Made by a program: the position numbers and the translations under genes. Below are positions 1 to 64,000 of a stretch of 64,000 bases of DNA, piece by piece (positions within the stretch are counted from its first letter, which is position 1; each line of letters begins with the position of its first letter). Source of the DNA: Gluconobacter potus (lineage in GTDB: Bacteria > Pseudomonadota > Alphaproteobacteria > Acetobacterales > Acetobacteraceae); contig NZ_JABCQF010000003.1 of assembly GCF_015244705.1 (NCBI RefSeq), forward strand, positions 1 through 64,000, read 5' to 3'. Under the pieces are notes generated by a model, which saw only the letters and a program-made list of their open reading frames with translations, was not told where the DNA came from and did no database searches.

Positions 1-184
1 GACCGAACAGACCGCCCTGTCCGCCGAGGACCAGGCCGTCGTCGGCCGCCTCGCCCGCGTCCGCAACGCCGTCGCGCTGTACATCGCACTCGGCGCCGGA
101 TGGCAGGGCAAAGCCCTCACCGACACCAGACTCCCCGTCGAAGTCAAACAGCAGAACGCTTTCGTCAGAGCCTTCACACGATAA
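1..184 (+). CDS. Outer-membrane efflux channel (NodT/OprM family), C-terminal fragment
   Basis: Open frame from base 2 to the TAA at 182-184, entering from before the window; 60 residues are visible. The sequence VRNAVALYIALGAGWQGK near the end is the usual closing segment of NodT-family outer-membrane factors (compare the 'LYRALGGGW' ending of the complete relative at 10426-11937). Such proteins form the outer-membrane duct of tripartite pumps. The inner-membrane and adaptor genes should lie upstream, outside the window. The next gene starts 96 bases later on the same strand. Confidence 0.7.
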   Translation, partial: TEQTALSAEDQAVVGRLARVRNAVALYIALGAGWQGKALTDTRLPVEVKQQNAFVRAFTR

Positions 185-280
185 GGAAGAGGGCTGCATC
201 TCCGTGAAAGCATTTGGCTTTTGCGGGGAAACGGGACAAGGTTCTGGCAGGATTACCTCGCCCTTGAGTTAGGATCAGTG

Positions 281-1345
281 ATGGGCAGACTGTCTTTCAG
301 GCGGAATATTTCTTCTGCCTTTTTCGCTCTGCTCGCCCTCATCCCGTCCGCCCAGGCCAGATCCATTCATGACTGCGTCATGACGAGCGAAGTCGTGCCT
401 TTCCTGAACCCCGCTGGCGCTCCCGTGATTCATGTCCGGGTGAATGACCATGACGTCGGCGCCTTTTTCTCGACCTTCACCACGCGCACGAGTGTCTGGG
501 ACGCGAAGGGATTTGATTTTTACCGGGAAGATCCCATCAGGACCATTTCCGTCACGGGAACGGGCGGAAACTATTCCACCACCGTCCACAGCCTTCAGAT
601 CGGTCAATCCGTTCTCAAGGACATGACGGCCCTGCTGGTCGGTGAACGCCCCCCGAAAGCACCCGACGGGCTGCTCCTGATGGTGGATATCGGGTGGGAC
701 ATTCTCGGGAACTATCATGTCCTGATCGACCGTTACTCCCAGAAAATGGCCATCTTTACCTACGACACGGCACCGGACTGCCCCGATATCGGAACGCTCA
801 TGAAAGATCCGGGGCCCTTCATTCCCCTGGTTTCGTTCGATGATGAGTCCCCTCAGCTCAATCAGATGACGGCCGTGCTGGACGGGCACAAGGTGGACAT
901 GCAGATCAATACCAGCGCCAACCGCTCCATCATTCAGCAATGGGTGGCGCGGAAAATGGGCATTTCACGACGCATGCTCGCGCAGGATGACGAGATCCGC
1001 GTCGGCGCCGGCGAGGTCCTGCTCGGACACAGGCATCATTTCAGCACGCTGCAACTCGGCTCGCACACGCTGCATGACATCACCCTGGATGTCGTCCCGG
1101 ACGCGGAATTCAACATTCTTGGCATGGACGTCCTCAAGCACTTCAACGTCCTGATCAATCCGATGAAGGGCAGGCTTTGGCTTGAGGACTTCAAGCCCCC
1201 GCCGGACTATGTCGAGGAGAAAGCTCTCCCCTGGTCGCCAACCCATGACCGGCTCAGCATCACACATGCCAGCGAAGAAAAACAGGCCCCGCCCACACCG
1301 GAGCAGGGGACGAAACCTGCGCTCCATCCCTCCGAAAATCCGTGA
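281..1345 (+). CDS. Exported retropepsin-like (aspartyl protease fold) protein lacking the catalytic aspartates
   Basis: 354 residues from the ATG at 281, chosen over the in-frame ATG at 221 because it follows AGGA (271-274) and begins a clean signal peptide (MGRLSFRRN, hydrophobic core, SAQA cleavage region). Two similar lobes resemble the bacterial retropepsin-like family. The C-terminal stretch FNILGMDVLKHFNVLINP matches the usual 'LLGMDFL..F.V.ID' strand of that family. Where active members have D-T/S-G, the first lobe reads S-T-F (in GAFFSTFTT) and the second N-T-S (in MQINTSANRS), so neither lobe keeps the aspartate. It is probably a periplasmic non-catalytic binding protein. Its stop codon abuts the convergent aldehyde dehydrogenase gene. 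Fold assignment is moderate; loss of the Asp residues is read directly. Confidence 0.7.
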   Translation: MGRLSFRRNISSAFFALLALIPSAQARSIHDCVMTSEVVPFLNPAGAPVIHVRVNDHDVGAFFSTFTTRTSVWDAKGFDFYREDPIRTISVTGTGGNYSTTVHSLQIGQSVLKDMTALLVGERPPKAPDGLLLMVDIGWDILGNYHVLIDRYSQKMAIFTYDTAPDCPDIGTLMKDPGPFIPLVSFDDESPQLNQMTAVLDGHKVDMQINTSANRSIIQQWVARKMGISRRMLAQDDEIRVGAGEVLLGHRHHFSTLQLGSHTLHDITLDVVPDAEFNILGMDVLKHFNVLINPMKGRLWLEDFKPPPDYVEEKALPWSPTHDRLSITHASEEKQAPPTPEQGTKPALHPSENP

Positions 1346-2884
1346 TCAGGCGTCCGCCGAGCCACCATCCACATCGAACTTCACACCCTGCGCAAGCGGC
1401 AGGGTACGGCCATAATTGATGGCGTTGGTCTGCCGGCGCATATAAGCTTTCCACGCATCGGAACCGGACTCGCGACCGCCGCCGGTTTCCTTCTCGCCCC
1501 CGAAGGCCCCGCCGATTTCTGCGCCGGACGGTCCCATATTGACGTTCGCAATACCGCAGTCGGAACCCTGGGCCGACAGGAACTGCTCAACCTCGCGGAT
1601 ATCTGTCGCAAAGATGGAGGATGACAGACCCTGCACCACGTCGTTCTGAAGCGCGATGGCTTCATCTAGCGTGTCATATTTCATGACATACAGGATCGGC
1701 GCGAAGGTTTCTTCCAGCACCGGTCCCGTCTGCGCAGGCATTTCGACCATTGCCGGACGGACATAGAACGACGCCTCGCCGTTCACATCAACGCGCGTTC
1801 CACCATGAACCGTGCCGCCTGCGTCCGCAGCAGCCTTCAGGCTGTCCTGCATCATCCTGAAGGAGGCCGCATCGATCAACGGACCAACGAGCGCGTCCCC
1901 CTCGACCGGGTTACCGACCGAAATCGCCTTGTAGACAATGACCAGCTTCGGCACGAGCGTGTCATAGACGCTGGAATGCACGAACAGACGCCGCAGCGTC
2001 GTGCAACGTTGCCCGGCGGTCCCCATGGCACCGAAGGAAACAGCACGCAGCGTCAGATCCAGATCAGCGGAGGGTGTGACGATGGACGCATTGTTCCCGC
2101 CAAGTTCCAGAATGGAGCGCCCGAAACGCCGCGCCACACGCTCACCGACATCGCGGCCCATCCGTGTCGAACCCGTCGCCGAGATGACAGGAACGCGACG
2201 GTCTTCCACCATCAGTTCGCCGATCTCGCGGCCACCGACCAGAAGCGTGCTGAGCGCGGCCGGTGCGTCACTGCCGAAACGGGCTACAGCCTTCAGAAAC
2301 AAAGCCTGCGTGGCCAGTGCCGTCAGCGGGGTCTTCTCCGAAGGCTTCCAGATCACACTGTCACCGCAGACCAGCGCCAGCGCGGCATTCCAGGACCAGA
2401 CCGCAACAGGAAAATTGAATGCCGAAATGATACCTACCGGCCCGATCGGATGCCACTGCTCCGTCAGGCGATGGTCCGGGCGTTCGGACTGGATCGTCAG
2501 GCCGTAAAGCTGGCGGGACAGACCGACCGCGAAGTCGCAGATGTCGATCATTTCCTGCACTTCGCCCAGCCCTTCGGACGGCACCTTGCCCACTTCCAGC
2601 GTCACGAGCCGTCCGAGCGCCTCCTTGCTGGCCCGAAGCTCCTCACCCAGCAGACGGACAAGTTCACCGCGACGTGGCGCCGGAACCCTGCGCCAGGCTT
2701 TGAATGCCCCGAGTGAACTGGCGATCGTCTCCTTCGCCTGCTCTGCACTGATTTCCGCGACCTCGGCAATCACTTCCCCCGTGAGCGGAGACTTCACCGC
2801 CAGACTGCCCCCCGTATACAGATCAGGCGACACGCCAAGACTGTCGAGGAGCGCTGTCACTTCGCAACGGAGAGATGCCGTCAT
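1346..2884 (-). CDS. NAD(P)-dependent aldehyde dehydrogenase, ALDH7-like
   Basis: 512 residues from the ATG at 2884, which follows AGGAAGA; the in-frame codon at 2926 has no comparable site. It oxidises an aldehyde to the acid. The general base Glu260 lies in LELGGNN and the nucleophile Cys294 in GQRCTTLRR, both in the normal ALDH positions. The closing segment GSDAWKAYMRRQTNAINYG is typical of the ALDH7 (alpha-aminoadipic semialdehyde dehydrogenase/antiquitin) branch. It may therefore act in lysine catabolism or as a general detoxifying enzyme; the substrate cannot be read from sequence. It stands alone, converging end to end with the upstream gene. Confidence 0.9.
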   Translation of the reverse strand: MTASLRCEVTALLDSLGVSPDLYTGGSLAVKSPLTGEVIAEVAEISAEQAKETIASSLGAFKAWRRVPAPRRGELVRLLGEELRASKEALGRLVTLEVGKVPSEGLGEVQEMIDICDFAVGLSRQLYGLTIQSERPDHRLTEQWHPIGPVGIISAFNFPVAVWSWNAALALVCGDSVIWKPSEKTPLTALATQALFLKAVARFGSDAPAALSTLLVGGREIGELMVEDRRVPVISATGSTRMGRDVGERVARRFGRSILELGGNNASIVTPSADLDLTLRAVSFGAMGTAGQRCTTLRRLFVHSSVYDTLVPKLVIVYKAISVGNPVEGDALVGPLIDAASFRMMQDSLKAAADAGGTVHGGTRVDVNGEASFYVRPAMVEMPAQTGPVLEETFAPILYVMKYDTLDEAIALQNDVVQGLSSSIFATDIREVEQFLSAQGSDCGIANVNMGPSGAEIGGAFGGEKETGGGRESGSDAWKAYMRRQTNAINYGRTLPLAQGVKFDVDGGSADA

Positions 2885-3063
2885 TGTTCTTCCTGTCCTG
2901 GGTCTTTCATACCGGACGCGGGACACGACCGGGTCTGCATGACGCTAACCGAAAAGCATTTCAGGCCCGATCCCGCGTTCATTCTATTCACAAACCGTTA
3001 TGACAGGTTCGTCAAGATGACGTGGCCAGAGCAGACATGTCCGAACGCGTCAGGAACCGAAAC

Positions 3064-3378
3064 TCAGGCCTGGATATCCTGCAGGACCTGAAAGCCCTCG
3101 AACACGGGTGGCCCCAGCGTCAGGGCGGGTCCCTGCCCGGCACCGGCATGTGCGACCCGGAATTCTTCCGATCGGGTCCAGCCGATGAAGGCATCGTAAG
3201 ACGCCCAGACGGTATGAGAGGCATAAAGGACGTAATCTTCCATCGCCGGCCCGCGAAGAAACTGGAAGCTGACAAATCCGGGCACGGTTCTGAGCAGCAC
3301 ATCACGATCCAGCCATTTTTTGCGAAAAGCCTCTTCGCTGTCCGGCCGGACCCTGAAGCGGTTCATGGCAATATACAT
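3064..3378 (-). CDS. Antibiotic biosynthesis monooxygenase (ABM) domain protein
   Basis: 104 residues from the ATG at 3378, which follows GGGGA; a longer in-frame start at 3426 adds a low-complexity tail without a better site. The single ABM (dimeric alpha/beta barrel) domain shows MYIAMNRFRVRPDSEEAF at the start and VPGFVSFQFLRG in the second strand, as in the HmuQ/IsdG-like and YgiN-like groups. Members include haem-degrading enzymes and quinol monooxygenases; I cannot tell which this is. It lies upstream of the aldehyde dehydrogenase on the same strand, with 179 bases between them. Confidence 0.75.
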   Translation of the reverse strand: MYIAMNRFRVRPDSEEAFRKKWLDRDVLLRTVPGFVSFQFLRGPAMEDYVLYASHTVWASYDAFIGWTRSEEFRVAHAGAGQGPALTLGPPVFEGFQVLQDIQA

Positions 3379-3663
3379 CGCGGCATCCCCATTTTTTCGC
3401 CCGGCATGACCTGAGCCTGCGGGCATTTTAAAGGGCAGGTTACCCCTGCGGTTTCGCCTGGGTGATCACCCGCTCTCCTGAGATGGATCCCCAAAGCAGC
3501 ACACACAAGGTTCCCATGCGCCGCCACGCCATCTTCCCGTCTGTGCCGGACGGCAGAAAACCGCTAGGATATCCGTAAGCAGGACCATGCAGCCGAATCT
3601 TGCGGGCCGCAGAATCCACGTCGATAGCGACGCAATCAGAATATCCATCTGAAGGCAGGACCC

Positions 3664-4821
3664 ATGCAGAATTTTGAATTCTACAATCCCACACGCATCA
3701 TTTTCGGCGAGAACACGATTCCGAAGCTGGCCGAGCATATCCCGGCCGAAGCGCGTGTCCTGATCCTGTTCGGCGGTTCAAGCGCGGAACGCAACGGCAC
3801 GCTTCCGGCCGTCCGCAAGGCGCTTGAGGGCCGGTTCACAAGGGAATTTGGCGGCATCGAAGCCAATCCGACATTCGAGACCCTGATGAAAGCCGTCGCT
3901 CTCATCAGGGAGGAGAAACTGGACTTCCTGTTGGCCGTCGGCGGTGGCTCTGTCATTGACGGAACCAAGTTCGTGGCTGCGGCCGTGGATTTCGAAGGCG
4001 ATCCGTGGAGCATCCTCACGACGCATGGCGCGAACGTCAAAGCCGCGATGCCACTGGGCACCGTATTGACGCTGCCGGCCACGGGTTCGGAAATGAACAG
4101 CTTCAGCGTCATCACGCGTCAGTCCACGCGCGAAAAGCTGGCTTTCGGCAGCCCGCATGTCTTCCCGCGCTTCTCGGTCCTGGACCCCACCCGCACCTAT
4201 TCCCTGCCCGTGCGGCAGGTTGCGAATGGCGTCGTGGATTCCTTCGTTCACATCATGGAACAGTACCTGACCTATCCCGCGGACGGGCTGGCGCAGGACC
4301 GCTTTGCCGAGGGACTTCTGCTCAGCCTGATCGAGATCGGACCGAAGGTGCTGAGCGAGCCGGAAAACTATTCACTCCGCGCCAATTTCATGTGGATCGC
4401 GACACTGGCGCTCAACGGGATCATCGGCGTCGGCATGCCGCAGGACTGGTCCACGCACAGCATCGGCCATGAACTGACGGCACGGTATGACATCGACCAT
4501 GCCCGGACGCTTGCAATCGTCCTGCCGTCCATGCTCCGGACCCGAAAAGACACCAAGCGCGGCAAGCTGCTTCAGTACGCAGCCCGCGTGTGGAACCTGC
4601 ATGACGGCACGGAAGACGAGCGGATCGAAGCCGCAATCGTGCGGACCGAAGAATTTTTCGAAAGTCTGGACATCCCGACGCGCCTGTCAGCCTACGATAT
4701 CGGCGAGGACGCCATCGAGCCGCTGATCGGACAGCTTGAGGCCCACGGCATGACCGCACTGGGTGAACATGCCGACATTACACCGGACGTCAGCCGCCGC
4801 GTTCTGCAGATGAGCCTGTAA
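3664..4821 (+). CDS. Iron-containing, NADPH-type alcohol dehydrogenase (YqhD-like)
   Basis: 385 residues, the usual length for the YqhD/butanol dehydrogenase branch of group III alcohol dehydrogenases. The N-terminal nucleotide-binding half carries AVGGGSVIDGTKF. The metal site residues are visible as D and H in VVDSFVHIMEQ and the two histidines in HSIGHEL and DIDHARTLA. It probably reduces short-chain aldehydes to alcohols using NADPH in the cytoplasm, a typical defence against reactive aldehydes. No SD-perfect site precedes the ATG, but GAAGGCAGGACC lies just upstream. Downstream it converges with mdaB across a shared hairpin. Confidence 0.92.
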   Translation: MQNFEFYNPTRIIFGENTIPKLAEHIPAEARVLILFGGSSAERNGTLPAVRKALEGRFTREFGGIEANPTFETLMKAVALIREEKLDFLLAVGGGSVIDGTKFVAAAVDFEGDPWSILTTHGANVKAAMPLGTVLTLPATGSEMNSFSVITRQSTREKLAFGSPHVFPRFSVLDPTRTYSLPVRQVANGVVDSFVHIMEQYLTYPADGLAQDRFAEGLLLSLIEIGPKVLSEPENYSLRANFMWIATLALNGIIGVGMPQDWSTHSIGHELTARYDIDHARTLAIVLPSMLRTRKDTKRGKLLQYAARVWNLHDGTEDERIEAAIVRTEEFFESLDIPTRLSAYDIGEDAIEPLIGQLEAHGMTALGEHADITPDVSRRVLQMSL

Positions 4822-4826
4822 AAAAG

Positions 4827-4852
4827 ACGGGGGCGGCGCAGGCTGCCCCCGT
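4827..4852 (-). terminator. Rho-independent terminator of mdaB
   Basis: Arms ACGGGGGC (4827-4834) and GCCCCCGT (4845-4852) are exact complements. On the minus strand the hairpin is followed by CTTTTTTAC, giving the poly-U tail for mdaB. In the plus direction there is no T run, so it may only partly stop the alcohol dehydrogenase transcript. Confidence 0.8.
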
Positions 4853-4857
4853 TCCAG

Positions 4858-5448
4858 TCAGGACGCCGTACCGATGACGTCCTGCAGATGCTGGCGATAG
4901 GCTGCGAGTGTTGCATCCACATTCGGCGCCTTCATCACGTCCGTCGCAAGAAAGGTCGGGAGCGCGGACATGCCCAGGAACTCGTGGGCCTTGTGGAACG
5001 GGAAATACACCCCGTCGATACCGCGCCCCTCGAAGAACTGGGCCGGGTCCGTAAAGGCCTCTGCCGGCGCATTCCACGTCGTTGACAGCATATAGCGCTT
5101 GCCCTGCGCCAGACCGCCCGAGCCATATTTGCGCTCCGGATGGGCCCGGCTGCGGCCATCATTGGCGTAGAGCTTACCATGGCCGGCCGTCATGACTTTG
5201 TCGATGTATTTCTTGACGATCCATGGCAGCCCCATCCACCAGCCCGGGCACTGATAGATGATCAGATCAGCCCAGATGAAGTTCTCGACTTCCTGCTCCA
5301 CGTCATAGCCGTCATCGATCTTCGTCTGGCGGATCTCATGGCCGTTTTTGGAAAGAATGTCCGCCGCAAGAGCCTGAAGCGTGTCGTTCAGCCGCCCGTG
5401 GGAATGGGCAAAGACCTTGCCGCCATTGAGGAGGAGAATTTTCGTCAT
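4858..5448 (-). CDS. mdaB: NAD(P)H:quinone oxidoreductase, MdaB/flavodoxin-like
   Basis: 196 residues, the normal length of MdaB (modulator of drug activity B). It is an FAD-binding flavodoxin-like enzyme that reduces quinones by two electrons and limits redox cycling. The N-terminal loop KILLLNGGKVFAHSHGRLN contacts the flavin, and IYQCPGWWMGLPWIVKKYID is the very characteristic central MdaB/YwrO motif. The gene is divergent from a LysR regulator at 5580, with 131 bases between them. This arrangement is common for quinone- or oxidant-inducible mdaB genes and suggests that regulator controls it. Confidence 0.92.
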   Translation of the reverse strand: MTKILLLNGGKVFAHSHGRLNDTLQALAADILSKNGHEIRQTKIDDGYDVEQEVENFIWADLIIYQCPGWWMGLPWIVKKYIDKVMTAGHGKLYANDGRSRAHPERKYGSGGLAQGKRYMLSTTWNAPAEAFTDPAQFFEGRGIDGVYFPFHKAHEFLGMSALPTFLATDVMKAPNVDATLAAYRQHLQDVIGTAS

Positions 5449-5579
5449 GATCGCATATCCGTTCTGTCAGACATCGGGGATGGGACTGTTCAGGGAGCAT
5501 GATGAACCGATAACTCCCTCTTGATAATTGTTTCGATCTCCACAAAACCTATGAAGCAGTTTCACAGATCGGAAGACAG

Positions 5580-6497
5580 ATGGATAACCGTTTCGGGGAA
5601 ATGAAGATCTTTCTCCGCGTTGTGGAGAGCGGCAGCTTTTCCGAGGCCGCGCGTCTCTCCATGACTACGCCGTCCACCGTCAGCAAGCTGATCGGGCGGG
5701 TGGAGAACCGTCTGGGGGTCCGGCTCGTGGAACGCTCGACCCGCAAACTGTCAGTCACACCCGAAGGTCTGGCTTATTACGATCGGGCACAGGCCCTGAT
5801 CGCGGAGCTGGACGACATGGAAGGCTTCCTGTCCAAGAAAAACGTCCAGCTCACGGGGACAGTGCGGATCAATGCGTCTGTGGCATTCGGGACGCTGGCG
5901 CTGGAGCCGCTGCTCCCTGCATTCTGGGACGCCTACCCGGATATCGTGGTCGATCTGTCACTCTCCGATGAAATGACGGACCTGTATCTGGACCGGACGG
6001 ATATCGCCTTCCGCGTTGGAAAACTGCAGGATTCCAGCCTAACGGCCCGGCAACTGGGAAGCGTGCCGCGGCTGATCGTCGGCGCACCGGATTATCTGGA
6101 GCGGTTCGGACGGCCTGAAACCGCGGACGACCTGGAGCATCATCGCTGTCTGGGCTTCAATTTCCGCCGGGCGGCGCCGGTCTGGCCGCTGCAGGAGCGG
6201 GGCAGGATCGTGGACCGGATCGTCCAGGGCCCCTTGCTCGCCAATAATGGCGAGACCGTCCGCCGGGCCGCGATCCGCGGGGCGGGGCTGGCGCGGCTCG
6301 CGGAATATCATGTCCGCGAGGATCTGGCGGCGGGGCGTCTGGTGGAAGTTCTGACGGAAAGCGGCACGCGGGACGAGGAAGAGATCCACGCGCTCTACCA
6401 GGGCGGAAAACAGGTCCCCCAGCGCATCCGGGTCTTTCTGGATTTCGTCGTCCCGCGCCTTCAGGCCAGCCTCAGGCCACTTGCGGAAAATCTATGA
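5580..6497 (+). CDS. LysR-family transcriptional regulator, probably of mdaB
   Basis: 305 residues with an N-terminal winged helix-turn-helix (FSEAARLSMTTPSTVSKLIGRVENRLG) and a C-terminal effector domain of the periplasmic-binding fold. It resembles the CrgA/DmlR/PA0477 branch often found divergent from oxidoreductases. The divergent layout with mdaB points to control of that gene and of itself. The effector is unknown; quinones or electrophiles are plausible from context only. Confidence 0.9.
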   Translation: MDNRFGEMKIFLRVVESGSFSEAARLSMTTPSTVSKLIGRVENRLGVRLVERSTRKLSVTPEGLAYYDRAQALIAELDDMEGFLSKKNVQLTGTVRINASVAFGTLALEPLLPAFWDAYPDIVVDLSLSDEMTDLYLDRTDIAFRVGKLQDSSLTARQLGSVPRLIVGAPDYLERFGRPETADDLEHHRCLGFNFRRAAPVWPLQERGRIVDRIVQGPLLANNGETVRRAAIRGAGLARLAEYHVREDLAAGRLVEVLTESGTRDEEEIHALYQGGKQVPQRIRVFLDFVVPRLQASLRPLAENL

Positions 6498-6518
6498 ACG
6501 CAATTCCCAGATCCGCGA

Positions 6519-7493
6519 TCAGGGGCTCCGCGAGGCGGCACCAGACCCGTCTCCCCGGAACCGGACGAGTTCGCGACGAATGACCTGAAAGACCGTATCG
6601 CGCAGCCAGCGATGGACGCCATCCGTATCCACGCGGGGGTGCCAGGCCTGAAGCGACGTAACGGGAGGCAGATCGAACGGAAAATCGAAAGCTGCGAGCT
6701 GGATCTGGGAGAGTGGCAGGCGATCGATGACGATATCGGGCAGCGGCAGGATCATGTCCGTCTCGCGCATTGTTTCGATCATGGAATGGTAAGTGGGGAC
6801 GACCATCGCGATGGGACGGGTCAGGCCGTACCGCTCCTTCAGGACAGTATCGATCGGGCCGTAGGGAAGGCCTTTGCGCGAGACGCTGATATGGTCGTAA
6901 TCGACGAGGGTCTGCGGGGTGATGCCACGCGCGAAAATAGGGTGTCCCTCGCGGACCATGACGCGAAACGATGTCAGAAACAGGGTCTGACGCATGGTTT
7001 CGGGCCGCAGATCGTCCGTGGCACCCACATAGAGATCGATCCGGCTGTTACGCAAAGCGTCGCTGGCCGCTTCCTCCGTCTCGGGCGAAAACACGATGCT
7101 GCAACCGGGGCAGTCCCGTTTGAGAGCCATCAGAATGGCGTGACCGAATGCGCCAACGATCAGGTCATTGGCGCGGATCGTGAAACGGGGCGAAAGGTTG
7201 CGCAGGTTGAGGGTCTCACTGTCATTCACCAGCGCATCCGCGTCGCGCACGATGCTCTGGACACGATCACGGATGCGATTGGCGAAGGTCGTGGCCACCA
7301 TGCGTCGGCCCGACAGGACCAGGATCGGGTCTCCGAACACTGTTCGCAGGGTTGCAAGATGGCGGCTCATGGCAGCGTCGCTCACCTTCAGGCGCCGCGC
7401 GGCCTGTGAAACACTTTCTTCTTCCACCAGAACCTGAAGATAGCGCAGAAGATCGAGATCGTAGCGTCTGTGGCGGTCAGTCCGCTTCGCCAT
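6519..7493 (-). CDS. LysR-family transcriptional regulator, probably of the MFS efflux operon
   Basis: 324 residues. The N-terminal HTH reads VSQAARRLKVSDAAMSRHLATLR, followed by the linker helix GDPILVLSGRRMVAT. It is of the NodD/PcpR-like type, with a C-terminal effector domain. It ends 21 bases past the previous LysR gene (convergent) and is divergent from the efflux operon beginning at 7660, which it probably controls. A candidate operator lies in the 166-base gap. Confidence 0.88.
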   Translation of the reverse strand: MAKRTDRHRRYDLDLLRYLQVLVEEESVSQAARRLKVSDAAMSRHLATLRTVFGDPILVLSGRRMVATTFANRIRDRVQSIVRDADALVNDSETLNLRNLSPRFTIRANDLIVGAFGHAILMALKRDCPGCSIVFSPETEEAASDALRNSRIDLYVGATDDLRPETMRQTLFLTSFRVMVREGHPIFARGITPQTLVDYDHISVSRKGLPYGPIDTVLKERYGLTRPIAMVVPTYHSMIETMRETDMILPLPDIVIDRLPLSQIQLAAFDFPFDLPPVTSLQAWHPRVDTDGVHRWLRDTVFQVIRRELVRFRGDGSGAASRSP

Positions 7494-7524
7494 CGCACAC
7501 TCCCTTTCCCGCTGGTTTCAGGTG

Positions 7525-7550
7525 CATTTTCACGCCTTCGTGTAAAAATG
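7525..7550. promoter_or_regulatory. Imperfect inverted repeat between LysR and efflux operon
   Basis: CATTTTCACG (7525-7534) faces CGTGTAAAAATG (7539-7550) across CCTT: a dyad with small insertions, in the divergent intergenic region. Position fits a LysR-type operator controlling both directions. A second short dyad, AAGGG...CCCTT, follows around 7553-7572. Binding is inferred. Confidence 0.4.
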
Positions 7551-7659
7551 GAAGGGATTTCTTCAACCCTTGCGAAAAGTGGAAACGTCACTTGCTTCAA
7601 ATGTGGGTTTTCGGACCCACTCACTCCGGATAGGGGCTGTCTGGTAACGGAAGAGATTC

Positions 7660-9336
7660 ATGGAACCAGCAGCTTCGTCACCACCTGCCGCCCCACCCGC
7701 GCAGCCCTCCTATATCCCGCCTTTCGGCATGCGGACCATCGTCGGCTGTCTGGGGATGCTGCTGGCCGTGCATGTGGCCGGATTCAACGAACACATCACG
7801 GAAATCGGCCTCGCCGATATCCGGGGTGCGATGCATATCGGGCATGACGAGGGGACGTGGTTCACCTCGATCTATGAGGCCTTCAACATCGCAGCCATGG
7901 CGTTCACGCCCTGGTTCTACATGACGTTCTCGATCTACCGATTTTCGATCTTCATGACGGCCGTCCTGGCCATGCTGTCAATCCCCCTGCCCTTCATGCC
8001 GGACATGATCTCGCTGTGTTTCCTCCGCGCGGCGCAGGGACTGAGTGCGGGATGCCTGCCGCCCGTCCTGATGACGGTCATGCTCAAATACCTGCCGCCA
8101 CCGATCAAGGTGTTCGGCATTGGCGGCTATGCGATGAGCGCCACCTTCGGCCCCAATCTGGGCGGGCCGCTTGAAGCGATGTGGTTCGAGCATGTGGGCT
8201 GGCGCTGGCTGTACTGGGAAGTCATTCCCTTCAGTATCATCGCCATCGCCATGATGGCCTACGGGCTACCGCGCGATCCGGTGCATCTCGAACGGTTCAG
8301 AAAGTTCAACTGGCGCGGCTTCTTCATTGGCGTGCCGTCGATCATCTGCGTCGTGACCGTGCTGTATCAGGGAGACCGGCTGGACTGGTTCCGCTCACCC
8401 ATCATCTCTCATCTGACGTTCTGGGGTGGTGCGCTGTTCGTGGGCTTCCTGTTCCATGAGTGGCATCATCACAGTCCATTCTTCCGCCTTCAGTACTGGA
8501 AGAACCGTAACATCACCATGTCACTCCTCACACTGGTGGCGGTGCTCATCATCTGCGGGCTGATGCTCGAAGTTCCGATGACGTATCTGGAAGCCGTGCG
8601 GGGATATCGGCCGATCCAGGCAGCTCCGGTCGCGCTGACGGTCGCCCTGCCCCAGCTCATCATGCTTCCGCTGACGGCAGCACTCTGCAACTCCGCACGG
8701 GTGGACTGCCGCTATGTGCTGGCCTTCGGCATGTCGTGCCTGGCGCTCTCGGCGTTCCTTGGAACCTGGCTGACGCCGGACTGGGTGCGGGACAACTTCT
8801 ATATCATGCAGGGGCTTCAGATCTTCGGCCAGCCAATGGTCGTGATCCCGGTGCTGATGCTGGCCACCATGTCCCTTGGCCCTGCGGACGGGCCGTTCAT
8901 CTCGGGCATGGTCAACATGCTCAAAGGCATGGCCAATGCATTCGCAACCGCCATTTTCGAAATCCTGCTGCGTCGTCGTGAACAGTATCATTCCACCATG
9001 CTGCTGGACCGGGCTGGCAACAACGCCACGTCGCTCTCAGGCATGGGCGATCCGATCCATGCGGCGATCAACAATACATCGCCCGACAGCAATCATGTGG
9101 CGCGCAACACGCTTCAGATCTTCCACACCTATCTGCACGAACAGTCGATCACGCTGGCGCTGGTGGACATCTACTTCGTCGTGATGTGCATCTGCATCTT
9201 CTATGTCGCGCTGACCGCCGTGCTGCCGAAACGGGTCTATCCGCCCGGCAAGGGACCTGCTCCCGCCATCCCTGCCGCGGCCCGCGAACCGGATCCCGAA
9301 CCTGCACCTTCCTCCATTCCCGCCACCGCGCACTGA
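7660..9336 (+). CDS. MFS drug transporter, DHA2 (EmrB-like) family
   Basis: 558 residues with about 14 hydrophobic segments, the DHA2 layout. Early motifs include DEGTWFTSIYEAFNIAAMAF and FLRAAQGLSAGCLPPVL. It is a proton-driven exporter in the inner membrane and works with the HlyD adaptor and outer-membrane channel encoded just downstream. The C-terminal tail is proline/alanine-rich and probably cytoplasmic. The substrate is unknown; EmrAB-type pumps typically handle hydrophobic or aromatic compounds and uncouplers. Confidence 0.92.
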   Translation: MEPAASSPPAAPPAQPSYIPPFGMRTIVGCLGMLLAVHVAGFNEHITEIGLADIRGAMHIGHDEGTWFTSIYEAFNIAAMAFTPWFYMTFSIYRFSIFMTAVLAMLSIPLPFMPDMISLCFLRAAQGLSAGCLPPVLMTVMLKYLPPPIKVFGIGGYAMSATFGPNLGGPLEAMWFEHVGWRWLYWEVIPFSIIAIAMMAYGLPRDPVHLERFRKFNWRGFFIGVPSIICVVTVLYQGDRLDWFRSPIISHLTFWGGALFVGFLFHEWHHHSPFFRLQYWKNRNITMSLLTLVAVLIICGLMLEVPMTYLEAVRGYRPIQAAPVALTVALPQLIMLPLTAALCNSARVDCRYVLAFGMSCLALSAFLGTWLTPDWVRDNFYIMQGLQIFGQPMVVIPVLMLATMSLGPADGPFISGMVNMLKGMANAFATAIFEILLRRREQYHSTMLLDRAGNNATSLSGMGDPIHAAINNTSPDSNHVARNTLQIFHTYLHEQSITLALVDIYFVVMCICIFYVALTAVLPKRVYPPGKGPAPAIPAAAREPDPEPAPSSIPATAH

Positions 9337-9352
9337 CGGACCTGCCTCGAAC

Positions 9353-10429
9353 ATGATTTACGGAAAACCCCTCCTTCTGGCCGGATGTGCGGTCATTGTC
9401 CTGACGGGTCTGGCCTGGACGGCTGACCGATTCTTTGTGGGCGACGGCATCCGCCAGGAAACCAACGACGCCTATGTCACGGCCGACTTCACAACCGTGG
9501 CACCCAAAGTCTCCGGGCGTATCGACCGCGTGCTGGCGGAGGACAACGAATACGTCCATGCCGGGGAAGAACTCGCCCATATCGAGGACGACGATTACCG
9601 CGCGGCTTTGGGAGCCGCCCGAGGTGACACCGCCGCAGCGCAGGGCGATGTGGACAATCTTCAGGCTTTGCTGGACCGTCAGGGCTCCATCGTCGATGCG
9701 GCGAAATATACCGTGCAGTCCGACGAGGCCGCACTGGTCTTTGCCCGGCAGAATGCAGCGCGGTATCGCAATCTCTCGGCCGGAGGGGCCAGCACGATTG
9801 AGCAGCAGCAGGGCGCGGAAGCCCGACAGCTTGAAGCCGTCGCTGCCCTCGCCCGCGACAAGGCCGAAACCAGCACGGCTGAACAGCAGGTCGCCGTGCT
9901 CAAGGCGCAGCTCGAAAAAGCGCAGGGTGCGCTTCTGAAGGCCCAGAATGCGGAGCATCAGGCCGAACTGAACCTGTCCTACTGCACGATCCCTGCCCCC
10001 GTGGATGGTGTGGTGGGCGAGCGTGGCGTGCGCGTTGGTGCGTATGTCCATCCAGGCACAGGGCTGCTGGCAGTCGTGCCGGTTCGCAAGGCCTATGTGC
10101 TGGCGAATTTTCAGGAAACGCAGCTGACAAAGGTTCAGACTGGCCAGAGTGCGACGATCTGGGTCGATACGTTCCCGGGCCACCCGCTCAAGGCTCATGT
10201 GGACAGTCTGGCTCCGGCGACGGGTGTGGCCTTCGCCGCCATTCAACCGGACAATGCGACGGGTAACTTCACGAAGGTGGTGCAGCGCGTGCCGGTCAAG
10301 CTGACCTTCGATCCTGGCCAGCCTCTGGCGGAAAAGGTGCGCGTCGGCATGTCCGTCGAAGCGCGGATCGACACGTCCTCAACACCTGAAGGAATTCATG
10401 CCCATGACGAGCGGTATCTCTGGAAATGA
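9353..10429 (+). CDS. HlyD/EmrA-family periplasmic adaptor
   Basis: 358 residues: one N-terminal membrane helix (about residues 5-27), a lipoyl-like half (VAPKVSGRIDRVLAEDNEYV), a long alanine/glutamate/glutamine-rich coiled coil, the second lipoyl half (STIPAPVDGVVGERGVRVG region) and a beta-barrel. It joins the MFS pump to the outer-membrane channel. It starts 16 bases after the transporter and its TGA overlaps the ATG of the next gene (ATGA at 10426), so the three genes are one translationally linked unit. Confidence 0.92.
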   Translation: MIYGKPLLLAGCAVIVLTGLAWTADRFFVGDGIRQETNDAYVTADFTTVAPKVSGRIDRVLAEDNEYVHAGEELAHIEDDDYRAALGAARGDTAAAQGDVDNLQALLDRQGSIVDAAKYTVQSDEAALVFARQNAARYRNLSAGGASTIEQQQGAEARQLEAVAALARDKAETSTAEQQVAVLKAQLEKAQGALLKAQNAEHQAELNLSYCTIPAPVDGVVGERGVRVGAYVHPGTGLLAVVPVRKAYVLANFQETQLTKVQTGQSATIWVDTFPGHPLKAHVDSLAPATGVAFAAIQPDNATGNFTKVVQRVPVKLTFDPGQPLAEKVRVGMSVEARIDTSSTPEGIHAHDERYLWK

Positions 10430-11937
10430 GACCTTCCATGCTCCAGCCTTCCCGCTGCCTTCTTCTGGCCCTGACGGCGCTATCCGCCTGCACTGTAGGG
10501 CCGGATTATCATCGTCCCGATCCGCATGCACCGGCCCACTGGCACCAGAGCCTCACGCCTGCTGCAAGCCATCCGCAGGAAACGTCCGCCATTGAGGCGC
10601 AGTGGTGGCGGATCTATCGTGATCCGACGCTAACAGCGCTGGAAGAAGACGTCGCACGCAACAACCTCGATCTGCGTGAAGCAGCCCTGCATTTCACGGA
10701 AAGTCAGGCTGAACGGAAGATCGCCAGTGCGGCCCAGATGCCGCATATGGAAGGTGCCGCCTCCTATGCCCGCGAGCGCGCCAGCACGAACGGTATTCTC
10801 GGGCTTCTGGGAACGACGCAGCAGGCCGGCCCCGGCGAAATCGCCAGTGGTGAACAGGGTTTCGGCCCGGCAGCCGCAGACGGCGCAAAAGGCAATCCGT
10901 CGTTCAATCTCCCGCAATACGGGCTGAGTGCATCCTGGGAAGTTGATTTCTGGGGGCATGTCCGGCGGCAGGTCGAAGCAGCGACGGCAGCCATGCATGA
11001 AACGGACGAACTGCGCCGCGATGTGCTGGTCTCGCTCATGGCCGAGACCGCGCAGGACTATCTGAATCTGCGCAACATCCAGACGCAGATCGGCATCACG
11101 CAACAGAGCATCGCCATTGCACAGCACAGCGTGAAGCTGACGGAACTGCGCTTTGCACAGGGCACGGCGACAAAACTCGATGTCGCCTATTCCCGCGGGC
11201 AGATGCACGGCTTTGAGGCACGTCTTCCGATCCTGAAAAGTCAGGAAGTGCATCTCGTGAACGCACTGAGCTTCCTGACGGCGCGCGAGCCCGGCGCATT
11301 GAAGGACAGGCTCGGCTCGGCGCAGACGATCCCGCCCGTCCCTGGGGATATTCCGGTTGGTCTGCCCTCCGAACTGGCGGAGCGTCGCCCGGATGTGCGG
11401 GCGGCCGAAGACCATCTTCATGCGGCAACAGCGAGCATCGGCGTGGCCGTTGCTGACTTTTTCCCGCGCATAACGCTCTCGGGCAGTCTCGATATTCAGG
11501 CGTTGCAGTTCAGCGGCTTGGGATCATGGGCGTCCCGTCAGTACGGGTTCGGTCCGACCATGACGCTGCCCCTGTTCGAGGGCGGGCGTCTGACCGGACA
11601 GCTTCACCTGCGCCGGGCCCAGCAGAAGGAAGCGGCGATTGCCTTGCAGCGCACGCTTCTGAAAGCCTGGGAAGAAGTCGATGACTCCATGGCTGATCTG
11701 AGCGCCGCGCAGGAGCGCCGGAACCGGTTGGAAGAAACGGTTTCGGAAGACGAAACCGCCGTGCATATCGCCCAGCTTCAATACAGTCAGGGTGCCGGAG
11801 ACTTCCTCAACGTCCTGACGACGCAGAATGCCCTTCTGGCAAGCCGGAGCGCGCTGGCTGAATCCAGCGCCAGTGTATCTGTTTCCGTGGCCCATCTCTA
11901 CCGGGCATTGGGCGGTGGGTGGACGCAGAAATCCTGA
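10426..11937 (+). CDS. Outer-membrane efflux lipoprotein, NodT family
   Basis: 503 residues with a lipoprotein signal (LLLALTALSAC, Cys near residue 23) followed by TVGPDYHRP, the family's hallmark start. Two repeated OEP domains of long alpha-helices and strands follow, ending with VAHLYRALGGGW. It forms the trimeric outer-membrane exit duct of the pump encoded at 7660-10429. The ATG at 10426 overlaps the adaptor stop; a second ATG at 10438 is possible. Confidence 0.92.
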   Translation: MRPSMLQPSRCLLLALTALSACTVGPDYHRPDPHAPAHWHQSLTPAASHPQETSAIEAQWWRIYRDPTLTALEEDVARNNLDLREAALHFTESQAERKIASAAQMPHMEGAASYARERASTNGILGLLGTTQQAGPGEIASGEQGFGPAAADGAKGNPSFNLPQYGLSASWEVDFWGHVRRQVEAATAAMHETDELRRDVLVSLMAETAQDYLNLRNIQTQIGITQQSIAIAQHSVKLTELRFAQGTATKLDVAYSRGQMHGFEARLPILKSQEVHLVNALSFLTAREPGALKDRLGSAQTIPPVPGDIPVGLPSELAERRPDVRAAEDHLHAATASIGVAVADFFPRITLSGSLDIQALQFSGLGSWASRQYGFGPTMTLPLFEGGRLTGQLHLRRAQQKEAAIALQRTLLKAWEEVDDSMADLSAAQERRNRLEETVSEDETAVHIAQLQYSQGAGDFLNVLTTQNALLASRSALAESSASVSVSVAHLYRALGGGWTQKS

Positions 11938-11961
11938 CGACCATCCCCACAGACACTGTTC

Positions 11962-12864
11962 TCAGCCGCCGTTCAGGGCGGTGTTGAGAACGGCTGCCAG
12001 ACGCACGCCCGCCTGTTCCAGACGCAGTTCCATGATCGGCCAGGTCAGCGCGGTGTAATCCTTGCCGATATCCGCGCCCTTGTTAGCCGGAAGGGCGCCA
12101 TAGGCCACGCTCCGAGCCAGCGAATGGCTCTCATCGGCCCAGTCAACGGTCGCGTTATAAACATCGCCGCCGTCCAGATCCTGAACCCAGTATTTTGTCT
12201 CATCGGGCGTGATCAAGGCGCCAAGACGATCGGCTTCCTTCTTCGCGCGGGACGCGTCGATGCTGTAGAACGGGCCGACATGCAGATCCGCCTCATGGTC
12301 GATCACCCCCTCGTCCCACAGGGAATGCAGGTTCATGTGGCCGTTGGCGTTGTTGCCGAAATAGGTCAGACGGATGGCATTGCCGCCCTTGTCGTTATTG
12401 CGCTCGGCAGCGTGCAGGGGCTGGTGGATATCACCGATCAGGTGAACGACCCATTTCAGGGCGACCAGACGATCCTGGGCCGCAGCATGGGTGTCGGCGA
12501 GGATTTTGATCTCCTCAGGCAGCTTCTCGACAACGCAGGCATGGTCGGGGCAGTCGCGGGCCTGATCGTAAGCCGGATGGGACACGTCGATATCGACGTA
12601 ATGCCATTTCAGGGTCTCCGGCGCCCCACCCTTCTTCTTGGGAACATGACCGATCGTATCCGGCCAGGAGGCGACCTGATCGAGGGTCTGATGGTTCTCA
12701 AGGGCCAGCAGGGCCGTGGCAGCCTTCTGGGCCTGCGGCGTCAGACGTTCCTGCGCGATATCCGCCACGATCGCATGACCATAAGGTCCCCACGCCAATG
12801 CGCTGGAAGAAAAGACAAGAGAGCCGGCCCCGATCAGGGACGTACAAAGAAGACGAAGATGCAT
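11962..12864 (-). CDS. Secreted S1/P1-type zinc nuclease
   Basis: 300 residues from the ATG at 12864; the upstream in-frame codon at 12882 is TTG and less likely. A signal peptide ends at ...SSSALA, so the mature protein begins WGPYGHAIVADIAQ. In S1/P1 nucleases the free N-terminal Trp and the following His bind the trinuclear zinc site, so this arrangement is diagnostic. HLIGDIHQPLHAAERNNDKGG is the second conserved metal-binding stretch. It cleaves single-stranded DNA and RNA and 3'-nucleotides outside the cytoplasm, probably scavenging phosphate and nucleosides. Confidence 0.92.
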   Translation of the reverse strand: MHLRLLCTSLIGAGSLVFSSSALAWGPYGHAIVADIAQERLTPQAQKAATALLALENHQTLDQVASWPDTIGHVPKKKGGAPETLKWHYVDIDVSHPAYDQARDCPDHACVVEKLPEEIKILADTHAAAQDRLVALKWVVHLIGDIHQPLHAAERNNDKGGNAIRLTYFGNNANGHMNLHSLWDEGVIDHEADLHVGPFYSIDASRAKKEADRLGALITPDETKYWVQDLDGGDVYNATVDWADESHSLARSVAYGALPANKGADIGKDYTALTWPIMELRLEQAGVRLAAVLNTALNGG

Positions 12865-13445
12865 GGAAACCTGTCTGTCCAACGCTGAAAGTGATGCCGT
12901 TCCAGTTTCTCACCGTTTCGAGAGCACCACAAGGCATTCCGCGGCACGGGCCACGGCGTCGTGACCGCACATATTTCCGTGTTCGGAGAGCACTCCCGCC
13001 TCACAGGCCGGGGCCGTGAAAAACAGAATCTCCTGCCGCATGCGCCGGACAGTCCAGAAATTCTTCCCCGGATGCCTCCGTTTTTCATTTCAGCGGCAAA
13101 TAGTCATGAAACCACTGTCGCCGATCGCGACAAGTATTCAGAGGATGACTCTGTCCAGGCACCATTTCCTGTAATTTTTTCCTGCACAAAATCAAAATTG
13201 TTCAGAAATATTACCCCAAGAGAAAAGTGTTTTTACCAATCAGCGCCCATCAGGGGTAAAATTTTTACAAAACAAGACACGCAATAAACTAACTAATTAA
13301 AACAGTATGTCATAAAGTTTACCGGTAATTATATTCAGTCCTTATTGCACTTGTTGTTTTCAAAAAATACGCTCCTCAAAAGAACACGAGAAAAAGAGAT
13401 CAATTTTTCAATTATCACTTAATTTTTATTTTGGAGATTCCCTGA
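12865..13445. other. Long intergenic region upstream of lactate permease
   Basis: 581 bases without a convincing gene. The first part is GC-rich like the coding DNA and holds the nuclease promoter side. From about 13180 the sequence becomes strongly AT-rich, unlike the flanks. A small open frame at 12961-13287 has a poor start and low-quality composition and was not accepted. The AT-rich part probably contains the permease promoter and a long leader. Confidence 0.6.
13345..13373 (+). promoter_or_regulatory. Candidate sigma-70 promoter for lactate permease
   Basis: TTGCAC (13345-13350), a 17-base spacer, then TACGCT (13368-13373), about 70 bases before the permease start. The -35 match is fair and the -10 match partial; other AT-rich hexamers nearby compete. 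Confidence 0.3.
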
Positions 13446-15092
13446 ATGTCATCCTGGGCACAAGTCTACGATCCCATAGGAAATATCTGGATTTCCGGCG
13501 CGATCGCTCTCATTCCGATCCTGTTTTTCTTCTTCGCGCTGCTATACCTGCGCATGAAAGGGCATATTGCCTGTACAATTACTGTCGGAATTACCTTTGT
13601 GCTGGCCGTCGCATTCTACGGCATGCCAGTCTTCATGGCGCTGGCCGCGTGTCTTTATGGCTTTGCCTACGGTTTATGGCCCATTTCATGGATCATCATC
13701 GGGGCGGTTTTTCTCTATAAAGTCTCCGTTCGGACCGGTCAGTTCGACATCATCCGCCATTCGATTTCGACGGTCTCGGAAGACCAGCGCATCCAGCTTC
13801 TTCTCGTTGCCTTCGCGTTCGGGGCGTTTCTGGAAGGTGCTGCCGGTTTCGGCGCGCCAGTGGCCATCACCACAGCCCTGCTCGTCGGCCTCGGCTTTCC
13901 CCCGATCTACGCCGCCGGACTGTGCCTGATCGCCAATGCAGCCCCGGGAGCGTTCGGCGCGATGGGCATCCCCGTGATCGTGGGAGCCCAGGTGATCGGA
14001 GCGGAACCGTACATGGTGGGCCGGCTGGTCGTGATGCAGTTGATCGTAATCGGCATCGTCATTCCATTCTGGCTGGTCGGCGTAGTTGACGGACTGCGGG
14101 GTATCCGTGAGACATGGCCCGTCATTCTGGTCGCGGGTGCCACCTTCGCCATTACGCAGACCCTGACGGCCCTCGTGATCGGTCCCGAGCTTCCCGACAT
14201 CATAGCTCCGCTGGTCACGATGGTGGCGATCCCCGTCTTCCTTCGGATCTGGAAGCCGAGCCGGATTTTCCGCTTCGAAACCGGAGAGACACCCGCCGAC
14301 GCCATCGTCGAGAAGGCAACCTATACGGCACCGCAGATCCTGCGGGCCTGGTCTCCTTTCATCATCCTGACGGCTTTCGTGGCTGTCTGGAGCATCAAAC
14401 CCGTCAAGGCCCTCTTCGCAGCCGGTGGACCGCTGGACTGGACGGTGCTCGTCATCCGCTTCCCGGGGCTGCACAACCTCGTCCTGAAAATGGCACCGAT
14501 CGTTCCCAGCCCGACGCCTTATGCCGCGATCTTCAAGGTGGATTTCGTCTCTTCCGTGGGTACGGCCATCCTGCTGGCAGGCGTCATGTCTGTCCTGTTC
14601 CTAAAAATGCGCCCGAAGGACGCTGTCGCGACCTTCACGGATACGCTGCGGGAACTGAAAACGCCCATCTATGCCATCGGCATGGTGCTGGCCTTCGCGT
14701 TTCTGGCCAACTATTCGGGCCTTTCCACGACGCTGGCCCTGGTTCTGGCAATGACCAAGGGCGCGTTCACCTTCTTCGCGCCCCTGCTTGGCTGGCTGGG
14801 TGTTTTCCTGACAGGCTCCGATACGTCCTCAAATGCGCTGTTTGGCGGGCTTCAGGCAGCAACCGGCCGTCAGATCGGGGTCAGCGGGGAGCTTCTGGTC
14901 GCCGCCAATACGGTTGGAGGGGCCGTGGGCAAGATGATCTCTCCGCAATCCATCGCCGTGGCTTCAGCCGCCGTGGGACTGGTGGGACAGGAAGGCGCCC
15001 TGCTCCAGTTCACGCTCAAATGCAGCATCGTTCTGGCGATTCTGGTCGGGCTGATGACAACGGCGCTGGTCTTCATGGGGGTGGGCACATAG
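13446..15092 (+). CDS. lctP: L-lactate/glycolate permease, LctP family
   Basis: 548 residues with roughly 12-14 membrane segments, normal for LctP/LldP (LctP family). Recognisable stretches are [18 protein letters not shown] and [14 protein letters not shown], both strongly conserved in lactate permeases. It imports lactate (and possibly glycolate) with protons. The ATG follows GGAG by nine bases. No L-lactate dehydrogenase is adjacent; a D-lactate-type dehydrogenase lies 29 kb away at 44459. A strong terminator at 15120 closes the transcript. Confidence 0.93.
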
Positions 15093-15119
15093 CCCGCTCC
15101 TTCTGACAGCAGTATCGAA

Positions 15120-15154
15120 GGGGCGCAGAGGCACATCTGCGCCCCTTTTCTTTT
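15120..15154 (+). terminator. Rho-independent terminator of lactate permease
   Basis: Exact arms GGGGCGCAGA (15120-15129) and TCTGCGCCCC (15136-15145) with a six-base loop, followed by TTTTCTTTT. Confidence 0.93.
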
Positions 15155-15516
15155 ACAGGACTCTAAAAGTACCCTATTTCTTCATCAAGGTGCCGAGTTG
15201 CGAAACATTCGCAACGTCGAAAAAGCCCCAGATGAGGACCCGGTGCCGACTCTGCCTAATTCACGAAGGATAGAGGTAATAAATCCTCCCATAGATCTTC
15301 ATAAATCCTTGGAAACCATAATAAGACAACGGGCGTTTTCGTTAGTTATCCTTCTCTGGTACCTCTTCCTGACTTGCCCTTTTTCGGGATTATTTCCGGA
15401 TAATTGGCCGTTCACGGTTGCATGATCACGCTGTCTCTGTAGGCTGCGGACCTCTGAAGGTGACGCGGATCACGGTCCTGTCATCAGTCTCGAGTGTATG
15501 CGAAGAGTGATTTTAC
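15155..15516. other. Intergenic region before the polyol dehydrogenase operon
   Basis: 362 bases between the permease terminator and the dehydrogenase small subunit. It holds a perfect inverted repeat (15197-15215, listed separately) and AT-rich tracts around 15275-15420 that suit a promoter. The open frame 15198-15425 starts with TTG, overlaps the repeat and has no recognised similarity, so it was not called. Confidence 0.55.
15197..15215. promoter_or_regulatory. Perfect inverted repeat, candidate operator of the polyol dehydrogenase operon
   Basis: GTTGCGAA (15197-15204) and TTCGCAAC (15208-15215) are exact complements around ACA. No T run follows, so it is not a terminator. A 19-base dyad of this form suits a dimeric repressor or activator. 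It is about 300 bases upstream of the operon start. Confidence 0.45.
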
Positions 15517-16134
15517 ATGACGAAAGATCGTCACTGCCCTCTTGTTGACCTCCATGTTTCCTCTCCCAATGCCATGCGCCTGAACCGGCTGATGCGGATG
15601 TCACGTCGTGATACGCTGATGACGGGCATGGCCGGCATGGGTGTTCTGGCGGCTGGAAATGTCGTGGCCGCAGAGCCTGCAACCGGCGCCGATCCTGAAC
15701 TTGAACGCTTCATGAAGGTCTCGACACGCCTGACGGACCGCCCTTCTCTCGACCCGCGGATCGGAAAGGCGCTTTACGAGCGCATTCTCCAGTCGGGACC
15801 CGAGCGCAAGGCCCAGCTCTCAAAACTGGCTGATCTGCTGGACGGCGGAACCTACGAGAGCGCCTCCGCCTTCGCCAAGGCAGCCGAGCAGGCCGACCCG
15901 GCGTTCAAGGACGTCATTCATGACCTCATGACCGGCTGGTATCGCGGCGTCGCGGACGGCAAGGTCGTGGTCTATCGCTCGGCGCTGATGTTCGACATCA
16001 CCAAGGACGCCATCTACCCCAAAACCTACGCCGCAGGCGGCCCGTTCTACTGGACGACGCAGCCGCCTGAAGTCGACAAGCCGACCGGCGCGCCTGCGCT
16101 GTCGCCATCGAAGTTCGACGTGGAACCTACCTGA
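15517..16134 (+). CDS. sldS: FAD-dependent sorbitol/polyol dehydrogenase, small subunit (Tat-exported)
   Basis: 205 residues. It carries a twin-arginine signal (MSRRDTLMTGMAGMGVLAAG) that would export the folded complex; translation may start at 15517 (AAGAGTG upstream) or at the ATG 15574 nearer the signal. The rest matches the small subunit of membrane-bound FAD-dependent sorbitol, 2-ketogluconate and fructose dehydrogenases, including the end AGGPFYWTTQPPEVDKPTG. The small subunit stabilises the large FAD subunit. First gene of a three-gene operon. Sorbitol is the favoured substrate from memory of the Gluconobacter locus; gluconate or ketogluconate remains possible. Confidence 0.85.
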   Translation: MTKDRHCPLVDLHVSSPNAMRLNRLMRMSRRDTLMTGMAGMGVLAAGNVVAAEPATGADPELERFMKVSTRLTDRPSLDPRIGKALYERILQSGPERKAQLSKLADLLDGGTYESASAFAKAAEQADPAFKDVIHDLMTGWYRGVADGKVVVYRSALMFDITKDAIYPKTYAAGGPFYWTTQPPEVDKPTGAPALSPSKFDVEPT

Positions 16135-16154
16135 GAGCGGGAACAGCATCTCCT

Positions 16155-17792
16155 ATGTCTTCAGATCAGAATCTTTCCGCCGATGTCGTCATCGTCGGAT
16201 CCGGCGTTGCGGGCAGTTCCATTGCGAACGAACTGGCGCGCGCAGGCATTTCCGTCGTCGTCCTCGAAGCCGGCCCGCGTGTGGACCGGCAGCACTTCGT
16301 GGACAATTTCCGCAATCTGGAAAACAAGCCGTCCTATCAGGGGCCTTTCCCGTCCACGCCCTGGGCCGAGCATCCGCCCAACCAGATCACGCCCAACAAG
16401 TACCTGCATACGAGTGGCCCGAATGCCGAAGCCTATCAGCAGGTCTATCTGCGGATGATGGGTGGCACGACCTGGCACTGGGCCGGTTGTGCATGGCGTT
16501 ATCTTCCGTCCGATTTCGAGCTCAAGACCCGCTATGGTCAGGGCCGTGACTGGGCGCTGAAATACGACGATCTCGAGCCGTTCTATTACCAGGCCGAAGT
16601 CATGATGGGCGTGTGCGGTCCGGACCCGAAGGTCGAGGATCTGGGCTCCCCGCGCAAGCAGCCCTACCCCATGGAAGCCCTGCCGATTTCCTACGCGGCG
16701 CAGCAGTTCCGCAAGCTCATCAGCGAAAAGACGCCCTATCGCGTCGTGCATGAGCCGCAGGCCCGGAACACAAAGCCCTATGACGGTCGCCCGACCTGCG
16801 AAGGGCACAACAACTGCATGCCGATCTGCCCGATCGGGGCGATGTATAACGGCGGATATTCCGTTTATCACGCCGAAGCAGCCGGAGCGAAGTTCGTACC
16901 GAACGCGGTCGTCTACAAGATCGAGCGGGACAGCGCGAACAAGAAGGTGACGGCCGTTCACTACTACGATCCGGACAAGGGCTCGCACCGTGTGACCGGC
17001 AAGTATTTCGTCATCGCCGCGCACTGCATCGAGACGGCCAAGCTGCTGCTGGTTTCGGCAGACGAGCAGAGCCCCGATGGTATTGCCAACAGCTCGGGCC
17101 ATGTCGGCCGGAACATGATGGATCATACCGGCGTGCAGGTGACGTTCATCAGTGGCGACAAGGCCCTGTGGCCGGGACGCGGTCCGCTCGAGACGAACGT
17201 GATCGACAATTTCCGTGATGGCGACTGGCGCGGTGATCGCGGCGCGTATCTCGTGCACATGGTCGATGACAACCAGGTCGATTTCGCAACGCAGCTTGCA
17301 ATTTCAAAGGGTTATGTCGGCAGGGACCTCGAAGAGCAGATCCGCTATCTGGCCTCCCATACGGTCCGTCTGTTCAGCCATAACGAGGCCCTGCCCGACC
17401 CGGACAACCGCCTGACGCTGAGCACGACGCACAAGGATGCGCTCGGGATTCCGCATCCGGATGTCTATTACAAGCTGCCGGAATACACGGTCCGCAGCTG
17501 CGAGCACACGCGCGGCCTGTTCAAGAACCTCATCGGCCTGATGCACGGCACGGACGAGCAGTGGACGCCGGGTTACTTCCCGCAGGATCATCCCTCGGGC
17601 AGCACCATCATGGGTGTGGACCCCAAGGATTCCGTGGTGGATGGCCATTGCCGGACGCATGACCACGAGAACCTGTTCATCGCGAGTTCGTCCGTGTTCT
17701 CCACGGTCGGAACCGGGAACATCACCCTCACCGTCGCAGCCCTTGCGCTTCGTGTTGCCGATACGCTGAAAAAAGAACTGCTCCATGCCTGA
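16155..17792 (+). CDS. sldL: FAD-dependent sorbitol/polyol dehydrogenase, large catalytic subunit (GMC family)
   Basis: 545 residues of the GMC oxidoreductase family. The FAD loop VVIVGSGVAGSSIANEL is near residue 12. Cys215, Cys221 and Cys225 (in RPTCEGHNNCMPICPIGA) match the cysteines that hold a [3Fe-4S] cluster in the related fructose dehydrogenase. The C-terminal catalytic segment contains DHPSGSTIMG and a later TGNITLT. It oxidises a sugar alcohol or sugar acid in the periplasm and passes electrons through the Fe-S cluster to the cytochrome subunit. It has no signal of its own and is expected to ride out with the Tat-targeted small subunit. It starts 20 bases after sldS and overlaps the cytochrome gene by eight bases. 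Confidence 0.9.
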   Translation: MSSDQNLSADVVIVGSGVAGSSIANELARAGISVVVLEAGPRVDRQHFVDNFRNLENKPSYQGPFPSTPWAEHPPNQITPNKYLHTSGPNAEAYQQVYLRMMGGTTWHWAGCAWRYLPSDFELKTRYGQGRDWALKYDDLEPFYYQAEVMMGVCGPDPKVEDLGSPRKQPYPMEALPISYAAQQFRKLISEKTPYRVVHEPQARNTKPYDGRPTCEGHNNCMPICPIGAMYNGGYSVYHAEAAGAKFVPNAVVYKIERDSANKKVTAVHYYDPDKGSHRVTGKYFVIAAHCIETAKLLLVSADEQSPDGIANSSGHVGRNMMDHTGVQVTFISGDKALWPGRGPLETNVIDNFRDGDWRGDRGAYLVHMVDDNQVDFATQLAISKGYVGRDLEEQIRYLASHTVRLFSHNEALPDPDNRLTLSTTHKDALGIPHPDVYYKLPEYTVRSCEHTRGLFKNLIGLMHGTDEQWTPGYFPQDHPSGSTIMGVDPKDSVVDGHCRTHDHENLFIASSSVFSTVGTGNITLTVAALALRVADTLKKELLHA

Positions 17793-19101
17793 TTTCAAAA
17801 CCGTTTTCTGGTCTTTCCTTATTGGTGGAACGGTTCTGGGCGGACTGTCCGGTCATGCTGCACGGGCGGCGGATGTGGATCAGGATGTCATGAACCGTGG
17901 CGCCTATCTCGCCACGGCAGCAGACTGCATCGCCTGTCACACCAAGCCGGGCGGCACGCCGTTCGCCGGCGGTCTGAAGATCGCAACGCCCATGGGCGAC
18001 ATCATCTCGACGAACATCACGCCGGACGCCGATCATGGCATCGGGAAGTACTCGGAGCATGACTTCGAGCAAGCCCTGCGTCGCGGCAAGCGGCGCGATG
18101 GCGAGAACCTGTATCCCGTGATGCCGTATGTCTCTTATGCCGGCATGACGGACCAGGACATTCACGCGCTCTATGTCTGGTTCATGAACGGGGTCAAACC
18201 TGTTGCCGAAACGCCGCCTGCAACCCAGCTCAGCTTTCCCAGCAATATCCGCCTGACCCTGTCGGGCTGGAACATGCTGGCAGGCAGCGAGAAGCAGGAA
18301 ACCGGCGATTCCGCGACCTATGACAAGCTGCGGCGCGGCAAGTATCTGGCCACGGCCCTTGAGCATTGCGGGACATGCCACACCCCCCGCAACGTGATGC
18401 TCATGGAGAAATCCGATGAGTTCCTGGCGGGAAGCCCGGTTGCCGGCTGGTATGCTCCGAACATCACCCCGAGCAAGACCGGCGGGATCGGAGACTGGAA
18501 CGAAGACGACGTCGTCCAGTATCTGCGCACCGGACGGGTCAAGGGCAAAAGCCAGGCGGCCGGCCCGATGGGCGAAGCTGTCGAACACAGCACGAGCCAT
18601 CTGACGGATGCGGATCTGCATGCGCTTGCGGCCTTCGTGCTTCAGGTCAAACCGATTGACGACACGGCCGATCATCAGCCGCGTGATGCTTTCGGCAAGG
18701 CGAACGATATCCCCGATCTACGCTCAGGCGAGCTGACCCGGATCGACAACCTGTCTCACAAGAACCCGGAAAACCTGTTCGACGCCAACTGCGCTGCCTG
18801 TCACGAGCAGAATGGGGCAGGTACGGCCGATCAGTATGCACCGTCCCTGTACAAAAACTCCGTCGTGGGCGCCGGTCGTCCGGACAATCTGATCATGACG
18901 ATCCTGACCGGCGTAAACCGCAAGACGGCCGATGGCCATGCCAGCATGCCGGCCTTCGGCAGCACATCGGATGTGCAGCGTCTGGATGACGAGGAAGTCG
19001 CGAGCCTCGTGAACTATGTCAGCAAGACCTTCGGCAGCGGCACCTATCAGGTGACGGCGGACCAGGTCGCCCAGGTCCGCAAGGAGCATACGCAGCACTG
19101 A
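17785..19101 (+). CDS. sldC: Tri-haem cytochrome c subunit of the polyol dehydrogenase
   Basis: 438 residues with a Sec signal (MPDFKTVFWSF... ARAAD). Three CxxCH haem c sites are visible: Cys48-His52 (CIACH), Cys195-His199 (CGTCH) and Cys336-His340 (CAACH). This is the standard tri-haem subunit of Gluconobacter/Acetobacter membrane dehydrogenases; it accepts electrons from the large subunit and reduces ubiquinone. The start lies inside the end of the large-subunit gene (8-base overlap), implying coupled translation. A strong terminator follows. Confidence 0.93.
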   Translation: MPDFKTVFWSFLIGGTVLGGLSGHAARAADVDQDVMNRGAYLATAADCIACHTKPGGTPFAGGLKIATPMGDIISTNITPDADHGIGKYSEHDFEQALRRGKRRDGENLYPVMPYVSYAGMTDQDIHALYVWFMNGVKPVAETPPATQLSFPSNIRLTLSGWNMLAGSEKQETGDSATYDKLRRGKYLATALEHCGTCHTPRNVMLMEKSDEFLAGSPVAGWYAPNITPSKTGGIGDWNEDDVVQYLRTGRVKGKSQAAGPMGEAVEHSTSHLTDADLHALAAFVLQVKPIDDTADHQPRDAFGKANDIPDLRSGELTRIDNLSHKNPENLFDANCAACHEQNGAGTADQYAPSLYKNSVVGAGRPDNLIMTILTGVNRKTADGHASMPAFGSTSDVQRLDDEEVASLVNYVSKTFGSGTYQVTADQVAQVRKEHTQH

Positions 19102-19124
19102 CGCCTGCCTGTTCCGCGCAGCAG

Positions 19125-19160
19125 AAAGGGGAGACGGACCTGGTCCATCTCCCCTTTTTT
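19125..19160 (+). terminator. Strong terminator of the polyol dehydrogenase operon
   Basis: AAAGGGGAGA (19125-19134) pairs with TCTCCCCTTT (19148-19157), and inside it GGACC pairs with GGTCC with one mismatch in between; TTT continues to 19160. It separates the operon from the convergent small membrane protein. Confidence 0.93.
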
Positions 19161-19176
19161 GTGGAACTGTCCGGGA

Positions 19177-19431
19177 TCAGCCTTCGCTGGAGCGCTTGTT
19201 CGTCAGCAGCAGGATAAAATACGGCAGGAAGAAATAGAGCGCGATCATGACCATGAGCGGCCCCAGAAGCCATGCCATGTTTTCATGGAACAGGGACTGG
19301 CTGAACAGGTTGCCCAGTCCCATCATGCAGCTGACGCAGAAGAAACCGCCCAGATTTGCAAGAAATCCCCGATCGCCGTTGATCTGACGCAGCTGCTGGA
19401 AAAAAGGGCTGGACTGCTGCGGGACGGTCAT
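19177..19431 (-). CDS. Small two-helix membrane protein, unknown function
   Basis: 84 residues from the ATG at 19431 with AGGAAG upstream; a longer reading to 19575 lacks a start signal. After a polar N-terminus (MTVPQQSSPFFQQLRQING) there are two hydrophobic stretches: LGGFFCVSCMMGLGNLF, then MAWLLGPLMVMIALYFFLPYFILLL. The tail TNKRSSEG is polar. I do not recognise the family. It is divergent from the Rieske oxygenase at 19670. Confidence 0.55.
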   Translation of the reverse strand: MTVPQQSSPFFQQLRQINGDRGFLANLGGFFCVSCMMGLGNLFSQSLFHENMAWLLGPLMVMIALYFFLPYFILLLTNKRSSEG

Positions 19432-19669
19432 GCGGACATACTTCCTGTTTGCCGGCAGAGGATGGGACAAACACGCCAGTCGCGTTCGTTCATTTTCCGG
19501 ACTGACAGGCAGGATACTGCCACCTCCCGCAAGATCAAAGCCGGAACTCCATAAAAAGCGCCTGATTTCACTCAAGCGATCTCTTTTCGCGAACGTCTTA
19601 TCACATAATTTGATATATCCGCGAACGCTTGGATCATGAATGATATCTTCTCATGTTCAGGAGCTTCCC

Positions 19670-20707
19670 ATGATCTCACAGACCGCCGCCGCGCCCCTGC
19701 CCCGCAACTGCACGTTCGAAGCGGCGGACTGGGATCTTCTCTCCCGCTGCTGGCATCCGGTGGCGCTGGTGCGCGAACTGGAAGAAAAGCCGCTGGGCGT
19801 GACGCTTCTCGACGTGCCTCTCGTGCTTTATCGCGCGGGCGGGACGATCGTGATTGCCGATGACCTGTGCCCGCATCGTGGCGTCCCGCTCAGCATGGGC
19901 ACGGGCAATGGGGAAACGATTGCCTGCGCCTATCATGGCTTCCGCTTCGGCAATGGCGGAAAGTGCGTGCGCGTACCCGCCCACCCTGACAGCGCCATTC
20001 CCTCCAAACTAAACCTGCGCACCTATCCGGCCGTCGAGCGATACGGGCTGATCTGGACCTGCCTGAATTCGGACGGGACCGTGACGATCCCGCCGATGCC
20101 ACACTGGGATGATCCGGATTATGAGCAGATCAACTGCCCCTGGATCGACATCGCGGGTTTCGCAGGACGTCAGGTCGAGGGTTTCATCGACGTGGCGCAT
20201 TTTGCCTTTGTCCATACCGAGACATTCGCCGATCCCGATAACCCTGTCGTCCCGTCCTATATGCCCAGAATGACGAAAGACGGGTTCGAGGCGGAATATC
20301 GCAGCACGGTCAGCAATTTTCCGGTCGGGCATGAGGACTGGGAAAAGCCGGGATTTGAATGGCTGCGGCATTTCCGCGTCCATGTGCCTTTCGTGGCGAC
20401 ACTGGAAATCCATTTTCCGGATGACGGACGGCTGGTCATCATGAATGCCGCCTCACCCGTTTCCGCACGGATGACACGCATGTTCTCGCCGATCTGCCGG
20501 AACTTCGACAAGCATATCCCGCTTCAGGCAGTCTATGATTTCAACCGGAAGGTCTTTGAGGAAGACCGCGCGCTGGTTGAGGCGCAGAAGCCCGAGAACC
20601 TGCCGCTCGATCCGACACTGGAAGCGCATGTCATGGCGGATCGCAGTTCGATCGCCTATCGCCGGGCCCTGCGCGGAATGGGATTCAGCCAGTTCTTCAG
20701 CGCCTGA
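19670..20707 (+). CDS. Rieske-type non-haem iron oxygenase, alpha subunit
   Basis: 345 residues from the ATG at 19670, which has AGGAG seven bases upstream; the ATG at 19640 is less likely. The Rieske [2Fe-2S] centre is CPHRGVPLSMG and then CAYHGFRF. The mononuclear iron site is GFIDVAHFAFVHTETF (Asp-x2-His-x4-His). It resembles single-component-type oxygenases such as VanA-like demethylases, which need a separate ferredoxin/reductase; none is nearby. The substrate (an aromatic, ether or sterol/hopanoid-like compound) cannot be told. The gene stands alone with its own terminator. Confidence 0.88.
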   Translation: MISQTAAAPLPRNCTFEAADWDLLSRCWHPVALVRELEEKPLGVTLLDVPLVLYRAGGTIVIADDLCPHRGVPLSMGTGNGETIACAYHGFRFGNGGKCVRVPAHPDSAIPSKLNLRTYPAVERYGLIWTCLNSDGTVTIPPMPHWDDPDYEQINCPWIDIAGFAGRQVEGFIDVAHFAFVHTETFADPDNPVVPSYMPRMTKDGFEAEYRSTVSNFPVGHEDWEKPGFEWLRHFRVHVPFVATLEIHFPDDGRLVIMNAASPVSARMTRMFSPICRNFDKHIPLQAVYDFNRKVFEEDRALVEAQKPENLPLDPTLEAHVMADRSSIAYRRALRGMGFSQFFSA

Positions 20708-20717
20708 GCGATAAAAA

Positions 20718-20748
20718 CCGCATCCCGCTCCGAAAGAGTGGAATGCGG
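20718..20748. terminator. Shared terminator between Rieske oxygenase and aldo/keto reductase
   Basis: CCGCATCCCGCTC (20718-20730) pairs with GAGTGGAATGCGG (20736-20748) with two imperfect pairs, loop CGAAA. AAAA precedes and ATTTT follows, so it can work for both convergent genes. Confidence 0.75.
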
Positions 20749-20756
20749 GAGGATTT

Positions 20757-21803
20757 TCAATTCATCTGCAACTCCCGTCCCACCGGATCGGGTGGAACGG
20801 GAGCATTTTCAGCAAGAAGTTCCTGATTTTTCAGCGTTTCCCAGAACCCGGGTGGGATCGGATGATCAAACCAACCAAGGTTCTGGTCGAGTTGTTGCAT
20901 CGTTCGGGTTCCCGCGCAAAATGCCCGGATGGCCGGATGCGCGACAACGAATTGCAGGGCTGCCGCAGGCAGGGGAACATCATATTGCTGGCACACGTCC
21001 TGAATCCGCGCGACTTTCGCAAGGATTTCCGCAGGCGCGGGTGAATAGTTGTATTTCGCGCCGGGGACCGCTCCGGTTGCAAGAATTCCGGAATTGAACC
21101 CTCCTCCGACCATGAGCGTGACGCCCCGCTCCTCGCATAACGGGAGGAAGCTCTCCAGCGCATCCTGCTCCAGAAGTGTGTAACGCCCAGCCAAAAGGAA
21201 GCAGTCGAAGTCGCGCTGCTGAAGGGCTTCGTGGCAGACCTGCCATTCGTTAACGCCTACCCCTATACCCTTGACGACGCCTTCGGAACGCAGCTTTTCC
21301 AGTGCGCGCCAGCTTCCGTCCATCGCCTGTCTGAAATATTCGGGCTGCGCGTTTCCATGTGTGAAGCGGTCAATATCGTGAATAAATACGAAGTCGATGC
21401 GTTCGAGCGCCAGCCTCTGAAGGGAGTCTTCAAAAGCGCGCATCGTCCCATCGTAACTATAATCAAACGCCATGGTATTGGCGGCCGCGTTATTCCAGGG
21501 CGCAAAATCGATGCTGGCGCGAGGGGCTGGATGAAGGACACGGCCGACTTTTGATGTCAGGGCATAATCATCGCGGTTTTTCCAGCGCAGGGCCTGCCCA
21601 AGCCGGAGTTCTGCCAGTCCGTGTCCGTACATCGGCGCCGTGTCAAACAGCCGCACACCCCTGTCCCATGCCATGTCGATCATGGTCCGGGCGTCTTCCT
21701 CGCCAACTTCATGAAGAAAATTACCCAGAGGGGCAGTTCCGAAAGCAAAAGCCGTGACATCCGTTGCACCCCGGCCGAAGGAGCGTTTTTCCGTTGGTTT
21801 CAT
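20757..21803 (-). CDS. Aldo/keto reductase, D-threo-aldose 1-dehydrogenase-like
   Basis: 348 residues of the AKR (TIM-barrel) superfamily. The catalytic tetrad is seen as Asp and Tyr in LFDTAPMYGHG, Lys in ALTSKVGRVL, and His in FVFIHDIDRF. The sequence fits the D-threo-aldose 1-dehydrogenase/L-fucose dehydrogenase branch, which oxidises aldoses to lactones with NAD(P). The role in this sugar-oxidising organism would be cytoplasmic aldose metabolism; this is inferred. A 16-base dyad lies about 65 bases upstream of the start. Confidence 0.88.
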   Translation of the reverse strand: MKPTEKRSFGRGATDVTAFAFGTAPLGNFLHEVGEEDARTMIDMAWDRGVRLFDTAPMYGHGLAELRLGQALRWKNRDDYALTSKVGRVLHPAPRASIDFAPWNNAAANTMAFDYSYDGTMRAFEDSLQRLALERIDFVFIHDIDRFTHGNAQPEYFRQAMDGSWRALEKLRSEGVVKGIGVGVNEWQVCHEALQQRDFDCFLLAGRYTLLEQDALESFLPLCEERGVTLMVGGGFNSGILATGAVPGAKYNYSPAPAEILAKVARIQDVCQQYDVPLPAAALQFVVAHPAIRAFCAGTRTMQQLDQNLGWFDHPIPPGFWETLKNQELLAENAPVPPDPVGRELQMN

Positions 21804-21868
21804 GTCATTTCTTCCTCAAGCGCGCGTTTTTTATGAGCGGCCCTGCGGAACGAGGCTCACAGTCCCGC

Positions 21869-21884
21869 TCAGGTCGATACCTGA
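21869..21884. promoter_or_regulatory. Inverted repeat upstream of aldo/keto reductase
   Basis: TCAGGT (21869-21874) and ACCTGA (21879-21884) around CGAT, a perfect 6-4-6 dyad 66 bases upstream of the reductase start. It has the look of a TetR/MarR-type operator. The regulator is not identified. Confidence 0.35.
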
Positions 21885-22000
21885 CGCGCAGGAAGAAAGG
21901 TGGATTTACTTACACGAAAACTTCATTGTGAAGGTATTTATAAAATAAAATGGAATATAAATTTCTGTATTTCAGAGTTATTATTTATAACACTCCCTAT

Positions 22001-22031
22001 AAAACCGGCGCCTTATGAGGGCGCCGGTTTT
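22001..22031 (-). terminator. Terminator at the end of the glp operon
   Basis: AAAACCGGCGCC (22001-22012) and GGCGCCGGTTTT (22020-22031) are exact 12-base complements around TTATGAG. It lies 22 bases past the glpK stop. The T run works for the minus-strand glp transcript; the flanking A/T tracts make it bidirectional. Confidence 0.92.
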
Positions 22032-22052
22032 ATATGCACCACGAGTGGATGA

Positions 22053-23591
22053 TCAGGCCGCGCGGATCGAGGTCACCCCGGCCGTGGGCTGCGCAACCGG
22101 AGCAGGCGGCGTCAGTGTCCGGCGGACGGCGTCGTGCCAGCCGTCGATCATGATGCGGCGCTGTGCCGGGTCCATTTTCGGTGCGAAGACACGCTCCTGC
22201 TTCCAGGTGGCCGCGACCTCGTCCAGGTTCTTCCACAGTCCGACCTGCAAGCCCGCCAGGAAAGCCGCGCCCAGTGCGGTGGTCTCGATATTGACCGGAC
22301 GCTCGACCTCGGCCTTGAGCATGGAGGACAGGAACTGGGCGAACCAGTCATTGACGGCCATGCCCCCGTCGATGCGCAGGATGCTGGTGCGCATGGCCCC
22401 GTCCTCACGCATGGCGCGGATCAGGTCATAAGTCTGGTAAGCCACGGATTCCAGCATGGCACGCGCGATGTGCGCCTGCGTGGAGCCAAGCGTCAGGCCG
22501 CAGATCAGGCCGCGTGAATCCGGGTCCCAGTGAGGAGCGCCGAGGCCGACGAAAGCCGGCACCATATAGACGCCATGGCTGTCCGGGATGCGGGTCGCCA
22601 TATCGTCGGTCTGGGAGGCATGCGTGATCAGTTTCAGCCCGTCACGCAGCCACTTGATGCCGGCCCCCGCCACGAAGATGGAACCTTCCAGCGCGTAGAA
22701 CGTCTTGCCGCCGATGCGATAGGCGATCGTGGTCAGCAGGCGGTTGTTGGACATGATCGGCTTCTCGCCGGTGTTGAGCAGCATGAAGCAGCCCGTGCCG
22801 TAAGTCGCCTTGGCCATGCCCTCGTGGAAGCAGGCCTGCCCGATGACGGCGGCGTGCTGGTCGCCCGCCATGCCGCCGATGGCGATCTTCTCGCCGAACA
22901 GCTTGGCTTCCGTCTCACCGAAATCGCTGCTGTTGTCGCAGACTTCCGGCAGAAGGGCGCGCGGCACATTGAAAAGCTTCAGAAGCTCCTCGTCCCATTC
23001 CTGCGTATGGATGTTGAACAGCGAGGTGCGGCAGGCATTGGTGATGTCCGTCGCATGGCGCTTGCCCCCGGTCAGACGCCACAGCAGGAAGCTGTCGATC
23101 GTACCCGCCGCCAGTTCCCCCGCTTCCGCGCGGCGACGGGCATCGGGGACATGATCGAGCAGCCAGGCGATCTTGCTCGCCGAGAAATACGGGTCCAGCA
23201 GCAGGCCGGTCTTTTCACGGACCATGGCTTCCTTGCCCTGCTGGCGCAGGAGATTGCATTCATGCGCCGTGCGACGGTCCTGCCAGACGAGCGCGCGATG
23301 GATGGCGCGACCCGTCTCACGGTCCCAGATCACGATGGTTTCGCGCTGGTTGGTGATGCCAATGGCTGCGATGCGCTCCGGCCCCCCGACTTCGTCGATT
23401 GTCTCGCGCGCGGTGGCGAGCACATCACGCCAGATGTCCTCGACATCGTGTTCGACCCAGCCCAGTTCTGGATAATGCTGGGGGAACTCACGGCGGGAAA
23501 TGGCCAGAGCCTGCGCATCCTTTCCGAAGACAATGCTGCGGGTCGAGGTCGTGCCCTGATCAATGGCGAGGATGCAGTCTTTCTTGCTCAT
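22053..23591 (-). CDS. glpK: Glycerol kinase
   Basis: 512 residues from the ATG at 23591, preceded by GGAGAAC; the open frame runs further upstream but that part is antisense to glpF and not glycerol-kinase-like. The ATP-binding N-terminus KDCILAIDQGTTSTRSIVF and the second-domain segment ILRIDGGMAVNDWFAQFLS are standard FGGY-kinase features, and normal length is about 500. It phosphorylates glycerol to sn-glycerol 3-phosphate, trapping glycerol imported by GlpF. Last gene of glpR-glpD-glpF-glpK. Confidence 0.97.
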   Translation of the reverse strand: MSKKDCILAIDQGTTSTRSIVFGKDAQALAISRREFPQHYPELGWVEHDVEDIWRDVLATARETIDEVGGPERIAAIGITNQRETIVIWDRETGRAIHRALVWQDRRTAHECNLLRQQGKEAMVREKTGLLLDPYFSASKIAWLLDHVPDARRRAEAGELAAGTIDSFLLWRLTGGKRHATDITNACRTSLFNIHTQEWDEELLKLFNVPRALLPEVCDNSSDFGETEAKLFGEKIAIGGMAGDQHAAVIGQACFHEGMAKATYGTGCFMLLNTGEKPIMSNNRLLTTIAYRIGGKTFYALEGSIFVAGAGIKWLRDGLKLITHASQTDDMATRIPDSHGVYMVPAFVGLGAPHWDPDSRGLICGLTLGSTQAHIARAMLESVAYQTYDLIRAMREDGAMRTSILRIDGGMAVNDWFAQFLSSMLKAEVERPVNIETTALGAAFLAGLQVGLWKNLDEVAATWKQERVFAPKMDPAQRRIMIDGWHDAVRRTLTPPAPVAQPTAGVTSIRAA

Positions 23592-23643
23592 GATGTGTTC
23601 TCCGGCGAAAGATCTTGGAAGTTCGAAGGGTTTCAGACGGATT

Positions 23644-24540
23644 TCAGGAGATCCGGTTGACGACGGGAAATGCGGGGTCGTCCGGATTGGACACGACCAG
23701 AACCGGCTCGGCGGGATTGATCCCGTCCGGCGCCACGGTGATGGTCTGTTCCAGATAACGTGGCATGAAAGGACGCAGGCCAAACTGGTACAGGGCCGCC
23801 CCGATCGGCCCCCCCACCAGCGGAGCCACGACCGGAACCCAGAAATAGTTGCCCGGAGCCGGCAGTGCACTCTGCCCCCACCCCGCAAAGAAGCAGAACA
23901 GGCGCGGGCCAAAATCACGGGCCGGATTGATGGCCCAGGCTTCCAGATAACCGCAGGATGCCCCGATGATCGCTACCAGAAGACCGATAATGAGAGCGCC
24001 GGAATTAGCCTGCGGAGCCTGTGTGTTGTACTGGCAGGTGACTGCGAAAATACCGAACACCAGCATGGCAGTCATGACCATTTCGTCCCAGAACGCATGG
24101 GAGACCGTGATGAAATCACCGGGCTGGGTGAAGAATACCCCGGAAGCTCCACCATCGACGGCACGCGTCAGGTTATGCGCCATGTTGAAGTGGTCGATGA
24201 CTGGGGCGTAAAGTGAGTACACCAGCGCCGCACCGGCAAAACCGCCGAGTACTTGAGCGCTCATGTAAGGAATCACTTTCTTCCACGAAAAGCCACGGAA
24301 CATGGCCAGAGACAGCGTAACGGCCGGGTTGGCGTGGGTTCCGCTGACAGCGCCAGTGGCATAGATCGCCACCGTCACGCCCAGACCCCAGACGATGCAC
24401 ACGCCCCAGTAGGCCGATTTGTACGGACTGGGATCGTAGAGCGAGTACATGGCCGCAACCCCATCTCCGAAGAGGATGATGATTGCGACAGCGAAGAACT
24501 CCGAGAGGAGTTCACCAAGATAACGCCTGTTTTCTGACAT
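23644..24540 (-). CDS. glpF: Glycerol facilitator (aquaglyceroporin)
   Basis: 298 residues from the ATG at 24540 (MSENRRYLG); an in-frame ATG at 24549 adds three residues and cannot be excluded. There are six membrane helices and the two pore half-helices, HANPAVTL and INPARDFGPRL, each with the NPA signature; the Arg after the second NPA plus the following Asp is the glycerol-channel pattern. It passes glycerol across the inner membrane by facilitated diffusion. It sits between glpD and glpK with short gaps (36 and 52 bases). Confidence 0.95.
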   Translation of the reverse strand: MSENRRYLGELLSEFFAVAIIILFGDGVAAMYSLYDPSPYKSAYWGVCIVWGLGVTVAIYATGAVSGTHANPAVTLSLAMFRGFSWKKVIPYMSAQVLGGFAGAALVYSLYAPVIDHFNMAHNLTRAVDGGASGVFFTQPGDFITVSHAFWDEMVMTAMLVFGIFAVTCQYNTQAPQANSGALIIGLLVAIIGASCGYLEAWAINPARDFGPRLFCFFAGWGQSALPAPGNYFWVPVVAPLVGGPIGAALYQFGLRPFMPRYLEQTITVAPDGINPAEPVLVVSNPDDPAFPVVNRIS

Positions 24541-24576
24541 GACTGGCATCCGCCATGAAAAAGGAAGCGATAAGGC

Positions 24577-26157
24577 TCAGGCGACGTTCTGACGTGCGAC
24601 CTGGTCTGGATTGGAAAGAGGGGTGACATCCCCTTGCAAACGGCCTTCGACATAGGTCTGAAGGGCCGCGCGATCGGCATCGCTGACAAACAGGCCAAGC
24701 CGCGAGCGACGCCACAGGATGTCCTCGGCGGTACGGGCCCATTCGTTATCGATGAGGTAGTCCACCTCACGGGCGCTGAGTGTGTCGCCGAACATCTGGC
24801 CCATCCCCTCGGGCGTGGACGTAGCGATGATATAGGCGCGCAGCCCGTAATTGCGCATCAGGCGCCAGGACGTACGCTCGGACAGATGCGGCGCATGAGC
24901 CCGGAAACGGCTGAGCTGGGCGTCAAAATCCTTCGGCGCGAACTCTCCACCCGGAAGCGGCGTACCGTCCGTCCAGCCCGGCTTGCGCAGGACCGGGAGA
25001 TGCGGCGCGAGCTTCTCGACCGCGTGTTCGGCCAGCTTGCGGAAGGTCGTGATCTTGCCACCGAAAACCGACAGGATCGGCGCGGCAGTCGCATCCACAT
25101 CCAGGACGTAATCGCGCGTGACAGCCGAAGCGTTGCCCGAATTATCGTCATAGAGCGGACGCACGCCCGCATACGTCCAGACGACGTCCTCGGGACGGAC
25201 GGTCTTCGTGAAGTAGCGGTTCACGCTCTCGCACAGATAGGTGATTTCGTCAGGCGAGATCTCGACATGCGCCGGATCCTGCTCCCACGGAACATCCGTG
25301 GTGCCGATCAGGGTGAAATCCTGCTCGTAAGGAATGGCGAAGACAATCCGCTTGTCCGGATTCTGGAAGATGTAGGCCTGCGAACCTTCAAAAACGCGCG
25401 GCACCACGATGTGGCTGCCCTTGACCAGACGCACGCGATTGCGGCTCGGCACGTTCAGGCGATCCTTCAGCAGTTCGGCAACCCACGGACCCGCCGCATT
25501 GACGAGGGCCTTGGCCTGAACCGTGCTCTGCTCACCCGTGCGGGTGTTTTCAAGCGTGGCGGTCCAGCCCTGCGGTCCACGCACGGCTTTGACAAGACGC
25601 GTCCGCGTTTCGATCTTCGCGCCAACGCGCACGGCATCCATGGCATTGAGAACCACGAGCCGGCTGTCCTGCACCCAGCCATCCGAATATTCGAAACCGC
25701 GCACATATTCCGAACGCAGCGGCTTCCCGGCCGGAGCCGTCCGCAGGTTCAGAGCCTTCGTTCGCGGCAGCGTCATGTTCGGGCACAGATGATCGTAAAG
25801 GAACAGCCCCGTCCGCAGCAGCCAGGCCGGACGCAGCATCTTGGAATGCGGCAGCACGAAGCGCATCGGCCAGATGATGTGCGGTGCGATCTTCAGCAGA
25901 CGCTCGCGCTCCATCAGGGCCTCGCGGACCAGCCGGAATTCATAATATTCGAGATAGCGCAGGCCCCCGTGAATCAGCTTGGTGCTTGCGGAGGACGTAT
26001 GGCTGGCAAGGTCATCCTGCTCGACGAGAAGCACGCTTGCCCCCCTGCCCGCGGCATCCCTCGCAATTCCACAGCCGTTGATCCCGCCACCCACAACCAG
26101 CAGGTCGTAAGGCGCGGATGCGCCGGCCGGGGATGAAATCTCGTGAATCGATGACAT
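24577..26157 (-). CDS. glpD: Aerobic glycerol-3-phosphate dehydrogenase (FAD, quinone-linked)
   Basis: 526 residues from the ATG at 26157, with AGGAG six bases upstream; the preceding GTG (26160) is in frame but worse placed. The FAD-binding start YDLLVVGGGINGCGIARDAAGRG and the typical SSASTKLIHGGLRYLEYYEF follow in order. It oxidises glycerol 3-phosphate to dihydroxyacetone phosphate at the inner membrane and feeds the quinone pool. A strong palindrome lies 20 bases upstream of the start, well placed for repression by GlpR. Confidence 0.96.
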   Translation of the reverse strand: MSSIHEISSPAGASAPYDLLVVGGGINGCGIARDAAGRGASVLLVEQDDLASHTSSASTKLIHGGLRYLEYYEFRLVREALMERERLLKIAPHIIWPMRFVLPHSKMLRPAWLLRTGLFLYDHLCPNMTLPRTKALNLRTAPAGKPLRSEYVRGFEYSDGWVQDSRLVVLNAMDAVRVGAKIETRTRLVKAVRGPQGWTATLENTRTGEQSTVQAKALVNAAGPWVAELLKDRLNVPSRNRVRLVKGSHIVVPRVFEGSQAYIFQNPDKRIVFAIPYEQDFTLIGTTDVPWEQDPAHVEISPDEITYLCESVNRYFTKTVRPEDVVWTYAGVRPLYDDNSGNASAVTRDYVLDVDATAAPILSVFGGKITTFRKLAEHAVEKLAPHLPVLRKPGWTDGTPLPGGEFAPKDFDAQLSRFRAHAPHLSERTSWRLMRNYGLRAYIIATSTPEGMGQMFGDTLSAREVDYLIDNEWARTAEDILWRRSRLGLFVSDADRAALQTYVEGRLQGDVTPLSNPDQVARQNVA

Positions 26158-26176
26158 CACACTCTCCTGTCATCAC

Positions 26177-26211
26177 GCTCCAAAACGAGCGGTCGATGTT
26201 CGTTTTGGAGC
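26177..26211. promoter_or_regulatory. GlpR-type operator upstream of glpD
   Basis: GCTCCAAAACGA (26177-26188) and TCGTTTTGGAGC (26200-26211) are perfect 12-base complements with an 11-base spacer. Inside lies ATGTTCGTTTT (26196-26206), which resembles the ATGTTCG half-site known for E. coli GlpR. The same 11 bases recur inverted at 27088-27098 upstream of glpR. Confidence 0.7.
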
Positions 26212-26275
26212 ATGTTGAGCGATAAAGAAAGCGTTTTATGTGATTCGTAACGCAATAGTGTGGAGCTGTGAGGAA

Positions 26276-27061
26276 TCAGACGTTATTTTCAGCCACATGG
26301 AGCGTGACGCCTGCCGCGTCCAGATGGCGCTGAAACGCCTCTGAGACCGGCCGGTCGGTAATCAGATCATCAATATCCTCAAGATTGCCGACCCGCCCCA
26401 TGGGGCGGCGAGTGAACTTGGTGTGATCGGCCAGTAGCAGGACCCGGCGTGAATTGCGGATGATGGTCCGCGCGCACTGGATCTCGCTCAGATCGAAATC
26501 CAGCAGGGTTCCGTCCTCCTCGATTCCGCTGATCCCGATCACGCCAAATTCCGTGCGAAAGGACGACAGGGTCTCGATGGCGGTCGCCCCGAGAATGGCC
26601 CCGTCCCGCGGTCGCAACTGCCCGCCGGCGATGACGGTATGAAAATCCGCCCGCCCCGAAACCAGCGACGCGACATGCAGATTGTTCGTCACGATCCGCA
26701 GATCCCTGTGGTTTGTCAGCGCACGGGCGAAGGCTTCCGTCGTGGTGCCGATATTGATGAACAGCGAAGACCGATCTGGAATCAGCGCGGCAGCATAACG
26801 CCCGATCGCAGTTTTTGCTGCGGAATTGAGGATCTGACGCGCGTCATAATCCAGGTTCTCAACGGTCGAGACCGGTGTCGCGCCGCCATGATGCCGACAC
26901 AGCAGCCCCAGCCCGGCGAGATAGGTCACATCCCGGCGAATGGTCTGGACCGCAACGCCGAAATGCTGCGCCATGTCCTCATTGGCCATGTAGCCCTGGC
27001 TGCGGACCAGACGCACGATCTGGTCCTGTCGGGGGGTGGTCTGAAGGGGCTCATGAGACAT
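26276..27061 (-). CDS. glpR: Glycerol-3-phosphate regulon repressor (DeoR family)
   Basis: 261 residues from the ATG at 27061; the longer reading to 27106 has no better site. The N-terminal DeoR HTH (QIVRLVRSQGYMANEDMAQHF, then VAVQTIRRDVTYLAGLG) is followed by the sugar-phosphate-sensing DeoRC domain with INIGTTTEAFARAL and ADHTKF. It is predicted to repress glpDFK until glycerol 3-phosphate binds. It lies at the head of the cluster, 118 bases from glpD. Confidence 0.93.
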   Translation of the reverse strand: MSHEPLQTTPRQDQIVRLVRSQGYMANEDMAQHFGVAVQTIRRDVTYLAGLGLLCRHHGGATPVSTVENLDYDARQILNSAAKTAIGRYAAALIPDRSSLFINIGTTTEAFARALTNHRDLRIVTNNLHVASLVSGRADFHTVIAGGQLRPRDGAILGATAIETLSSFRTEFGVIGISGIEEDGTLLDFDLSEIQCARTIIRNSRRVLLLADHTKFTRRPMGRVGNLEDIDDLITDRPVSEAFQRHLDAAGVTLHVAENNV

Positions 27062-27087
27062 GGTGCGATCCGGACAGGGAATGTGAG

Positions 27088-27098
27088 AAAACGAACAT
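27088..27098. promoter_or_regulatory. GlpR-like half-site upstream of glpR
   Basis: AAAACGAACAT, the exact reverse complement of 26196-26206 in the glpD operator, 27 bases before the glpR start. This suggests autoregulation. A full second arm is not obvious. Confidence 0.45.
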
Positions 27099-27304
27099 AA
27101 GCGCACATTGTATCACACGGAAAGCCGGTGAAGACCCTGCTACACCCGTTCCATATCGCAGAAAGAAACCGGGGCTCTTCCAGGTCGTTACACAGCACGG
27201 TCCAAAAGCCATATTCCAGCCACGCTTTAAGGGCTTTATGACAGTTCAGAGCATGCTCCCGACCGTTTCATCCGGGATGCCATGACTGGGTTTGAAGGTG
27301 CGTT

Positions 27305-27712
27305 ATGAAGACAAGACTTTTTGCAGGACTGATGGCTGCCTGCTTCCTCGCCGCAGCTCCTCTCGCCTCTGCCGATCCACGAGGCGGCGGTCCAGGCGGC
27401 GGTGGCCATGGGGATTTTCGCGGAGGGGGCGGTCATGGTGGCGGCCAGAACCGCATCTGGCGTCGTGGCGACCGTTATGACGGCCCCCGTGGCAGCCGCT
27501 GGGCCATCAACAACTGGCGCAACTATCGCGGCCTTTATGCACCGCCACGCGGCTATTACTGGATGCGTTACGGCGACCAGTTTCTGCTGACGGCTCTGGC
27601 AACCGGCCTCATCGCCGGTGTCGTGGCGGCAAACAGCGGCGTGATGCAGCCGGGCGTTCCCGTAGCGCCGCCTGGCGCAGTGGCTCCTGGATATGGTCCC
27701 GGACCGTACTGA
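27305..27712 (+). CDS. RcnB-family periplasmic protein
   Basis: 135 residues: signal peptide (MKTRLFAGLMAACFLAAAPLASA), a glycine/histidine-rich linker (RGGGPGGGGHGDF...), then the RcnB domain with NNWRNYRGLYAPPRGYYW and MRYGDQFLLTALATGLI, ending in a proline-rich tail. RcnB in E. coli works in nickel/cobalt homeostasis; many homologues sit in the periplasm or outer envelope with unproven roles. The His-Gly linker could bind metal. A terminator follows directly. Confidence 0.85.
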   Translation: MKTRLFAGLMAACFLAAAPLASADPRGGGPGGGGHGDFRGGGGHGGGQNRIWRRGDRYDGPRGSRWAINNWRNYRGLYAPPRGYYWMRYGDQFLLTALATGLIAGVVAANSGVMQPGVPVAPPGAVAPGYGPGPY

Positions 27713-27734
27713 CCGCGATCCATTCCAGACCGGC

Positions 27735-27767
27735 AAGGCAGGGCTCCCATGGGGTCCTGCCTTTTTT
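27735..27767 (+). terminator. Terminator after the RcnB-like gene
   Basis: AAGGCAGG (27735-27742) pairs with CCTGCCTT (27756-27763), followed by TTTT to 27767. Confidence 0.88.
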
Positions 27768-27799
27768 CGTACCTGCACAAGACAGAAGTGATCCGGAGA

Positions 27800-27982
27800 T
27801 CATTTCGACATGCAGGTACAATAAACATGCACGATGGCGAAAATGACGAAGCCGGTCATCCAGAAATAGCTGGCATGAATATGCCCGGCGGCGTCCATGG
27901 TCGTCGTCATGCAGGCGACAAGAAAAAACGCCGTCATGAGAGCGCCGGACAGAACCATCCAGATGATACGTTTTCTGGTCAT
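27800..27982 (-). CDS. Small two-helix membrane protein, unknown
   Basis: 60 residues with two hydrophobic segments (IIWMVLSGALMTAFFLVACM and ASYFWMTGFVIFAIVHVY) joined by a short polar loop, and a C-terminal CTCMSK. GTGGA lies just upstream of the ATG. The protein-like distribution of hydrophobic and polar residues supports it. I do not recognise the family. It is convergent with the RcnB-like gene. Confidence 0.5.
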   Translation of the reverse strand: MTRKRIIWMVLSGALMTAFFLVACMTTTMDAAGHIHASYFWMTGFVIFAIVHVYCTCMSK

Positions 27983-28058
27983 TTTTCCACGGGCCTATTC
28001 TGCAATTTTGTGCCCGGGACCCTGAACCCAAAAAACTGATGGCGCAAGCAGGGTTTTT

Positions 28059-29003
28059 TCAAATCCGGATCAGAGCTGCGACCTCATTCCATTCCGGAGC
28101 AGCATCGGCAGCGCCATGACGGGTCGTGGCGAGAGCCCCGCAGGCAGACGCAATCCGTGCCGCATCGGGCAGACTTTCCCCGCAGGCCAGCGCCACGGCC
28201 AGACCGGCGTTGAAGCAGTCTCCAGCCGCCACGGTATCGATCGGAACAACCCGGAATGGCGGCAGATGACCTGATCCGGTGCCGTCATGCCAGAACACGC
28301 CCTTCGCCCCCATCTTCACCAGAACCGCCCGGACACCTTTCGCCAGCAGGATTTCCGCGGCCCCGCGCGCCTCTTCCACTGTTGCGGGACGGATGCCGGT
28401 CAGGCTGAAGGTTTCGCTTTCATTGGGCGTGAGAATGTCAATCTCGGACCACAGCGCTTCGGGCAGTCCATGCTCCGGCGCGGGAGCCGGGTCCAGCACG
28501 ACGAGGCCACCCGCGCTGCGGGTCCGCCGCGCCACAGCCAGAACGGCAGACTGGGGGATTTCAAGCTGCAGCAGCAGGACTTTCGCCCGATCCAGCCAGG
28601 GCGCCGCGGCCACGATATCCGTCTCATCCACCGCCATGTTCGCCCCGCCCGCGACGGTGATGCAGTTTTCCGCGGCAGCATCAATCCCGATCAGGGCAAT
28701 CCCGGTCGGGTTGTCCGCATCATCCCGCAGGGGCGACAGATCCACCCCGAACCCGGCCAGGCTGGCCCGGGCCTGAGCGCCGAACGCATCGCACCCCACA
28801 CGCCCCGCCAGAGCGACATCCACGTCGAATGCCTGCGCCAGTCTCGCGGCTGCGGCGGCCTGATTGCTGCCCTTGCCCCCCAGACCGATCGCATAGCTCT
28901 CGGCATGAACGGTCTCGCCCGGGCGCGGAAGCCGCTGGCTGCGGGCCGTCAGATCGATGTTGATGCTGCCGAAGGAGAGGATCAGGGGCGTCCGCAAGGT
29001 CAT
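28059..29003 (-). CDS. rbsK: Ribokinase (PfkB family)
   Basis: 314 residues from the ATG at 29003; a GTG at 29009 is a possible earlier start. PfkB-family features: GSINIDLT at the start, the sugar-binding GLGGKGSNQAAAAARL near residue 43, and the C-terminal anion hole with the catalytic Asp, DTVAAGDCFNAGLAVAL. It phosphorylates ribose (or a related pentose/nucleoside) for the pentose phosphate pathway. The usual GAGD is AAGD here; the Asp is kept. It is not part of a visible ribose transport operon. Confidence 0.88.
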   Translation of the reverse strand: MTLRTPLILSFGSINIDLTARSQRLPRPGETVHAESYAIGLGGKGSNQAAAAARLAQAFDVDVALAGRVGCDAFGAQARASLAGFGVDLSPLRDDADNPTGIALIGIDAAAENCITVAGGANMAVDETDIVAAAPWLDRAKVLLLQLEIPQSAVLAVARRTRSAGGLVVLDPAPAPEHGLPEALWSEIDILTPNESETFSLTGIRPATVEEARGAAEILLAKGVRAVLVKMGAKGVFWHDGTGSGHLPPFRVVPIDTVAAGDCFNAGLAVALACGESLPDAARIASACGALATTRHGAADAAPEWNEVAALIRI

Positions 29004-29088
29004 GTCCACAAGGCCAGAAGCTGGAGAAACAGGGATTTTTCCGAGCCTGCTTATCGGATGGCCCGCAGCCCTTCAAGCATGGCAGGAA

Positions 29089-29643
29089 TTACTTCATGAG
29101 GATCACGGTCTCGACACGGACCATGGGGTTCACCGAATGAAGAAGCGTGCTCATGCCCCACTGCCGCTGGTCAAAGCTGCCATGGCTGACGATACGCATC
29201 AGGGTGTTGCCCTGGAACTGAAGCTCCGTCGTGAGGACGAGCGGATGCGTCTGCCCGCGCATGGTCAGTTTTCCCGCAAGCTCTGTCCGGAGCTGCCCGT
29301 TGACAATCCGAGGACGGCAGTCCCCCACATATTTCATGACGGGATGGGTATCGCTGTCGAGCATGATGCCCGAAAGCATGACCTGTTTCAGGACGGCGCT
29401 GCCGACTTTGAGGGAGCTGACATTCATGGTCATGTCCACATGACAGCTCTGCCGGTCCAGATCGTAAGTCAGTGTTCCGGACACATCTCCGAAGTCCCCG
29501 TCAATATCCGTCAGGGCCGAGCGCGCGTGCAGAAGAGCCTGAGTATTGACCGGCGACAGGACAAGATCCTGTCGGGCGGCAAAAGCCTGCCCGCTGATCA
29601 GCAGACCCAGAAGAAACATTGCAGGGAAAAATCTGTCCGTCAT
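29089..29643 (-). CDS. YceI-family periplasmic lipid-binding protein
   Basis: 184 residues with a Sec signal (MTDRFFPAMFLLGLLISGQAFA). The mature part is a lipocalin-like barrel of the YceI family: ALTDIDGDFGDVSGTLTYD near the start, LDSDTHPVMKYVG in the middle and GKLTMRGQTHPLVL later. Members bind polyisoprenoids or other long-chain amphiphiles and are often induced by alkaline or acid stress. It is divergent from the YtcA-led efflux operon (165-base gap). Confidence 0.85.
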   Translation of the reverse strand: MTDRFFPAMFLLGLLISGQAFAARQDLVLSPVNTQALLHARSALTDIDGDFGDVSGTLTYDLDRQSCHVDMTMNVSSLKVGSAVLKQVMLSGIMLDSDTHPVMKYVGDCRPRIVNGQLRTELAGKLTMRGQTHPLVLTTELQFQGNTLMRIVSHGSFDQRQWGMSTLLHSVNPMVRVETVILMK

Positions 29644-29808
29644 TGTTTCACACCACCGTCTTCACAGTTCCTGTCTGCTGAAACTTCCGCAGGACGTTCC
29701 GGTTTTCTTTTCCGACTTCCCGTTTCTTACGCTGAACTGTGGCTTTCGGAAAAGGATGTGATAGGCTCCGAGTCCCTATATGGCCGCGCGAAAGTTTCCA
29801 TTTCCCTC

Positions 29809-30084
29809 ATGCGACCTGCCCACCTCGGTTCCTGCCTTTCCGGCCTCGTCCTTCTGGCAACGGGAGGATGTTCTCTTCGTGGCGCTCCGTCCTTTCCCAT
29901 TGCCGGCGCCTATTTTCCGGACTGGATGGTCTGCGGGCTCGTGGGTGTCGCCACAGCCGTCGGGCTGCGGATCCTCTTTCTGCTGACGGGGCTCGATGTC
30001 CTGCTCAGTTTCCGCCTTTTCACCTATGTCGCCCTGGGCGTCATCGCCGCACTGGGCGTGTGGACCCTGGTATTCGGACCCTGA
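29809..30084 (+). CDS. ytcA: YtcA-type small membrane lipoprotein, first gene of the FUSC efflux operon
   Basis: 91 residues from the ATG at 29809 (MRPAHLGSCLSGLVLLATGGC); the open frame extends upstream into antisense of the YceI gene and was trimmed. A signal with a possible lipid-attachment Cys is followed by two hydrophobic segments (VCGLVGVATAVGLRILFLLTG and LFTYVALGVIAALGVWTLVF). Small proteins of this YtcA type regularly precede HlyD-FUSC gene pairs, in the place AaeX takes in the aae operon. The HlyD gene follows two bases after its stop. Confidence 0.75.
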   Translation: MRPAHLGSCLSGLVLLATGGCSLRGAPSFPIAGAYFPDWMVCGLVGVATAVGLRILFLLTGLDVLLSFRLFTYVALGVIAALGVWTLVFGP

Positions 30085-30086
30085 CC

Positions 30087-31136
30087 GTGCAGCGCATTTC
30101 AGTCTCCGGCAAAAAGCCGATCGGCATTGTCATCGCGGTTGTCTGCGTGGGGGTGGCCGTCCTGTTCGGCGTCCACGTCTCCCACGAAGACAGCACCCAC
30201 CCCTCCTCCGACAGCGGAAGCATCGACGCGGAAATGGTGCATGTCGCCTCGACCGTGGGCGGGCGCCTTAAGGAACTGGATGTTTCGGTCAACCAGCACG
30301 TGCACAAAGGCGACGTGCTGTACCGGCTGGATTCCGAGCCTTACGAACTGACCGTCCGGCAGGCGCAGGCCAATCTGGATCTGGCCAGCGCGGAAGTTGA
30401 AAACCAGACGCGCCTGCTGAGCATCAAGACGTCCAATGCCGCCACCGCCGACGATCAGGTCGTCCGGGCCCAGACCAACCGTGATCTTGCAGCACGCACC
30501 GTCCAGCGGCTTCAGCCTCTGGCGGGGAAATCGTACATCCCGTGGCAGCAGTATGATCAGGCCCGTGTCGCCCTGCATGATGCCGAAGTTTCGCTGGCTC
30601 AGTCCCGCAACCAGTCCGCTGCGGCGACCACAGCGATCGGAGATCTGAAAAGTTCGATTGCCGCGCGCGATGCCAGTCAGGCGGCACTCGATCATGCGCG
30701 TTATGAACTGCGGCAGACCACCGTGATCGCTCCGGTTGACGGTTACGTCACCAGCCTGCGGGTCAAACCGGGCGAAGTCCTGGCGCCGTCGCAGGTTCTG
30801 TTCACGCTGATTGCGGATGATGAATGGTACGCCACAGCCAATATCCGCGAGATCAATCTTGGCGCCGTGCAGATCGGAGACTGCGTGACCGTCCATTCCA
30901 TGATCGACCGGCGCACGCCGCTGCGGGGGCATGTCGAGAGCATTGGATGGGGTGTGCTCTCGGCGGATTCCGCTGGAATTGCGCGCTCCCTGCCGATCGT
31001 GCCGCGACAGATGGACTGGGTGCATGTGGCCCAGCGCTTCCCGGTCCGCATCCGGCTGGAAAAGGCGAATCCCCTTCTGCTGCGGCTTGGCGCCACCGCG
31101 ACGGTCGAGATCCGGCATGGCGCTGCCTGTCCCTGA
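30087..31136 (+). CDS. HlyD-family adaptor of the FUSC efflux system
   Basis: 349 residues from the GTG at 30087, two bases after the ytcA stop; the open frame upstream is antisense or out of context. It has one N-terminal helix (PIGIVIAVVCVGVAVLFGV), lipoyl halves at HVASTVGGRLKELDVSVNQ and VIAPVDGYVTSLRVKPGE, and a coiled coil between. It closely follows the AaeA/EmrA plan. It overlaps the FUSC gene by 20 bases. Confidence 0.88.
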   Translation: MQRISVSGKKPIGIVIAVVCVGVAVLFGVHVSHEDSTHPSSDSGSIDAEMVHVASTVGGRLKELDVSVNQHVHKGDVLYRLDSEPYELTVRQAQANLDLASAEVENQTRLLSIKTSNAATADDQVVRAQTNRDLAARTVQRLQPLAGKSYIPWQQYDQARVALHDAEVSLAQSRNQSAAATTAIGDLKSSIAARDASQAALDHARYELRQTTVIAPVDGYVTSLRVKPGEVLAPSQVLFTLIADDEWYATANIREINLGAVQIGDCVTVHSMIDRRTPLRGHVESIGWGVLSADSAGIARSLPIVPRQMDWVHVAQRFPVRIRLEKANPLLLRLGATATVEIRHGAACP

Positions 31137-32946
31137 AACCGCCCGTTCACTGGAGGACCCACGTCCGGACCTGATGCGCCCCGGGCTGAGTCCTTCGCGC
31201 ATCTGGCGTCTGGTGTGCAATCCCGCTCCGGGACGCATGGGCTATGCGCTTCGCATGGCGGCCGGATGCACGACGACGGTGCTGGTCGGGGAAATCTGGC
31301 AGGTTCCGGAACTCGCCGTCCCGGCCCTCGTGACGATGGCGCTGTGGCAGAAGGACCGCGTCACCAATGCCCTGGCCGGTGTCGGGGTGAATGTCGCGGT
31401 CCTGATCCTGCTGACGATCATTTACGGCCTGATCCGCCTGACACTCGATCACCCGATGGGGCTGGTCATCGTCATTGCCCTGCTGTCCTTCATATTTTTC
31501 TTCCTGGGATCGGCCAGCAAGCTCAAACCCGTCGCTTACATGCTCGGGCTGATTACCGTTTACGGGCTGATTGCGGTCGATGAGGTTCCGGTCGGCGAAG
31601 TCGTGACGCGCGCGCTGCTTTATACGGACCTGTTTCTTGCCGTTCCCGGCGCGGTCATGGTCGCGCTCGGCCTGTTGATCTGCCCGTCCCCGCGCCGGAT
31701 CCTGACCGACAGTATTGCCGCGCGTCTTCGCATGGCATGCCGTCTCCTGCGTGATCCGGATGAGCGCATCCGCGAACAGGCCACGGACATGCTGCGCGCC
31801 GGCACGACCGACATGATGAAGTCCGCGAAAATGGCCGGGCTGGAAAAAATCTGGTCCCCCCGCGATCTGGCATGCCTCAGACAGGCCGCCAGCAGCAGCG
31901 TGGCCGCCCTCGCCTTGGCCGACGAAGCCAGCCGAAGCGGATTATCGCAGCCAGATACCGCCTGCCTGATCCGGACACTTGAAGACATGGCCGCCATTTT
32001 CGCCGATGGGGACTATCCGGCCGCCATCGAACGACCCGCTGTCAGCCCGGCATCCCCCACCGCCTGCGCTCTGGCGGATCTGTTGCCGGATTTTGCCACG
32101 CCCCCTGCGGAGGATGCGAAAGCGCCCTCACAGAAGAAAAAATCCGGTTTTCTGGCCGATGATGCCTTCAGCAATCCCGATCATGTCCGCTTTGCCGTCA
32201 AAGGCACGGCGGCAGTCATGCTGAGCTATCTGACGTTCAAGGTCCTGAACTGGCCGGGCATTCATACCTGCATCATCACCTGCTTCATCGTCGCCCTTCC
32301 GACGATGGGGGAAATGGTCTCCAAGCTGACCCTTCGCATTTCAGGTGCCCTCGTGGGCGGGGCGCTCGGGATTGCCGCCATCGTCTTCGTCATGCCGCAT
32401 CTGAATGACATCACCGGATTTCTGGTGCTGGTCTTTGTGGTTTCCCTGATCGCGGCCTGGGTCAAGACCGGCGATGAGCGCATTGCCTATGCCGGTTTCC
32501 AGATCGGGCTGGCCTTTTACCTGACGGATCTGAAAGGCTACGGCCCCACGGCCGACATGGCGACCGCCCGGGACCGGATCGTGGGGATCATGCTGGGCAA
32601 CTTCATCACCTACGCCATGTTCACGAGTTTCTGGCCCGCCAGCGCCTTCGACAGGATTGGAGAGGGATTGCGCAAGCTGGCGGACTCCCTGAAGGGTCAG
32701 GCGAATGCCTCAACGCCGCAGGCCCGGTCGGATGCCATCGCCCGCACCCAGTCCGCCCTTCTGGAAAGCGAACGCACACTGGAATATGCCATGTCAGAAC
32801 CCGCCCATATGCGCACTGACCTGCCCCGGCTCGAAGCAACACAAAAGGCGCTCGATGACGCGGCAGAACTTTCGGAAGAACTGCTCGTCACGCCGGGCCG
32901 ACCGGATTTTTCTGACCGCATGGCCCGACTGGAACAGATTACCTGA
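31117..32946 (+). CDS. Fusaric acid resistance (FUSC/AaeB-like) inner-membrane transporter
   Basis: 609 residues from the ATG at 31117, inside the end of the adaptor gene. Two bundles of membrane helices (about residues 40-175 and 365-500) flank a long cytoplasmic region, the classic FUSC/AaeB duplication. The second bundle includes TFKVLNWPGIHTCIITCFIV. It probably exports aromatic acids or similar toxic acids, useful in acidic plant-derived media. The stop overlaps the next start by one base (TGATG). Confidence 0.85.
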   Translation: MALPVPETARSLEDPRPDLMRPGLSPSRIWRLVCNPAPGRMGYALRMAAGCTTTVLVGEIWQVPELAVPALVTMALWQKDRVTNALAGVGVNVAVLILLTIIYGLIRLTLDHPMGLVIVIALLSFIFFFLGSASKLKPVAYMLGLITVYGLIAVDEVPVGEVVTRALLYTDLFLAVPGAVMVALGLLICPSPRRILTDSIAARLRMACRLLRDPDERIREQATDMLRAGTTDMMKSAKMAGLEKIWSPRDLACLRQAASSSVAALALADEASRSGLSQPDTACLIRTLEDMAAIFADGDYPAAIERPAVSPASPTACALADLLPDFATPPAEDAKAPSQKKKSGFLADDAFSNPDHVRFAVKGTAAVMLSYLTFKVLNWPGIHTCIITCFIVALPTMGEMVSKLTLRISGALVGGALGIAAIVFVMPHLNDITGFLVLVFVVSLIAAWVKTGDERIAYAGFQIGLAFYLTDLKGYGPTADMATARDRIVGIMLGNFITYAMFTSFWPASAFDRIGEGLRKLADSLKGQANASTPQARSDAIARTQSALLESERTLEYAMSEPAHMRTDLPRLEATQKALDDAAELSEELLVTPGRPDFSDRMARLEQIT

Positions 32947-34568
32947 TGACCCGCCCTGCCCGTCCTTTTCCGCGCCTGATCAGGGTCACACTGTATTCGG
33001 CTCCGCTTCTGCTTTCGGCCTGCGCCACGCAGGCTCTGGACAGCGCGCCGCCAGCCCCTGACCGACCATGGCAGCCCAATATCGCGGCCAATGGTGAAAT
33101 CCTGCCCGGCAGACACGATCCACACGCCCTGAACCTGCCGGCTGGATACACCCTGCCGTCGAACACGCAGATCCGCGTGCGTCCCCCAGCCCCGGAAATT
33201 GCGGTGCAAAACGGGCATGCCTATTCGCTGTCGGAACTGATCGATATTGCGCAGTCCGCCAATCCCGAAACGCGCCGGGCCTGGAACCTTGCCCGAGATT
33301 CTGCTCTGGCGGTCGGCATTGCCCGCAGCGCCTATCTGCCCCGCCTGACCGCAACTGTGGTGGGCGGCTATAATCACAGTCGCAATGACGGCGCGAACCC
33401 CACGATCAGCAATGCGGGCGCGGCCGAAGGCATCGTCAATTCGGGCCTGAGTGGCCTGGAAAATGCGCTGGGCGGCGTGCGCAACAACAATTCGGGCGCG
33501 GGTGAAGTCCAGACGCTTGGCATGGAATGGCTGCTGTTTGATTTCGGCAAGCGCGAGGCCGTGATCGAGGCCACGAAACAGGCCCAGATCGCCAGCAATG
33601 TCCTGTTCACCGCTGCGCACCAGAAGATCATCTATGGCGTGACGACGGCCTATTACACGCATGCCGCCGCCGCGAGCCGGGTGCGGCTCCTGCGTCAGGC
33701 GCGGGATAATGCGCGTTTTGTGGAAGCCGCCACGGAAGCCCGGCTGCATCAGGGCCAGGGCACGATTGTGGATGTCACACAGGCCCGGCAGGCGACGGCC
33801 CAGACGGAACTGCGGCTCGTCCAGGCTGAGGGCGACGAGGAAAATACCCGGCTGGAACTGCTCAACGCCATCGGCATTTCCCCCGCCACCAAGCTGGAAA
33901 CGCTGGATATTTCCGGCCGCCCCCTCGCTCTGGACGATATGCGTCTGACGGATGCGTTCGTACAGCAGGCTGTCTCGCGGAGGCCGGACGTTCTGGCCGC
34001 CTATGCCAGCGCCAAGGCCGCAAAAAGCCGGGTTCAGGCAGCGCGCAGCGAGTTCCTGCCCAAGATCTTCATGACGGGCAACGTGGCCTACACGACCGGA
34101 CGTCTGGCGCTGTCTTCCATTCCTGGCGTGGGGAGCGAGGCCCCGCCGACGCTCAACCTGTCCAGCAATGCGTTCAGCAGCCTGATCCTCGGTGGCATTA
34201 CCGTGCCGATCTTTGACGGCGGAACGCGGGCTGCCCTTCTGAAACAGGCGCAGGACCAGTCTGACAGCGCGGATGCGACCCTGCGGCAGACCGTGGACAG
34301 TTCGGTCAAACAGATCGTCGCCGCGGAAAATGCCCTCCGCACCAGCCTGAGCGCCTATGCCGCATCCGGCAGGCTGGAGACGGCAGCGCGCACCAGTTTT
34401 GAGGCGTCATCCGCCGCCTATCGCAGTGGCGTGGGTTCCCTGACCCAGACCAGCATTGCCCAGAACGGCTATCTGGACGCGACCCTCAGCCATTCGGATG
34501 CCTATTATGCCGCGCTGATTGCGGCGGCCGGACTGGCCTTCGGGACGGGATCGCTCAGTCGGGAGTAA
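32946..34568 (+). CDS. TolC/OEP-family outer-membrane channel of the FUSC system
   Basis: 540 residues. A lipoprotein signal ends LLLSAC (Cys near residue 26). Two OEP domains with long coiled-coil helices follow, including ARSAYLPRLTATVVGG and ARSEFLPKIFMTGNVAYT. It completes a four-gene tripartite pump: ytcA-hlyD-FUSC-channel. The one-base overlap with the FUSC gene indicates coupled translation. A perfect hairpin terminator follows. Confidence 0.9.
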   Translation: MTRPARPFPRLIRVTLYSAPLLLSACATQALDSAPPAPDRPWQPNIAANGEILPGRHDPHALNLPAGYTLPSNTQIRVRPPAPEIAVQNGHAYSLSELIDIAQSANPETRRAWNLARDSALAVGIARSAYLPRLTATVVGGYNHSRNDGANPTISNAGAAEGIVNSGLSGLENALGGVRNNNSGAGEVQTLGMEWLLFDFGKREAVIEATKQAQIASNVLFTAAHQKIIYGVTTAYYTHAAAASRVRLLRQARDNARFVEAATEARLHQGQGTIVDVTQARQATAQTELRLVQAEGDEENTRLELLNAIGISPATKLETLDISGRPLALDDMRLTDAFVQQAVSRRPDVLAAYASAKAAKSRVQAARSEFLPKIFMTGNVAYTTGRLALSSIPGVGSEAPPTLNLSSNAFSSLILGGITVPIFDGGTRAALLKQAQDQSDSADATLRQTVDSSVKQIVAAENALRTSLSAYAASGRLETAARTSFEASSAAYRSGVGSLTQTSIAQNGYLDATLSHSDAYYAALIAAAGLAFGTGSLSRE

Positions 34569-34580
34569 GGCTCCAACGCA

Positions 34581-34616
34581 CAAAACCTGCCCGGGGTAGC
34601 CCCTCGGCAGGTTTTG
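34581..34616 (+). terminator. Terminator after the FUSC efflux operon
   Basis: CAAAACCTGCC (34581-34591) and GGCAGGTTTTG (34606-34616) are exact 11-base complements, with GGGG/CCCC pairing inside the loop. The TTTT/AAAA ends make it usable from both sides, including for the convergent KGG gene. Confidence 0.88.
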
Positions 34617-34663
34617 CAGCAGTCGCGCAGAGAGAATTGTCTCCTGTCTGCGCGCAGGTCGGT

Positions 34664-34942
34664 TCAGGACTTGTGAGAAGCCTGTCCACCTTTGCGGCCG
34701 GCTTCGGACGCTTTCTGCGGATCCTTGGCAAAGCCACGGGTAGAGTGCTCCCCCCCTGAAGAGGACGACTTGGAGGTCTCCTTGGTAGAGTGACCGCCAT
34801 GACTGTGCTCGCCGCCCTTGCGGCCAGCTTCCGAGGCCCTTTCGCGATCCTGCGAAAAATTGCCCGGATTGCCGGAGCTTCCGCTTCCAGTGCCCTGAAC
34901 TGCGGAAACGATACGGAAATTCTCTTCATATTTACGAAACAT
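34664..34942 (-). CDS. KGG-motif stress protein (YciG/con-10-like)
   Basis: 92 residues from the ATG at 34942, with AAGGAAAA upstream; the frame reaches 35053 but the extra part is cysteine-rich and unlike the family. Two copies of ASEAGRKGG (one near residue 36, one near the C-terminus) are the stress-induced KGG repeats, separated by a Ser/Gly/His-rich, hydrophilic linker. Such small disordered proteins accumulate in stationary phase or under stress; molecular function is unproven. Confidence 0.85.
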   Translation of the reverse strand: MFRKYEENFRIVSAVQGTGSGSSGNPGNFSQDRERASEAGRKGGEHSHGGHSTKETSKSSSSGGEHSTRGFAKDPQKASEAGRKGGQASHKS

Positions 34943-35059
34943 GATGGTTTTCCTTCTGCGGATGCCGGTCTCTCCTCTTCTGGAAAAAGAAGTTCTGAAC
35001 CGGACCATCCGACAACAGAACCCCATGCTTACAGTTGCTGAAATACAGAACAAGAATAG

Positions 35060-35074
35060 TTTACTTTAAGTAAA
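35060..35074. promoter_or_regulatory. Palindrome TTTACTT-T-AAGTAAA
   Basis: Perfect 7-1-7 dyad in the divergent gap, on the KGG side. No T run, so operator rather than terminator. Regulator unknown. Confidence 0.45.
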
Positions 35075-35121
35075 GAGTTTTCTGTTCGGAATGACATATT
35101 TGAAATACTTTCTCATAAGGA

Positions 35122-35138
35122 AATGAAACGCTTTCATT
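35122..35138. promoter_or_regulatory. Palindrome AATGAAA-CGC-TTTCATT
   Basis: Perfect 7-3-7 dyad with a central CG, reminiscent of operators bound by LacI/GalR-type repressors. It lies 100 bases before the nucleotidase start. No such regulator is encoded in this window. Confidence 0.45.
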
Positions 35139-35237
35139 AAAGTATTCATTTATTTTTACCAATCCCGATACCCATCCCCTTGCCTTGGCCCTCCATCAGG
35201 ACGAGAGTTTGCCCCTCTTTCAGTTCCGGAGCCTCCC

Positions 35238-35792
35238 ATGACCCCTTTCCGCCTGCGTCTGGCCGTCGATATGGATGAAGTCCTAGCCGATGCATTCTCT
35301 GCACAACGTGCGTGGTTCCGCAGAACCTGCGGCTATGAATGGACCGATACCGAACTGCGCGGACGACACTTCAGGGATCTTGTGTCCCCTGAAGACTATG
35401 CGGCCATGGAAGCCATGCTGCACCAGGGTGATTTCTTCGCCTCACTCGCCGTCATGCCCGGCGCACAGGAGGCCATTTCAGCCCTGTGCGAGACCTGCGA
35501 AGTCTTCATCACGACGGCTGCCATGGAATATCCGGCGTCCTGCGCGCCCAAATTCGCCTGGCTGAGGGAACATTTTCCCTGCATTTCGCCGCTGAATATC
35601 GTTTTCTGCGGCGACAAGAGCATTCTGGCCGCCGATGTGATGATCGATGACAACTTGCGCCACTTCAGGCGCTTTCAGGGGCAGGGCGTACTTTTCACGG
35701 CCCCACACAACGCTCTGGAAACCTGGAGTCCGCGTGCGGATAACTGGCAGGATGTCCTGGCAATCGTGGATCGGATTGATGAGGACCGGTAA
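35238..35792 (+). CDS. Cytosolic 5'(3')-deoxyribonucleotidase-like HAD phosphatase
   Basis: 184 residues of the NT5C-type HAD family. The nucleophile motif is AVDMDEVLAD (first Asp attacks phosphate, second is the acid/base), the second motif VFITTAAM, the Lys in FCGDKSIL and the metal Asp pair in VMIDDNLRHF. It probably removes phosphate from (deoxy)nucleoside monophosphates. It stands alone; GGAGCC precedes the ATG. Confidence 0.85.
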   Translation: MTPFRLRLAVDMDEVLADAFSAQRAWFRRTCGYEWTDTELRGRHFRDLVSPEDYAAMEAMLHQGDFFASLAVMPGAQEAISALCETCEVFITTAAMEYPASCAPKFAWLREHFPCISPLNIVFCGDKSILAADVMIDDNLRHFRRFQGQGVLFTAPHNALETWSPRADNWQDVLAIVDRIDEDR

Positions 35793-35872
35793 AATCGGCC
35801 ACATCTGTGTCTTTCAGGAAACAGCCACGGACAAACCGGAGCACATGAGTCGCTGAACACGGCGAATCATTT

Positions 35873-35887
35873 TGACACCGGGTGCCA
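35873..35887. promoter_or_regulatory. Near-palindrome upstream of the siderophore receptor
   Basis: TGACACC-G-GGTGCCA with one mismatch, 57 bases before the receptor start. It might be an operator for the nearby TetR protein or another iron regulator; it does not look like a standard Fur box. Confidence 0.3.
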
Positions 35888-35943
35888 TAATGTAGAGAGG
35901 GAAAGCCAGCTTTACGACATAGACCGATCAGGACCGACCGCCC

Positions 35944-38151
35944 ATGAAATCCGCACGCCTGCTGCTTTGTCTCTTCTCCGGATCTGTACTGAGCAGTATG
36001 CCAGCATTTGCAGCGGAGACACAACCGGCTTCCAAGCAGAAAGCGGCACATCCCGCTGCCCCGGCCAAGGCCGCCCCTGCCTCCCCGAAAGCCGAGAACA
36101 TCACCGTCCACAGCCGCAACGGCACCGGTACGGCCGCGGATTACAGGACCAAGGACGTGGCGCTCGGCCCGCTTGGAACACGCTCCGTCCTCGATACGCC
36201 CATGTCCATCATGGTCGTGCCGCATGACGTGCTGGTCAACCAGCAGGCGCGCAATATCAACGATCTCGTGGCCTATGTCCCGTCCGCTCAGCTTGAGATG
36301 CGCGGCGATCCGAACACCAGCCGTCCGCAGTCCCGTGGTTTTGAAGGCGATGTGATTTCCAACACCCGCATGGACGGGCTGAATATGGTCATCACCACGC
36401 CTTATGCCGCCGAGCAGTTCGACAGCCTTCAGGTTCTGAACGGTCTGGCAGGCGCGCTCTACGGGCCGCAGAACCCGGCCGGCACATTCGACTTCACGCT
36501 CAAACGCCCGACGGACCGCATGACCGAGCGACTGGTCGTGGGTACGGACTCCATCGGCGCCCCCATGGAAAGCGCCGATGTCTCCGGTCGCGTAGGCAAG
36601 AACGGCTGGTTCGGGTATCGCCTGAACCTGTTGAACCAGAACGGCGAAGGCTATGTCGAAGGCTCGCATCTGCGGCGTGATCTCGTCAGCGGCGATTTCG
36701 ATATCCACCTCTCGCCCAAGACCGTCATCCAGCTCGATGCCAGCCAGTACACCTATGCCGAGCGCGGATTTCCGGGAGGTTTTGCCTACAGCACCGCGAT
36801 CCAGCTCCCCCAGGCGCCGGATCTGAGCCAGAAGGGTTATGGCCAGCCACAGGCGGGCTATAACATGGAAACCGATACGGCCATGGCCAAGATCATCCAT
36901 ACCTTCAACGACAACTGGAGCCTCAAGCTCGGCGGTCTTTGGCAGAACGCGGCGCGTAACGTCTTCAGCACGTCCAACCAGCTTCTCAATTCCGCAGGCC
37001 TGTACAAGCAGACGATCTCCGCGGCCCTCACGGCCAATGACTTCGTGGCCGGCAGCAACATGGCCTACCTGAACGGCAAATTCCGCACCGGCCCCCTGCG
37101 CCACCAGATCGAACTCGGCACGAACGGCTATGTGATGGGGAACTACAACCCCACCTCCTCCACCGGCACCCTGACGCTGGGTGAGGCCACCATCGGCCAC
37201 CCCAAGAGCTTCGCCAGCGCGCAGCCCTACTATTCCGGCCGCTACAAATCCGCCGACACGATGGACCAGTCCCTGCTGGCAGGCGATACCATTTCACTGG
37301 GCAAGCACTGGTCGATCATGGGCTCCCTCGCCTGGAGCTGGCTGAGCACGAACAACTACGCCACAACAGGCACCAAGACATCCACTTATAGCCGCTCGGC
37401 CGCGTTCAGCCCGATGACGAGCCTGATGTACAAGCCGACCGACAACCAGACCGTCTATTTCACCTGGGGACGTTCGCTTCAGGCCGGTACCATTGCACCG
37501 GCCGGATCAGTCAACGTCAATGAAGTGACGGCGCCACTGCGTTCGGAAGAATATGAGGTCGGCTACAAGATCCTCATCGCCAAGCGCATGCAGGTGAATA
37601 TTGCCGGTTTCCGCATGTCCCGCCCCTATGGCTTCACGGACCCCGTCACCAAGGTCTATGCCAATTACGGCCTGCAGCGGAACTACGGTGTCGAGTTCCA
37701 GGCTTCCGGCAACATCACCGACGATCTGACCTTCCTGGGCGGCATGACCTGGCTGGATGCGCAGATGTTGGGTACGGGATCATCGCTAACGGCCAACAAG
37801 CAGGTCGTGGGCGTGCCGCCGCTGATGGCGAATGCGCTGCTGGACTACCGCCTGCCGTTCCTCAAGGGCGCTGCCGTCAATGCGAACGTCCATTACATGG
37901 GCCGTCGCGCCGCCAACGTGTACAACACGACCTTTGCACCGTCCTATGTCACGCTGGATCTGGGCGCGCGTTACGCGACCCATGCTTACGGCCAGCCGCT
38001 GGTGTTCCGTTTCGGGGTAAACAACGTGACGAACCAGAGCTACTGGGCGTCCGTCTATCCGTCGAGCATCAATGGTGTGAGCACGGCCACGAACTCGGCG
38101 GTCGCCGGTCTGCCGCGCACCTATCACTTCAGCATCGAGCTGGACCTCTGA
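35944..38151 (+). CDS. TonB-dependent siderophore receptor
   Basis: 735 residues. Signal peptide MKSARLLLCLFSGSVLSSMPAFA, then an Ala/Pro/Lys-rich stretch, a plug domain (DTPMSIMVVPHDVLVNQQA, SRPQSRGFEGD, NGLAGALYGPQNPAGTFDF) and a 22-strand barrel ending in an aromatic/Leu terminus (FSIELDL). The layout is that of ferrichrome/hydroxamate-type siderophore receptors. It imports ferric siderophores using TonB energy. The convergent TetR gene (six bases away) may not regulate it; iron control is expected but no clear Fur box was seen. Confidence 0.92.
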   Translation: MKSARLLLCLFSGSVLSSMPAFAAETQPASKQKAAHPAAPAKAAPASPKAENITVHSRNGTGTAADYRTKDVALGPLGTRSVLDTPMSIMVVPHDVLVNQQARNINDLVAYVPSAQLEMRGDPNTSRPQSRGFEGDVISNTRMDGLNMVITTPYAAEQFDSLQVLNGLAGALYGPQNPAGTFDFTLKRPTDRMTERLVVGTDSIGAPMESADVSGRVGKNGWFGYRLNLLNQNGEGYVEGSHLRRDLVSGDFDIHLSPKTVIQLDASQYTYAERGFPGGFAYSTAIQLPQAPDLSQKGYGQPQAGYNMETDTAMAKIIHTFNDNWSLKLGGLWQNAARNVFSTSNQLLNSAGLYKQTISAALTANDFVAGSNMAYLNGKFRTGPLRHQIELGTNGYVMGNYNPTSSTGTLTLGEATIGHPKSFASAQPYYSGRYKSADTMDQSLLAGDTISLGKHWSIMGSLAWSWLSTNNYATTGTKTSTYSRSAAFSPMTSLMYKPTDNQTVYFTWGRSLQAGTIAPAGSVNVNEVTAPLRSEEYEVGYKILIAKRMQVNIAGFRMSRPYGFTDPVTKVYANYGLQRNYGVEFQASGNITDDLTFLGGMTWLDAQMLGTGSSLTANKQVVGVPPLMANALLDYRLPFLKGAAVNANVHYMGRRAANVYNTTFAPSYVTLDLGARYATHAYGQPLVFRFGVNNVTNQSYWASVYPSSINGVSTATNSAVAGLPRTYHFSIELDL

Positions 38152-38157
38152 GGAGGT

Positions 38158-38787
38158 TCAGCCTGAACTCAGGGGGAAGTCATCCTGCCACAGCAGGGGC
38201 TGGAGCGTGAAGGTCCGGCGCAGGATGGCCTCCAGATCGGATTTGCCCTCGGTTTTCATCCATTCGTCCAGTGCGGTCCGGAACGTCGCAATCGCCGTCC
38301 GGGCCAGCAGACGGGCCACGAGAGAGGGCATTTCGGTCGCGGGCAAGCGGGCGATCAGGGCATTGGCCAGCGTTTCTTCCCATTCGGAATACCGGCGCAG
38401 CGCCATATCCCTCAGGGCTGGCGTGCCTTCCACGAGCCTGACAACGGCATAAGCATCCATCCTGTCGGACGAATAACACGCCACGACCGGCACCAGTCCG
38501 GCCAGAACGGCATCCTGTAACGGAATATCCAGCGGCACGTCACGAATGGCTTCGGTCAGGATCGTGGTCACGCCGCCGGTCCAGGCCAGAATGATGTCCG
38601 CCTTGCCTGGGAAGTACCGGAACAGCGTCCGCCGCGAAATCTGCGCGGCTTCGGCGATCTCGTCGACCGATGTTTCCTCGTAACCATAGGTCGAGAACAG
38701 GCGCATGGCCTCCCGCACCAGCGCGGCGTGGGTGCGATCCTTCTTGCGCTGCCGGAGCGGCCCGTCCTGTTCTGCGTCAGTCGTCAT
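38158..38787 (-). CDS. TetR-family transcriptional regulator
   Basis: 209 residues. N-terminal HTH: THAALVREAMRLFSTYGYEETSVDEIAEAAQISRRTLFRYF, read in parts, is a textbook TetR domain. The C-terminal half resembles the MftR-type TetR_C domain of acyl-binding regulators (AVVRLVEGTPALRDMALRRY). Ligand and target unknown. It ends six bases from the convergent TonB receptor gene. Confidence 0.88.
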   Translation of the reverse strand: MTTDAEQDGPLRQRKKDRTHAALVREAMRLFSTYGYEETSVDEIAEAAQISRRTLFRYFPGKADIILAWTGGVTTILTEAIRDVPLDIPLQDAVLAGLVPVVACYSSDRMDAYAVVRLVEGTPALRDMALRRYSEWEETLANALIARLPATEMPSLVARLLARTAIATFRTALDEWMKTEGKSDLEAILRRTFTLQPLLWQDDFPLSSG

Positions 38788-38842
38788 GCCGTCCAGTTAT
38801 CCCGAAGTCCCCAAAGAGCATAGACCCGATCTGCAAAACCCT

Positions 38843-39250
38843 TCAGGGCACAAGCCTGTAACGGGCGCGGACCAGAACGTCATTTTCAAGCTGTTGCCGG
38901 ACCGCCACAAGATCCTGCGCCCCGGTCAGGATGGCAACTTCACGGAAAAACGGGCGTCTGCCAACCACCCGATCCTGAAACACCTGCGCCAGAACCATGG
39001 CCACGGGCTCACGCGTACAGCACAGACATCCCGCCGCATGCCGGTTCATGAAAGGCGAGGCTGCCGGAATATCGGCCACATCTCCCCATCCGCCATCCGC
39101 CCCCGCCTCACCGATGAGCAGGGCGTCGCGCCTGCGTTCTTCGGGCCATTCCGCCGGATCGGACAGGAAGGTCAGCGGGATCAGTGCGGTGCCGGAAGAC
39201 GTCATGCAACCTTCTGTAGCAGCCCTGAGCAGAGCGGACAGCATTTTCAT
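38843..39250 (-). CDS. Small CobW/COG0523-like protein without a P-loop
   Basis: 135 residues from the ATG at 39250, with AGAGG eight bases upstream. The centre reads HAAGCLCCTREPVAMVLAQVFQ (Cys75, Cys77, Cys78), very like the GCxCC metal motif of COG0523 (CobW/ZNG1) GTPases. The surrounding order also matches: IPLTFLS at the start in place of the 'IPVTVLTGFLGAGKT' strand, LLIGEAGADG where COG0523 has 'NEFGEVGID', and EVAILTGAQDLVAVRQQL where it has 'viEttGlAdP'. No GxxxxGKT P-loop is present, so GTP hydrolysis is not expected. It is divergent from metH. The relationship is inferred from pattern; a coincidence of the CxCC motif is the alternative. Confidence 0.55.
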   Translation of the reverse strand: MKMLSALLRAATEGCMTSSGTALIPLTFLSDPAEWPEERRRDALLIGEAGADGGWGDVADIPAASPFMNRHAAGCLCCTREPVAMVLAQVFQDRVVGRRPFFREVAILTGAQDLVAVRQQLENDVLVRARYRLVP

Positions 39251-39314
39251 GGTGTTGCCTCTTTGCCGGAGGGGAACCGTTTTGCTACACCCTCCTGTCC
39301 CTGACCGTGTATAG

Positions 39315-39343
39315 AGGCCCAGCCCCGATCGCGGGGCCAGCCT
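39315..39343 (+). promoter_or_regulatory. Leader hairpin upstream of metH
   Basis: AGGC (39315-39318) and GCCT (39340-39343) enclose GCCCC (39322-39326) and GGGGC (39333-39337) with a small internal loop. It is 36 bases before the metH ATG and has no T run. It might influence metH translation. No B12-box or known SAM riboswitch core was seen. Confidence 0.3.
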
Positions 39344-39378
39344 TCTCCCGTCATTCCCAGTTACAGAGCCTTCTGCCC

Positions 39379-42300
39379 ATGTCCTCACGTCCCCATCTGC
39401 TTGATGCCCTCTCCGATCAGGTCCTGCTGTGCGATGGCGGCATGGGATCGCGGGTGCAGATGCTGGATCTGGAAGTCGAGCGCGATTACTGGGGGCAGGA
39501 AAACTGCACCGAAATCCTGAACCTCTCGCGCCCCGAACTCGTCCGTGAAATCCATCGCGGCTATTTCGAGGCCGGTGCGGATATGGTGGAGACCAACACC
39601 TTCGGCGGCTCCATCGTCACGCTGGCGGAGTTCGGACTTCAGGACCGCACGCGCGAAATCAACCGCACGGCCGCGACACTGGCCCGCGAGGCCGCCGAGA
39701 CGTTCTCGGACGGGCGGCACCGCTACGTCATAGGCTCCATCGGTCCGGGCACGAAGCTGCCGACGCTGGGCAACATTGCCTATGACGATCTGGAAGCCGG
39801 TCTGGTCGAACAGTGCCGCGGCCTGATTGATGGCGGCGTGGACGGGTTCCTGATCGAGACGTGTCAGGATACGCTTCAAATCAAGGCGGCTGTGAATGCT
39901 GCCAAGATTGCCCGGATCGAACTCGGCTCCGATGCGCCGATCTTCGTGCAGGTGACGGTCGAGACCACTGGCACGCTGCTGGTCGGCCCTGATATCGCCG
40001 CTGCCGCCACAACCGTTCAGGCGCTGGACGTCCCCTCGCTCGGCCTGAACTGCGCGACTGGCCCGCAGGAAATGGGCGAGCATGTCCGCTGGCTGTCGGA
40101 GAACTGGCCCGGTCTCATTTCCATGCAGCCCAATGCCGGTCTGCCCGAGCTTGTGGACGGCAAGACCGTCTATCCGCTCAGCCCCGAGGAAATGGCCGTC
40201 TGGATGGAGCGCTTCGTCAAGGAAGACGGGCTGAACCTGATCGGCGGCTGCTGTGGCACGTCCACGCCGCATATCCAGGCGCTCGACGGCATGCTGCGTC
40301 GCCTTGGTGGCACAAAACTCCGTCCTGCCCCGGTCAAGCGCAGCACGGTCTGGATGCCGTCGGTCTCCAGCCTCTACACCCAGACGCCGCTGCGTCAGGA
40401 AAACAGCTATTTCTCCATCGGCGAGCGCTGCAACGCCAATGGCTCCAAGAAATGGCGTGAGCTTCAGGAAGCCAATGACTGGGATGGCTGCGTTGCCATC
40501 GGGCGTGAACAGGCGGCCGAGGGCTCCAACGCGCTCGACATCTGCACAGCCTTCGTCGGGCGGGATGAAGTCCGTGAAATGAATGAGGTCGTCACGCGTT
40601 TCACATCGTCCGTGAATGCGCCGCTGGTGATCGATTCCACGGAAACGCCGGTCATTGAGGCCGCGCTCAAGCTGCATGGCGGCAAGCCCATCATCAACTC
40701 GATCAATTTCGAGGATGGCGAACAGCAGGCCCATGACCGCATGAAACTGGCCCGCAAGTTCGGCGCGGCCATGATCGCACTCACGATTGATGAAGTCGGC
40801 ATGGCGAAAGAGCCGCAGGACAAGCTTCGCATTGCCGAACGTCTGGTCGAGTTCGCCTGCACCCAGTACGGGCTGCCACAGTCCGATCTGATGATCGATC
40901 CGCTGACCTTCACCATCGCCACAGGTGTGGAAGACGATCGCAAGCTCGGCCAGTGGACGCTTGAGGGCATCAAGCTGATCCGCGACAAGTTCCCCGACAT
41001 CCAGATCATTCTTGGCCTGTCGAACATCTCCTTCGGCCTGAACCCGGCCGCGCGTGCGGTGCTGAACTCGGTGTTCCTGGATCATGCGGTCAAGGCCGGC
41101 ATGACGGGGGCGATCGTGCATGTCTCCAAGATCCGCCCGCTGCATCTGATTGCCCCGGAAGAGGTCAAGGTCGCGGAAGACCTGATCTTTGACCGCCGCA
41201 CTGAGGACTATGATCCGCTCCAGAAGCTGCTGGAGCTGTTTGCAGGCCGTAAAGCTGCCGATGCCGTCAAGAAGCGCCGCGCAGAGACCCCGGCGGAGCG
41301 TCTGAAAGACCGGATCGTGGACGGTGACCGCAAAGGCATCGAACAGGATCTGGAAGATGCGATGGCGGAAATGCCGCCGCTAGACATCATCAACAATGTC
41401 CTGCTCGATGGTATGAAGGTTGTGGGCGAGCTGTTCGGTTCGGGCAAGATGCAGCTTCCGTTCGTACTGCAATCCGCCGAGACCATGAAGACGGCCGTGG
41501 CCTGGCTCGAGCCGCACATGGAGCGCGTGGAAGGCCAGCATCGCGGCACGATGGTGCTCGCCACCGTCAAGGGCGACGTGCACGATATCGGCAAGAACCT
41601 CGTGGACATCATCCTGACCAATAACGGCTATCAGGTCATCAATCTGGGCATCAAGGTGCCGCTCGCGGACATGATCGCGGCCGTGAAGGAACACAAGGCG
41701 GACGCGCTCGGCATGTCCGGGCTTCTGGTGAAGTCCACGGTCATCATGCGCGAAAACCTTGAGGAAATGCACCGTCAGGGTTTTGACGTTCCGGTCATTC
41801 TCGGCGGTGCGGCCCTCACCCGGAATTATGTCGAGGAAGAATGCGCCCGCTCCTATGGCGCCGGTGAGCCGGGGCGCGTGGCCTATGCGCGTGATGCGTT
41901 CGATGGTCTGGGCCTGATGGACAAGATCGCCAACAAGGAACTCGATTCCTATCTTGGCGCGATCCAGACGCGTCGCGCCAGCCAGGCGAGCCGCAAGACG
42001 GCGCGTGCACCGGAAATCGCGGAAACACGGGGCTTTGGCGTGGTGGATCGCGAGGCTGCCAAGGCCCGGCGTGAGCGGATTTCAGGCTCCGAGCCGGTCA
42101 TCACACCGCCATTCTGGGGCGGACGTGTTCTCGAAGCGACGCCGAACGCGGTTCTGCCGTTCCTCAATGAACGCTCGCTGTACCAGTTCCAGTGGGGCTT
42201 CCGGAAACAGGGCCGCTCGCTCGACGAGTTCATGGAATACGCCAAGACTGAGCTCCGCCCCGTGCTGAAGCGCATGCTGGCGCTGAGTGCGGAACAGGAC

Positions 42301-42885
42301 ATCATCCGGCCGCAGGCGATCTATGGATACTGGAAGGCTGCGGGCGACGGGAACGATCTCGTGCTGTTCGAGGAAGACGGCAAAACGGAAGCCGCGCGTT
42401 TCACCATGCCGCGCCAGCCCAAGGATGACGGCGAGTGCATCGCCGATTTCGTGCGCGACATCAGCGATGACGTGCGCGATGTGGTCGGGCTTCAGGTCGT
42501 GACCGTCGGGCAAAAAGCGTCCGATCTGGCGCGGGTGTGGTTCGAGGAAAACCGCTATCAGGATTATCTGTACCTGCATGGCCTGTCGGTCGAGATGGCG
42601 GAAGCCATGGCGGAATACACCCACAAGCGCATCCGCGCCGAGCTGGGCTTTGCCGGCGAAGACGACCGCGACATGGAGAAGCTGCTGTCACAGTCCTATC
42701 GCGGCTCGCGCTATTCCTTCGGCTATCCCGCCTGCCCCCGGCTTGAGGATCAGGCACCGATCCTGAAAATGCTGGATGCCGAACGCATCGGCGTGTCGCT
42801 TTCAGACGGCTATCAGCTTCACCCCGAGCAGTCGACATCCGCGCTCGTGATGCTGAACCCACGGGCAAAATACTTCACCGTCTGA
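39379..42885 (+). CDS. metH: Cobalamin-dependent methionine synthase
   Basis: 1168 residues from the ATG at 39379 ([11 protein letters not shown]); the frame starts earlier at 39307 but the extra residues are not MetH-like. Four modules: homocysteine-binding barrel with zinc ligands in GLNCATG (Cys about 225) and [10 protein letters not shown] (about 290); methyltetrahydrofolate domain ([15 protein letters not shown] onward); B12 domain with the axial ligand His735 in DVHDIGKNL; and the C-terminal S-adenosylmethionine-binding reactivation domain with [13 protein letters not shown]. It transfers methyl from 5-methyltetrahydrofolate to homocysteine. It is followed after 38 bases by purU. Confidence 0.98.
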
Positions 42886-42923
42886 GGACGGCAGGCTTTA
42901 AAAAAGACGAGAAAAGACAGTCC

Positions 42924-43802
42924 ATGACGGCCCCATCAGTTCCGCAGACCACCTATGTCCTGACGCTTTCATGCCCCAACCGCCCGGGCATCGTGGCGGC
43001 AATCAGCGGCAGGCTTGCGGAACTGAACGCCAACATCACCGAAGCCCAGCAGTTCGATGACCGGGACAGCACGGTCTTCTTCATGCGCATCGTGTTCGAA
43101 ATCACGGATGGCCAGACCAGCATGGAGCAGCTTCGCGACGCGCTGGCTGTTCTGGGTGATACGTTCAGCATGGACTGGGCGCTGCATGACCGGAGCGTGA
43201 AGCCGAAGGTCCTGCTGATGGTGTCGCGTTTCGATCACTGCCTGGTGGATCTGCTGTATCGCTGGCGGATTGGGGAACTGCCGATCGAGCCGGTCGGGAT
43301 CGTGTCGAACCATCCGCGAGAGGTCTTCGCGGATCTGGATTTCTACGGCATCCCCTTCCACCACCTTCCCGTCACGAAAGACACAAAGCCCGTGCAGGAA
43401 GCGCAAATTCTGGACCTGTTTGCCTCAACGGGAGCCGAACTGGTCATTCTCGCGCGCTACATGCAGGTCCTGTCCAATGAGATGGCTGCCAGCCTGTCGG
43501 GGCATTGCATCAACATTCACCATTCCTTCCTGCCCGGCTTCAAGGGCGCACGTCCCTATCATCAGGCCTTTGCGCGGGGTGTGAAGCTGATCGGCGCGAC
43601 TGCCCATTACGTCACGCGCGATCTGGATGAAGGCCCGATCATCGAACAGGATGTGGAGCGCATTTCCCATGCCGACACGCCCGATGACCTGATCCGCAAA
43701 GGGCGCGATATCGAACGCCGGGTTCTGGCGCGTGCTGTCCGGTATCACATTGAACGCCGGACCATCATCAACGGCAACAGGACAGTCGTCTTCACGCCCT
43801 GA
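42924..43802 (+). CDS. purU: Formyltetrahydrofolate deformylase
   Basis: 292 residues: an N-terminal ACT domain ([20 protein letters not shown]) and a formyltransferase-like catalytic domain with the Asn-His-Asp set in [13 protein letters not shown] and [15 protein letters not shown]. It hydrolyses 10-formyltetrahydrofolate to formate and tetrahydrofolate. In E. coli the enzyme senses methionine and glycine. Following metH directly, it would release free tetrahydrofolate and formate and help balance the one-carbon pool when methionine is plentiful. Confidence 0.95.
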
Positions 43803-43903
43803 GCCCTGCTTTTCGTCGACAGGACATGAATATTTCGCACGACACCCGGAATATTCTCTCCTAGGCTCGACCCGGCATGTTCACAGCCGGCAGCAATATT
43901 CAG

Positions 43904-44350
43904 ATGACCGTCCGCAAAACCCTTCTTTCACTTGCCCTGTTCACGTCGCTGGTCGCGCAGACTGCCTGTTCCGGTGACCTGGTCCTTGAGAAGCGGCTGA
44001 CCCCGGCGGATACCCTGCGTGAGACCACAAACCGGACCGTCGTGCCCGGCACGTTCGTCATGACCGTGAAAAGCGTGAATGTCTTCAACAAGATGGTCTT
44101 CCTCAATTCGGAAGACACCTATCTGGACCGGGCCAATGTGGCCGTGCAGATCACGTCCGCTGTGGCCTATAACGCCGATATCCGTTTCGGCGGCGATTTC
44201 CGCAAGATGGTCCTGAACCGCAAGATCCTGGTGATCGGATCGGCCATGAAGGTTGGCGCTGATCTGGAACAGGGGATCATCGTGAACAACAAGGACGATT
44301 ACCGCACCTATATTTTCGTCAGCCGGGCGAGCAATATTTTCCTGCGATAA
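43904..44350 (+). CDS. Exported protein of unknown function
   Basis: 148 residues from the ATG at 43904 (MTVRKTLLSLALFTSLVAQTAC); an ATG at 43877 is also in frame and neither has a clear ribosome site. A hydrophobic export signal ends near TACSG; the box before Cys is not canonical for lipoproteins, so cleavage type is uncertain. The rest is beta-rich without strongly conserved motifs known to me (VPGTFVMTVKSVNVFN, RFGGDFRKMVLNRKILVIG). It stands between purU and the D-lactate-type dehydrogenase. Confidence 0.6.
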   Translation: MTVRKTLLSLALFTSLVAQTACSGDLVLEKRLTPADTLRETTNRTVVPGTFVMTVKSVNVFNKMVFLNSEDTYLDRANVAVQITSAVAYNADIRFGGDFRKMVLNRKILVIGSAMKVGADLEQGIIVNNKDDYRTYIFVSRASNIFLR

Positions 44351-44458
44351 GCACGCATAATATCTGATCTTGCATCGTATATTCGTTTCCCGACAGATTA
44401 TTCCATTTTATAGCCCCATAACGATCCGAAGATATTTCCCAGGACTCCGATCCAGCCT

Positions 44459-45913
44459 ATGAAGGGCATCCTTTCTCCATGCCGGATCCTGTTCATGACC
44501 GTCTCTTCCGCCTCCGCTCCGGACCGTCTTCAGGCCGTTCTCAAGGCCCTTCAGCCCGTCATGGGCGAGCGGATCAGCACGGCACCGTCCGTTCGCGAAG
44601 AACACAGCCACGGCGAGGCCATGAATGCCTCCCGCCTGCCCGAGGCGGTGGTGTTTGCGGAGAACACGCAGGATGTCGCAACTGTTCTGCGACACTGCCA
44701 TGAATGGCGCGTTCCGGTCGTGGCGTTCGGCGCCGGAACCTCGGTCGAAGGCCATGTCGTGCCGCCCGAACAGGCCATCAGCCTCGATCTGTCCCGCATG
44801 ACCGCCATTGTGGAACTGAACGCCGAGGATCTGGACTGCCGGGTCCAGGCCGGCATCACGCGCCAGACCCTGAATGTCGAAATCCGCGATACGGGCCTGT
44901 TTTTCCCGGTCGATCCGGGCGGAGAGGCCACGATCGGCGGGATGTGCGCCACCCGCGCCTCGGGAACAGCTGCCGTGCGTTACGGCACGATGAAAGAGAA
45001 TGTGCTGGGCCTGACCGTCGTTCTTGCAACCGGCGAAGTCATCCGCACAGGCGGCCGCGTGCGCAAATCCTCCACGGGCTATGACCTGACGTCCCTGTTC
45101 ATCGGCTCGGAAGGCACGCTCGGCATCATCACGGAAGTCCAGCTTCGGCTACACGGGCGCCCGGACAGTGTTTCGGCCGCGATCTGCCAGTTCGAGAACC
45201 TGCATGACGCCGTGCAAACCGCCATGGAAATCATCCAGTGCGGCATCCCCATCACCCGCGTAGAACTGATGGACAGCGTGCAGATGGCGGCTTCCATCCA
45301 GTATTCCGGCCTGAGCGAATACCTGCCCCTGACCACGCTGTTTTTCGAGTTCACAGGTTCGCCGGCGTCAGTACGGGAGCAGGTCGAGACGACGGAAGCC
45401 ATTGCGTCCGGCAATAACGGGCTGGGCTTTGCCTGGGCCGAAAGCCCCGAGGAGCGCACCCGCCTGTGGAAAGCGCGGCATGACGCCTACTGGGCGGCCA
45501 AGGCCATCGTTCCGGGCGCGCGCGTCATTTCCACGGACTGCATCGTCCCGATTTCCCGTCTGGGCGAACTGATCGAGGGCGTGCACCGTGATATCGAGGC
45601 CTCCGGCCTGCGCGCCCCCCTTCTGGGCCATGTGGGAGACGGCAATTTCCATACCCTCATCATCACGGATGACACCGCCGAAGGGCACCAGCTCGCCCTG
45701 GATCTGGACCGCAAAATCGTGGCCCGCGCCCTGTCGCTGAACGGATCATGCAGCGGTGAACATGGTGTCGGCATGGGCAAGCTGGAGTTTCTCGAAACCG
45801 AGCATGGGCCTGGAAGCCTCAGCGTGATGCGCGCCCTGAAAAACACGATGGACCCGCACCATATCCTCAATCCCGGCAAACTCCTGCCGCCCGGTCCTGT
45901 TTACACGGGCTGA
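44459..45913 (+). CDS. FAD-linked D-lactate dehydrogenase/glycolate-oxidase-type enzyme
   Basis: 484 residues from the ATG at 44459; an alternative start at 44495 (MTVSSASAP) is similar to family N-termini. The PCMH FAD domain shows VPVVAFGAGTSVEGHVVP and FPVDPGGEATIGGMCATRASG; the C-terminal FAD-oxidase domain has GHVGDGNFHTLI and NGSCSGEHGVGMGK, which carry the conserved histidines near the flavin. It oxidises D-lactate or a similar 2-hydroxyacid and passes electrons to cytochrome c or quinone, like LDHD/GlcD. mqo follows 56 bases later, pairing two 2-hydroxyacid respiratory enzymes. Confidence 0.9.
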   Translation: MKGILSPCRILFMTVSSASAPDRLQAVLKALQPVMGERISTAPSVREEHSHGEAMNASRLPEAVVFAENTQDVATVLRHCHEWRVPVVAFGAGTSVEGHVVPPEQAISLDLSRMTAIVELNAEDLDCRVQAGITRQTLNVEIRDTGLFFPVDPGGEATIGGMCATRASGTAAVRYGTMKENVLGLTVVLATGEVIRTGGRVRKSSTGYDLTSLFIGSEGTLGIITEVQLRLHGRPDSVSAAICQFENLHDAVQTAMEIIQCGIPITRVELMDSVQMAASIQYSGLSEYLPLTTLFFEFTGSPASVREQVETTEAIASGNNGLGFAWAESPEERTRLWKARHDAYWAAKAIVPGARVISTDCIVPISRLGELIEGVHRDIEASGLRAPLLGHVGDGNFHTLIITDDTAEGHQLALDLDRKIVARALSLNGSCSGEHGVGMGKLEFLETEHGPGSLSVMRALKNTMDPHHILNPGKLLPPGPVYTG

Positions 45914-45969
45914 GCTTTCGGGGATCTTTCAGCCGCCTTTCTTTCCAGTCCCTGCCGGATTTCAGCACC

Positions 45970-47472
45970 ATGTCGTCACTCTCCAACGTCTGCCCCGATA
46001 TCGTCCTGATCGGCGCTGGGATCATGAGTTCAACACTCGCCGCCCTGCTGCGCGAGCTGGATCCGTCGCTCTCGATGGTGATGTTCGAGACCCTCTCCGA
46101 CTGCGGGCAGGAAAGCTCCTATGCCTGGAACAATGCCGGGACCGGACATGCAGGCAACTGCGAACTGAACTACACGCCACAGCGCGCGGATGGCAGCGTC
46201 GACATCTCCAAGGCGCTGGCGGTCAATACGGAATTCGACCTTTCCCGGCAGCTCTGGGCCCACTGGGTGCGTGAAGGCCGCATTGCCGATCCGGCCGCGT
46301 TCGTTCAGCCCTGCCCGCATATCAGTCTGGTGTGGGGTGCGGAAAATGTGGCGTTCCTCAAAGCCCGTTATGAGGCCATGGTCGCCCATCACTGCTTTGC
46401 CGACATGGAATATACCGATGATCCGGCGGTCATCGCGCAATGGGCCCCGCTGGCCATGGCGGGGCGCGATACAACACAGCCGGTCGCGGCCACGCGCATC
46501 AGGGAAGGCACGGACGTCAATTTCGGTGCCCTGACACATGCCCTGACCGCATCGCTCAAGACCGACCGTAACGTCTCCATCCAGTACAACCATCGCGTTA
46601 CGGATCTGACCCGAACCGAGGACGGCCGCTGGCGCGTTACGGCAACGGACACCGAAAACGGTCACGCCACGACGGTTCTGACGCGCTTCGTGTTCATCGG
46701 CGCGGGCGGCAATGCCCTGCCGCTGCTCCAGAAATCCGGCATCCCCGAAGCGACACATTATGCTGGCTTCCCCGTGAGCGGCCTGTGGCTGCGCTGCACC
46801 GACCCGGCCATCACGCGCCAGCACCACGCCAAGGTCTATGGCAAGGCCCCCGTCGGTTCCCCGCCCATGTCGGTCCCGCATCTCGATACCCGTGTGATCG
46901 ACGGGAAATCCTGCCTGCTGTTCGGGCCCTATGCCGGCTTTTCCACGAAATTTCTCAAGAGCGGGTCGTGGACGGATTATTTCCGCTCCCTCACACTAAA
47001 AAACATCATCCCTGCCCTGACGGCCGGAAAAGACAATCTCGGCCTGCTGGACTATCTCGTGAAGCAGGTCATCCAGACGAACGAGGCGCGTTTCCGGGCC
47101 CTTCTGGACTTTTATCCCACTGCGCGCCCCGAGGACTGGAGCAAGGTCGTGGCCGGGCAGCGGGTGCAGATCATCCGACCGGACAGTGGCCTGCATGGGA
47201 AACTGCGCTTCGGCACCGAACTCGTCAAAAACGCTGACCGCTCCCTTGTCGCGGTGCTGGGTGCCTCTCCCGGCGCCTCCATCGCGGCGTCCGTGGCACT
47301 TCAGGTCGTACAGGGCTGTTTCCCGGAGCGCCTTGTCGAGGGCGACTGGCTGCCACGTCTGCGTCAGGTTTTCCCTGCCTATGACGTGGATCTGACACAG
47401 GATGCAGCCGCCTGCGCAACGCTTCGCCGGGACACGGCGCAGGTGCTGGGCATTGCGAGTGAGGCCGGATGA
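45970..47472 (+). CDS. mqo: Malate:quinone oxidoreductase
   Basis: 500 residues, the normal Mqo length. The FAD loop is PDIVLIGAGIMSSTLAALLREL; later come SSYAWNNAGTGHAGNCELNYTP and GPYAGFSTKFLKSGSWTDYF, all strongly characteristic. It oxidises L-malate to oxaloacetate at the inner face of the membrane and reduces quinone. In acetic acid bacteria with an incomplete citrate cycle it supplies oxaloacetate and respiratory electrons. A DeoR regulator follows. Confidence 0.97.
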   Translation: MSSLSNVCPDIVLIGAGIMSSTLAALLRELDPSLSMVMFETLSDCGQESSYAWNNAGTGHAGNCELNYTPQRADGSVDISKALAVNTEFDLSRQLWAHWVREGRIADPAAFVQPCPHISLVWGAENVAFLKARYEAMVAHHCFADMEYTDDPAVIAQWAPLAMAGRDTTQPVAATRIREGTDVNFGALTHALTASLKTDRNVSIQYNHRVTDLTRTEDGRWRVTATDTENGHATTVLTRFVFIGAGGNALPLLQKSGIPEATHYAGFPVSGLWLRCTDPAITRQHHAKVYGKAPVGSPPMSVPHLDTRVIDGKSCLLFGPYAGFSTKFLKSGSWTDYFRSLTLKNIIPALTAGKDNLGLLDYLVKQVIQTNEARFRALLDFYPTARPEDWSKVVAGQRVQIIRPDSGLHGKLRFGTELVKNADRSLVAVLGASPGASIAASVALQVVQGCFPERLVEGDWLPRLRQVFPAYDVDLTQDAAACATLRRDTAQVLGIASEAG

Positions 47473-47589
47473 TCACCTTTTGGGGCCGGATTGTGTTCAT
47501 GAGGCGTTACAGACCTGTTCCGGCCTGATATGGTGAATGTGATTTTACATTCATCTGTTTGCTTTCACGCTCAGGAATCGATTTGAGAC

Positions 47590-48408
47590 ATGACTGATGG
47601 TCCGGGCTCCGTGATCCCCACCGCCTTGCCGCAGAGTTCAAAACGACGGGATAATTCGGCCCGCCAGAAACAGATCCTCGACGTTCTTCTCGAAACCGGT
47701 AGTGCTACGATCGAAGGTCTGGCCGAGCGTTTCGATGTCAGCCGCATGACGATCCACCGCGACGCACATGCGCTGGTCCAGCAGGGTCTGATCGACAAGC
47801 TGCATGGCAGCATCGTTCTGCGCAACAAGGTTACAACACAGAAAACCGTCAATTTCCGCCGCTCCCGGGCGACGGATCTCAAGGACGCCATCATCCAGCG
47901 GGCCATCTCGCTGATCCAGCCTGAACAGGTTCTGGTTCTGGATGACTCCACAACCGTTGCGGCGATGCTGCCCCTGCTCCCAGCCCTGGCGCCACTGACG
48001 ATCATCACAAACGCTGTCGGCGTGATCCAGGCGCTCTCGCCCTATCCCAACCTGAAGCTGATCTGCCTTGGCGGCGACTATAACCCGCCGCGCAATGCCT
48101 TCTTCGGTCTGGTCTGCGAGCAGGCGGCGCAGTCGCTGCGGGCGAACATGATGTTCCTCTCGACATCCATCATCCACAACGGAACCGCGTTCCAGAACGA
48201 TCAGGACGTGGTGAAGGTCAAGCGGGCCATGATGGACATCGCGGATCAGTGCGTCCTGCTAGTGGACAGCACGAAGTTCCGCAAGGGCGGCCTGCACCGT
48301 CTGGCGTCCCTGTCGGAATTCGACCGGGTTCTGACGGACTCCCACCTCAAGCCGTCCATTGCCAAGGCCCTGGCGCAGGACGACGTGAAGCTCGAAATCT
48401 GCACCTGA
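47590..48408 (+). CDS. DeoR-family transcriptional regulator
   Basis: 272 residues with N-terminal HTH (RQKQILDVLLETGSATIEGLAERF; RMTIHRDAHALVQQG) and the DeoRC sugar-phosphate domain (VLVLDDSTTVAAMLPLL, LLVDSTKFRKGGLHRLA). It presumably senses a phosphorylated sugar or nucleoside. Neighbours (mqo and mntR) give no clear target. It ends nine bases before the convergent mntR. Confidence 0.88.
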   Translation: MTDGPGSVIPTALPQSSKRRDNSARQKQILDVLLETGSATIEGLAERFDVSRMTIHRDAHALVQQGLIDKLHGSIVLRNKVTTQKTVNFRRSRATDLKDAIIQRAISLIQPEQVLVLDDSTTVAAMLPLLPALAPLTIITNAVGVIQALSPYPNLKLICLGGDYNPPRNAFFGLVCEQAAQSLRANMMFLSTSIIHNGTAFQNDQDVVKVKRAMMDIADQCVLLVDSTKFRKGGLHRLASLSEFDRVLTDSHLKPSIAKALAQDDVKLEICT

Positions 48409-48417
48409 CTCCTGTTC

Positions 48418-48909
48418 TCAGGCGTCGGGCAGCGCCTGCATGAACTGTTTCAGGTTTCCGCGGAGCGCCTTTTCGAACAGGGTCAGGGTTTCGCTGCCGA
48501 CGTAATGCTCCACGCCTTCGGCATCGACGCGGGCATTTTCCGCGCTCACGCCCAGCGCCAGCAGGAACGCTTCTACGATCCGGTGCCGGTGCCGCGCCCT
48601 GTCCGCCATGTCCTGCCCGGCGGCCGTGAGGAAAACACCGCGATAGGGCTTCTGCGTCACGTAGCCTTCCGTCGCAAGGCGGGCGAGCATCTTCGCCACC
48701 GTCGGCTGTGAGACGCCCAGACGCCCGGCGATATCGACCTGCCGGGCCTCCTGCCCTTCGGACAGCAGATCCGAGATCAGTTCAACATAGTCCTCGACCA
48801 GCACATTGCGCCGCGCCTCGCGATTGGCACGGAACCCTTCGGAATGAGTTTCGACGTCAGGCAGCGTCTCCTTGGGCGCGAGATCCCTGAGACGTCTTTT
48901 CCGTTCCAT
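48418..48909 (-). CDS. mntR: Manganese-responsive regulator MntR (DtxR family)
   Basis: 163 residues. Winged [18 protein letters not shown], then [24 protein letters not shown]; dimerisation/metal-binding half with [16 protein letters not shown] and [14 protein letters not shown], which supply the typical His/Glu metal ligands. It is divergent from mntH, which it is expected to repress when manganese is ample. The gap is 148-169 bases depending on the mntH start. Confidence 0.92.
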
Positions 48910-49078
48910 GCGCCGTCCTGTGCCTCCCTGCAGAAAACATTATTCACGGCGGAATAAAACATTCCTGACATGTATGCCAGTAGGATCCATCACGTTTTCC
49001 CGATATCCCGGTTTTTCATGAGGCTCATCAATATAGCATGTTGAATATTCATTCCCGATGGGATTGAATACACCCCTG

Positions 49079-50413
49079 ATGTCAGACACCCCCTCGCCCC
49101 ACACCCCATCCCCGGAGATGCGCCCGAGCCTGCCCGATGCCTTTTCCAGCATCCGGGTTCCGGGAGCGGATGCGTCCTGGTTCAGGCGCTTCATGGCCTT
49201 TGTTGGGCCGGGGTTCATGGTTTCGGTCGGCTATATGGATCCGGGCAACTGGGCCACGGACCTGCAGGGCGGGTCGCGCTACGGCTATACGCTGCTCTGC
49301 GTCATCATGCTGTCGAACCTGATGGCCATCCTGCTTCAGGCGCTTTCCGCCCGCCTCGGAATCGCGACCGGACGGGATCTGGCGCAGGCCTGCCGGGATC
49401 ATTTCTCGCCGGGCGTGAACATCGTGCTGTGGCTGGCCTGCGAACTGGCCATCATCGCCTGCGATCTGGCGGAAGTGATCGGCACGGCCGTGGCGCTTCA
49501 GCTTCTGTTCGGTCTGCCGCTTCTGGGCGGCGCGCTGCTCTCCATTCTGGACGCACTGGTGGTCCTGCTGCTGATGAACCGGGGCTTCCGGTATCTGGAA
49601 GCCTTCGTGATCGCGCTTTTAGGCATCATCGCGCTGTGCTTCGGCATCCAGCTTGTCGCAGCAGCCCCGCCCGTCCACAGCATTATGGCCGGGCTCCTCC
49701 CCGATCCGAAGATCGTGACGACGCCGGGGATGCTCTATGTCGCCATCGGCATCATTGGTGCCACGGTCATGCCGCATAACCTGTATCTGCATTCCTCGAT
49801 CGTGCAGACCCGCGCCTATGAGCGCACACCAGCGGGGCGGCGGGACGCCATCCGCTGGACGACCTGGGACAGCACGATTGCCCTGACGCTGGCGCTGTTC
49901 ATCAATGCGGCGATCCTGATTGTGGCAGCGGCCGCGTTTCACACTTCCGGCCATCAGGACGTAGCGGAAATCCAGGATGCCTACAGGCTGCTTTCCCCGA
50001 TCCTCGGGCTTGGCATGGCGTCCACGCTGTTCGCGTTGGCCCTTCTGGCGGCTGGTACGAACTCGACGATCACCGGCACACTGGCCGGACAGATCATCAT
50101 GGAGGGCTTTCTGCACCTCCGCATCCCGCACTGGGCCAGACGGCTTCTGACGCGCGGGCTGGCGATTGTGCCGGTCGCAATCGTCACGCTGATTTACGGC
50201 AACCGGGGCGTGGGCGATCTGCTGATGGCCAGTCAGGTCATCCTGTCGCTGCAACTGCCCTTTGCCGTCATACCGCTGGTCATGTTCGTCTCGGACCGCC
50301 GGAAAATGGGCGAGTTCGTGATTTCCGCCCCCGTTCGCATAATCTCATGGGGCGTTGCCGGACTTATCCTGCTGCTGAACTTCAAGCTGCTTTACGACAC
50401 GCTGGCGGGCTGA
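49079..50413 (+). CDS. mntH: Manganese/divalent metal importer (Nramp)
   Basis: 444 residues from the ATG at 49079 ([12 protein letters not shown]); an ATG at 49058 adds seven residues. Eleven or so membrane helices with the two Nramp metal-site motifs: [15 protein letters not shown] (Asp and Asn ligands) and [15 protein letters not shown] (Met and His region). It imports Mn2+ (and some Fe2+) with protons. The divergent mntR beside it is the probable regulator. Its end is three bases from the convergent glutaminase gene. Confidence 0.96.
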
Positions 50414-50416
50414 GCA

Positions 50417-51373
50417 TTAGGTCGGGTTGGCGACCCACGGGTTCGCCCGGAAAACCGACCATCCCGTATGCTGCACCAGCCGTTCCAGCGCACGGGTCCC
50501 CAGCAGGGAATTGCCCTGCGCGTTCAGTCCCGGCGACCACACGGCAATAGACGCCACACCCGGCGCAATGGCGAGGATGCCGCCACCCACACCGGATTTT
50601 CCCGGCAGACCGACACGGATAGCAAAAGCGCCGGAACCGTCATAATGGCCGCACATCATCATCAGCGCGAGGATCGTCTGGGCATTGCGCTCGGACATGA
50701 TGCGCTCACCCGTAAGCGGGTTCCGGCCGCCCGTCATCAGACAGGTCCCGACCTGCGCCAGCTGATGACAGCTCATGGTGAGCGCGCATTGATGGAAATA
50801 GAAATCCAGCGTGTCCTCGACCACATTGCGGATATTCCCGAAGGTCCGCATGTAGTTCGCCAGCGCCATGTTGCGAAAACCGGTCTCACGCTCCTGCCGG
50901 GCGACATCCGTGTCAATGTCGATCGAGGACGGGTCACTCACCAGCGGACGCAGAAACTCCAGCAGACGCGTCTGGGCATTCTCACGGCCATAACGGGAGA
51001 CCAGAATGTCAGCGATGACGATGGCGCCCGCATTGATGAACGGATTGCGGGGAATGCCCTGTTCGTTTTCAAGCTGAACGATGGAATTGAACGCGCTGCC
51101 CGACGGCTCCTGACGCACCCGTCCCCACAGTTCGTCACCCATGGCATTGAGCGCCATGCTCAGGCTGAACACCTTGGACACACTCTGCACCGAGAACGGG
51201 ATTTCCGCGTCCCCGACCGTATGCGTTTCCCCGTCCATGCCCACAACGGCCATGCCAAACCTGTTCAGATCCACCCGTGCAAGCGGGGGAATGTAATTGG
51301 CGACCGTGCCCCGTTCGGAGGCCGTGCGCATTTCCTCTGCGATCGAGACGATAATGGACGCAACTGTGCTCAT
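50417..51373 (-). CDS. glsA: Glutaminase
   Basis: 318 residues from the ATG at 51373 ([15 protein letters not shown]); the frame extends to 51445 without support. The serine-dependent beta-lactamase-like fold shows [17 protein letters not shown] (catalytic Ser-x-x-Lys), [24 protein letters not shown] and [12 protein letters not shown], all diagnostic for GlsA. It hydrolyses glutamine to glutamate and ammonia. In acid-living bacteria this reaction can contribute to acid resistance. Confidence 0.95.
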
Positions 51374-51479
51374 GGGGCCCCGGACTGTGAAACGCGATGT
51401 GACTGAAAGAACAGGAGTTTCACAGACAGGTGAACCCGTGAGCAACCCGCAGGATCATACGGAGCGATATGCGCGCAAA

Positions 51480-51512
51480 GCATGGCTGAAAGAGAATGTC
51501 TTCCAGCCATGC
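51480..51512 (-). terminator. Hairpin between siroheme synthase and glutaminase genes
   Basis: GCATGGCTG (51480-51488) and CAGCCATGC (51504-51512) are exact complements. On the minus strand it follows the cysG stop by 13 bases and is trailed by only TTT, so termination is probable but not strong. Confidence 0.55.
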
Positions 51513-51525
51513 AGATCCCGTCATG

Positions 51526-52947
51526 TCAGGGCGAAACGACCCGATGCCGGACCACCTGCCCGACGATCACCAGCGCGGGCGATCTGACCTTCGCTTCGGC
51601 CGCCTGCTGCACGATGGTGGCCAGCGTCCCGGTAAAGACCCGTTGTGTGGGCTGCGTGCCCCGTTCCACAATCGCCACCGGCCAGTCGGCAGGCAGGCCT
51701 TTTCCCAGAAGTCCGGCGGCAAGCTGCGGCAGGGTCGAGATGCCCATATAGATCACCACCGTCTGGCGGCGGTCGGCCATGTCGTCCCAGGGCAGATCCA
51801 GAACACCGTCCGCCTTTGCATGTCCGGTCACGAACAGGCAGGCCTGCGCGCAGTCGCGATGCGTCAGCGGAATGCCGGAATAGGCCGCGCATCCATTGGC
51901 GGCGGAAATGCCCGGGACCAGCCGGAAGGCAACCCCGGCTTCGACCAGAGCTTCGATTTCCTCACCGCCACGCCCAAAAATGAACGGGTCCCCACCCTTG
52001 AGACGCAGGACACGCTCGCCGGCCTGTGCACGGCGGACCATCTCGCGGTTGATCTCGTCCTGCGGCAGGGCATGACGGTCCCGCTGCTTGCCGACGAAGA
52101 CGAGTTCGGCGTCCCTGCGCACCATATCCAGCAAGGCTGGCGAGACCAGATTGTCATAAAGAACGGAATCCGCATTCTGCATCAGGTGCAGCGCCTTGAG
52201 GGTCAGCAGATCCGGATCACCGGGACCGGCCCCGACCAGCCAGACCTCTCCCGCCTTGCGCTCCCCGTCCAGCAGCGCCTCCAGTCGCGTATCCGCCCTG
52301 CTTTCATCACCAGAACGCGCAGCTTCCGCGCCGGGACCATCCAGAAAATCCTCCCAGATGCGTTTGCGATCCTGAACATTGGGATAGCGCCCCGAAACGA
52401 GCGCCCGGCGGGACTGCATATAGGCCGCCAGACGGCCTGTGCCTTCCGGCAGCAGTGTCTCGATCTGTTCGCGCAGGCGGCGCGCCAGAACAGGGGCCGC
52501 GCCTCCCGTAGATACGGCCACACGCACCATGCCCCGGCGCACCTGAGCGGGCGTGATGAAACTGGAAGGTCCGGGATCGTCCACCGCGCAGACGGGGATA
52601 TTCAGTGCATCAGCCAGAGCAGCAACCTGCCGGTTGGTGTTCCGGCTGTCGGTCGCGGCATAGACCAGCCGGCAGCCCGGAAGCAGATGGCGCAAGACCG
52701 CCTCATCCGCGCGTTCGCCCACATGGCGTACCCTGTCATTCTCGACCCAGCCCTGTACGACCGGGTGCAGTTTTTCGGCCAGGACGTCGATCCGCGCTCC
52801 GTGATCGAGCAGCAGCCGTCCCTTGTTGACGGCGATTTCTCCGCCGCCCACGAGCAGGACCCGCGCGCCCGAAAGACGGATGGAAATGGGAAACCAGCCG
52901 CCGTCCTGAGGGGAATCCGGGCTGGAATGGTGAGGCTGGGTATTCAT
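51526..52947 (-). CDS. cysG: Siroheme synthase (fused CysG)
   Basis: 473 residues. Residues 1-215: precorrin-2 dehydrogenase/sirohydrochlorin ferrochelatase (VLLVGGGEIAVNKGRLLLDHG, VYAATDSRNTNRQVA). Residues 216-473: uroporphyrinogen III methyltransferase (VWLVGAGPGDPDLLTLKAL, LKGGDPFIFGRGGEE, GIPLTHRDCAQ). The full three-step fusion makes siroheme for sulfite or nitrite reductase. No such reductase is next to it here. Confidence 0.96.
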   Translation of the reverse strand: MNTQPHHSSPDSPQDGGWFPISIRLSGARVLLVGGGEIAVNKGRLLLDHGARIDVLAEKLHPVVQGWVENDRVRHVGERADEAVLRHLLPGCRLVYAATDSRNTNRQVAALADALNIPVCAVDDPGPSSFITPAQVRRGMVRVAVSTGGAAPVLARRLREQIETLLPEGTGRLAAYMQSRRALVSGRYPNVQDRKRIWEDFLDGPGAEAARSGDESRADTRLEALLDGERKAGEVWLVGAGPGDPDLLTLKALHLMQNADSVLYDNLVSPALLDMVRRDAELVFVGKQRDRHALPQDEINREMVRRAQAGERVLRLKGGDPFIFGRGGEEIEALVEAGVAFRLVPGISAANGCAAYSGIPLTHRDCAQACLFVTGHAKADGVLDLPWDDMADRRQTVVIYMGISTLPQLAAGLLGKGLPADWPVAIVERGTQPTQRVFTGTLATIVQQAAEAKVRSPALVIVGQVVRHRVVSP

Positions 52948-53048
52948 CGAGGCACGGATTTTCCGGATCGGGGGAGACGCTTGCGTGCCGCATTCAGCGA
53001 CAGGCCGGCCGGAAGGTCAAATCCGGCAGTTCCGTGCCTTCAGGTTCG

Positions 53049-53075
53049 GGGACGTGCCTTTGCCCGGCACGTCCC
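53049..53075. other. Hairpin downstream of the glycine-rich lipoprotein gene
   Basis: GGGACGTGCC (53049-53058) and GGCACGTCCC (53066-53075) are exact 10-base complements. No T run on either side, so it may be a weak terminator or RNA-stabilising stem between the small lipoprotein gene and cysG. Confidence 0.5.
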
Positions 53076-53086
53076 GGCGGGCGCTG

Positions 53087-53314
53087 TTACCAGCCGCCCT
53101 GTCCCCCCTGACCACCGCCCATGCCGCCGCCATTCATGCCGCCCATACCCTGGCCACCACCCATACCCTGGCCGCCCATGCCACCCTGACCCTCACCGCG
53201 GTCGCCACGATGATGGTGATGTTCGCCGCCGCGGCGGTCATCGTAAGGACCGTCACAGGCGGTCAGCGACAGGGTCAGACCGGCTCCGAGAGCCAGAGCA
53301 AGAATCTTTTTCAT
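53087..53314 (-). CDS. Small His/Gly/Met-rich lipoprotein
   Basis: 75 residues from the ATG at 53314, with GGAG eight bases upstream. Lipoprotein signal MKKILALALGAGLTLSLTAC, a charged stretch with HHHH (GGEHHHHRGDRGEG), then a repetitive glycine tail built on GMGG/QGMGG units. The His and Met residues might bind a metal such as copper, but this is only suggestive; the low-complexity tail gives no family. The DNA of the tail is a short imperfect tandem repeat. Confidence 0.65.
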   Translation of the reverse strand: MKKILALALGAGLTLSLTACDGPYDDRRGGEHHHHRGDRGEGQGGMGGQGMGGGQGMGGMNGGGMGGGQGGQGGW

Positions 53315-53522
53315 AAGATGCTCCATCAGCAATGTTTCAGTGCCGAGGATGCCCGATGAAATATGGTATTCTCAAGGACAGGAACGTAACGGACAATGAC
53401 AGCATCCGATTTTGCGGGGATATTCCGCCAGACAGGTGCATGGAAATGCTATAACCGTTCGCGAACAGAGGTCCTGTTGACTGGCTCTCCCGGACTGCAC
53501 TTCTTTTCAGGGCAGAGGTTTC

Positions 53523-53648
53523 ATGGCTCAGTTGATAGTGAAAATCTTCAAGTCCATTCAGGAGGGTCCCGGTTTTCTTGTATTGCTCGGGGTTCTGGTC
53601 GCTGCGGTCTTTGTGGGATATGAAGTCCTGCATGCGCTGGTCGGATAA
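53523..53648 (+). CDS. 41-residue single-helix membrane protein
   Basis: ATG at 53523 with AGAGG four bases upstream; TAA at 53646-53648. The N-terminus is amphipathic (MAQLIVKIFKSIQEGPG), then one membrane helix (FLVLLGVLVAAVFVGYEVL). It is 48 bases before the HD-domain gene on the same strand. Good ribosome site and clear topology support a real gene; function unknown. Confidence 0.55.
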   Translation: MAQLIVKIFKSIQEGPGFLVLLGVLVAAVFVGYEVLHALVG

Positions 53649-53696
53649 GGCTTTCGCCACCGCCGCGATGCGCATCGCCACAGACAGGACCCCAGC

Positions 53697-54284
53697 ATGA
53701 CAAAAGGCGATCTTGAAAAGCGTCTCGACTTTCTCCGGGAAGCGTCGCGCCTCAAGGACATCCTGAGGCGGACCTACACCCATGGCGGCCAGACCGAGAG
53801 CACGGCGGAGCATACCTGGGCGCTCTGCCTGCTGGTCATGACCTTCGCCGACCAGCTTGAGGGCATCGACCTTCTGAAGCTACTGAAAATCTGCATCCTG
53901 CATGATCTCGGGGAAGCCATTCACGGTGATGTACCCGCGATCTCGCTGCACGCCTCGGCCAACAAGTCCGCGCAGGAACGCGAGGATCTGCTGACGATCA
54001 TGGCGCCGCTGCCTGAGGAACTTCAGGCCGAGTTTCTGGCGCTGTGGGACGAATATGAAAACGCGGCCTCTCCCGAAGCCCGGCTGGCCAAGGCCTTCGA
54101 CAAGATCGAAACCATCAGTCAGCACAATGCCGGTCTCAATCCGGATGATTTCGACCATACGTTCAATCTGACCTATGGCCGCCAATATACCGATGCCACG
54201 GAACTGACGCGCCAGATCCGCGCCATTCTCGATGAAGAAACGCGCCGGAATATGATGCGAAACCGGAACATGGTTCCCGGCTGA
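53697..54284 (+). CDS. HD-domain hydrolase (HDDC2/YfbR-like nucleotidase)
   Basis: 195 residues. The metal site reads H in STAEHTWALCLLVMTF, HD in ICILHDLGEAIHGDVPA, and a later Asp near KAFDKIETISQH, the H...HD...D pattern. This branch (human HDDC2, E. coli YfbR) removes phosphate from deoxynucleoside monophosphates. The activity is inferred from the family. It may be cotranscribed with the small membrane protein before it. Confidence 0.85.
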   Translation: MTKGDLEKRLDFLREASRLKDILRRTYTHGGQTESTAEHTWALCLLVMTFADQLEGIDLLKLLKICILHDLGEAIHGDVPAISLHASANKSAQEREDLLTIMAPLPEELQAEFLALWDEYENAASPEARLAKAFDKIETISQHNAGLNPDDFDHTFNLTYGRQYTDATELTRQIRAILDEETRRNMMRNRNMVPG

Positions 54285-54438
54285 ACAGCCCTTTGTGCTC
54301 GACACCGTAACATAAATCCGCCAGAAACGGCTCCAAATGGCCTTCCGCTGTTACGATATCCTTACAGAATCGTGACATTCTGCATCTGATGCGGACGTTC
54401 CAGGCCCGCACCAGACACAGGAGCCGGCAGACGCGCGC

Positions 54439-57093
54439 ATGCCAGATCATGACCTGAAAACCCCAGCAGCACCGGCACGGCCGGGGCTGCGTCCGGCTCT
54501 CGGTCTTGTCTGGGGCCTCGGCAGCCTCCTCTCCGCTCCTTCTGCCCTCGCGCAGACCGCTGCGAACACCCTCACCACGCCCTCTGCCACCCAGAACAGC
54601 GCGACGACCGTGACCACGTCCACGACGTCCATCAATGGCGGCGAGAAAATCGAGGTCAAAGCCCATAAACCCGCCAGCGCCGTGCTGGGCGATGCCAAGC
54701 CGATCATGCAGATCCAGGCCGATGAAATCCGCTCTTATGGCGTCGATACCGCAGCGGATCTGCTGACGGCCATTGCGCCGGAAACCCGTTCAGGACGCGG
54801 CGCGACCGGCAACACACCGGTCGTCCTGCTGAACGGCAAGCGCATTTCGGGCATGCAGGAAGTCAATGACCTTCCCTTCGAGGCCATCGCACGGGTCGAG
54901 ATCTTCACCGAGGAAGAGGCCCTGCGCTACGGCTATCCGGCCGACGAGCGCGTGGTGAACATCATCACCGTGAAGCATTTCCGGGCCGTGCGGATGCGGG
55001 CCTATGGCAGCACATCCACCGATGGCGGCGGTGATGATGGCGTTCTGGGCGCCAGCTTCACGAAGCTCTCCGGAGAGCGGCGGATCAATCTGAGTGCGCG
55101 CTATGAGGCACAGGCGCGTCTTCTGGACAGCGACCGCGGCGTCACGCCCCCTTCCGCCAGCAGTCTCTATTCCAATGCAGGCAACGTCACATCCACGGAC
55201 GGCGGCAGTCTCGACCCGGCGCTTGATGCGCTCGTCGGGCAGAGCGTGACATCTGCGGGCGTGCCGTCGCTCGCATCAGGGCAGATCCCGACCCTTCAGG
55301 ATTTCACGACTTATGCCAATGCACCGCATGTCAGTTCAGACGCCTCGGATTACAGCCTTCAGCCAAGAACGCATGAACTGAACCTGAACGGTGTCTATGC
55401 GGACCAGATCTTCAAGGACGTCTCGGCCTCCTTCAACGCCAGCTACACCCACAGCAATTCCGAAAGCCTTCAGGGACCGGCCCGCGGCATCCTGACCCTC
55501 CCGTCCGGCAGCCTGTACTCACCGTTCTCGCAGGACACGCTCCTGTACCGGGACTACACCAACGTCTCCGCGCTTCAGCAGAGGTCTCATACGGATTCCG
55601 TTCATGCCGGGCTGAATTTCAATGGCGACGTGGGGAACTGGAAGTGGAACAGCACCGGAAGTTTCGACCGCTCCACCACCGCGACCAACAGCCAGACCGG
55701 GCTTGATCTGAGCGCCGCCCAGACGGCGCTGACGGAGGGCCTGGTCGGCTTCGATCCGTTCTCGGAAGTGGACCGAAGCTGGCTGAACAGCCGGCTGGTC
55801 AATCAGGGCCATACCACCGGCACGACCGGCAAAATCAGCGGTCTGGTCTCCGGCTCGCTGTTCTCCCTGCCCGCCGGTGATGTCTCGACCAGCATTGCCC
55901 CCACCGGCACCCTGACCGAACAGAACGCGACCTCCATCAGCCAGGGCAAGCTGCAGCGCACCCATATCAGCCGCGATGTCGGCACCCTTCAGATCAACGG
56001 CGACATTCCCATTGCCAATGCGCGCAAGCATGTCCTGTCGTTCCTGGGAAAGCTGGATGCGAACGTCAACGGCGCGGTCAGCCAGGTGTCCCATTTCGGA
56101 ACACTCGGGACGATCGGCGGGGGCGTGACCTGGGAGCCCGTCTCCTGGGTCCAGTTCCCCTTCTCCGTGACCGACCGGACAGAAGCCCCCAGCGCCACCA
56201 GTCTCGTCGCCCCGCAGATCGAGACCCCCAACGTCACGACCTATGACTATGTCACAGGACGCTCCGTGCAGGTGACGACCATCTCAGGCGGCAACCGGAA
56301 CCTGCGCGCGGCGGACCGGCACGAGATCAGCATTGGCACCATCCTTTCCCCGGCTTTTCTCGAAGGAGCCCGGCTGCATGTAAATTATGTCCGGGACCGC
56401 AACCACAACCCGGTCATGAGCCTGCCGACCGCAACGGCGGCCATCGAGGAAGCCTTCCCGGACCGTTACCAGCGCAATTCGGACGGAATTTTGGATGTCG
56501 TCGATATCCGCCCCGTCAATGCGCTCATGGAAAAGCGCAATGAATGGAATGCGACCTTCTCGTTTTCCAGACCGCTCGGGAAGAAACCCGAAGGAAAAGG
56601 CGGCAAACATGGCGCTGGCGGCCGGTATTACATCGTTCTGACGCAGGTCTGGCGCCTCAAGGACACGGTACAGCTCCGGTCGGGCCTGGCGCCAATCGAT
56701 CTGCTCAATGGCGGGACGATTGGCGGCACCGGGGGTCAGCCCCGCCACGAAGTCGAGCTTCAGGGGGGCGTGTTCAAGAACGGCCTGGGTTTCCGTCTCG
56801 TCACCAAATGGCAGTCCGCAACCTCCACCCTCGCCAGCACCCACGCCAACAGCCTGTTCTTCAGCGATCTGGCGACCGTGGATATGACGGCCTTCGCCGA
56901 TCTGGGCGAAATCCCCCGCTGGCAGAACCGGAACTGGGCGAAGAATTTCCGGGTCATGGTCTCGGTCAGCAACCTGTTCAACAGCCGCATCCGTGCCCGC
57001 AACGGCTCGGGCATCACGCCCGCCGGCTATGAACCGGCCTTTCTCGACCCGCTCGGGCGGACCATCTCGTTTTCCATCCGCAAATCGGTTTGA
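54439..57093 (+). CDS. Large TonB-dependent outer-membrane receptor
   Basis: 884 residues. After a short lead, the export signal runs through LRPALGLVWGLGSLLSAPSALAQ. The plug domain has IEVKAHKP, TAADLLTAIAPETRSGRG, NTPVVLLNGKRISGM and VEIFTEEEALRYGYPADERVVNII; the rest is barrel, ending ...RTISFSIRKSV. The plug lacks the siderophore-receptor pattern of the receptor at 35944, and the extended loops are Ser/Thr/Gly-rich. The substrate could be a carbohydrate or other nutrient. Convergent with alr. Confidence 0.85.
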   Translation: MPDHDLKTPAAPARPGLRPALGLVWGLGSLLSAPSALAQTAANTLTTPSATQNSATTVTTSTTSINGGEKIEVKAHKPASAVLGDAKPIMQIQADEIRSYGVDTAADLLTAIAPETRSGRGATGNTPVVLLNGKRISGMQEVNDLPFEAIARVEIFTEEEALRYGYPADERVVNIITVKHFRAVRMRAYGSTSTDGGGDDGVLGASFTKLSGERRINLSARYEAQARLLDSDRGVTPPSASSLYSNAGNVTSTDGGSLDPALDALVGQSVTSAGVPSLASGQIPTLQDFTTYANAPHVSSDASDYSLQPRTHELNLNGVYADQIFKDVSASFNASYTHSNSESLQGPARGILTLPSGSLYSPFSQDTLLYRDYTNVSALQQRSHTDSVHAGLNFNGDVGNWKWNSTGSFDRSTTATNSQTGLDLSAAQTALTEGLVGFDPFSEVDRSWLNSRLVNQGHTTGTTGKISGLVSGSLFSLPAGDVSTSIAPTGTLTEQNATSISQGKLQRTHISRDVGTLQINGDIPIANARKHVLSFLGKLDANVNGAVSQVSHFGTLGTIGGGVTWEPVSWVQFPFSVTDRTEAPSATSLVAPQIETPNVTTYDYVTGRSVQVTTISGGNRNLRAADRHEISIGTILSPAFLEGARLHVNYVRDRNHNPVMSLPTATAAIEEAFPDRYQRNSDGILDVVDIRPVNALMEKRNEWNATFSFSRPLGKKPEGKGGKHGAGGRYYIVLTQVWRLKDTVQLRSGLAPIDLLNGGTIGGTGGQPRHEVELQGGVFKNGLGFRLVTKWQSATSTLASTHANSLFFSDLATVDMTAFADLGEIPRWQNRNWAKNFRVMVSVSNLFNSRIRARNGSGITPAGYEPAFLDPLGRTISFSIRKSV

Positions 57094-57099
57094 CCCGGC

Positions 57100-58203
57100 T
57101 CAGCCACCCGACACATAGACGCGGTGGAAACGGCTTCCCAACGCCGTCAGGACCTCGTAGCCGATCGTCCCTGCCGAGCGCGCCAGCGCATCCACATCCT
57201 GCGCCGGCCCCAGCACCGACAGCACGTCCCCCGCTTTCAGACCGGCAGGCGCATCGGTCAGATCAACGGAAATACTGTCCATCGAAACACGTCCGATGAC
57301 CGGAAGCCGGGTCTGCCCATACCAGACAGCACCCCGCCCCGCCTGGGCCCGGAAGAACCCGTCCGCATAGCCAAGCCCCAGCGTGGCGATCCGTGTGGGC
57401 CTCGTGGCTGTCCAGCCCAGCCCGTACCCGACGCGGTCTCCAGCCTGCACCGTCCGGATCTGCACGATCCGCGCATCGAGCGAAACGACAGGCTTCAGGG
57501 CGCGGCTCCCTTCGAAAGGCGCGATCCCATAAAGGGCGGCACCCGGACGGATCAGTTCAAAATGGTAGTCCGGGCCAAGGAAAATCCCCGAAGAGGCCGC
57601 TAGGGACCGGGGCACGCCCGGAAAGCCGGCGGCCATTTCCACGAAGCGCTTCCGCTGCATCCCGTTGGCGGGATTGTCCGGCGTATCCGCGCAGGCCAGA
57701 TGGCTCATCACCAGTTGCAGGTTCAGCCCCTCAAAAACCGGACGATCCTGAAGGTCCTCGGCAGTCAGGCCAAACCGGGACATCCCCGTATCGAACTGGA
57801 GCGCTGCGGGAAAGGCACAGCCCTTTTCCCCGCAGAGCCGCTGCCAGCTTCGAACCTGTTCAAGATCGTTGAGGACGGGAATCAGGCCATGGGCCTGCAT
57901 GCTGCCTTCACAGCCGGGCATGAAACCGTGCAGCACGAAAATGCGGGCTTCGGGAAGGGTGACTCGCAGGGCGATCCCTTCGTCAAGATGTGCGACAAAG
58001 AATGTCTTTGCGCCGCGGGCCACAAGAACGGGAGCCACCCGATCCGTCCCCAGTCCATAGGCATCGGCTTTGACGACGGCCGCACATTCCGCGCCGGCGC
58101 CAAGAGCGGCAACGAGATCGTAATTCCCGGCGATAGCCTGTAGACTGACGCCCAGCCAGGCTCCGGCCCGTGCAGATGCTTCGTTCTGAAAAACTGTTTG
58201 CAT
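57100..58203 (-). CDS. alr: Alanine racemase
   Basis: 367 residues from the ATG at 58203; an in-frame TTG at 58215 is less likely. The PLP lysine is in AAVVKADAYGLG, and the second active-site region is in LGLGYADGFFRA with SMDSISVDLT after it, the standard Alr order. It interconverts L- and D-alanine for peptidoglycan. It is divergent from the flippase-led operon. Confidence 0.96.
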   Translation of the reverse strand: MQTVFQNEASARAGAWLGVSLQAIAGNYDLVAALGAGAECAAVVKADAYGLGTDRVAPVLVARGAKTFFVAHLDEGIALRVTLPEARIFVLHGFMPGCEGSMQAHGLIPVLNDLEQVRSWQRLCGEKGCAFPAALQFDTGMSRFGLTAEDLQDRPVFEGLNLQLVMSHLACADTPDNPANGMQRKRFVEMAAGFPGVPRSLAASSGIFLGPDYHFELIRPGAALYGIAPFEGSRALKPVVSLDARIVQIRTVQAGDRVGYGLGWTATRPTRIATLGLGYADGFFRAQAGRGAVWYGQTRLPVIGRVSMDSISVDLTDAPAGLKAGDVLSVLGPAQDVDALARSAGTIGYEVLTALGSRFHRVYVSGG

Positions 58204-58439
58204 GTGGCTGCCCAAAAGACTGCAATGCTTTCTTATGGCACTCCAGTCTCATGAAGCAACGGCACGGCCCTCTTTTCACACCGGGCTTTTCACATCAGGA
58301 ATTCTGCGCAACAAGACGCCATGCACTGCATGCGAATGCAATCTTCAGTCACAAAAAGTGAGTTCAGATTTCCGGGGAAACGCCTATTTCTGGTGCCCAA
58401 CGGAGTTAACGGCAAGACTGTCACGAAAGTTTCCATAAA

Positions 58440-59810
58440 TTGATGTCAGACGACTCATCGTCTTCTCAGGCTGTAAGACCAGGTGGTGTCCAGCGTGTCA
58501 TGAGCAATCTGGGCGTTCTTCTGGGAGGACGCGCAGTCAATGCCCCGCTGAGCCTCATCCATATCTGGATGGCGACCCACCTGCTGGGGAGCTACAGCTT
58601 CGGACTCGTCGCGATGATGTATGCCTTCGCGCGAACGATGGGCGACATCGTGGATTTCCAGTCCTGGCAGACCGTTCTGCATTATGGCCTGCGTCCCCTG
58701 ACGCAGGGCGACCGTCGGGGTTTCCAGAAAATCGTCTCCTTCAGTCTGCTGCTGGACAGCTTCGGCGGTCTGCTGGGTTTTGGCGGGGGCGTCCTCATCA
58801 GCCTTCTGGCCATGAATCTTCTGGGCTGGCCGCCTGAGATCCACGTCATCGGCGTCGTCTACTGCATCTCCATCCTTTTCATGGCATCCGCCACTGCAAC
58901 GGGCCTTCTGAGGGTTTTCGACCGGTACGACCTGCTGGCCGTACAGGGCACCGTGGCCACCATCGTCCGCGTGATTGGTACGGCTTCGATGGCTCTGGGC
59001 TGGGCGTCGGTAACGGCGCTTGCCAGTGTCTGGATGGCCGCAGAAGTGACGGCCTGGGGTACGATCTTTTTCATGGCGACCCGCGAGATGTATCGCCGGG
59101 ACCTGATCCGTGGCCTCTTCCATGAAATGCGCGGCATCCTGCCCGAGATCCTGAGCGGACAGTTTTTCCGCACCTATCCGGGGATCTGGCGTTTCGCGCT
59201 GAACACGAACCTCAATTCCACGCTCGCCCTCGCCTTCGGCCATATCGGCACCCTCGTGGTCGGCGCCTTCGTCGGCCCGACGAGCGCCGGCTACTACCGG
59301 ATTGCAAGCCAGATCGCGGCCGGGATCGCCAAGCCCGCGACCCTGATCCAGACGACCGTCTATCCCGAAATGGCCCGGCTGTGGCGCGACAGGGCCATGA
59401 ACCGGCTGTATCGCCTGACGGGTCAGATTGCCCTGATGGCTGGCGGAATCGGAACGGCCCTGCTCCTGCTCACGCTGTTCGCCGGACGTCCGCTCCTGCA
59501 GCTCTATATCGGCCACAAGGGGGCGACAGAAGCCCTTCCCGTCACGCTGTGGCTGCTGGCCGCTGAAGTAGTCACCGTCTGGGGCCTGCCGCTGGAGCCG
59601 CTGCTGTTCACGACGAACCGCTCCGGCGCCGCGATCGGTGCCCGTATTCTGGAATGTACCTTCTTCCTCCCGGCCCTGGTAATGATGGTTCGTCATTACG
59701 GGCTGAGCGGCGTCGGGCCGGCGACATTATGTGGCGTCACCCTTCTGATCACGATCCAGCTTGTCTTCGTGATCCGCACGGCCCGCAGTCCGCAGGGGCT
59801 TGCGGCATGA
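58440..59810 (+). CDS. Polysaccharide/lipid flippase (MATE/Wzx-like)
   Basis: 456 residues with about 12 membrane helices, of the polysaccharide biosynthesis (Wzx/MviN-like) family: NLGVLLGGRAVNAPLSLIHIWM at the start and ASQIAAGIAKPATLIQTTVY in the middle. It would move a lipid-linked sugar or lipid across the inner membrane. First gene of a run with overlaps (ATGA into the next), so it is tied to the transferase, acyl-AMP ligase, ACP and serine palmitoyltransferase. A possible role is translocating a sphingolipid or its head-group precursor; this is inference from context. Confidence 0.8.
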   Translation: MMSDDSSSSQAVRPGGVQRVMSNLGVLLGGRAVNAPLSLIHIWMATHLLGSYSFGLVAMMYAFARTMGDIVDFQSWQTVLHYGLRPLTQGDRRGFQKIVSFSLLLDSFGGLLGFGGGVLISLLAMNLLGWPPEIHVIGVVYCISILFMASATATGLLRVFDRYDLLAVQGTVATIVRVIGTASMALGWASVTALASVWMAAEVTAWGTIFFMATREMYRRDLIRGLFHEMRGILPEILSGQFFRTYPGIWRFALNTNLNSTLALAFGHIGTLVVGAFVGPTSAGYYRIASQIAAGIAKPATLIQTTVYPEMARLWRDRAMNRLYRLTGQIALMAGGIGTALLLLTLFAGRPLLQLYIGHKGATEALPVTLWLLAAEVVTVWGLPLEPLLFTTNRSGAAIGARILECTFFLPALVMMVRHYGLSGVGPATLCGVTLLITIQLVFVIRTARSPQGLAA

Positions 59811-60937
59811 AGGTGGCATTCCCTCTCATCGGCCAGCGTCACCAGACCCTGCACGCCCTGCCCATCGCGCTGGAAGTTTCCGCGCGCCATCCGGACGTTG
59901 CGGTCCATGTCTCGTGCCTGACCGTGAGCCATCTCGAACTGGCACGCTCGCTGGCGACGCTCTATCCGGAAGCCCGGGTGCAATTCGATCTGCTCCCGAT
60001 CTCCCCCAAGCTCCGCCGCCGGATCGAACTGCACGGGCTTCGGGTGGTGGATCGTCTGATCGGGCTTTTCGCCTCCAGGCATTATTTCCGGACCTTCGAT
60101 GCGATCATCGTGCCGGAAGCGACGTCCCTGCAGCTCCGCCACATGGGCGTGCGGCGTCCGAAAATGATCTGGACGGGCCATGGCGCCGGTGACCGCGCGA
60201 TCGGCTTTGCCCGGCATCTCGGAAAGTTCGACTTCCTGCTGGTTCCCGGACGCAAGGTGGAGCAGCGCATGCTGGAAAAGGGCATCATCCGCCCCGGCGC
60301 CTATCATCGCGGCACCTACGCCAAGTTTGATCTCGTGCGACGCATGGATGCGAAACGGCCGAAACTCTTCAACAACAACCGGCCGACGATCCTGTATAAT
60401 CCGCATTTCCTGCGCCGCCTGTCCTCATGGCCGGAAATGGGGCATCAGATCCTGCAGTTCTTTGCCACGCAGGATCGCTACAACCTTGTTTTCGCACCGC
60501 ATTTCCGTCTCTTCGACAATCATCGCGAAGAGGGGGAAGCCCTGAGGCGCCAGTATGGGCATCTGTCGCACATGCTGATCGACCCGGGAAGCCACCGGAG
60601 CATCGACATGACCTATACGATGGGGGCAGACCTCTATCTGGGGGATGTCAGCAGCCAGGTGGCCGAGTTCATGATCCGCCCGCGCCCTTGTCTCTTTCTC
60701 AACGCCCACCATGTCAAATGGCATGGAAATCCGGACTACCAGTTCTGGACGCTGGGGCCAGTGACGGAAAATGTATCGGATCTGGGCTCCAAGATAGAGA
60801 ATGCTTTCGAAACGCATCCTCGTTTTCTTGAGGCACAGCGCCAATATGTATTAGAGACATTCGAAACACTGGGCGATGAGCCCACTGCTCCCGCTGCCGC
60901 GGATGCAATTGTCGATTTTCTGAAAAGGGCTGCCTGA
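59807..60937 (+). CDS. CDP-glycerol glycerophosphotransferase-like/glycosyltransferase
   Basis: 376 residues, starting in the ATGA overlap with the flippase. The fold is GT-B-like. The C-terminal half carries YLGDVSSQVAEFMIRPRPCL, matching the 'D.SS...E' nucleotide-binding motif of CDP-glycerol glycerophosphotransferases (TagB/TagF type), and TILYNPHFLRRLSSW and NLVFAPHFRL supply typical loop histidines. It may add glycerol phosphate or a sugar to a lipid. It overlaps the acyl-AMP ligase start by one base. Confidence 0.7.
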   Translation: MKVAFPLIGQRHQTLHALPIALEVSARHPDVAVHVSCLTVSHLELARSLATLYPEARVQFDLLPISPKLRRRIELHGLRVVDRLIGLFASRHYFRTFDAIIVPEATSLQLRHMGVRRPKMIWTGHGAGDRAIGFARHLGKFDFLLVPGRKVEQRMLEKGIIRPGAYHRGTYAKFDLVRRMDAKRPKLFNNNRPTILYNPHFLRRLSSWPEMGHQILQFFATQDRYNLVFAPHFRLFDNHREEGEALRRQYGHLSHMLIDPGSHRSIDMTYTMGADLYLGDVSSQVAEFMIRPRPCLFLNAHHVKWHGNPDYQFWTLGPVTENVSDLGSKIENAFETHPRFLEAQRQYVLETFETLGDEPTAPAAADAIVDFLKRAA

Positions 60938-62748
60938 TGTCAGGTAATCCAAACGGAGCTAGTCCAGGTTTGACCGAGGCCAACCAGAACCCAACCGCCA
61001 ATCCCGTTCCGACGCCAAGCCGTTCCGGCCTGGAAAGACGTTACGGAGATTTCCCCAGCTTTGCGGCCGCCCTTGATTACGCGGCCCAGGGCGAGAGCGG
61101 ATTCAACATCTATTCCGGCCGGGGGCAGCTTCTCGAGGCATTGCCATACCGTCTGCTGCGCGAGCAGGCCCGTTCCATGGCCTGCCGCCTACTGGGTCTT
61201 GGTCTGGTCCCGGGCGATCGCGTCGCGATCGTGGCGGAAAGCGATGGTGACTTCGCCCGGATCTTCTTCGGCTGCCAGTATGCAGGCCTGGTCCCGGCGC
61301 CGCTCCCCCTGCCGGTCGCCTTCGGCGGACGCGAGGGTTATGTGACGACGCTGCGCGGCATGATCCAGAGCGCCGCAGCCCGCGCCGTTGTGGTGCCTGA
61401 CGTGATCGGAAGCTGGACGGCGGATATTGTGGATGGCCTCGACCTGGTCTTCGGCGGCTCGCCCGCTGACTTGTACCGTCACGCCGAAGCCCGTGTCGAA
61501 CTGCCGGAAATTGCCCCGACAGCCCTGTCCTATCTCCAGTTTTCCTCGGGGAGCACACGCTTTCCGATGGGCGTTTCGGTCACGCAGGCGGCCGGCATGG
61601 CCAATGCCCGCGCCATCGCCCACGACGGTCTTCACGTCTACCCGGCCGAAGACCCGCGCGATGACCGCTGCGTCTCCTGGCTGCCGCTCTATCATGACAT
61701 GGGGCTGGTCGGCTTCTTCCTGACGCCCCTGACGTGCCAGCTTTCCGTCGATCTGCTGCCCACCCGCGAATTCGCGCGTCGTCCGCATGTCTGGCTGGAC
61801 CTGATTTCCCGCAACCGCGGCACGATCGCCTACAGCCCGTCCTTCGGGTACGAACTCTGCGCCCGCCGCAGCGGTCAGGCCGATCTGGACCTGTCGTGCT
61901 GGCGCATTGCCGGCATTGGCGGTGACATGATCCGCCATCATATCCTCGAAGGCTTTGCCGAGCGTTTCGCCTCCAACGGCTTCCGGGCCACCTCTTTCGT
62001 CGCGAGTTACGGCATGGCTGAGGCAACACTCGCCATCAGCTTCGCCCCGCTCAACACCGGCATCCAGACCGACACGATCGATCTGCGCCGCTTGGAGAAG
62101 GACGGTATTGCCGAGCCTTCCAACGATCCGTCCCATCCGCTGCGGACCTTTGTCCTGTGCGGCGAGGCCCTTCCCGATCATCAGATCGAAGTCCGCGACG
62201 CCGCAGGACATGATCTGGCGGACCGGCAGGTTGGCACCGTTTACGTGCGTGGACCGAGTCTCATGTGCGGCTATTTCCGCCGTCCCGATGAGACCGAAGC
62301 CGTCCTCGATGCGGATGGCTGGCTGAACACGGGTGATCTTGGCTATCACCTCAATGGCCAGATCGTCGTCACCGGCCGCGCTAAGGACCTGATCATCATC
62401 AACGGCCGCAATATCTGGCCGCAGGATCTGGAATGGTCCGCCGAAAGCGAGATCCCCACCCTGCGGTCGCGTGACGTGGCCGTCTTCTCCGTGGATGGCG
62501 ACGAAGGCGAGAAGATCGTGGCACTCGTCCAGTGCCGCGCGACCGAGGATGAGAGCCGCAACCAGCTCCGCGACGAGGTCACGAGTCTGTTCCGCCGCCA
62601 GCACGGCGTGGATGTCGACGTCATTCTTGTGCCGCCGCGCACGCTTCCCCAGACCTCGTCCGGCAAGCTGACCCGCGCAAAGGCCAAGACCATGCTGCTC
62701 TCCGGTCAGTTCGAACAGCAGCCAGAAACCACGTCTTCGGTCGCCTGA
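60937..62748 (+). CDS. Fatty acyl-AMP ligase
   Basis: 603 residues of the adenylate-forming family. The phosphate-binding loop is LQFSSGSTRFPMGVSVTQ and the A5-type motif SYGMAEATLAISFAPL, both typical of FAALs rather than acyl-CoA ligases; the C-terminal part has INGRNIWPQDLE and TSSGKLTRAKAK. It activates a fatty acid to acyl-AMP and would load it on the ACP encoded after it. The TGATG overlap ties it to the transferase gene. Confidence 0.88.
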   Translation: MSGNPNGASPGLTEANQNPTANPVPTPSRSGLERRYGDFPSFAAALDYAAQGESGFNIYSGRGQLLEALPYRLLREQARSMACRLLGLGLVPGDRVAIVAESDGDFARIFFGCQYAGLVPAPLPLPVAFGGREGYVTTLRGMIQSAAARAVVVPDVIGSWTADIVDGLDLVFGGSPADLYRHAEARVELPEIAPTALSYLQFSSGSTRFPMGVSVTQAAGMANARAIAHDGLHVYPAEDPRDDRCVSWLPLYHDMGLVGFFLTPLTCQLSVDLLPTREFARRPHVWLDLISRNRGTIAYSPSFGYELCARRSGQADLDLSCWRIAGIGGDMIRHHILEGFAERFASNGFRATSFVASYGMAEATLAISFAPLNTGIQTDTIDLRRLEKDGIAEPSNDPSHPLRTFVLCGEALPDHQIEVRDAAGHDLADRQVGTVYVRGPSLMCGYFRRPDETEAVLDADGWLNTGDLGYHLNGQIVVTGRAKDLIIINGRNIWPQDLEWSAESEIPTLRSRDVAVFSVDGDEGEKIVALVQCRATEDESRNQLRDEVTSLFRRQHGVDVDVILVPPRTLPQTSSGKLTRAKAKTMLLSGQFEQQPETTSSVA

Positions 62749-62750
62749 TC

Positions 62751-62815
62751 CCGAACCGGCTCCATCTGCCCTGCTGCCTGAAAAGGCAAAGGGGTGGCGA
62801 AAGGGGCCGGTTTGG
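62751..62815 (+). ncRNA. Two-tier RNA stem between the acyl-AMP ligase and ACP genes
   Basis: The outer stem pairs 62751-62763 (CCGAACCGGCTCC) with 62803-62815 (GGGGCCGGTTTGG): 13 pairs including two G-U. Inside is TGCCT-GAAA-AGGCA (62775-62788), a perfect five-pair hairpin capped by a GNRA tetraloop. There is no T run, so it is not a terminator. It could be a processing or stabilising element that raises ACP and serine palmitoyltransferase levels relative to the upstream genes. Read directly from sequence; function inferred. Confidence 0.5.
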
Positions 62816-62862
62816 AGCATAAGGCTTGCCCAAGATTGCATAGACACCGAGAGTTGAAGTCC

Positions 62863-63117
62863 ATGACTGACAGCGTCGCCGGTATTTCCGGAATGATCAT
62901 TGAGAAACTGCTTGCTAATCCGAAAGTTCCCCGGGACATCGATGGCAACAGCAAGATTGTCGAAGACCTGGCCTTTGACAGCCTGGCCGTCATGAACTTC
63001 GTCATGGAAATCGAAGACGAACTCGACGTCTCCGTCCCGCTCGACAAGCTGGCCGATATCCGCACTATCAACGACCTTGCCGGCTGCCTGCACACGCTGA
63101 AGGTCGCCCACGCGTGA
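62863..63117 (+). CDS. Dedicated acyl carrier protein
   Basis: 84 residues from the ATG at 62863; the frame reaches 62794 but that stretch covers the RNA structure. The 4'-phosphopantetheine site is Ser40 in AFDSLAVMNFVMEIED, with acidic helix II following. Placed between an acyl-AMP ligase and a serine palmitoyltransferase, it probably carries the acyl chain used by the latter, as shown for ACP-dependent bacterial systems. The stop overlaps the next gene's GTG start. Confidence 0.92.
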   Translation: MTDSVAGISGMIIEKLLANPKVPRDIDGNSKIVEDLAFDSLAVMNFVMEIEDELDVSVPLDKLADIRTINDLAGCLHTLKVAHA

Positions 63118-64000
63118 CCGATATTTTCGCCAAGCACCAGGGGCTGCGCGAAGCCTATGAGGGCCTGACCGCAGCGTCGCCCCGGAACCCGTTCGAGGTC
63201 GTAATCGAGCGGCCGATCTCCGCAAGTGTCGGGATTATCGAAGGGCGCGAAACGCTGCTGTTCGGGACCAACAACTATCTTGGTCTCAGCCAGTCGAAGA
63301 AAGCCATCGAAGCAGCCGTGGAAACGGCCGAGACGATGGGCGTCGGCACGACGGGCTCCCGCATTGCGAACGGGACCTTCGGTCTGCACCGCAAGCTGGA
63401 GGCAAAGCTCGCCGAGTTCTTCCGCCGCAAGCACTGCATGGTGTTCTCGACCGGCTATCAGGCCAATCTGGGCACGATCTCAGCTCTGGTGAACAAGGAC
63501 GACGTCCTGCTGCTCGATGCGGACAGCCATGCCAGCATCTATGACGGCGCCAAGCTGTCCGGCGCACAGGTCATCCGCTTCCGCCACAACGATCCGGTCG
63601 ATCTGGAAAAGCGTCTGGCACGCCTGAAGGACCACACGGGTGCCAAGCTCATCATCGCCGAGGGCATCTACTCCATGACGGGCAATGTCGCCCCGCTGGA
63701 CAAGTTCGTCGACATCAAGACGCGCCACGGCGCGTATCTGATGGCTGACGAAGCCCATTCATTCGGTGTTCTGGGTGCGCATGGCCGTGGCGTTGCGGAA
63801 ATGCAGGGCTGCGAGGACGGGATCGACTTCGTGGTCGGGACCTTCTCCAAGTCCCTCGGAACCGTGGGCGGCTACTGCGTCACGAACCATGACGGCGTGG
63901 ACCTGATGCGTCTGTGCTCGCGTCCCTACATGTTCACGGCGTCCCTGCCCCCGGAAATCATCGCAGCCACCATGGCGGCGCTTGAAGACATGCAGGCCCG
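63114..64000 (+). CDS. spt: Serine palmitoyltransferase (alpha-oxoamine synthase), C-terminus beyond the window
   Basis: Partial: 295 residues from the GTG at 63114 (GTGA overlap with the ACP stop). PLP-dependent alpha-oxoamine synthase fold: NNYLGLSQSKKAI near the start, DADSHASIYDGAKLSG, DEAHSFGVLG, and the PLP lysine Lys246 in VVGTFSKSLGTVGG. The GTFSKS motif is that of bacterial serine palmitoyltransferase; AONS and KBL carry GTLGKA-type sequences there. It condenses serine with an acyl thioester to 3-ketodihydrosphingosine, the first step of sphingolipid synthesis. Confidence 0.9.
   Translation, partial: MTDIFAKHQGLREAYEGLTAASPRNPFEVVIERPISASVGIIEGRETLLFGTNNYLGLSQSKKAIEAAVETAETMGVGTTGSRIANGTFGLHRKLEAKLAEFFRRKHCMVFSTGYQANLGTISALVNKDDVLLLDADSHASIYDGAKLSGAQVIRFRHNDPVDLEKRLARLKDHTGAKLIIAEGIYSMTGNVAPLDKFVDIKTRHGAYLMADEAHSFGVLGAHGRGVAEMQGCEDGIDFVVGTFSKSLGTVGGYCVTNHDGVDLMRLCSRPYMFTASLPPEIIAATMAALEDMQA

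Follow-up and report, generated by a model that had tools for sequence, protein, structure and literature searches.

A putative flippase and GT-B transferase in a probable phosphosphingolipid locus of Gluconobacter potus and its relation to the Caulobacter locus

The window, a stretch of 64,000 nucleotides at the start of contig NZ_JABCQF010000003.1 of Gluconobacter potus, ends in five genes that probably make up the opening half of a phosphosphingolipid locus of the Caulobacter type, in the version that acetic acid bacteria have, a judgement made jointly with that on the whole pathway proposed below. Sequence comparison suggests that the first two, encoding a flippase and a GT-B transferase, dress and move sphingolipids, and this role probably holds in Caulobacter too. 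The locus includes the following genes, the last nine lying outside the window on the same contig.

58443..59810, plus strand: PST/MOP-type flippase (Wzx-like); PF01943, 40.7 bits (cut-off 28.2)
59807..60937, plus strand: GT-B transferase with a TagF/TarL-like predicted fold
60937..62748, plus strand: fatty acyl-AMP ligase / acyl-ACP synthetase AasR (GOX2058 type); NF006624, 915.8 bits (cut-off 600)
62863..63117, plus strand: dedicated acyl carrier protein AcpR (GOX2057 type); PF00550, 41.8 bits (cut-off 20.8)
63114..64307, plus strand, running beyond the window end at 64000: serine palmitoyltransferase, SPT (GOX2056 type); NF047599, 617.9 bits (cut-off 500)
64348-65286, minus strand: cpgC-like gene
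65279-66238, minus strand: cerK
66366-67286, plus strand: metallophosphoesterase
67256-68437, plus strand: lptF2
68401-69543, plus strand: lptG2
69540-70355, plus strand: fatty acid hydroxylase
70352-71107, plus strand: nucleotidyltransferase
71104-72174, plus strand: GT4
72196-73086, minus strand: GINT1_N protein

The five window genes lie on the plus strand in the order given by the initial annotation, and the two overlaps that it reported around the GT-B gene, ATGA with the flippase and TGATG with the ligase, are both present. Its order of ligase, ACP and SPT also holds, as does the overlap of the latter two, which have GTGA in common (ACP end at 63117, SPT start at 63114); the overlap it saw between ligase and ACP is instead a gap of 114 bases to ATG 62863, or of 45 to GTG 62794. 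The ATG is the likely start, giving a length that resembles those of relatives (80-97 residues). The flippase frame has its ATG at 58443 and a TTG at 58440. Bacterial genes commonly overlap by a few bases; it is the conserved gene order that sets the grouping apart from chance. Promoter and terminator scans gave chance-level results. The aasR, acpR and spt genes of the Rhodobacterial ceramide synthesis set are all together here.

Ceramide synthase and reductase genes, expected at first just past position 64000, are both absent from the locus; that region holds the cpgC-like gene, cerK, the phosphoesterase, lptF2 and lptG2, and the nucleotidyltransferase. An unlinked CerS N-acyltransferase is encoded at C4:41619-42716 (39% identity, E 2.2e-69), and the best match to CerR in the genome is a weak one within a broad dehydrogenase family (C3:299553-300146, 32%, E 5.8e-11); in G. 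oxydans, GOX1849 has been assigned as this reductase (PMC9386255). The adjoining cerK and cpgC-like genes (64348-66238) encode proteins 33.6% (kinase) and 40.8% (cpgC-like) identical to their counterparts at the Caulobacter-type locus L239. A genome-wide search for cpgA (CDP-alcohol phosphotransferase) gave no match, and cpgD (phosphoglycerate cytidylyltransferase) is absent from the four stretches of this genome that were searched (L003, L004, L184, L201). Among 150 Acetobacteraceae, the CpgA profile has 25 matches at E up to 1e-5, only four of them above 400 bits (G121, G138, G063, G102); the remaining 21 score below 40 bits and cover the profile partially. CpgD matches of 46-52% were found, in 48 family loci, only in G102, G063, G138 and G121, with matches of 30-32% in L049, L050, L051 and L057.

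The GT-B profile is found in 30 of the 150 Acetobacteraceae genomes. SPT is present in 48 of the 150 (47 above the cut-off, one as a fragment), and 29 of these have GT-B, against one of the 102 without SPT (Fisher p 3.7e-17, uncorrected for kinship). In that single genome, G056, cerK and a cpgC-like gene share a locus whose synthase is divergent. Leaving out one 240-base fragment, 42 GT-B copies were counted; 27 lie within 15 kb of an spt, cerK or cpgC-like gene, and the other 15 are not close to the sphingolipid locus on their contigs; two of these (G070, G066) adjoin GT4 genes. Across 385 Alphaproteobacteria, Acetobacteraceae included, GT-B occurs in 12 genomes, ten of them within the 42 that have a cpgC-like gene. 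In the GT-B tree, most of the spt-linked copies cluster, and the window protein belongs to a group of 23 rows (support 98/98), 21 of which are at an spt locus; the GT-B of L243 forms a long branch of unsure placement. Adjacency to sphingolipid genes recurs in at least four arrangements. Two loci of another family (L137 and L138) have the order flippase-GT-B-aasR-cerR-acpR-spt; L243 has flippase, GT-B, cpgA, cerK, cpgC-like and ntp genes on one strand; and in L236 GT-B overlaps cpgA. The initial annotation had set linkage to spt against linkage to capsule loci, and the association proves to be with sphingolipid genes, for GT-B and, less tightly, for the flippase; cofitness of CC_1167 with spt agrees (PMC11324152). 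A capsule locus for the spt-linked copies fits neither their neighbours nor the tree. GT-B was also considered as a plain replacement of CpgA and rejected, as both co-occur in G121, G138, L137, L138, L239 and L243.

The flippase is 37% identical to the flippase at L239, and its sequence contains 14 hydrophobic windows, each 19 residues long, several of which overlap. Over 13 pairs, flippase and GT-B distances correlate at 0.96, with a partial correlation of 0.91 when spt is controlled for (permutation p 0.0001). The two genes are not always neighbours: at six of 17 readable loci, all with enough sequence, no flippase was found in the 439-663 bases before the spt-linked GT-B, by a test whose positive control found the flippase at nine of nine loci, although for six of them the query set included the flippase of that very locus. 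In G063 and G102 a flippase is present at spt with no GT-B match. Frames of about 1,780 residues around GT-B and flippase in two relatives are stretches read as X and do not represent fusions. In nine loci of small genomes both genes are missing between alr and aasR and aasR-acpR-spt is kept; the flippase and GT-B thus add to the pathway and are not required for it. The earlier view of one pathway of five genes is overstated.

Among Pfam families, the window GT-B matches PF04464 alone, at 16.9 bits, under the cut-off of 22.1. Two of the nine proteins scanned pass this cut-off (L063, 31.2; L184, 24.0), and the GT-B of L239 has no PF04464 match. The D-x-S-S motif singled out by the first reading is confirmed, since D280, S282 and S283 do not vary across the 17 aligned sequences. 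Also invariant are H12, H16, H125, H200 and H232, which are kept in the Caulobacter-type protein as well. Titles of TagF structure entries name variants of H444 and H548, the TagF catalytic histidines. When predicted structures were compared, the nearest solved folds over the whole GT-B length were those of TagF and TarL, a likeness that shows no donor and has a narrow margin, TagF standing just 1.9 Z units above epimerases and TarL tying with them. The best eight VIA rows comprise TagF (five), a capsule multienzyme (two entries, one with CMP) and TarL (one); the N-terminal part of the multienzyme is a CDP-ribitol transferase. PDB sequence searches with GT-B gave no relevant match.

It is possible, if doubtful, that GT-B uses nucleotide sugars as a glycosyltransferase and, together with GT4, makes a glycosylated (phospho)ceramide, the flippase being the Wzx-type flippase of that glycolipid. 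Against this, the best eight rows are the TagF, capsule multienzyme and TarL entries listed above; PF04464 is matched at E up to 1 by 14 of the 17 aligned sequences (best 1.4e-7); and in L236 and L243, where GT-B stands beside cpgA or beside cpgA, cerK, cpgC-like and ntp genes, there is no GT4 match. Far less probable is the use of CDP-glycerol to give a ceramide phosphoglycerol head group. TagF and TarL as nearest folds and PF04464 as sole family speak for it, but TIGR01518 (glycerol-3-phosphate cytidylyltransferase), the one route covered, exceeds its cut-off in none of the 32 GT-B genomes. In 31 of these it matches weakly, once per genome, to a frame 481-746 residues long that is probably a different nucleotidyltransferase; two of 14 control genomes are over the cut-off. 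The glycerol-phosphate head group guessed at initially is thus not borne out, and the Caulobacter CDP-glycerate pair is likewise missing (cpgA genome-wide, cpgD in the searched stretches). Least credible of all is a role for the two genes in making a surface glycan linked to undecaprenyl, their place next to spt being due to chance or to common regulation: a second pair in this genome (C1:157353-160026) has no sphingolipid neighbours, and there are the two copies adjoining GT4 genes, but no capsule genes were seen beside that pair, and the tree group, the recurrent arrangements and the cofitness of the CC_1167 position with spt (PMC11324152) argue against it.

The cpgC-like protein has a predicted Tam41 fold. 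No relevant Pfam family was matched by 14 members at E up to 10, and the profile found one nucleotidyltransferase among PDB sequences (E 0.14); because no sequence family matches, we class the protein as working like Tam41 and not as a member. A 2026 publication still depicted CpgC as an enzyme whose mechanism had not been identified (PMC13228409). Our literature search did not find CDP-ceramide together with bacteria, and the CpgC papers among the matches listed do not mention Tam41.

We propose the following pathway. By the published chemistry of these families, AasR would load a fatty acid onto AcpR and Spt would make the sphingoid base; the unlinked CerS and a reductase, the latter weakly identified, would finish the ceramide. 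CerK, by homology to CpgB, may phosphorylate it, and the Tam41-fold protein could convert ceramide-1-phosphate and CTP to CDP-ceramide. On the cytoplasmic side, GT-B would then take a phospho-polyol or phospho-acid unit from a nucleotide-activated donor and attach it to the ceramide-phosphate head group. The Wzx-like flippase would bring this product to the other side of the inner membrane, and LptF2/LptG2 would pass it outward. Since acetic acid bacteria keep the GT-B/flippase step although they lack CpgA, and some relatives have lost it but retain CerK and the cpgC-like gene, it is presumably an optional addition, distinct from the CpgD-CpgA step that yields ceramide diphosphoglycerate in Caulobacter. 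This route from AasR/AcpR/Spt through CerK, CpgC-like protein, GT-B and flippase to LptF2/G2 is our best explanation and a fairly likely one, given the anatomy, conservation and gene order observed and the folds predicted. More speculatively, Alphaproteobacteria might possess a teichoic-acid-like outer-leaflet sphingolipid, with CDP-ceramide from a Tam41-fold CpgC, at least one phospho-polyol or phosphoglycerate unit placed on the ceramide head group by a transferase of TagF fold (CC_1167 and related proteins), a dedicated Wzx-type flippase that turns the lipid over and a second Lpt bridge (LptC2/F2/G2) for export, the system replacing CpgD/CpgA in acetic acid bacteria.

In 2024 one group stated that it had so far identified no flippase or transporter for bacterial sphingolipids (PMC11087976). 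The comparison supports CC_1166 as a candidate flippase, suggests what reaction CpgC may carry out and offers a putative role for CC_1167. A lipid of this kind is partly responsible for the ability of Caulobacter to live without LPS (PMC12275187), and the missing steps therefore bear on how an LPS-free outer leaflet can be built. Both G. oxydans and C. crescentus serve as laboratory organisms.

Among known systems, the cpgC-like protein differs from Tam41, the mitochondrial and bacterial CDP-DAG synthase, in sequence (13% identity, no relevant Pfam match) and in presumed substrate, ceramide-1-phosphate in place of phosphatidic acid. GT-B resembles the wall teichoic acid polymerases TagF and TarL in fold; unlike them, it scores under the PF04464 curated value, is 13-14% identical in the VIA rows and comes from a genome without a TagD-type gene over the cut-off. 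The aasR-acpR-spt order is identical in G. oxydans 621H (GOX2058-2056), where aasR was published; the word 'flippase' is absent from the main text of that paper (PMC9386255).

The ceramide phosphoglycerate locus of Caulobacter crescentus is CC_1168-CC_1152 (PMC11324152; PMC12275187). We compared it through the Caulobacter-type loci L239/L244, whose gene order is lptC, GT-B, flippase, aasR, cerR, acpR, spt, cpgC-like, cerK, cpgA, phosphoesterase, lptF, lptG, cerS, ntp and cpgD; six of eight published C. crescentus cpgD primers fit them with 0-2 mismatches, start and stop included, and the other two do not fit within 4 mismatches. As in Caulobacter, the Gluconobacter flippase and GT-B stand beside aasR, acpR and spt, with cpgC and cerK on the opposite strand and then the phosphoesterase, lptF2, lptG2 and ntp. 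In contrast, Gluconobacter lacks cpgA genome-wide and cpgD in the four searched stretches, has neither cerR nor cerS in the locus, contains extra genes for the hydroxylase, GT4 and the GINT1_N protein, and has the flippase before GT-B, whereas GT-B comes first in the Caulobacter type. In the published account, CC_1166 and Lpt-like genes were named as untested candidates, and CC_1167 was called probably unrelated despite its cofitness of 0.57 with spt and 0.54 with CC_1159 (PMC11324152, the only paper among the matches listed that treats this locus). By position, the flippase would be the counterpart of CC_1166 and, from gene order and primers, GT-B that of CC_1167.

The five genes at the end of the window stand in the order described by the initial annotation: flippase, TagF/TarL-like transferase (GT-B), fatty acyl-AMP ligase (AasR), ACP (AcpR) and serine palmitoyltransferase (SPT). 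The gene overlaps it noted are present, and short, at three of the four junctions; the ligase and ACP genes are separate. Counterparts of AasR, AcpR and Spt in G. oxydans 621H (GOX2058, GOX2057 and GOX2056) are listed in PMC9386255. A search limited to close relatives gave 14 named Gluconobacter loci with GT-B identity of 81-99%. The genome has a size of 3.42 Mb, and the window begins at the start of contig C3 (NZ_JABCQF010000003.1). Beyond position 64,000 the locus continues as follows.

64348-65286, - strand, opposite to spt: cpgC-like protein of 312 residues, directly after spt, without a Pfam match
65279-66238, - strand, opposite to spt: lipid kinase (cerK), after the cpgC-like gene
after the lipid kinase, + strand: metallophosphoesterase
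after the metallophosphoesterase, + strand: two LptF/LptG-type permeases
after the permeases, + strand: fatty acid hydroxylase
after the hydroxylase, + strand: MobA-like nucleotidyltransferase (ntp)
after the nucleotidyltransferase, + strand: GT4 glycosyltransferase
L003:14196-15086, - strand, after GT4: GINT1_N protein (PF24793)

Ceramide synthase and reductase genes, suggested as a check past 64,000, are both absent from this stretch of C3. A CerS match is found on another contig, C4 (39% identity, E 2.2e-69), and the ceramide reductase has a weak match only. The GINT1_N family, named after a plant glucosamine inositolphosphorylceramide transferase, has a member in this bacterial ceramide locus. 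GINT1_N proteins occur in 33 of 48 Acetobacteraceae genomes with SPT versus 12 of 102 others; in some relatives (L196, L193, L202) such genes lie between GT-B copies.

SPT exceeded the NCBIfam cut-off in 47 of 150 Acetobacteraceae genomes, and with one fragment (G126) 48 loci were examined. GT-B lies immediately upstream of aasR in 20 of them (partial GT-B in three). The sequence preceding it is readable in 17 of these 20: a flippase is immediately adjacent in 11, and none is seen within 439-663 readable bases in six. Six draft assemblies (L054, L070, L073, L074, L076, L077) break 439-663 bases upstream of GT-B, as if a repeat were shared there. In nine of the 48 loci, all in genomes of 1.9-2.2 Mb, the 294-678 bases separating alr from aasR contain neither GT-B nor flippase; cpgC-like and cerK directly follow spt in eight of the nine and are ~21 kb distant in the ninth, G066. 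Since the pair is absent from these loci, it behaves as an optional cassette. Two of the nine genomes, G066 and G070, have a distant GT-B copy elsewhere. Readable sequence breaks off inside aasR in five further loci (one a contig end), and the remaining loci are arranged otherwise.

Other parts of the locus also vary. In two genomes of the window's genus (L080, L081; G054, G131) the flippase-to-spt operon is present and the cerK/cpgC-like/lptFG block was not found in 9 kb past spt. Two small genomes (L093, L094; G116, G029) retain cerK, cpgC-like, hydroxylase and ntp, whereas phosphoesterase and lptF2/G2 are not seen there. G056 (L143:8060-11845 and L202) has a cerK/cpgC-like/lptFG/ntp/GT-B/flippase locus with a synthase 34% identical to SPT and below its cut-off, which may use an amino acid other than serine.

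The proposed link of flippase and GT-B to sphingolipids is well supported, for GT-B more than for the flippase. By profile, GT-B copies were found in 29 of the 48 genomes with SPT and in one of the 102 others, 30 of 150 in all, with p values for this co-occurrence inflated by kinship. Excluding a 240-base fragment in G060, 27 of 42 copies have spt, cerK or cpgC-like within 15 kb, and the other 15 are located elsewhere. Between the GT-B and flippase distance matrices the correlation is 0.94 (n=17 pairs); for the 13 pairs with comparable SPT it is 0.96, or 0.91 after correction for spt. The first tree placed the window GT-B inside a 23-row group (support 98/98), 21 rows of which are at the spt locus. 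In the second tree (36 rows), the window GT-B and the Caulobacter-type spt-locus copy are both outside a 23-row group (95/94) that includes second copies from the Caulobacter-type genome and the window's genome. The window's genome carries a second flippase/GT-B pair, divergently placed, at L184:8353-11026 (C1:157353-160026; GT-B 37% identical). It has no sphingolipid neighbors; its flanking genes appear to encode a DegP-type protease on one side and a serine dehydratase on the other.

Among 385 Alphaproteobacteria, GT-B was found in 12 genomes (three of them Acetobacteraceae), the cpgC-like gene in 42 and both in 10; outside Acetobacteraceae and family f51, these GT-B copies are remote from the spt locus. 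A phylum-wide sample of 398 genomes had 11 with a GT-B match, 10 of them Alphaproteobacteria. The order in two f51 genomes is flippase, GT-B, aasR, cerR, acpR, spt. In family f13, flippase, GT-B, cpgA, cerK, cpgC-like and ntp share one strand (L243), and GT-B overlaps cpgA (L236). In the Acetobacteraceae G121 and G138 the pair instead follows ntp, at the opposite end of the locus.

CerK and the cpgC-like enzyme, for which a Tam41 fold is newly predicted, would produce CDP-ceramide. The suggested glycerol-phosphate head group found no support: a TagD-type gene exceeded the cut-off in 0 of 32 genomes, so CDP-glycerol is an unlikely GT-B donor. The donor could come from the neighboring nucleotidyltransferase; all GT-B chemistry given here is putative. 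GT4 occurs in company with GT-B (12 of 16 loci versus 0 of 8, hand count), and therefore a head group mixing sugar and phosphate is possible.

The second phosphoglycerate of Caulobacter requires CpgA and CpgD (PMC12275187). CpgA scored above 400 bits in only four of the 150 Acetobacteraceae genomes and had no match in the window's genome. At the loci of these four genomes, CpgD-like genes reach 46-52% identity; four further loci have weaker matches of 30-32%. Among the 48 Acetobacteraceae with SPT, strong homologs of cpgA and cpgD coincide in four (L059, L072, L056, L061; G121, G138, G063, G102), a pattern suggesting that the two travel together as a single step. As GT-B is found with CpgA in some genomes and without it in others, it is a separate step. 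The absence of CpgA, and of CpgD at the locus, from the acetic-acid-bacterial variant is a new finding.

The Caulobacter-type genome G845 (L239/L244) has the order lptC (PF06835), GT-B, flippase, aasR, cerR, acpR, spt, followed by cpgC-like, cerK and cpgA on the opposite strand, and then phosphoesterase, lptF, lptG, cerS, ntp and, last, a nucleotidyltransferase. The start and stop of this final gene match cpgD primers published for C. crescentus with 1 and 2 mismatches; six of the eight fit G845 with at most 2 mismatches, and two have no fit within 4. Of 355 aligned residues, its GT-B has 138 in common with the window GT-B, and it retains 16 of 17 inspected invariant residues. This order agrees with that published for C. 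crescentus, CC_1168 (LptC2), CC_1167, CC_1166 (potential flippase), CC_1165 (aasR) through CC_1152 (cpgD) (PMC11324152; PMC12275187). GT-B being the sole gene between LptC2 and flippase, CC_1167, labeled probably unrelated in PMC11324152, should be GT-B, a likely identity that is new; the same source gives its cofitness as 0.57 with spt and 0.54 with CC_1159, adding published data to the link between GT-B and sphingolipids.
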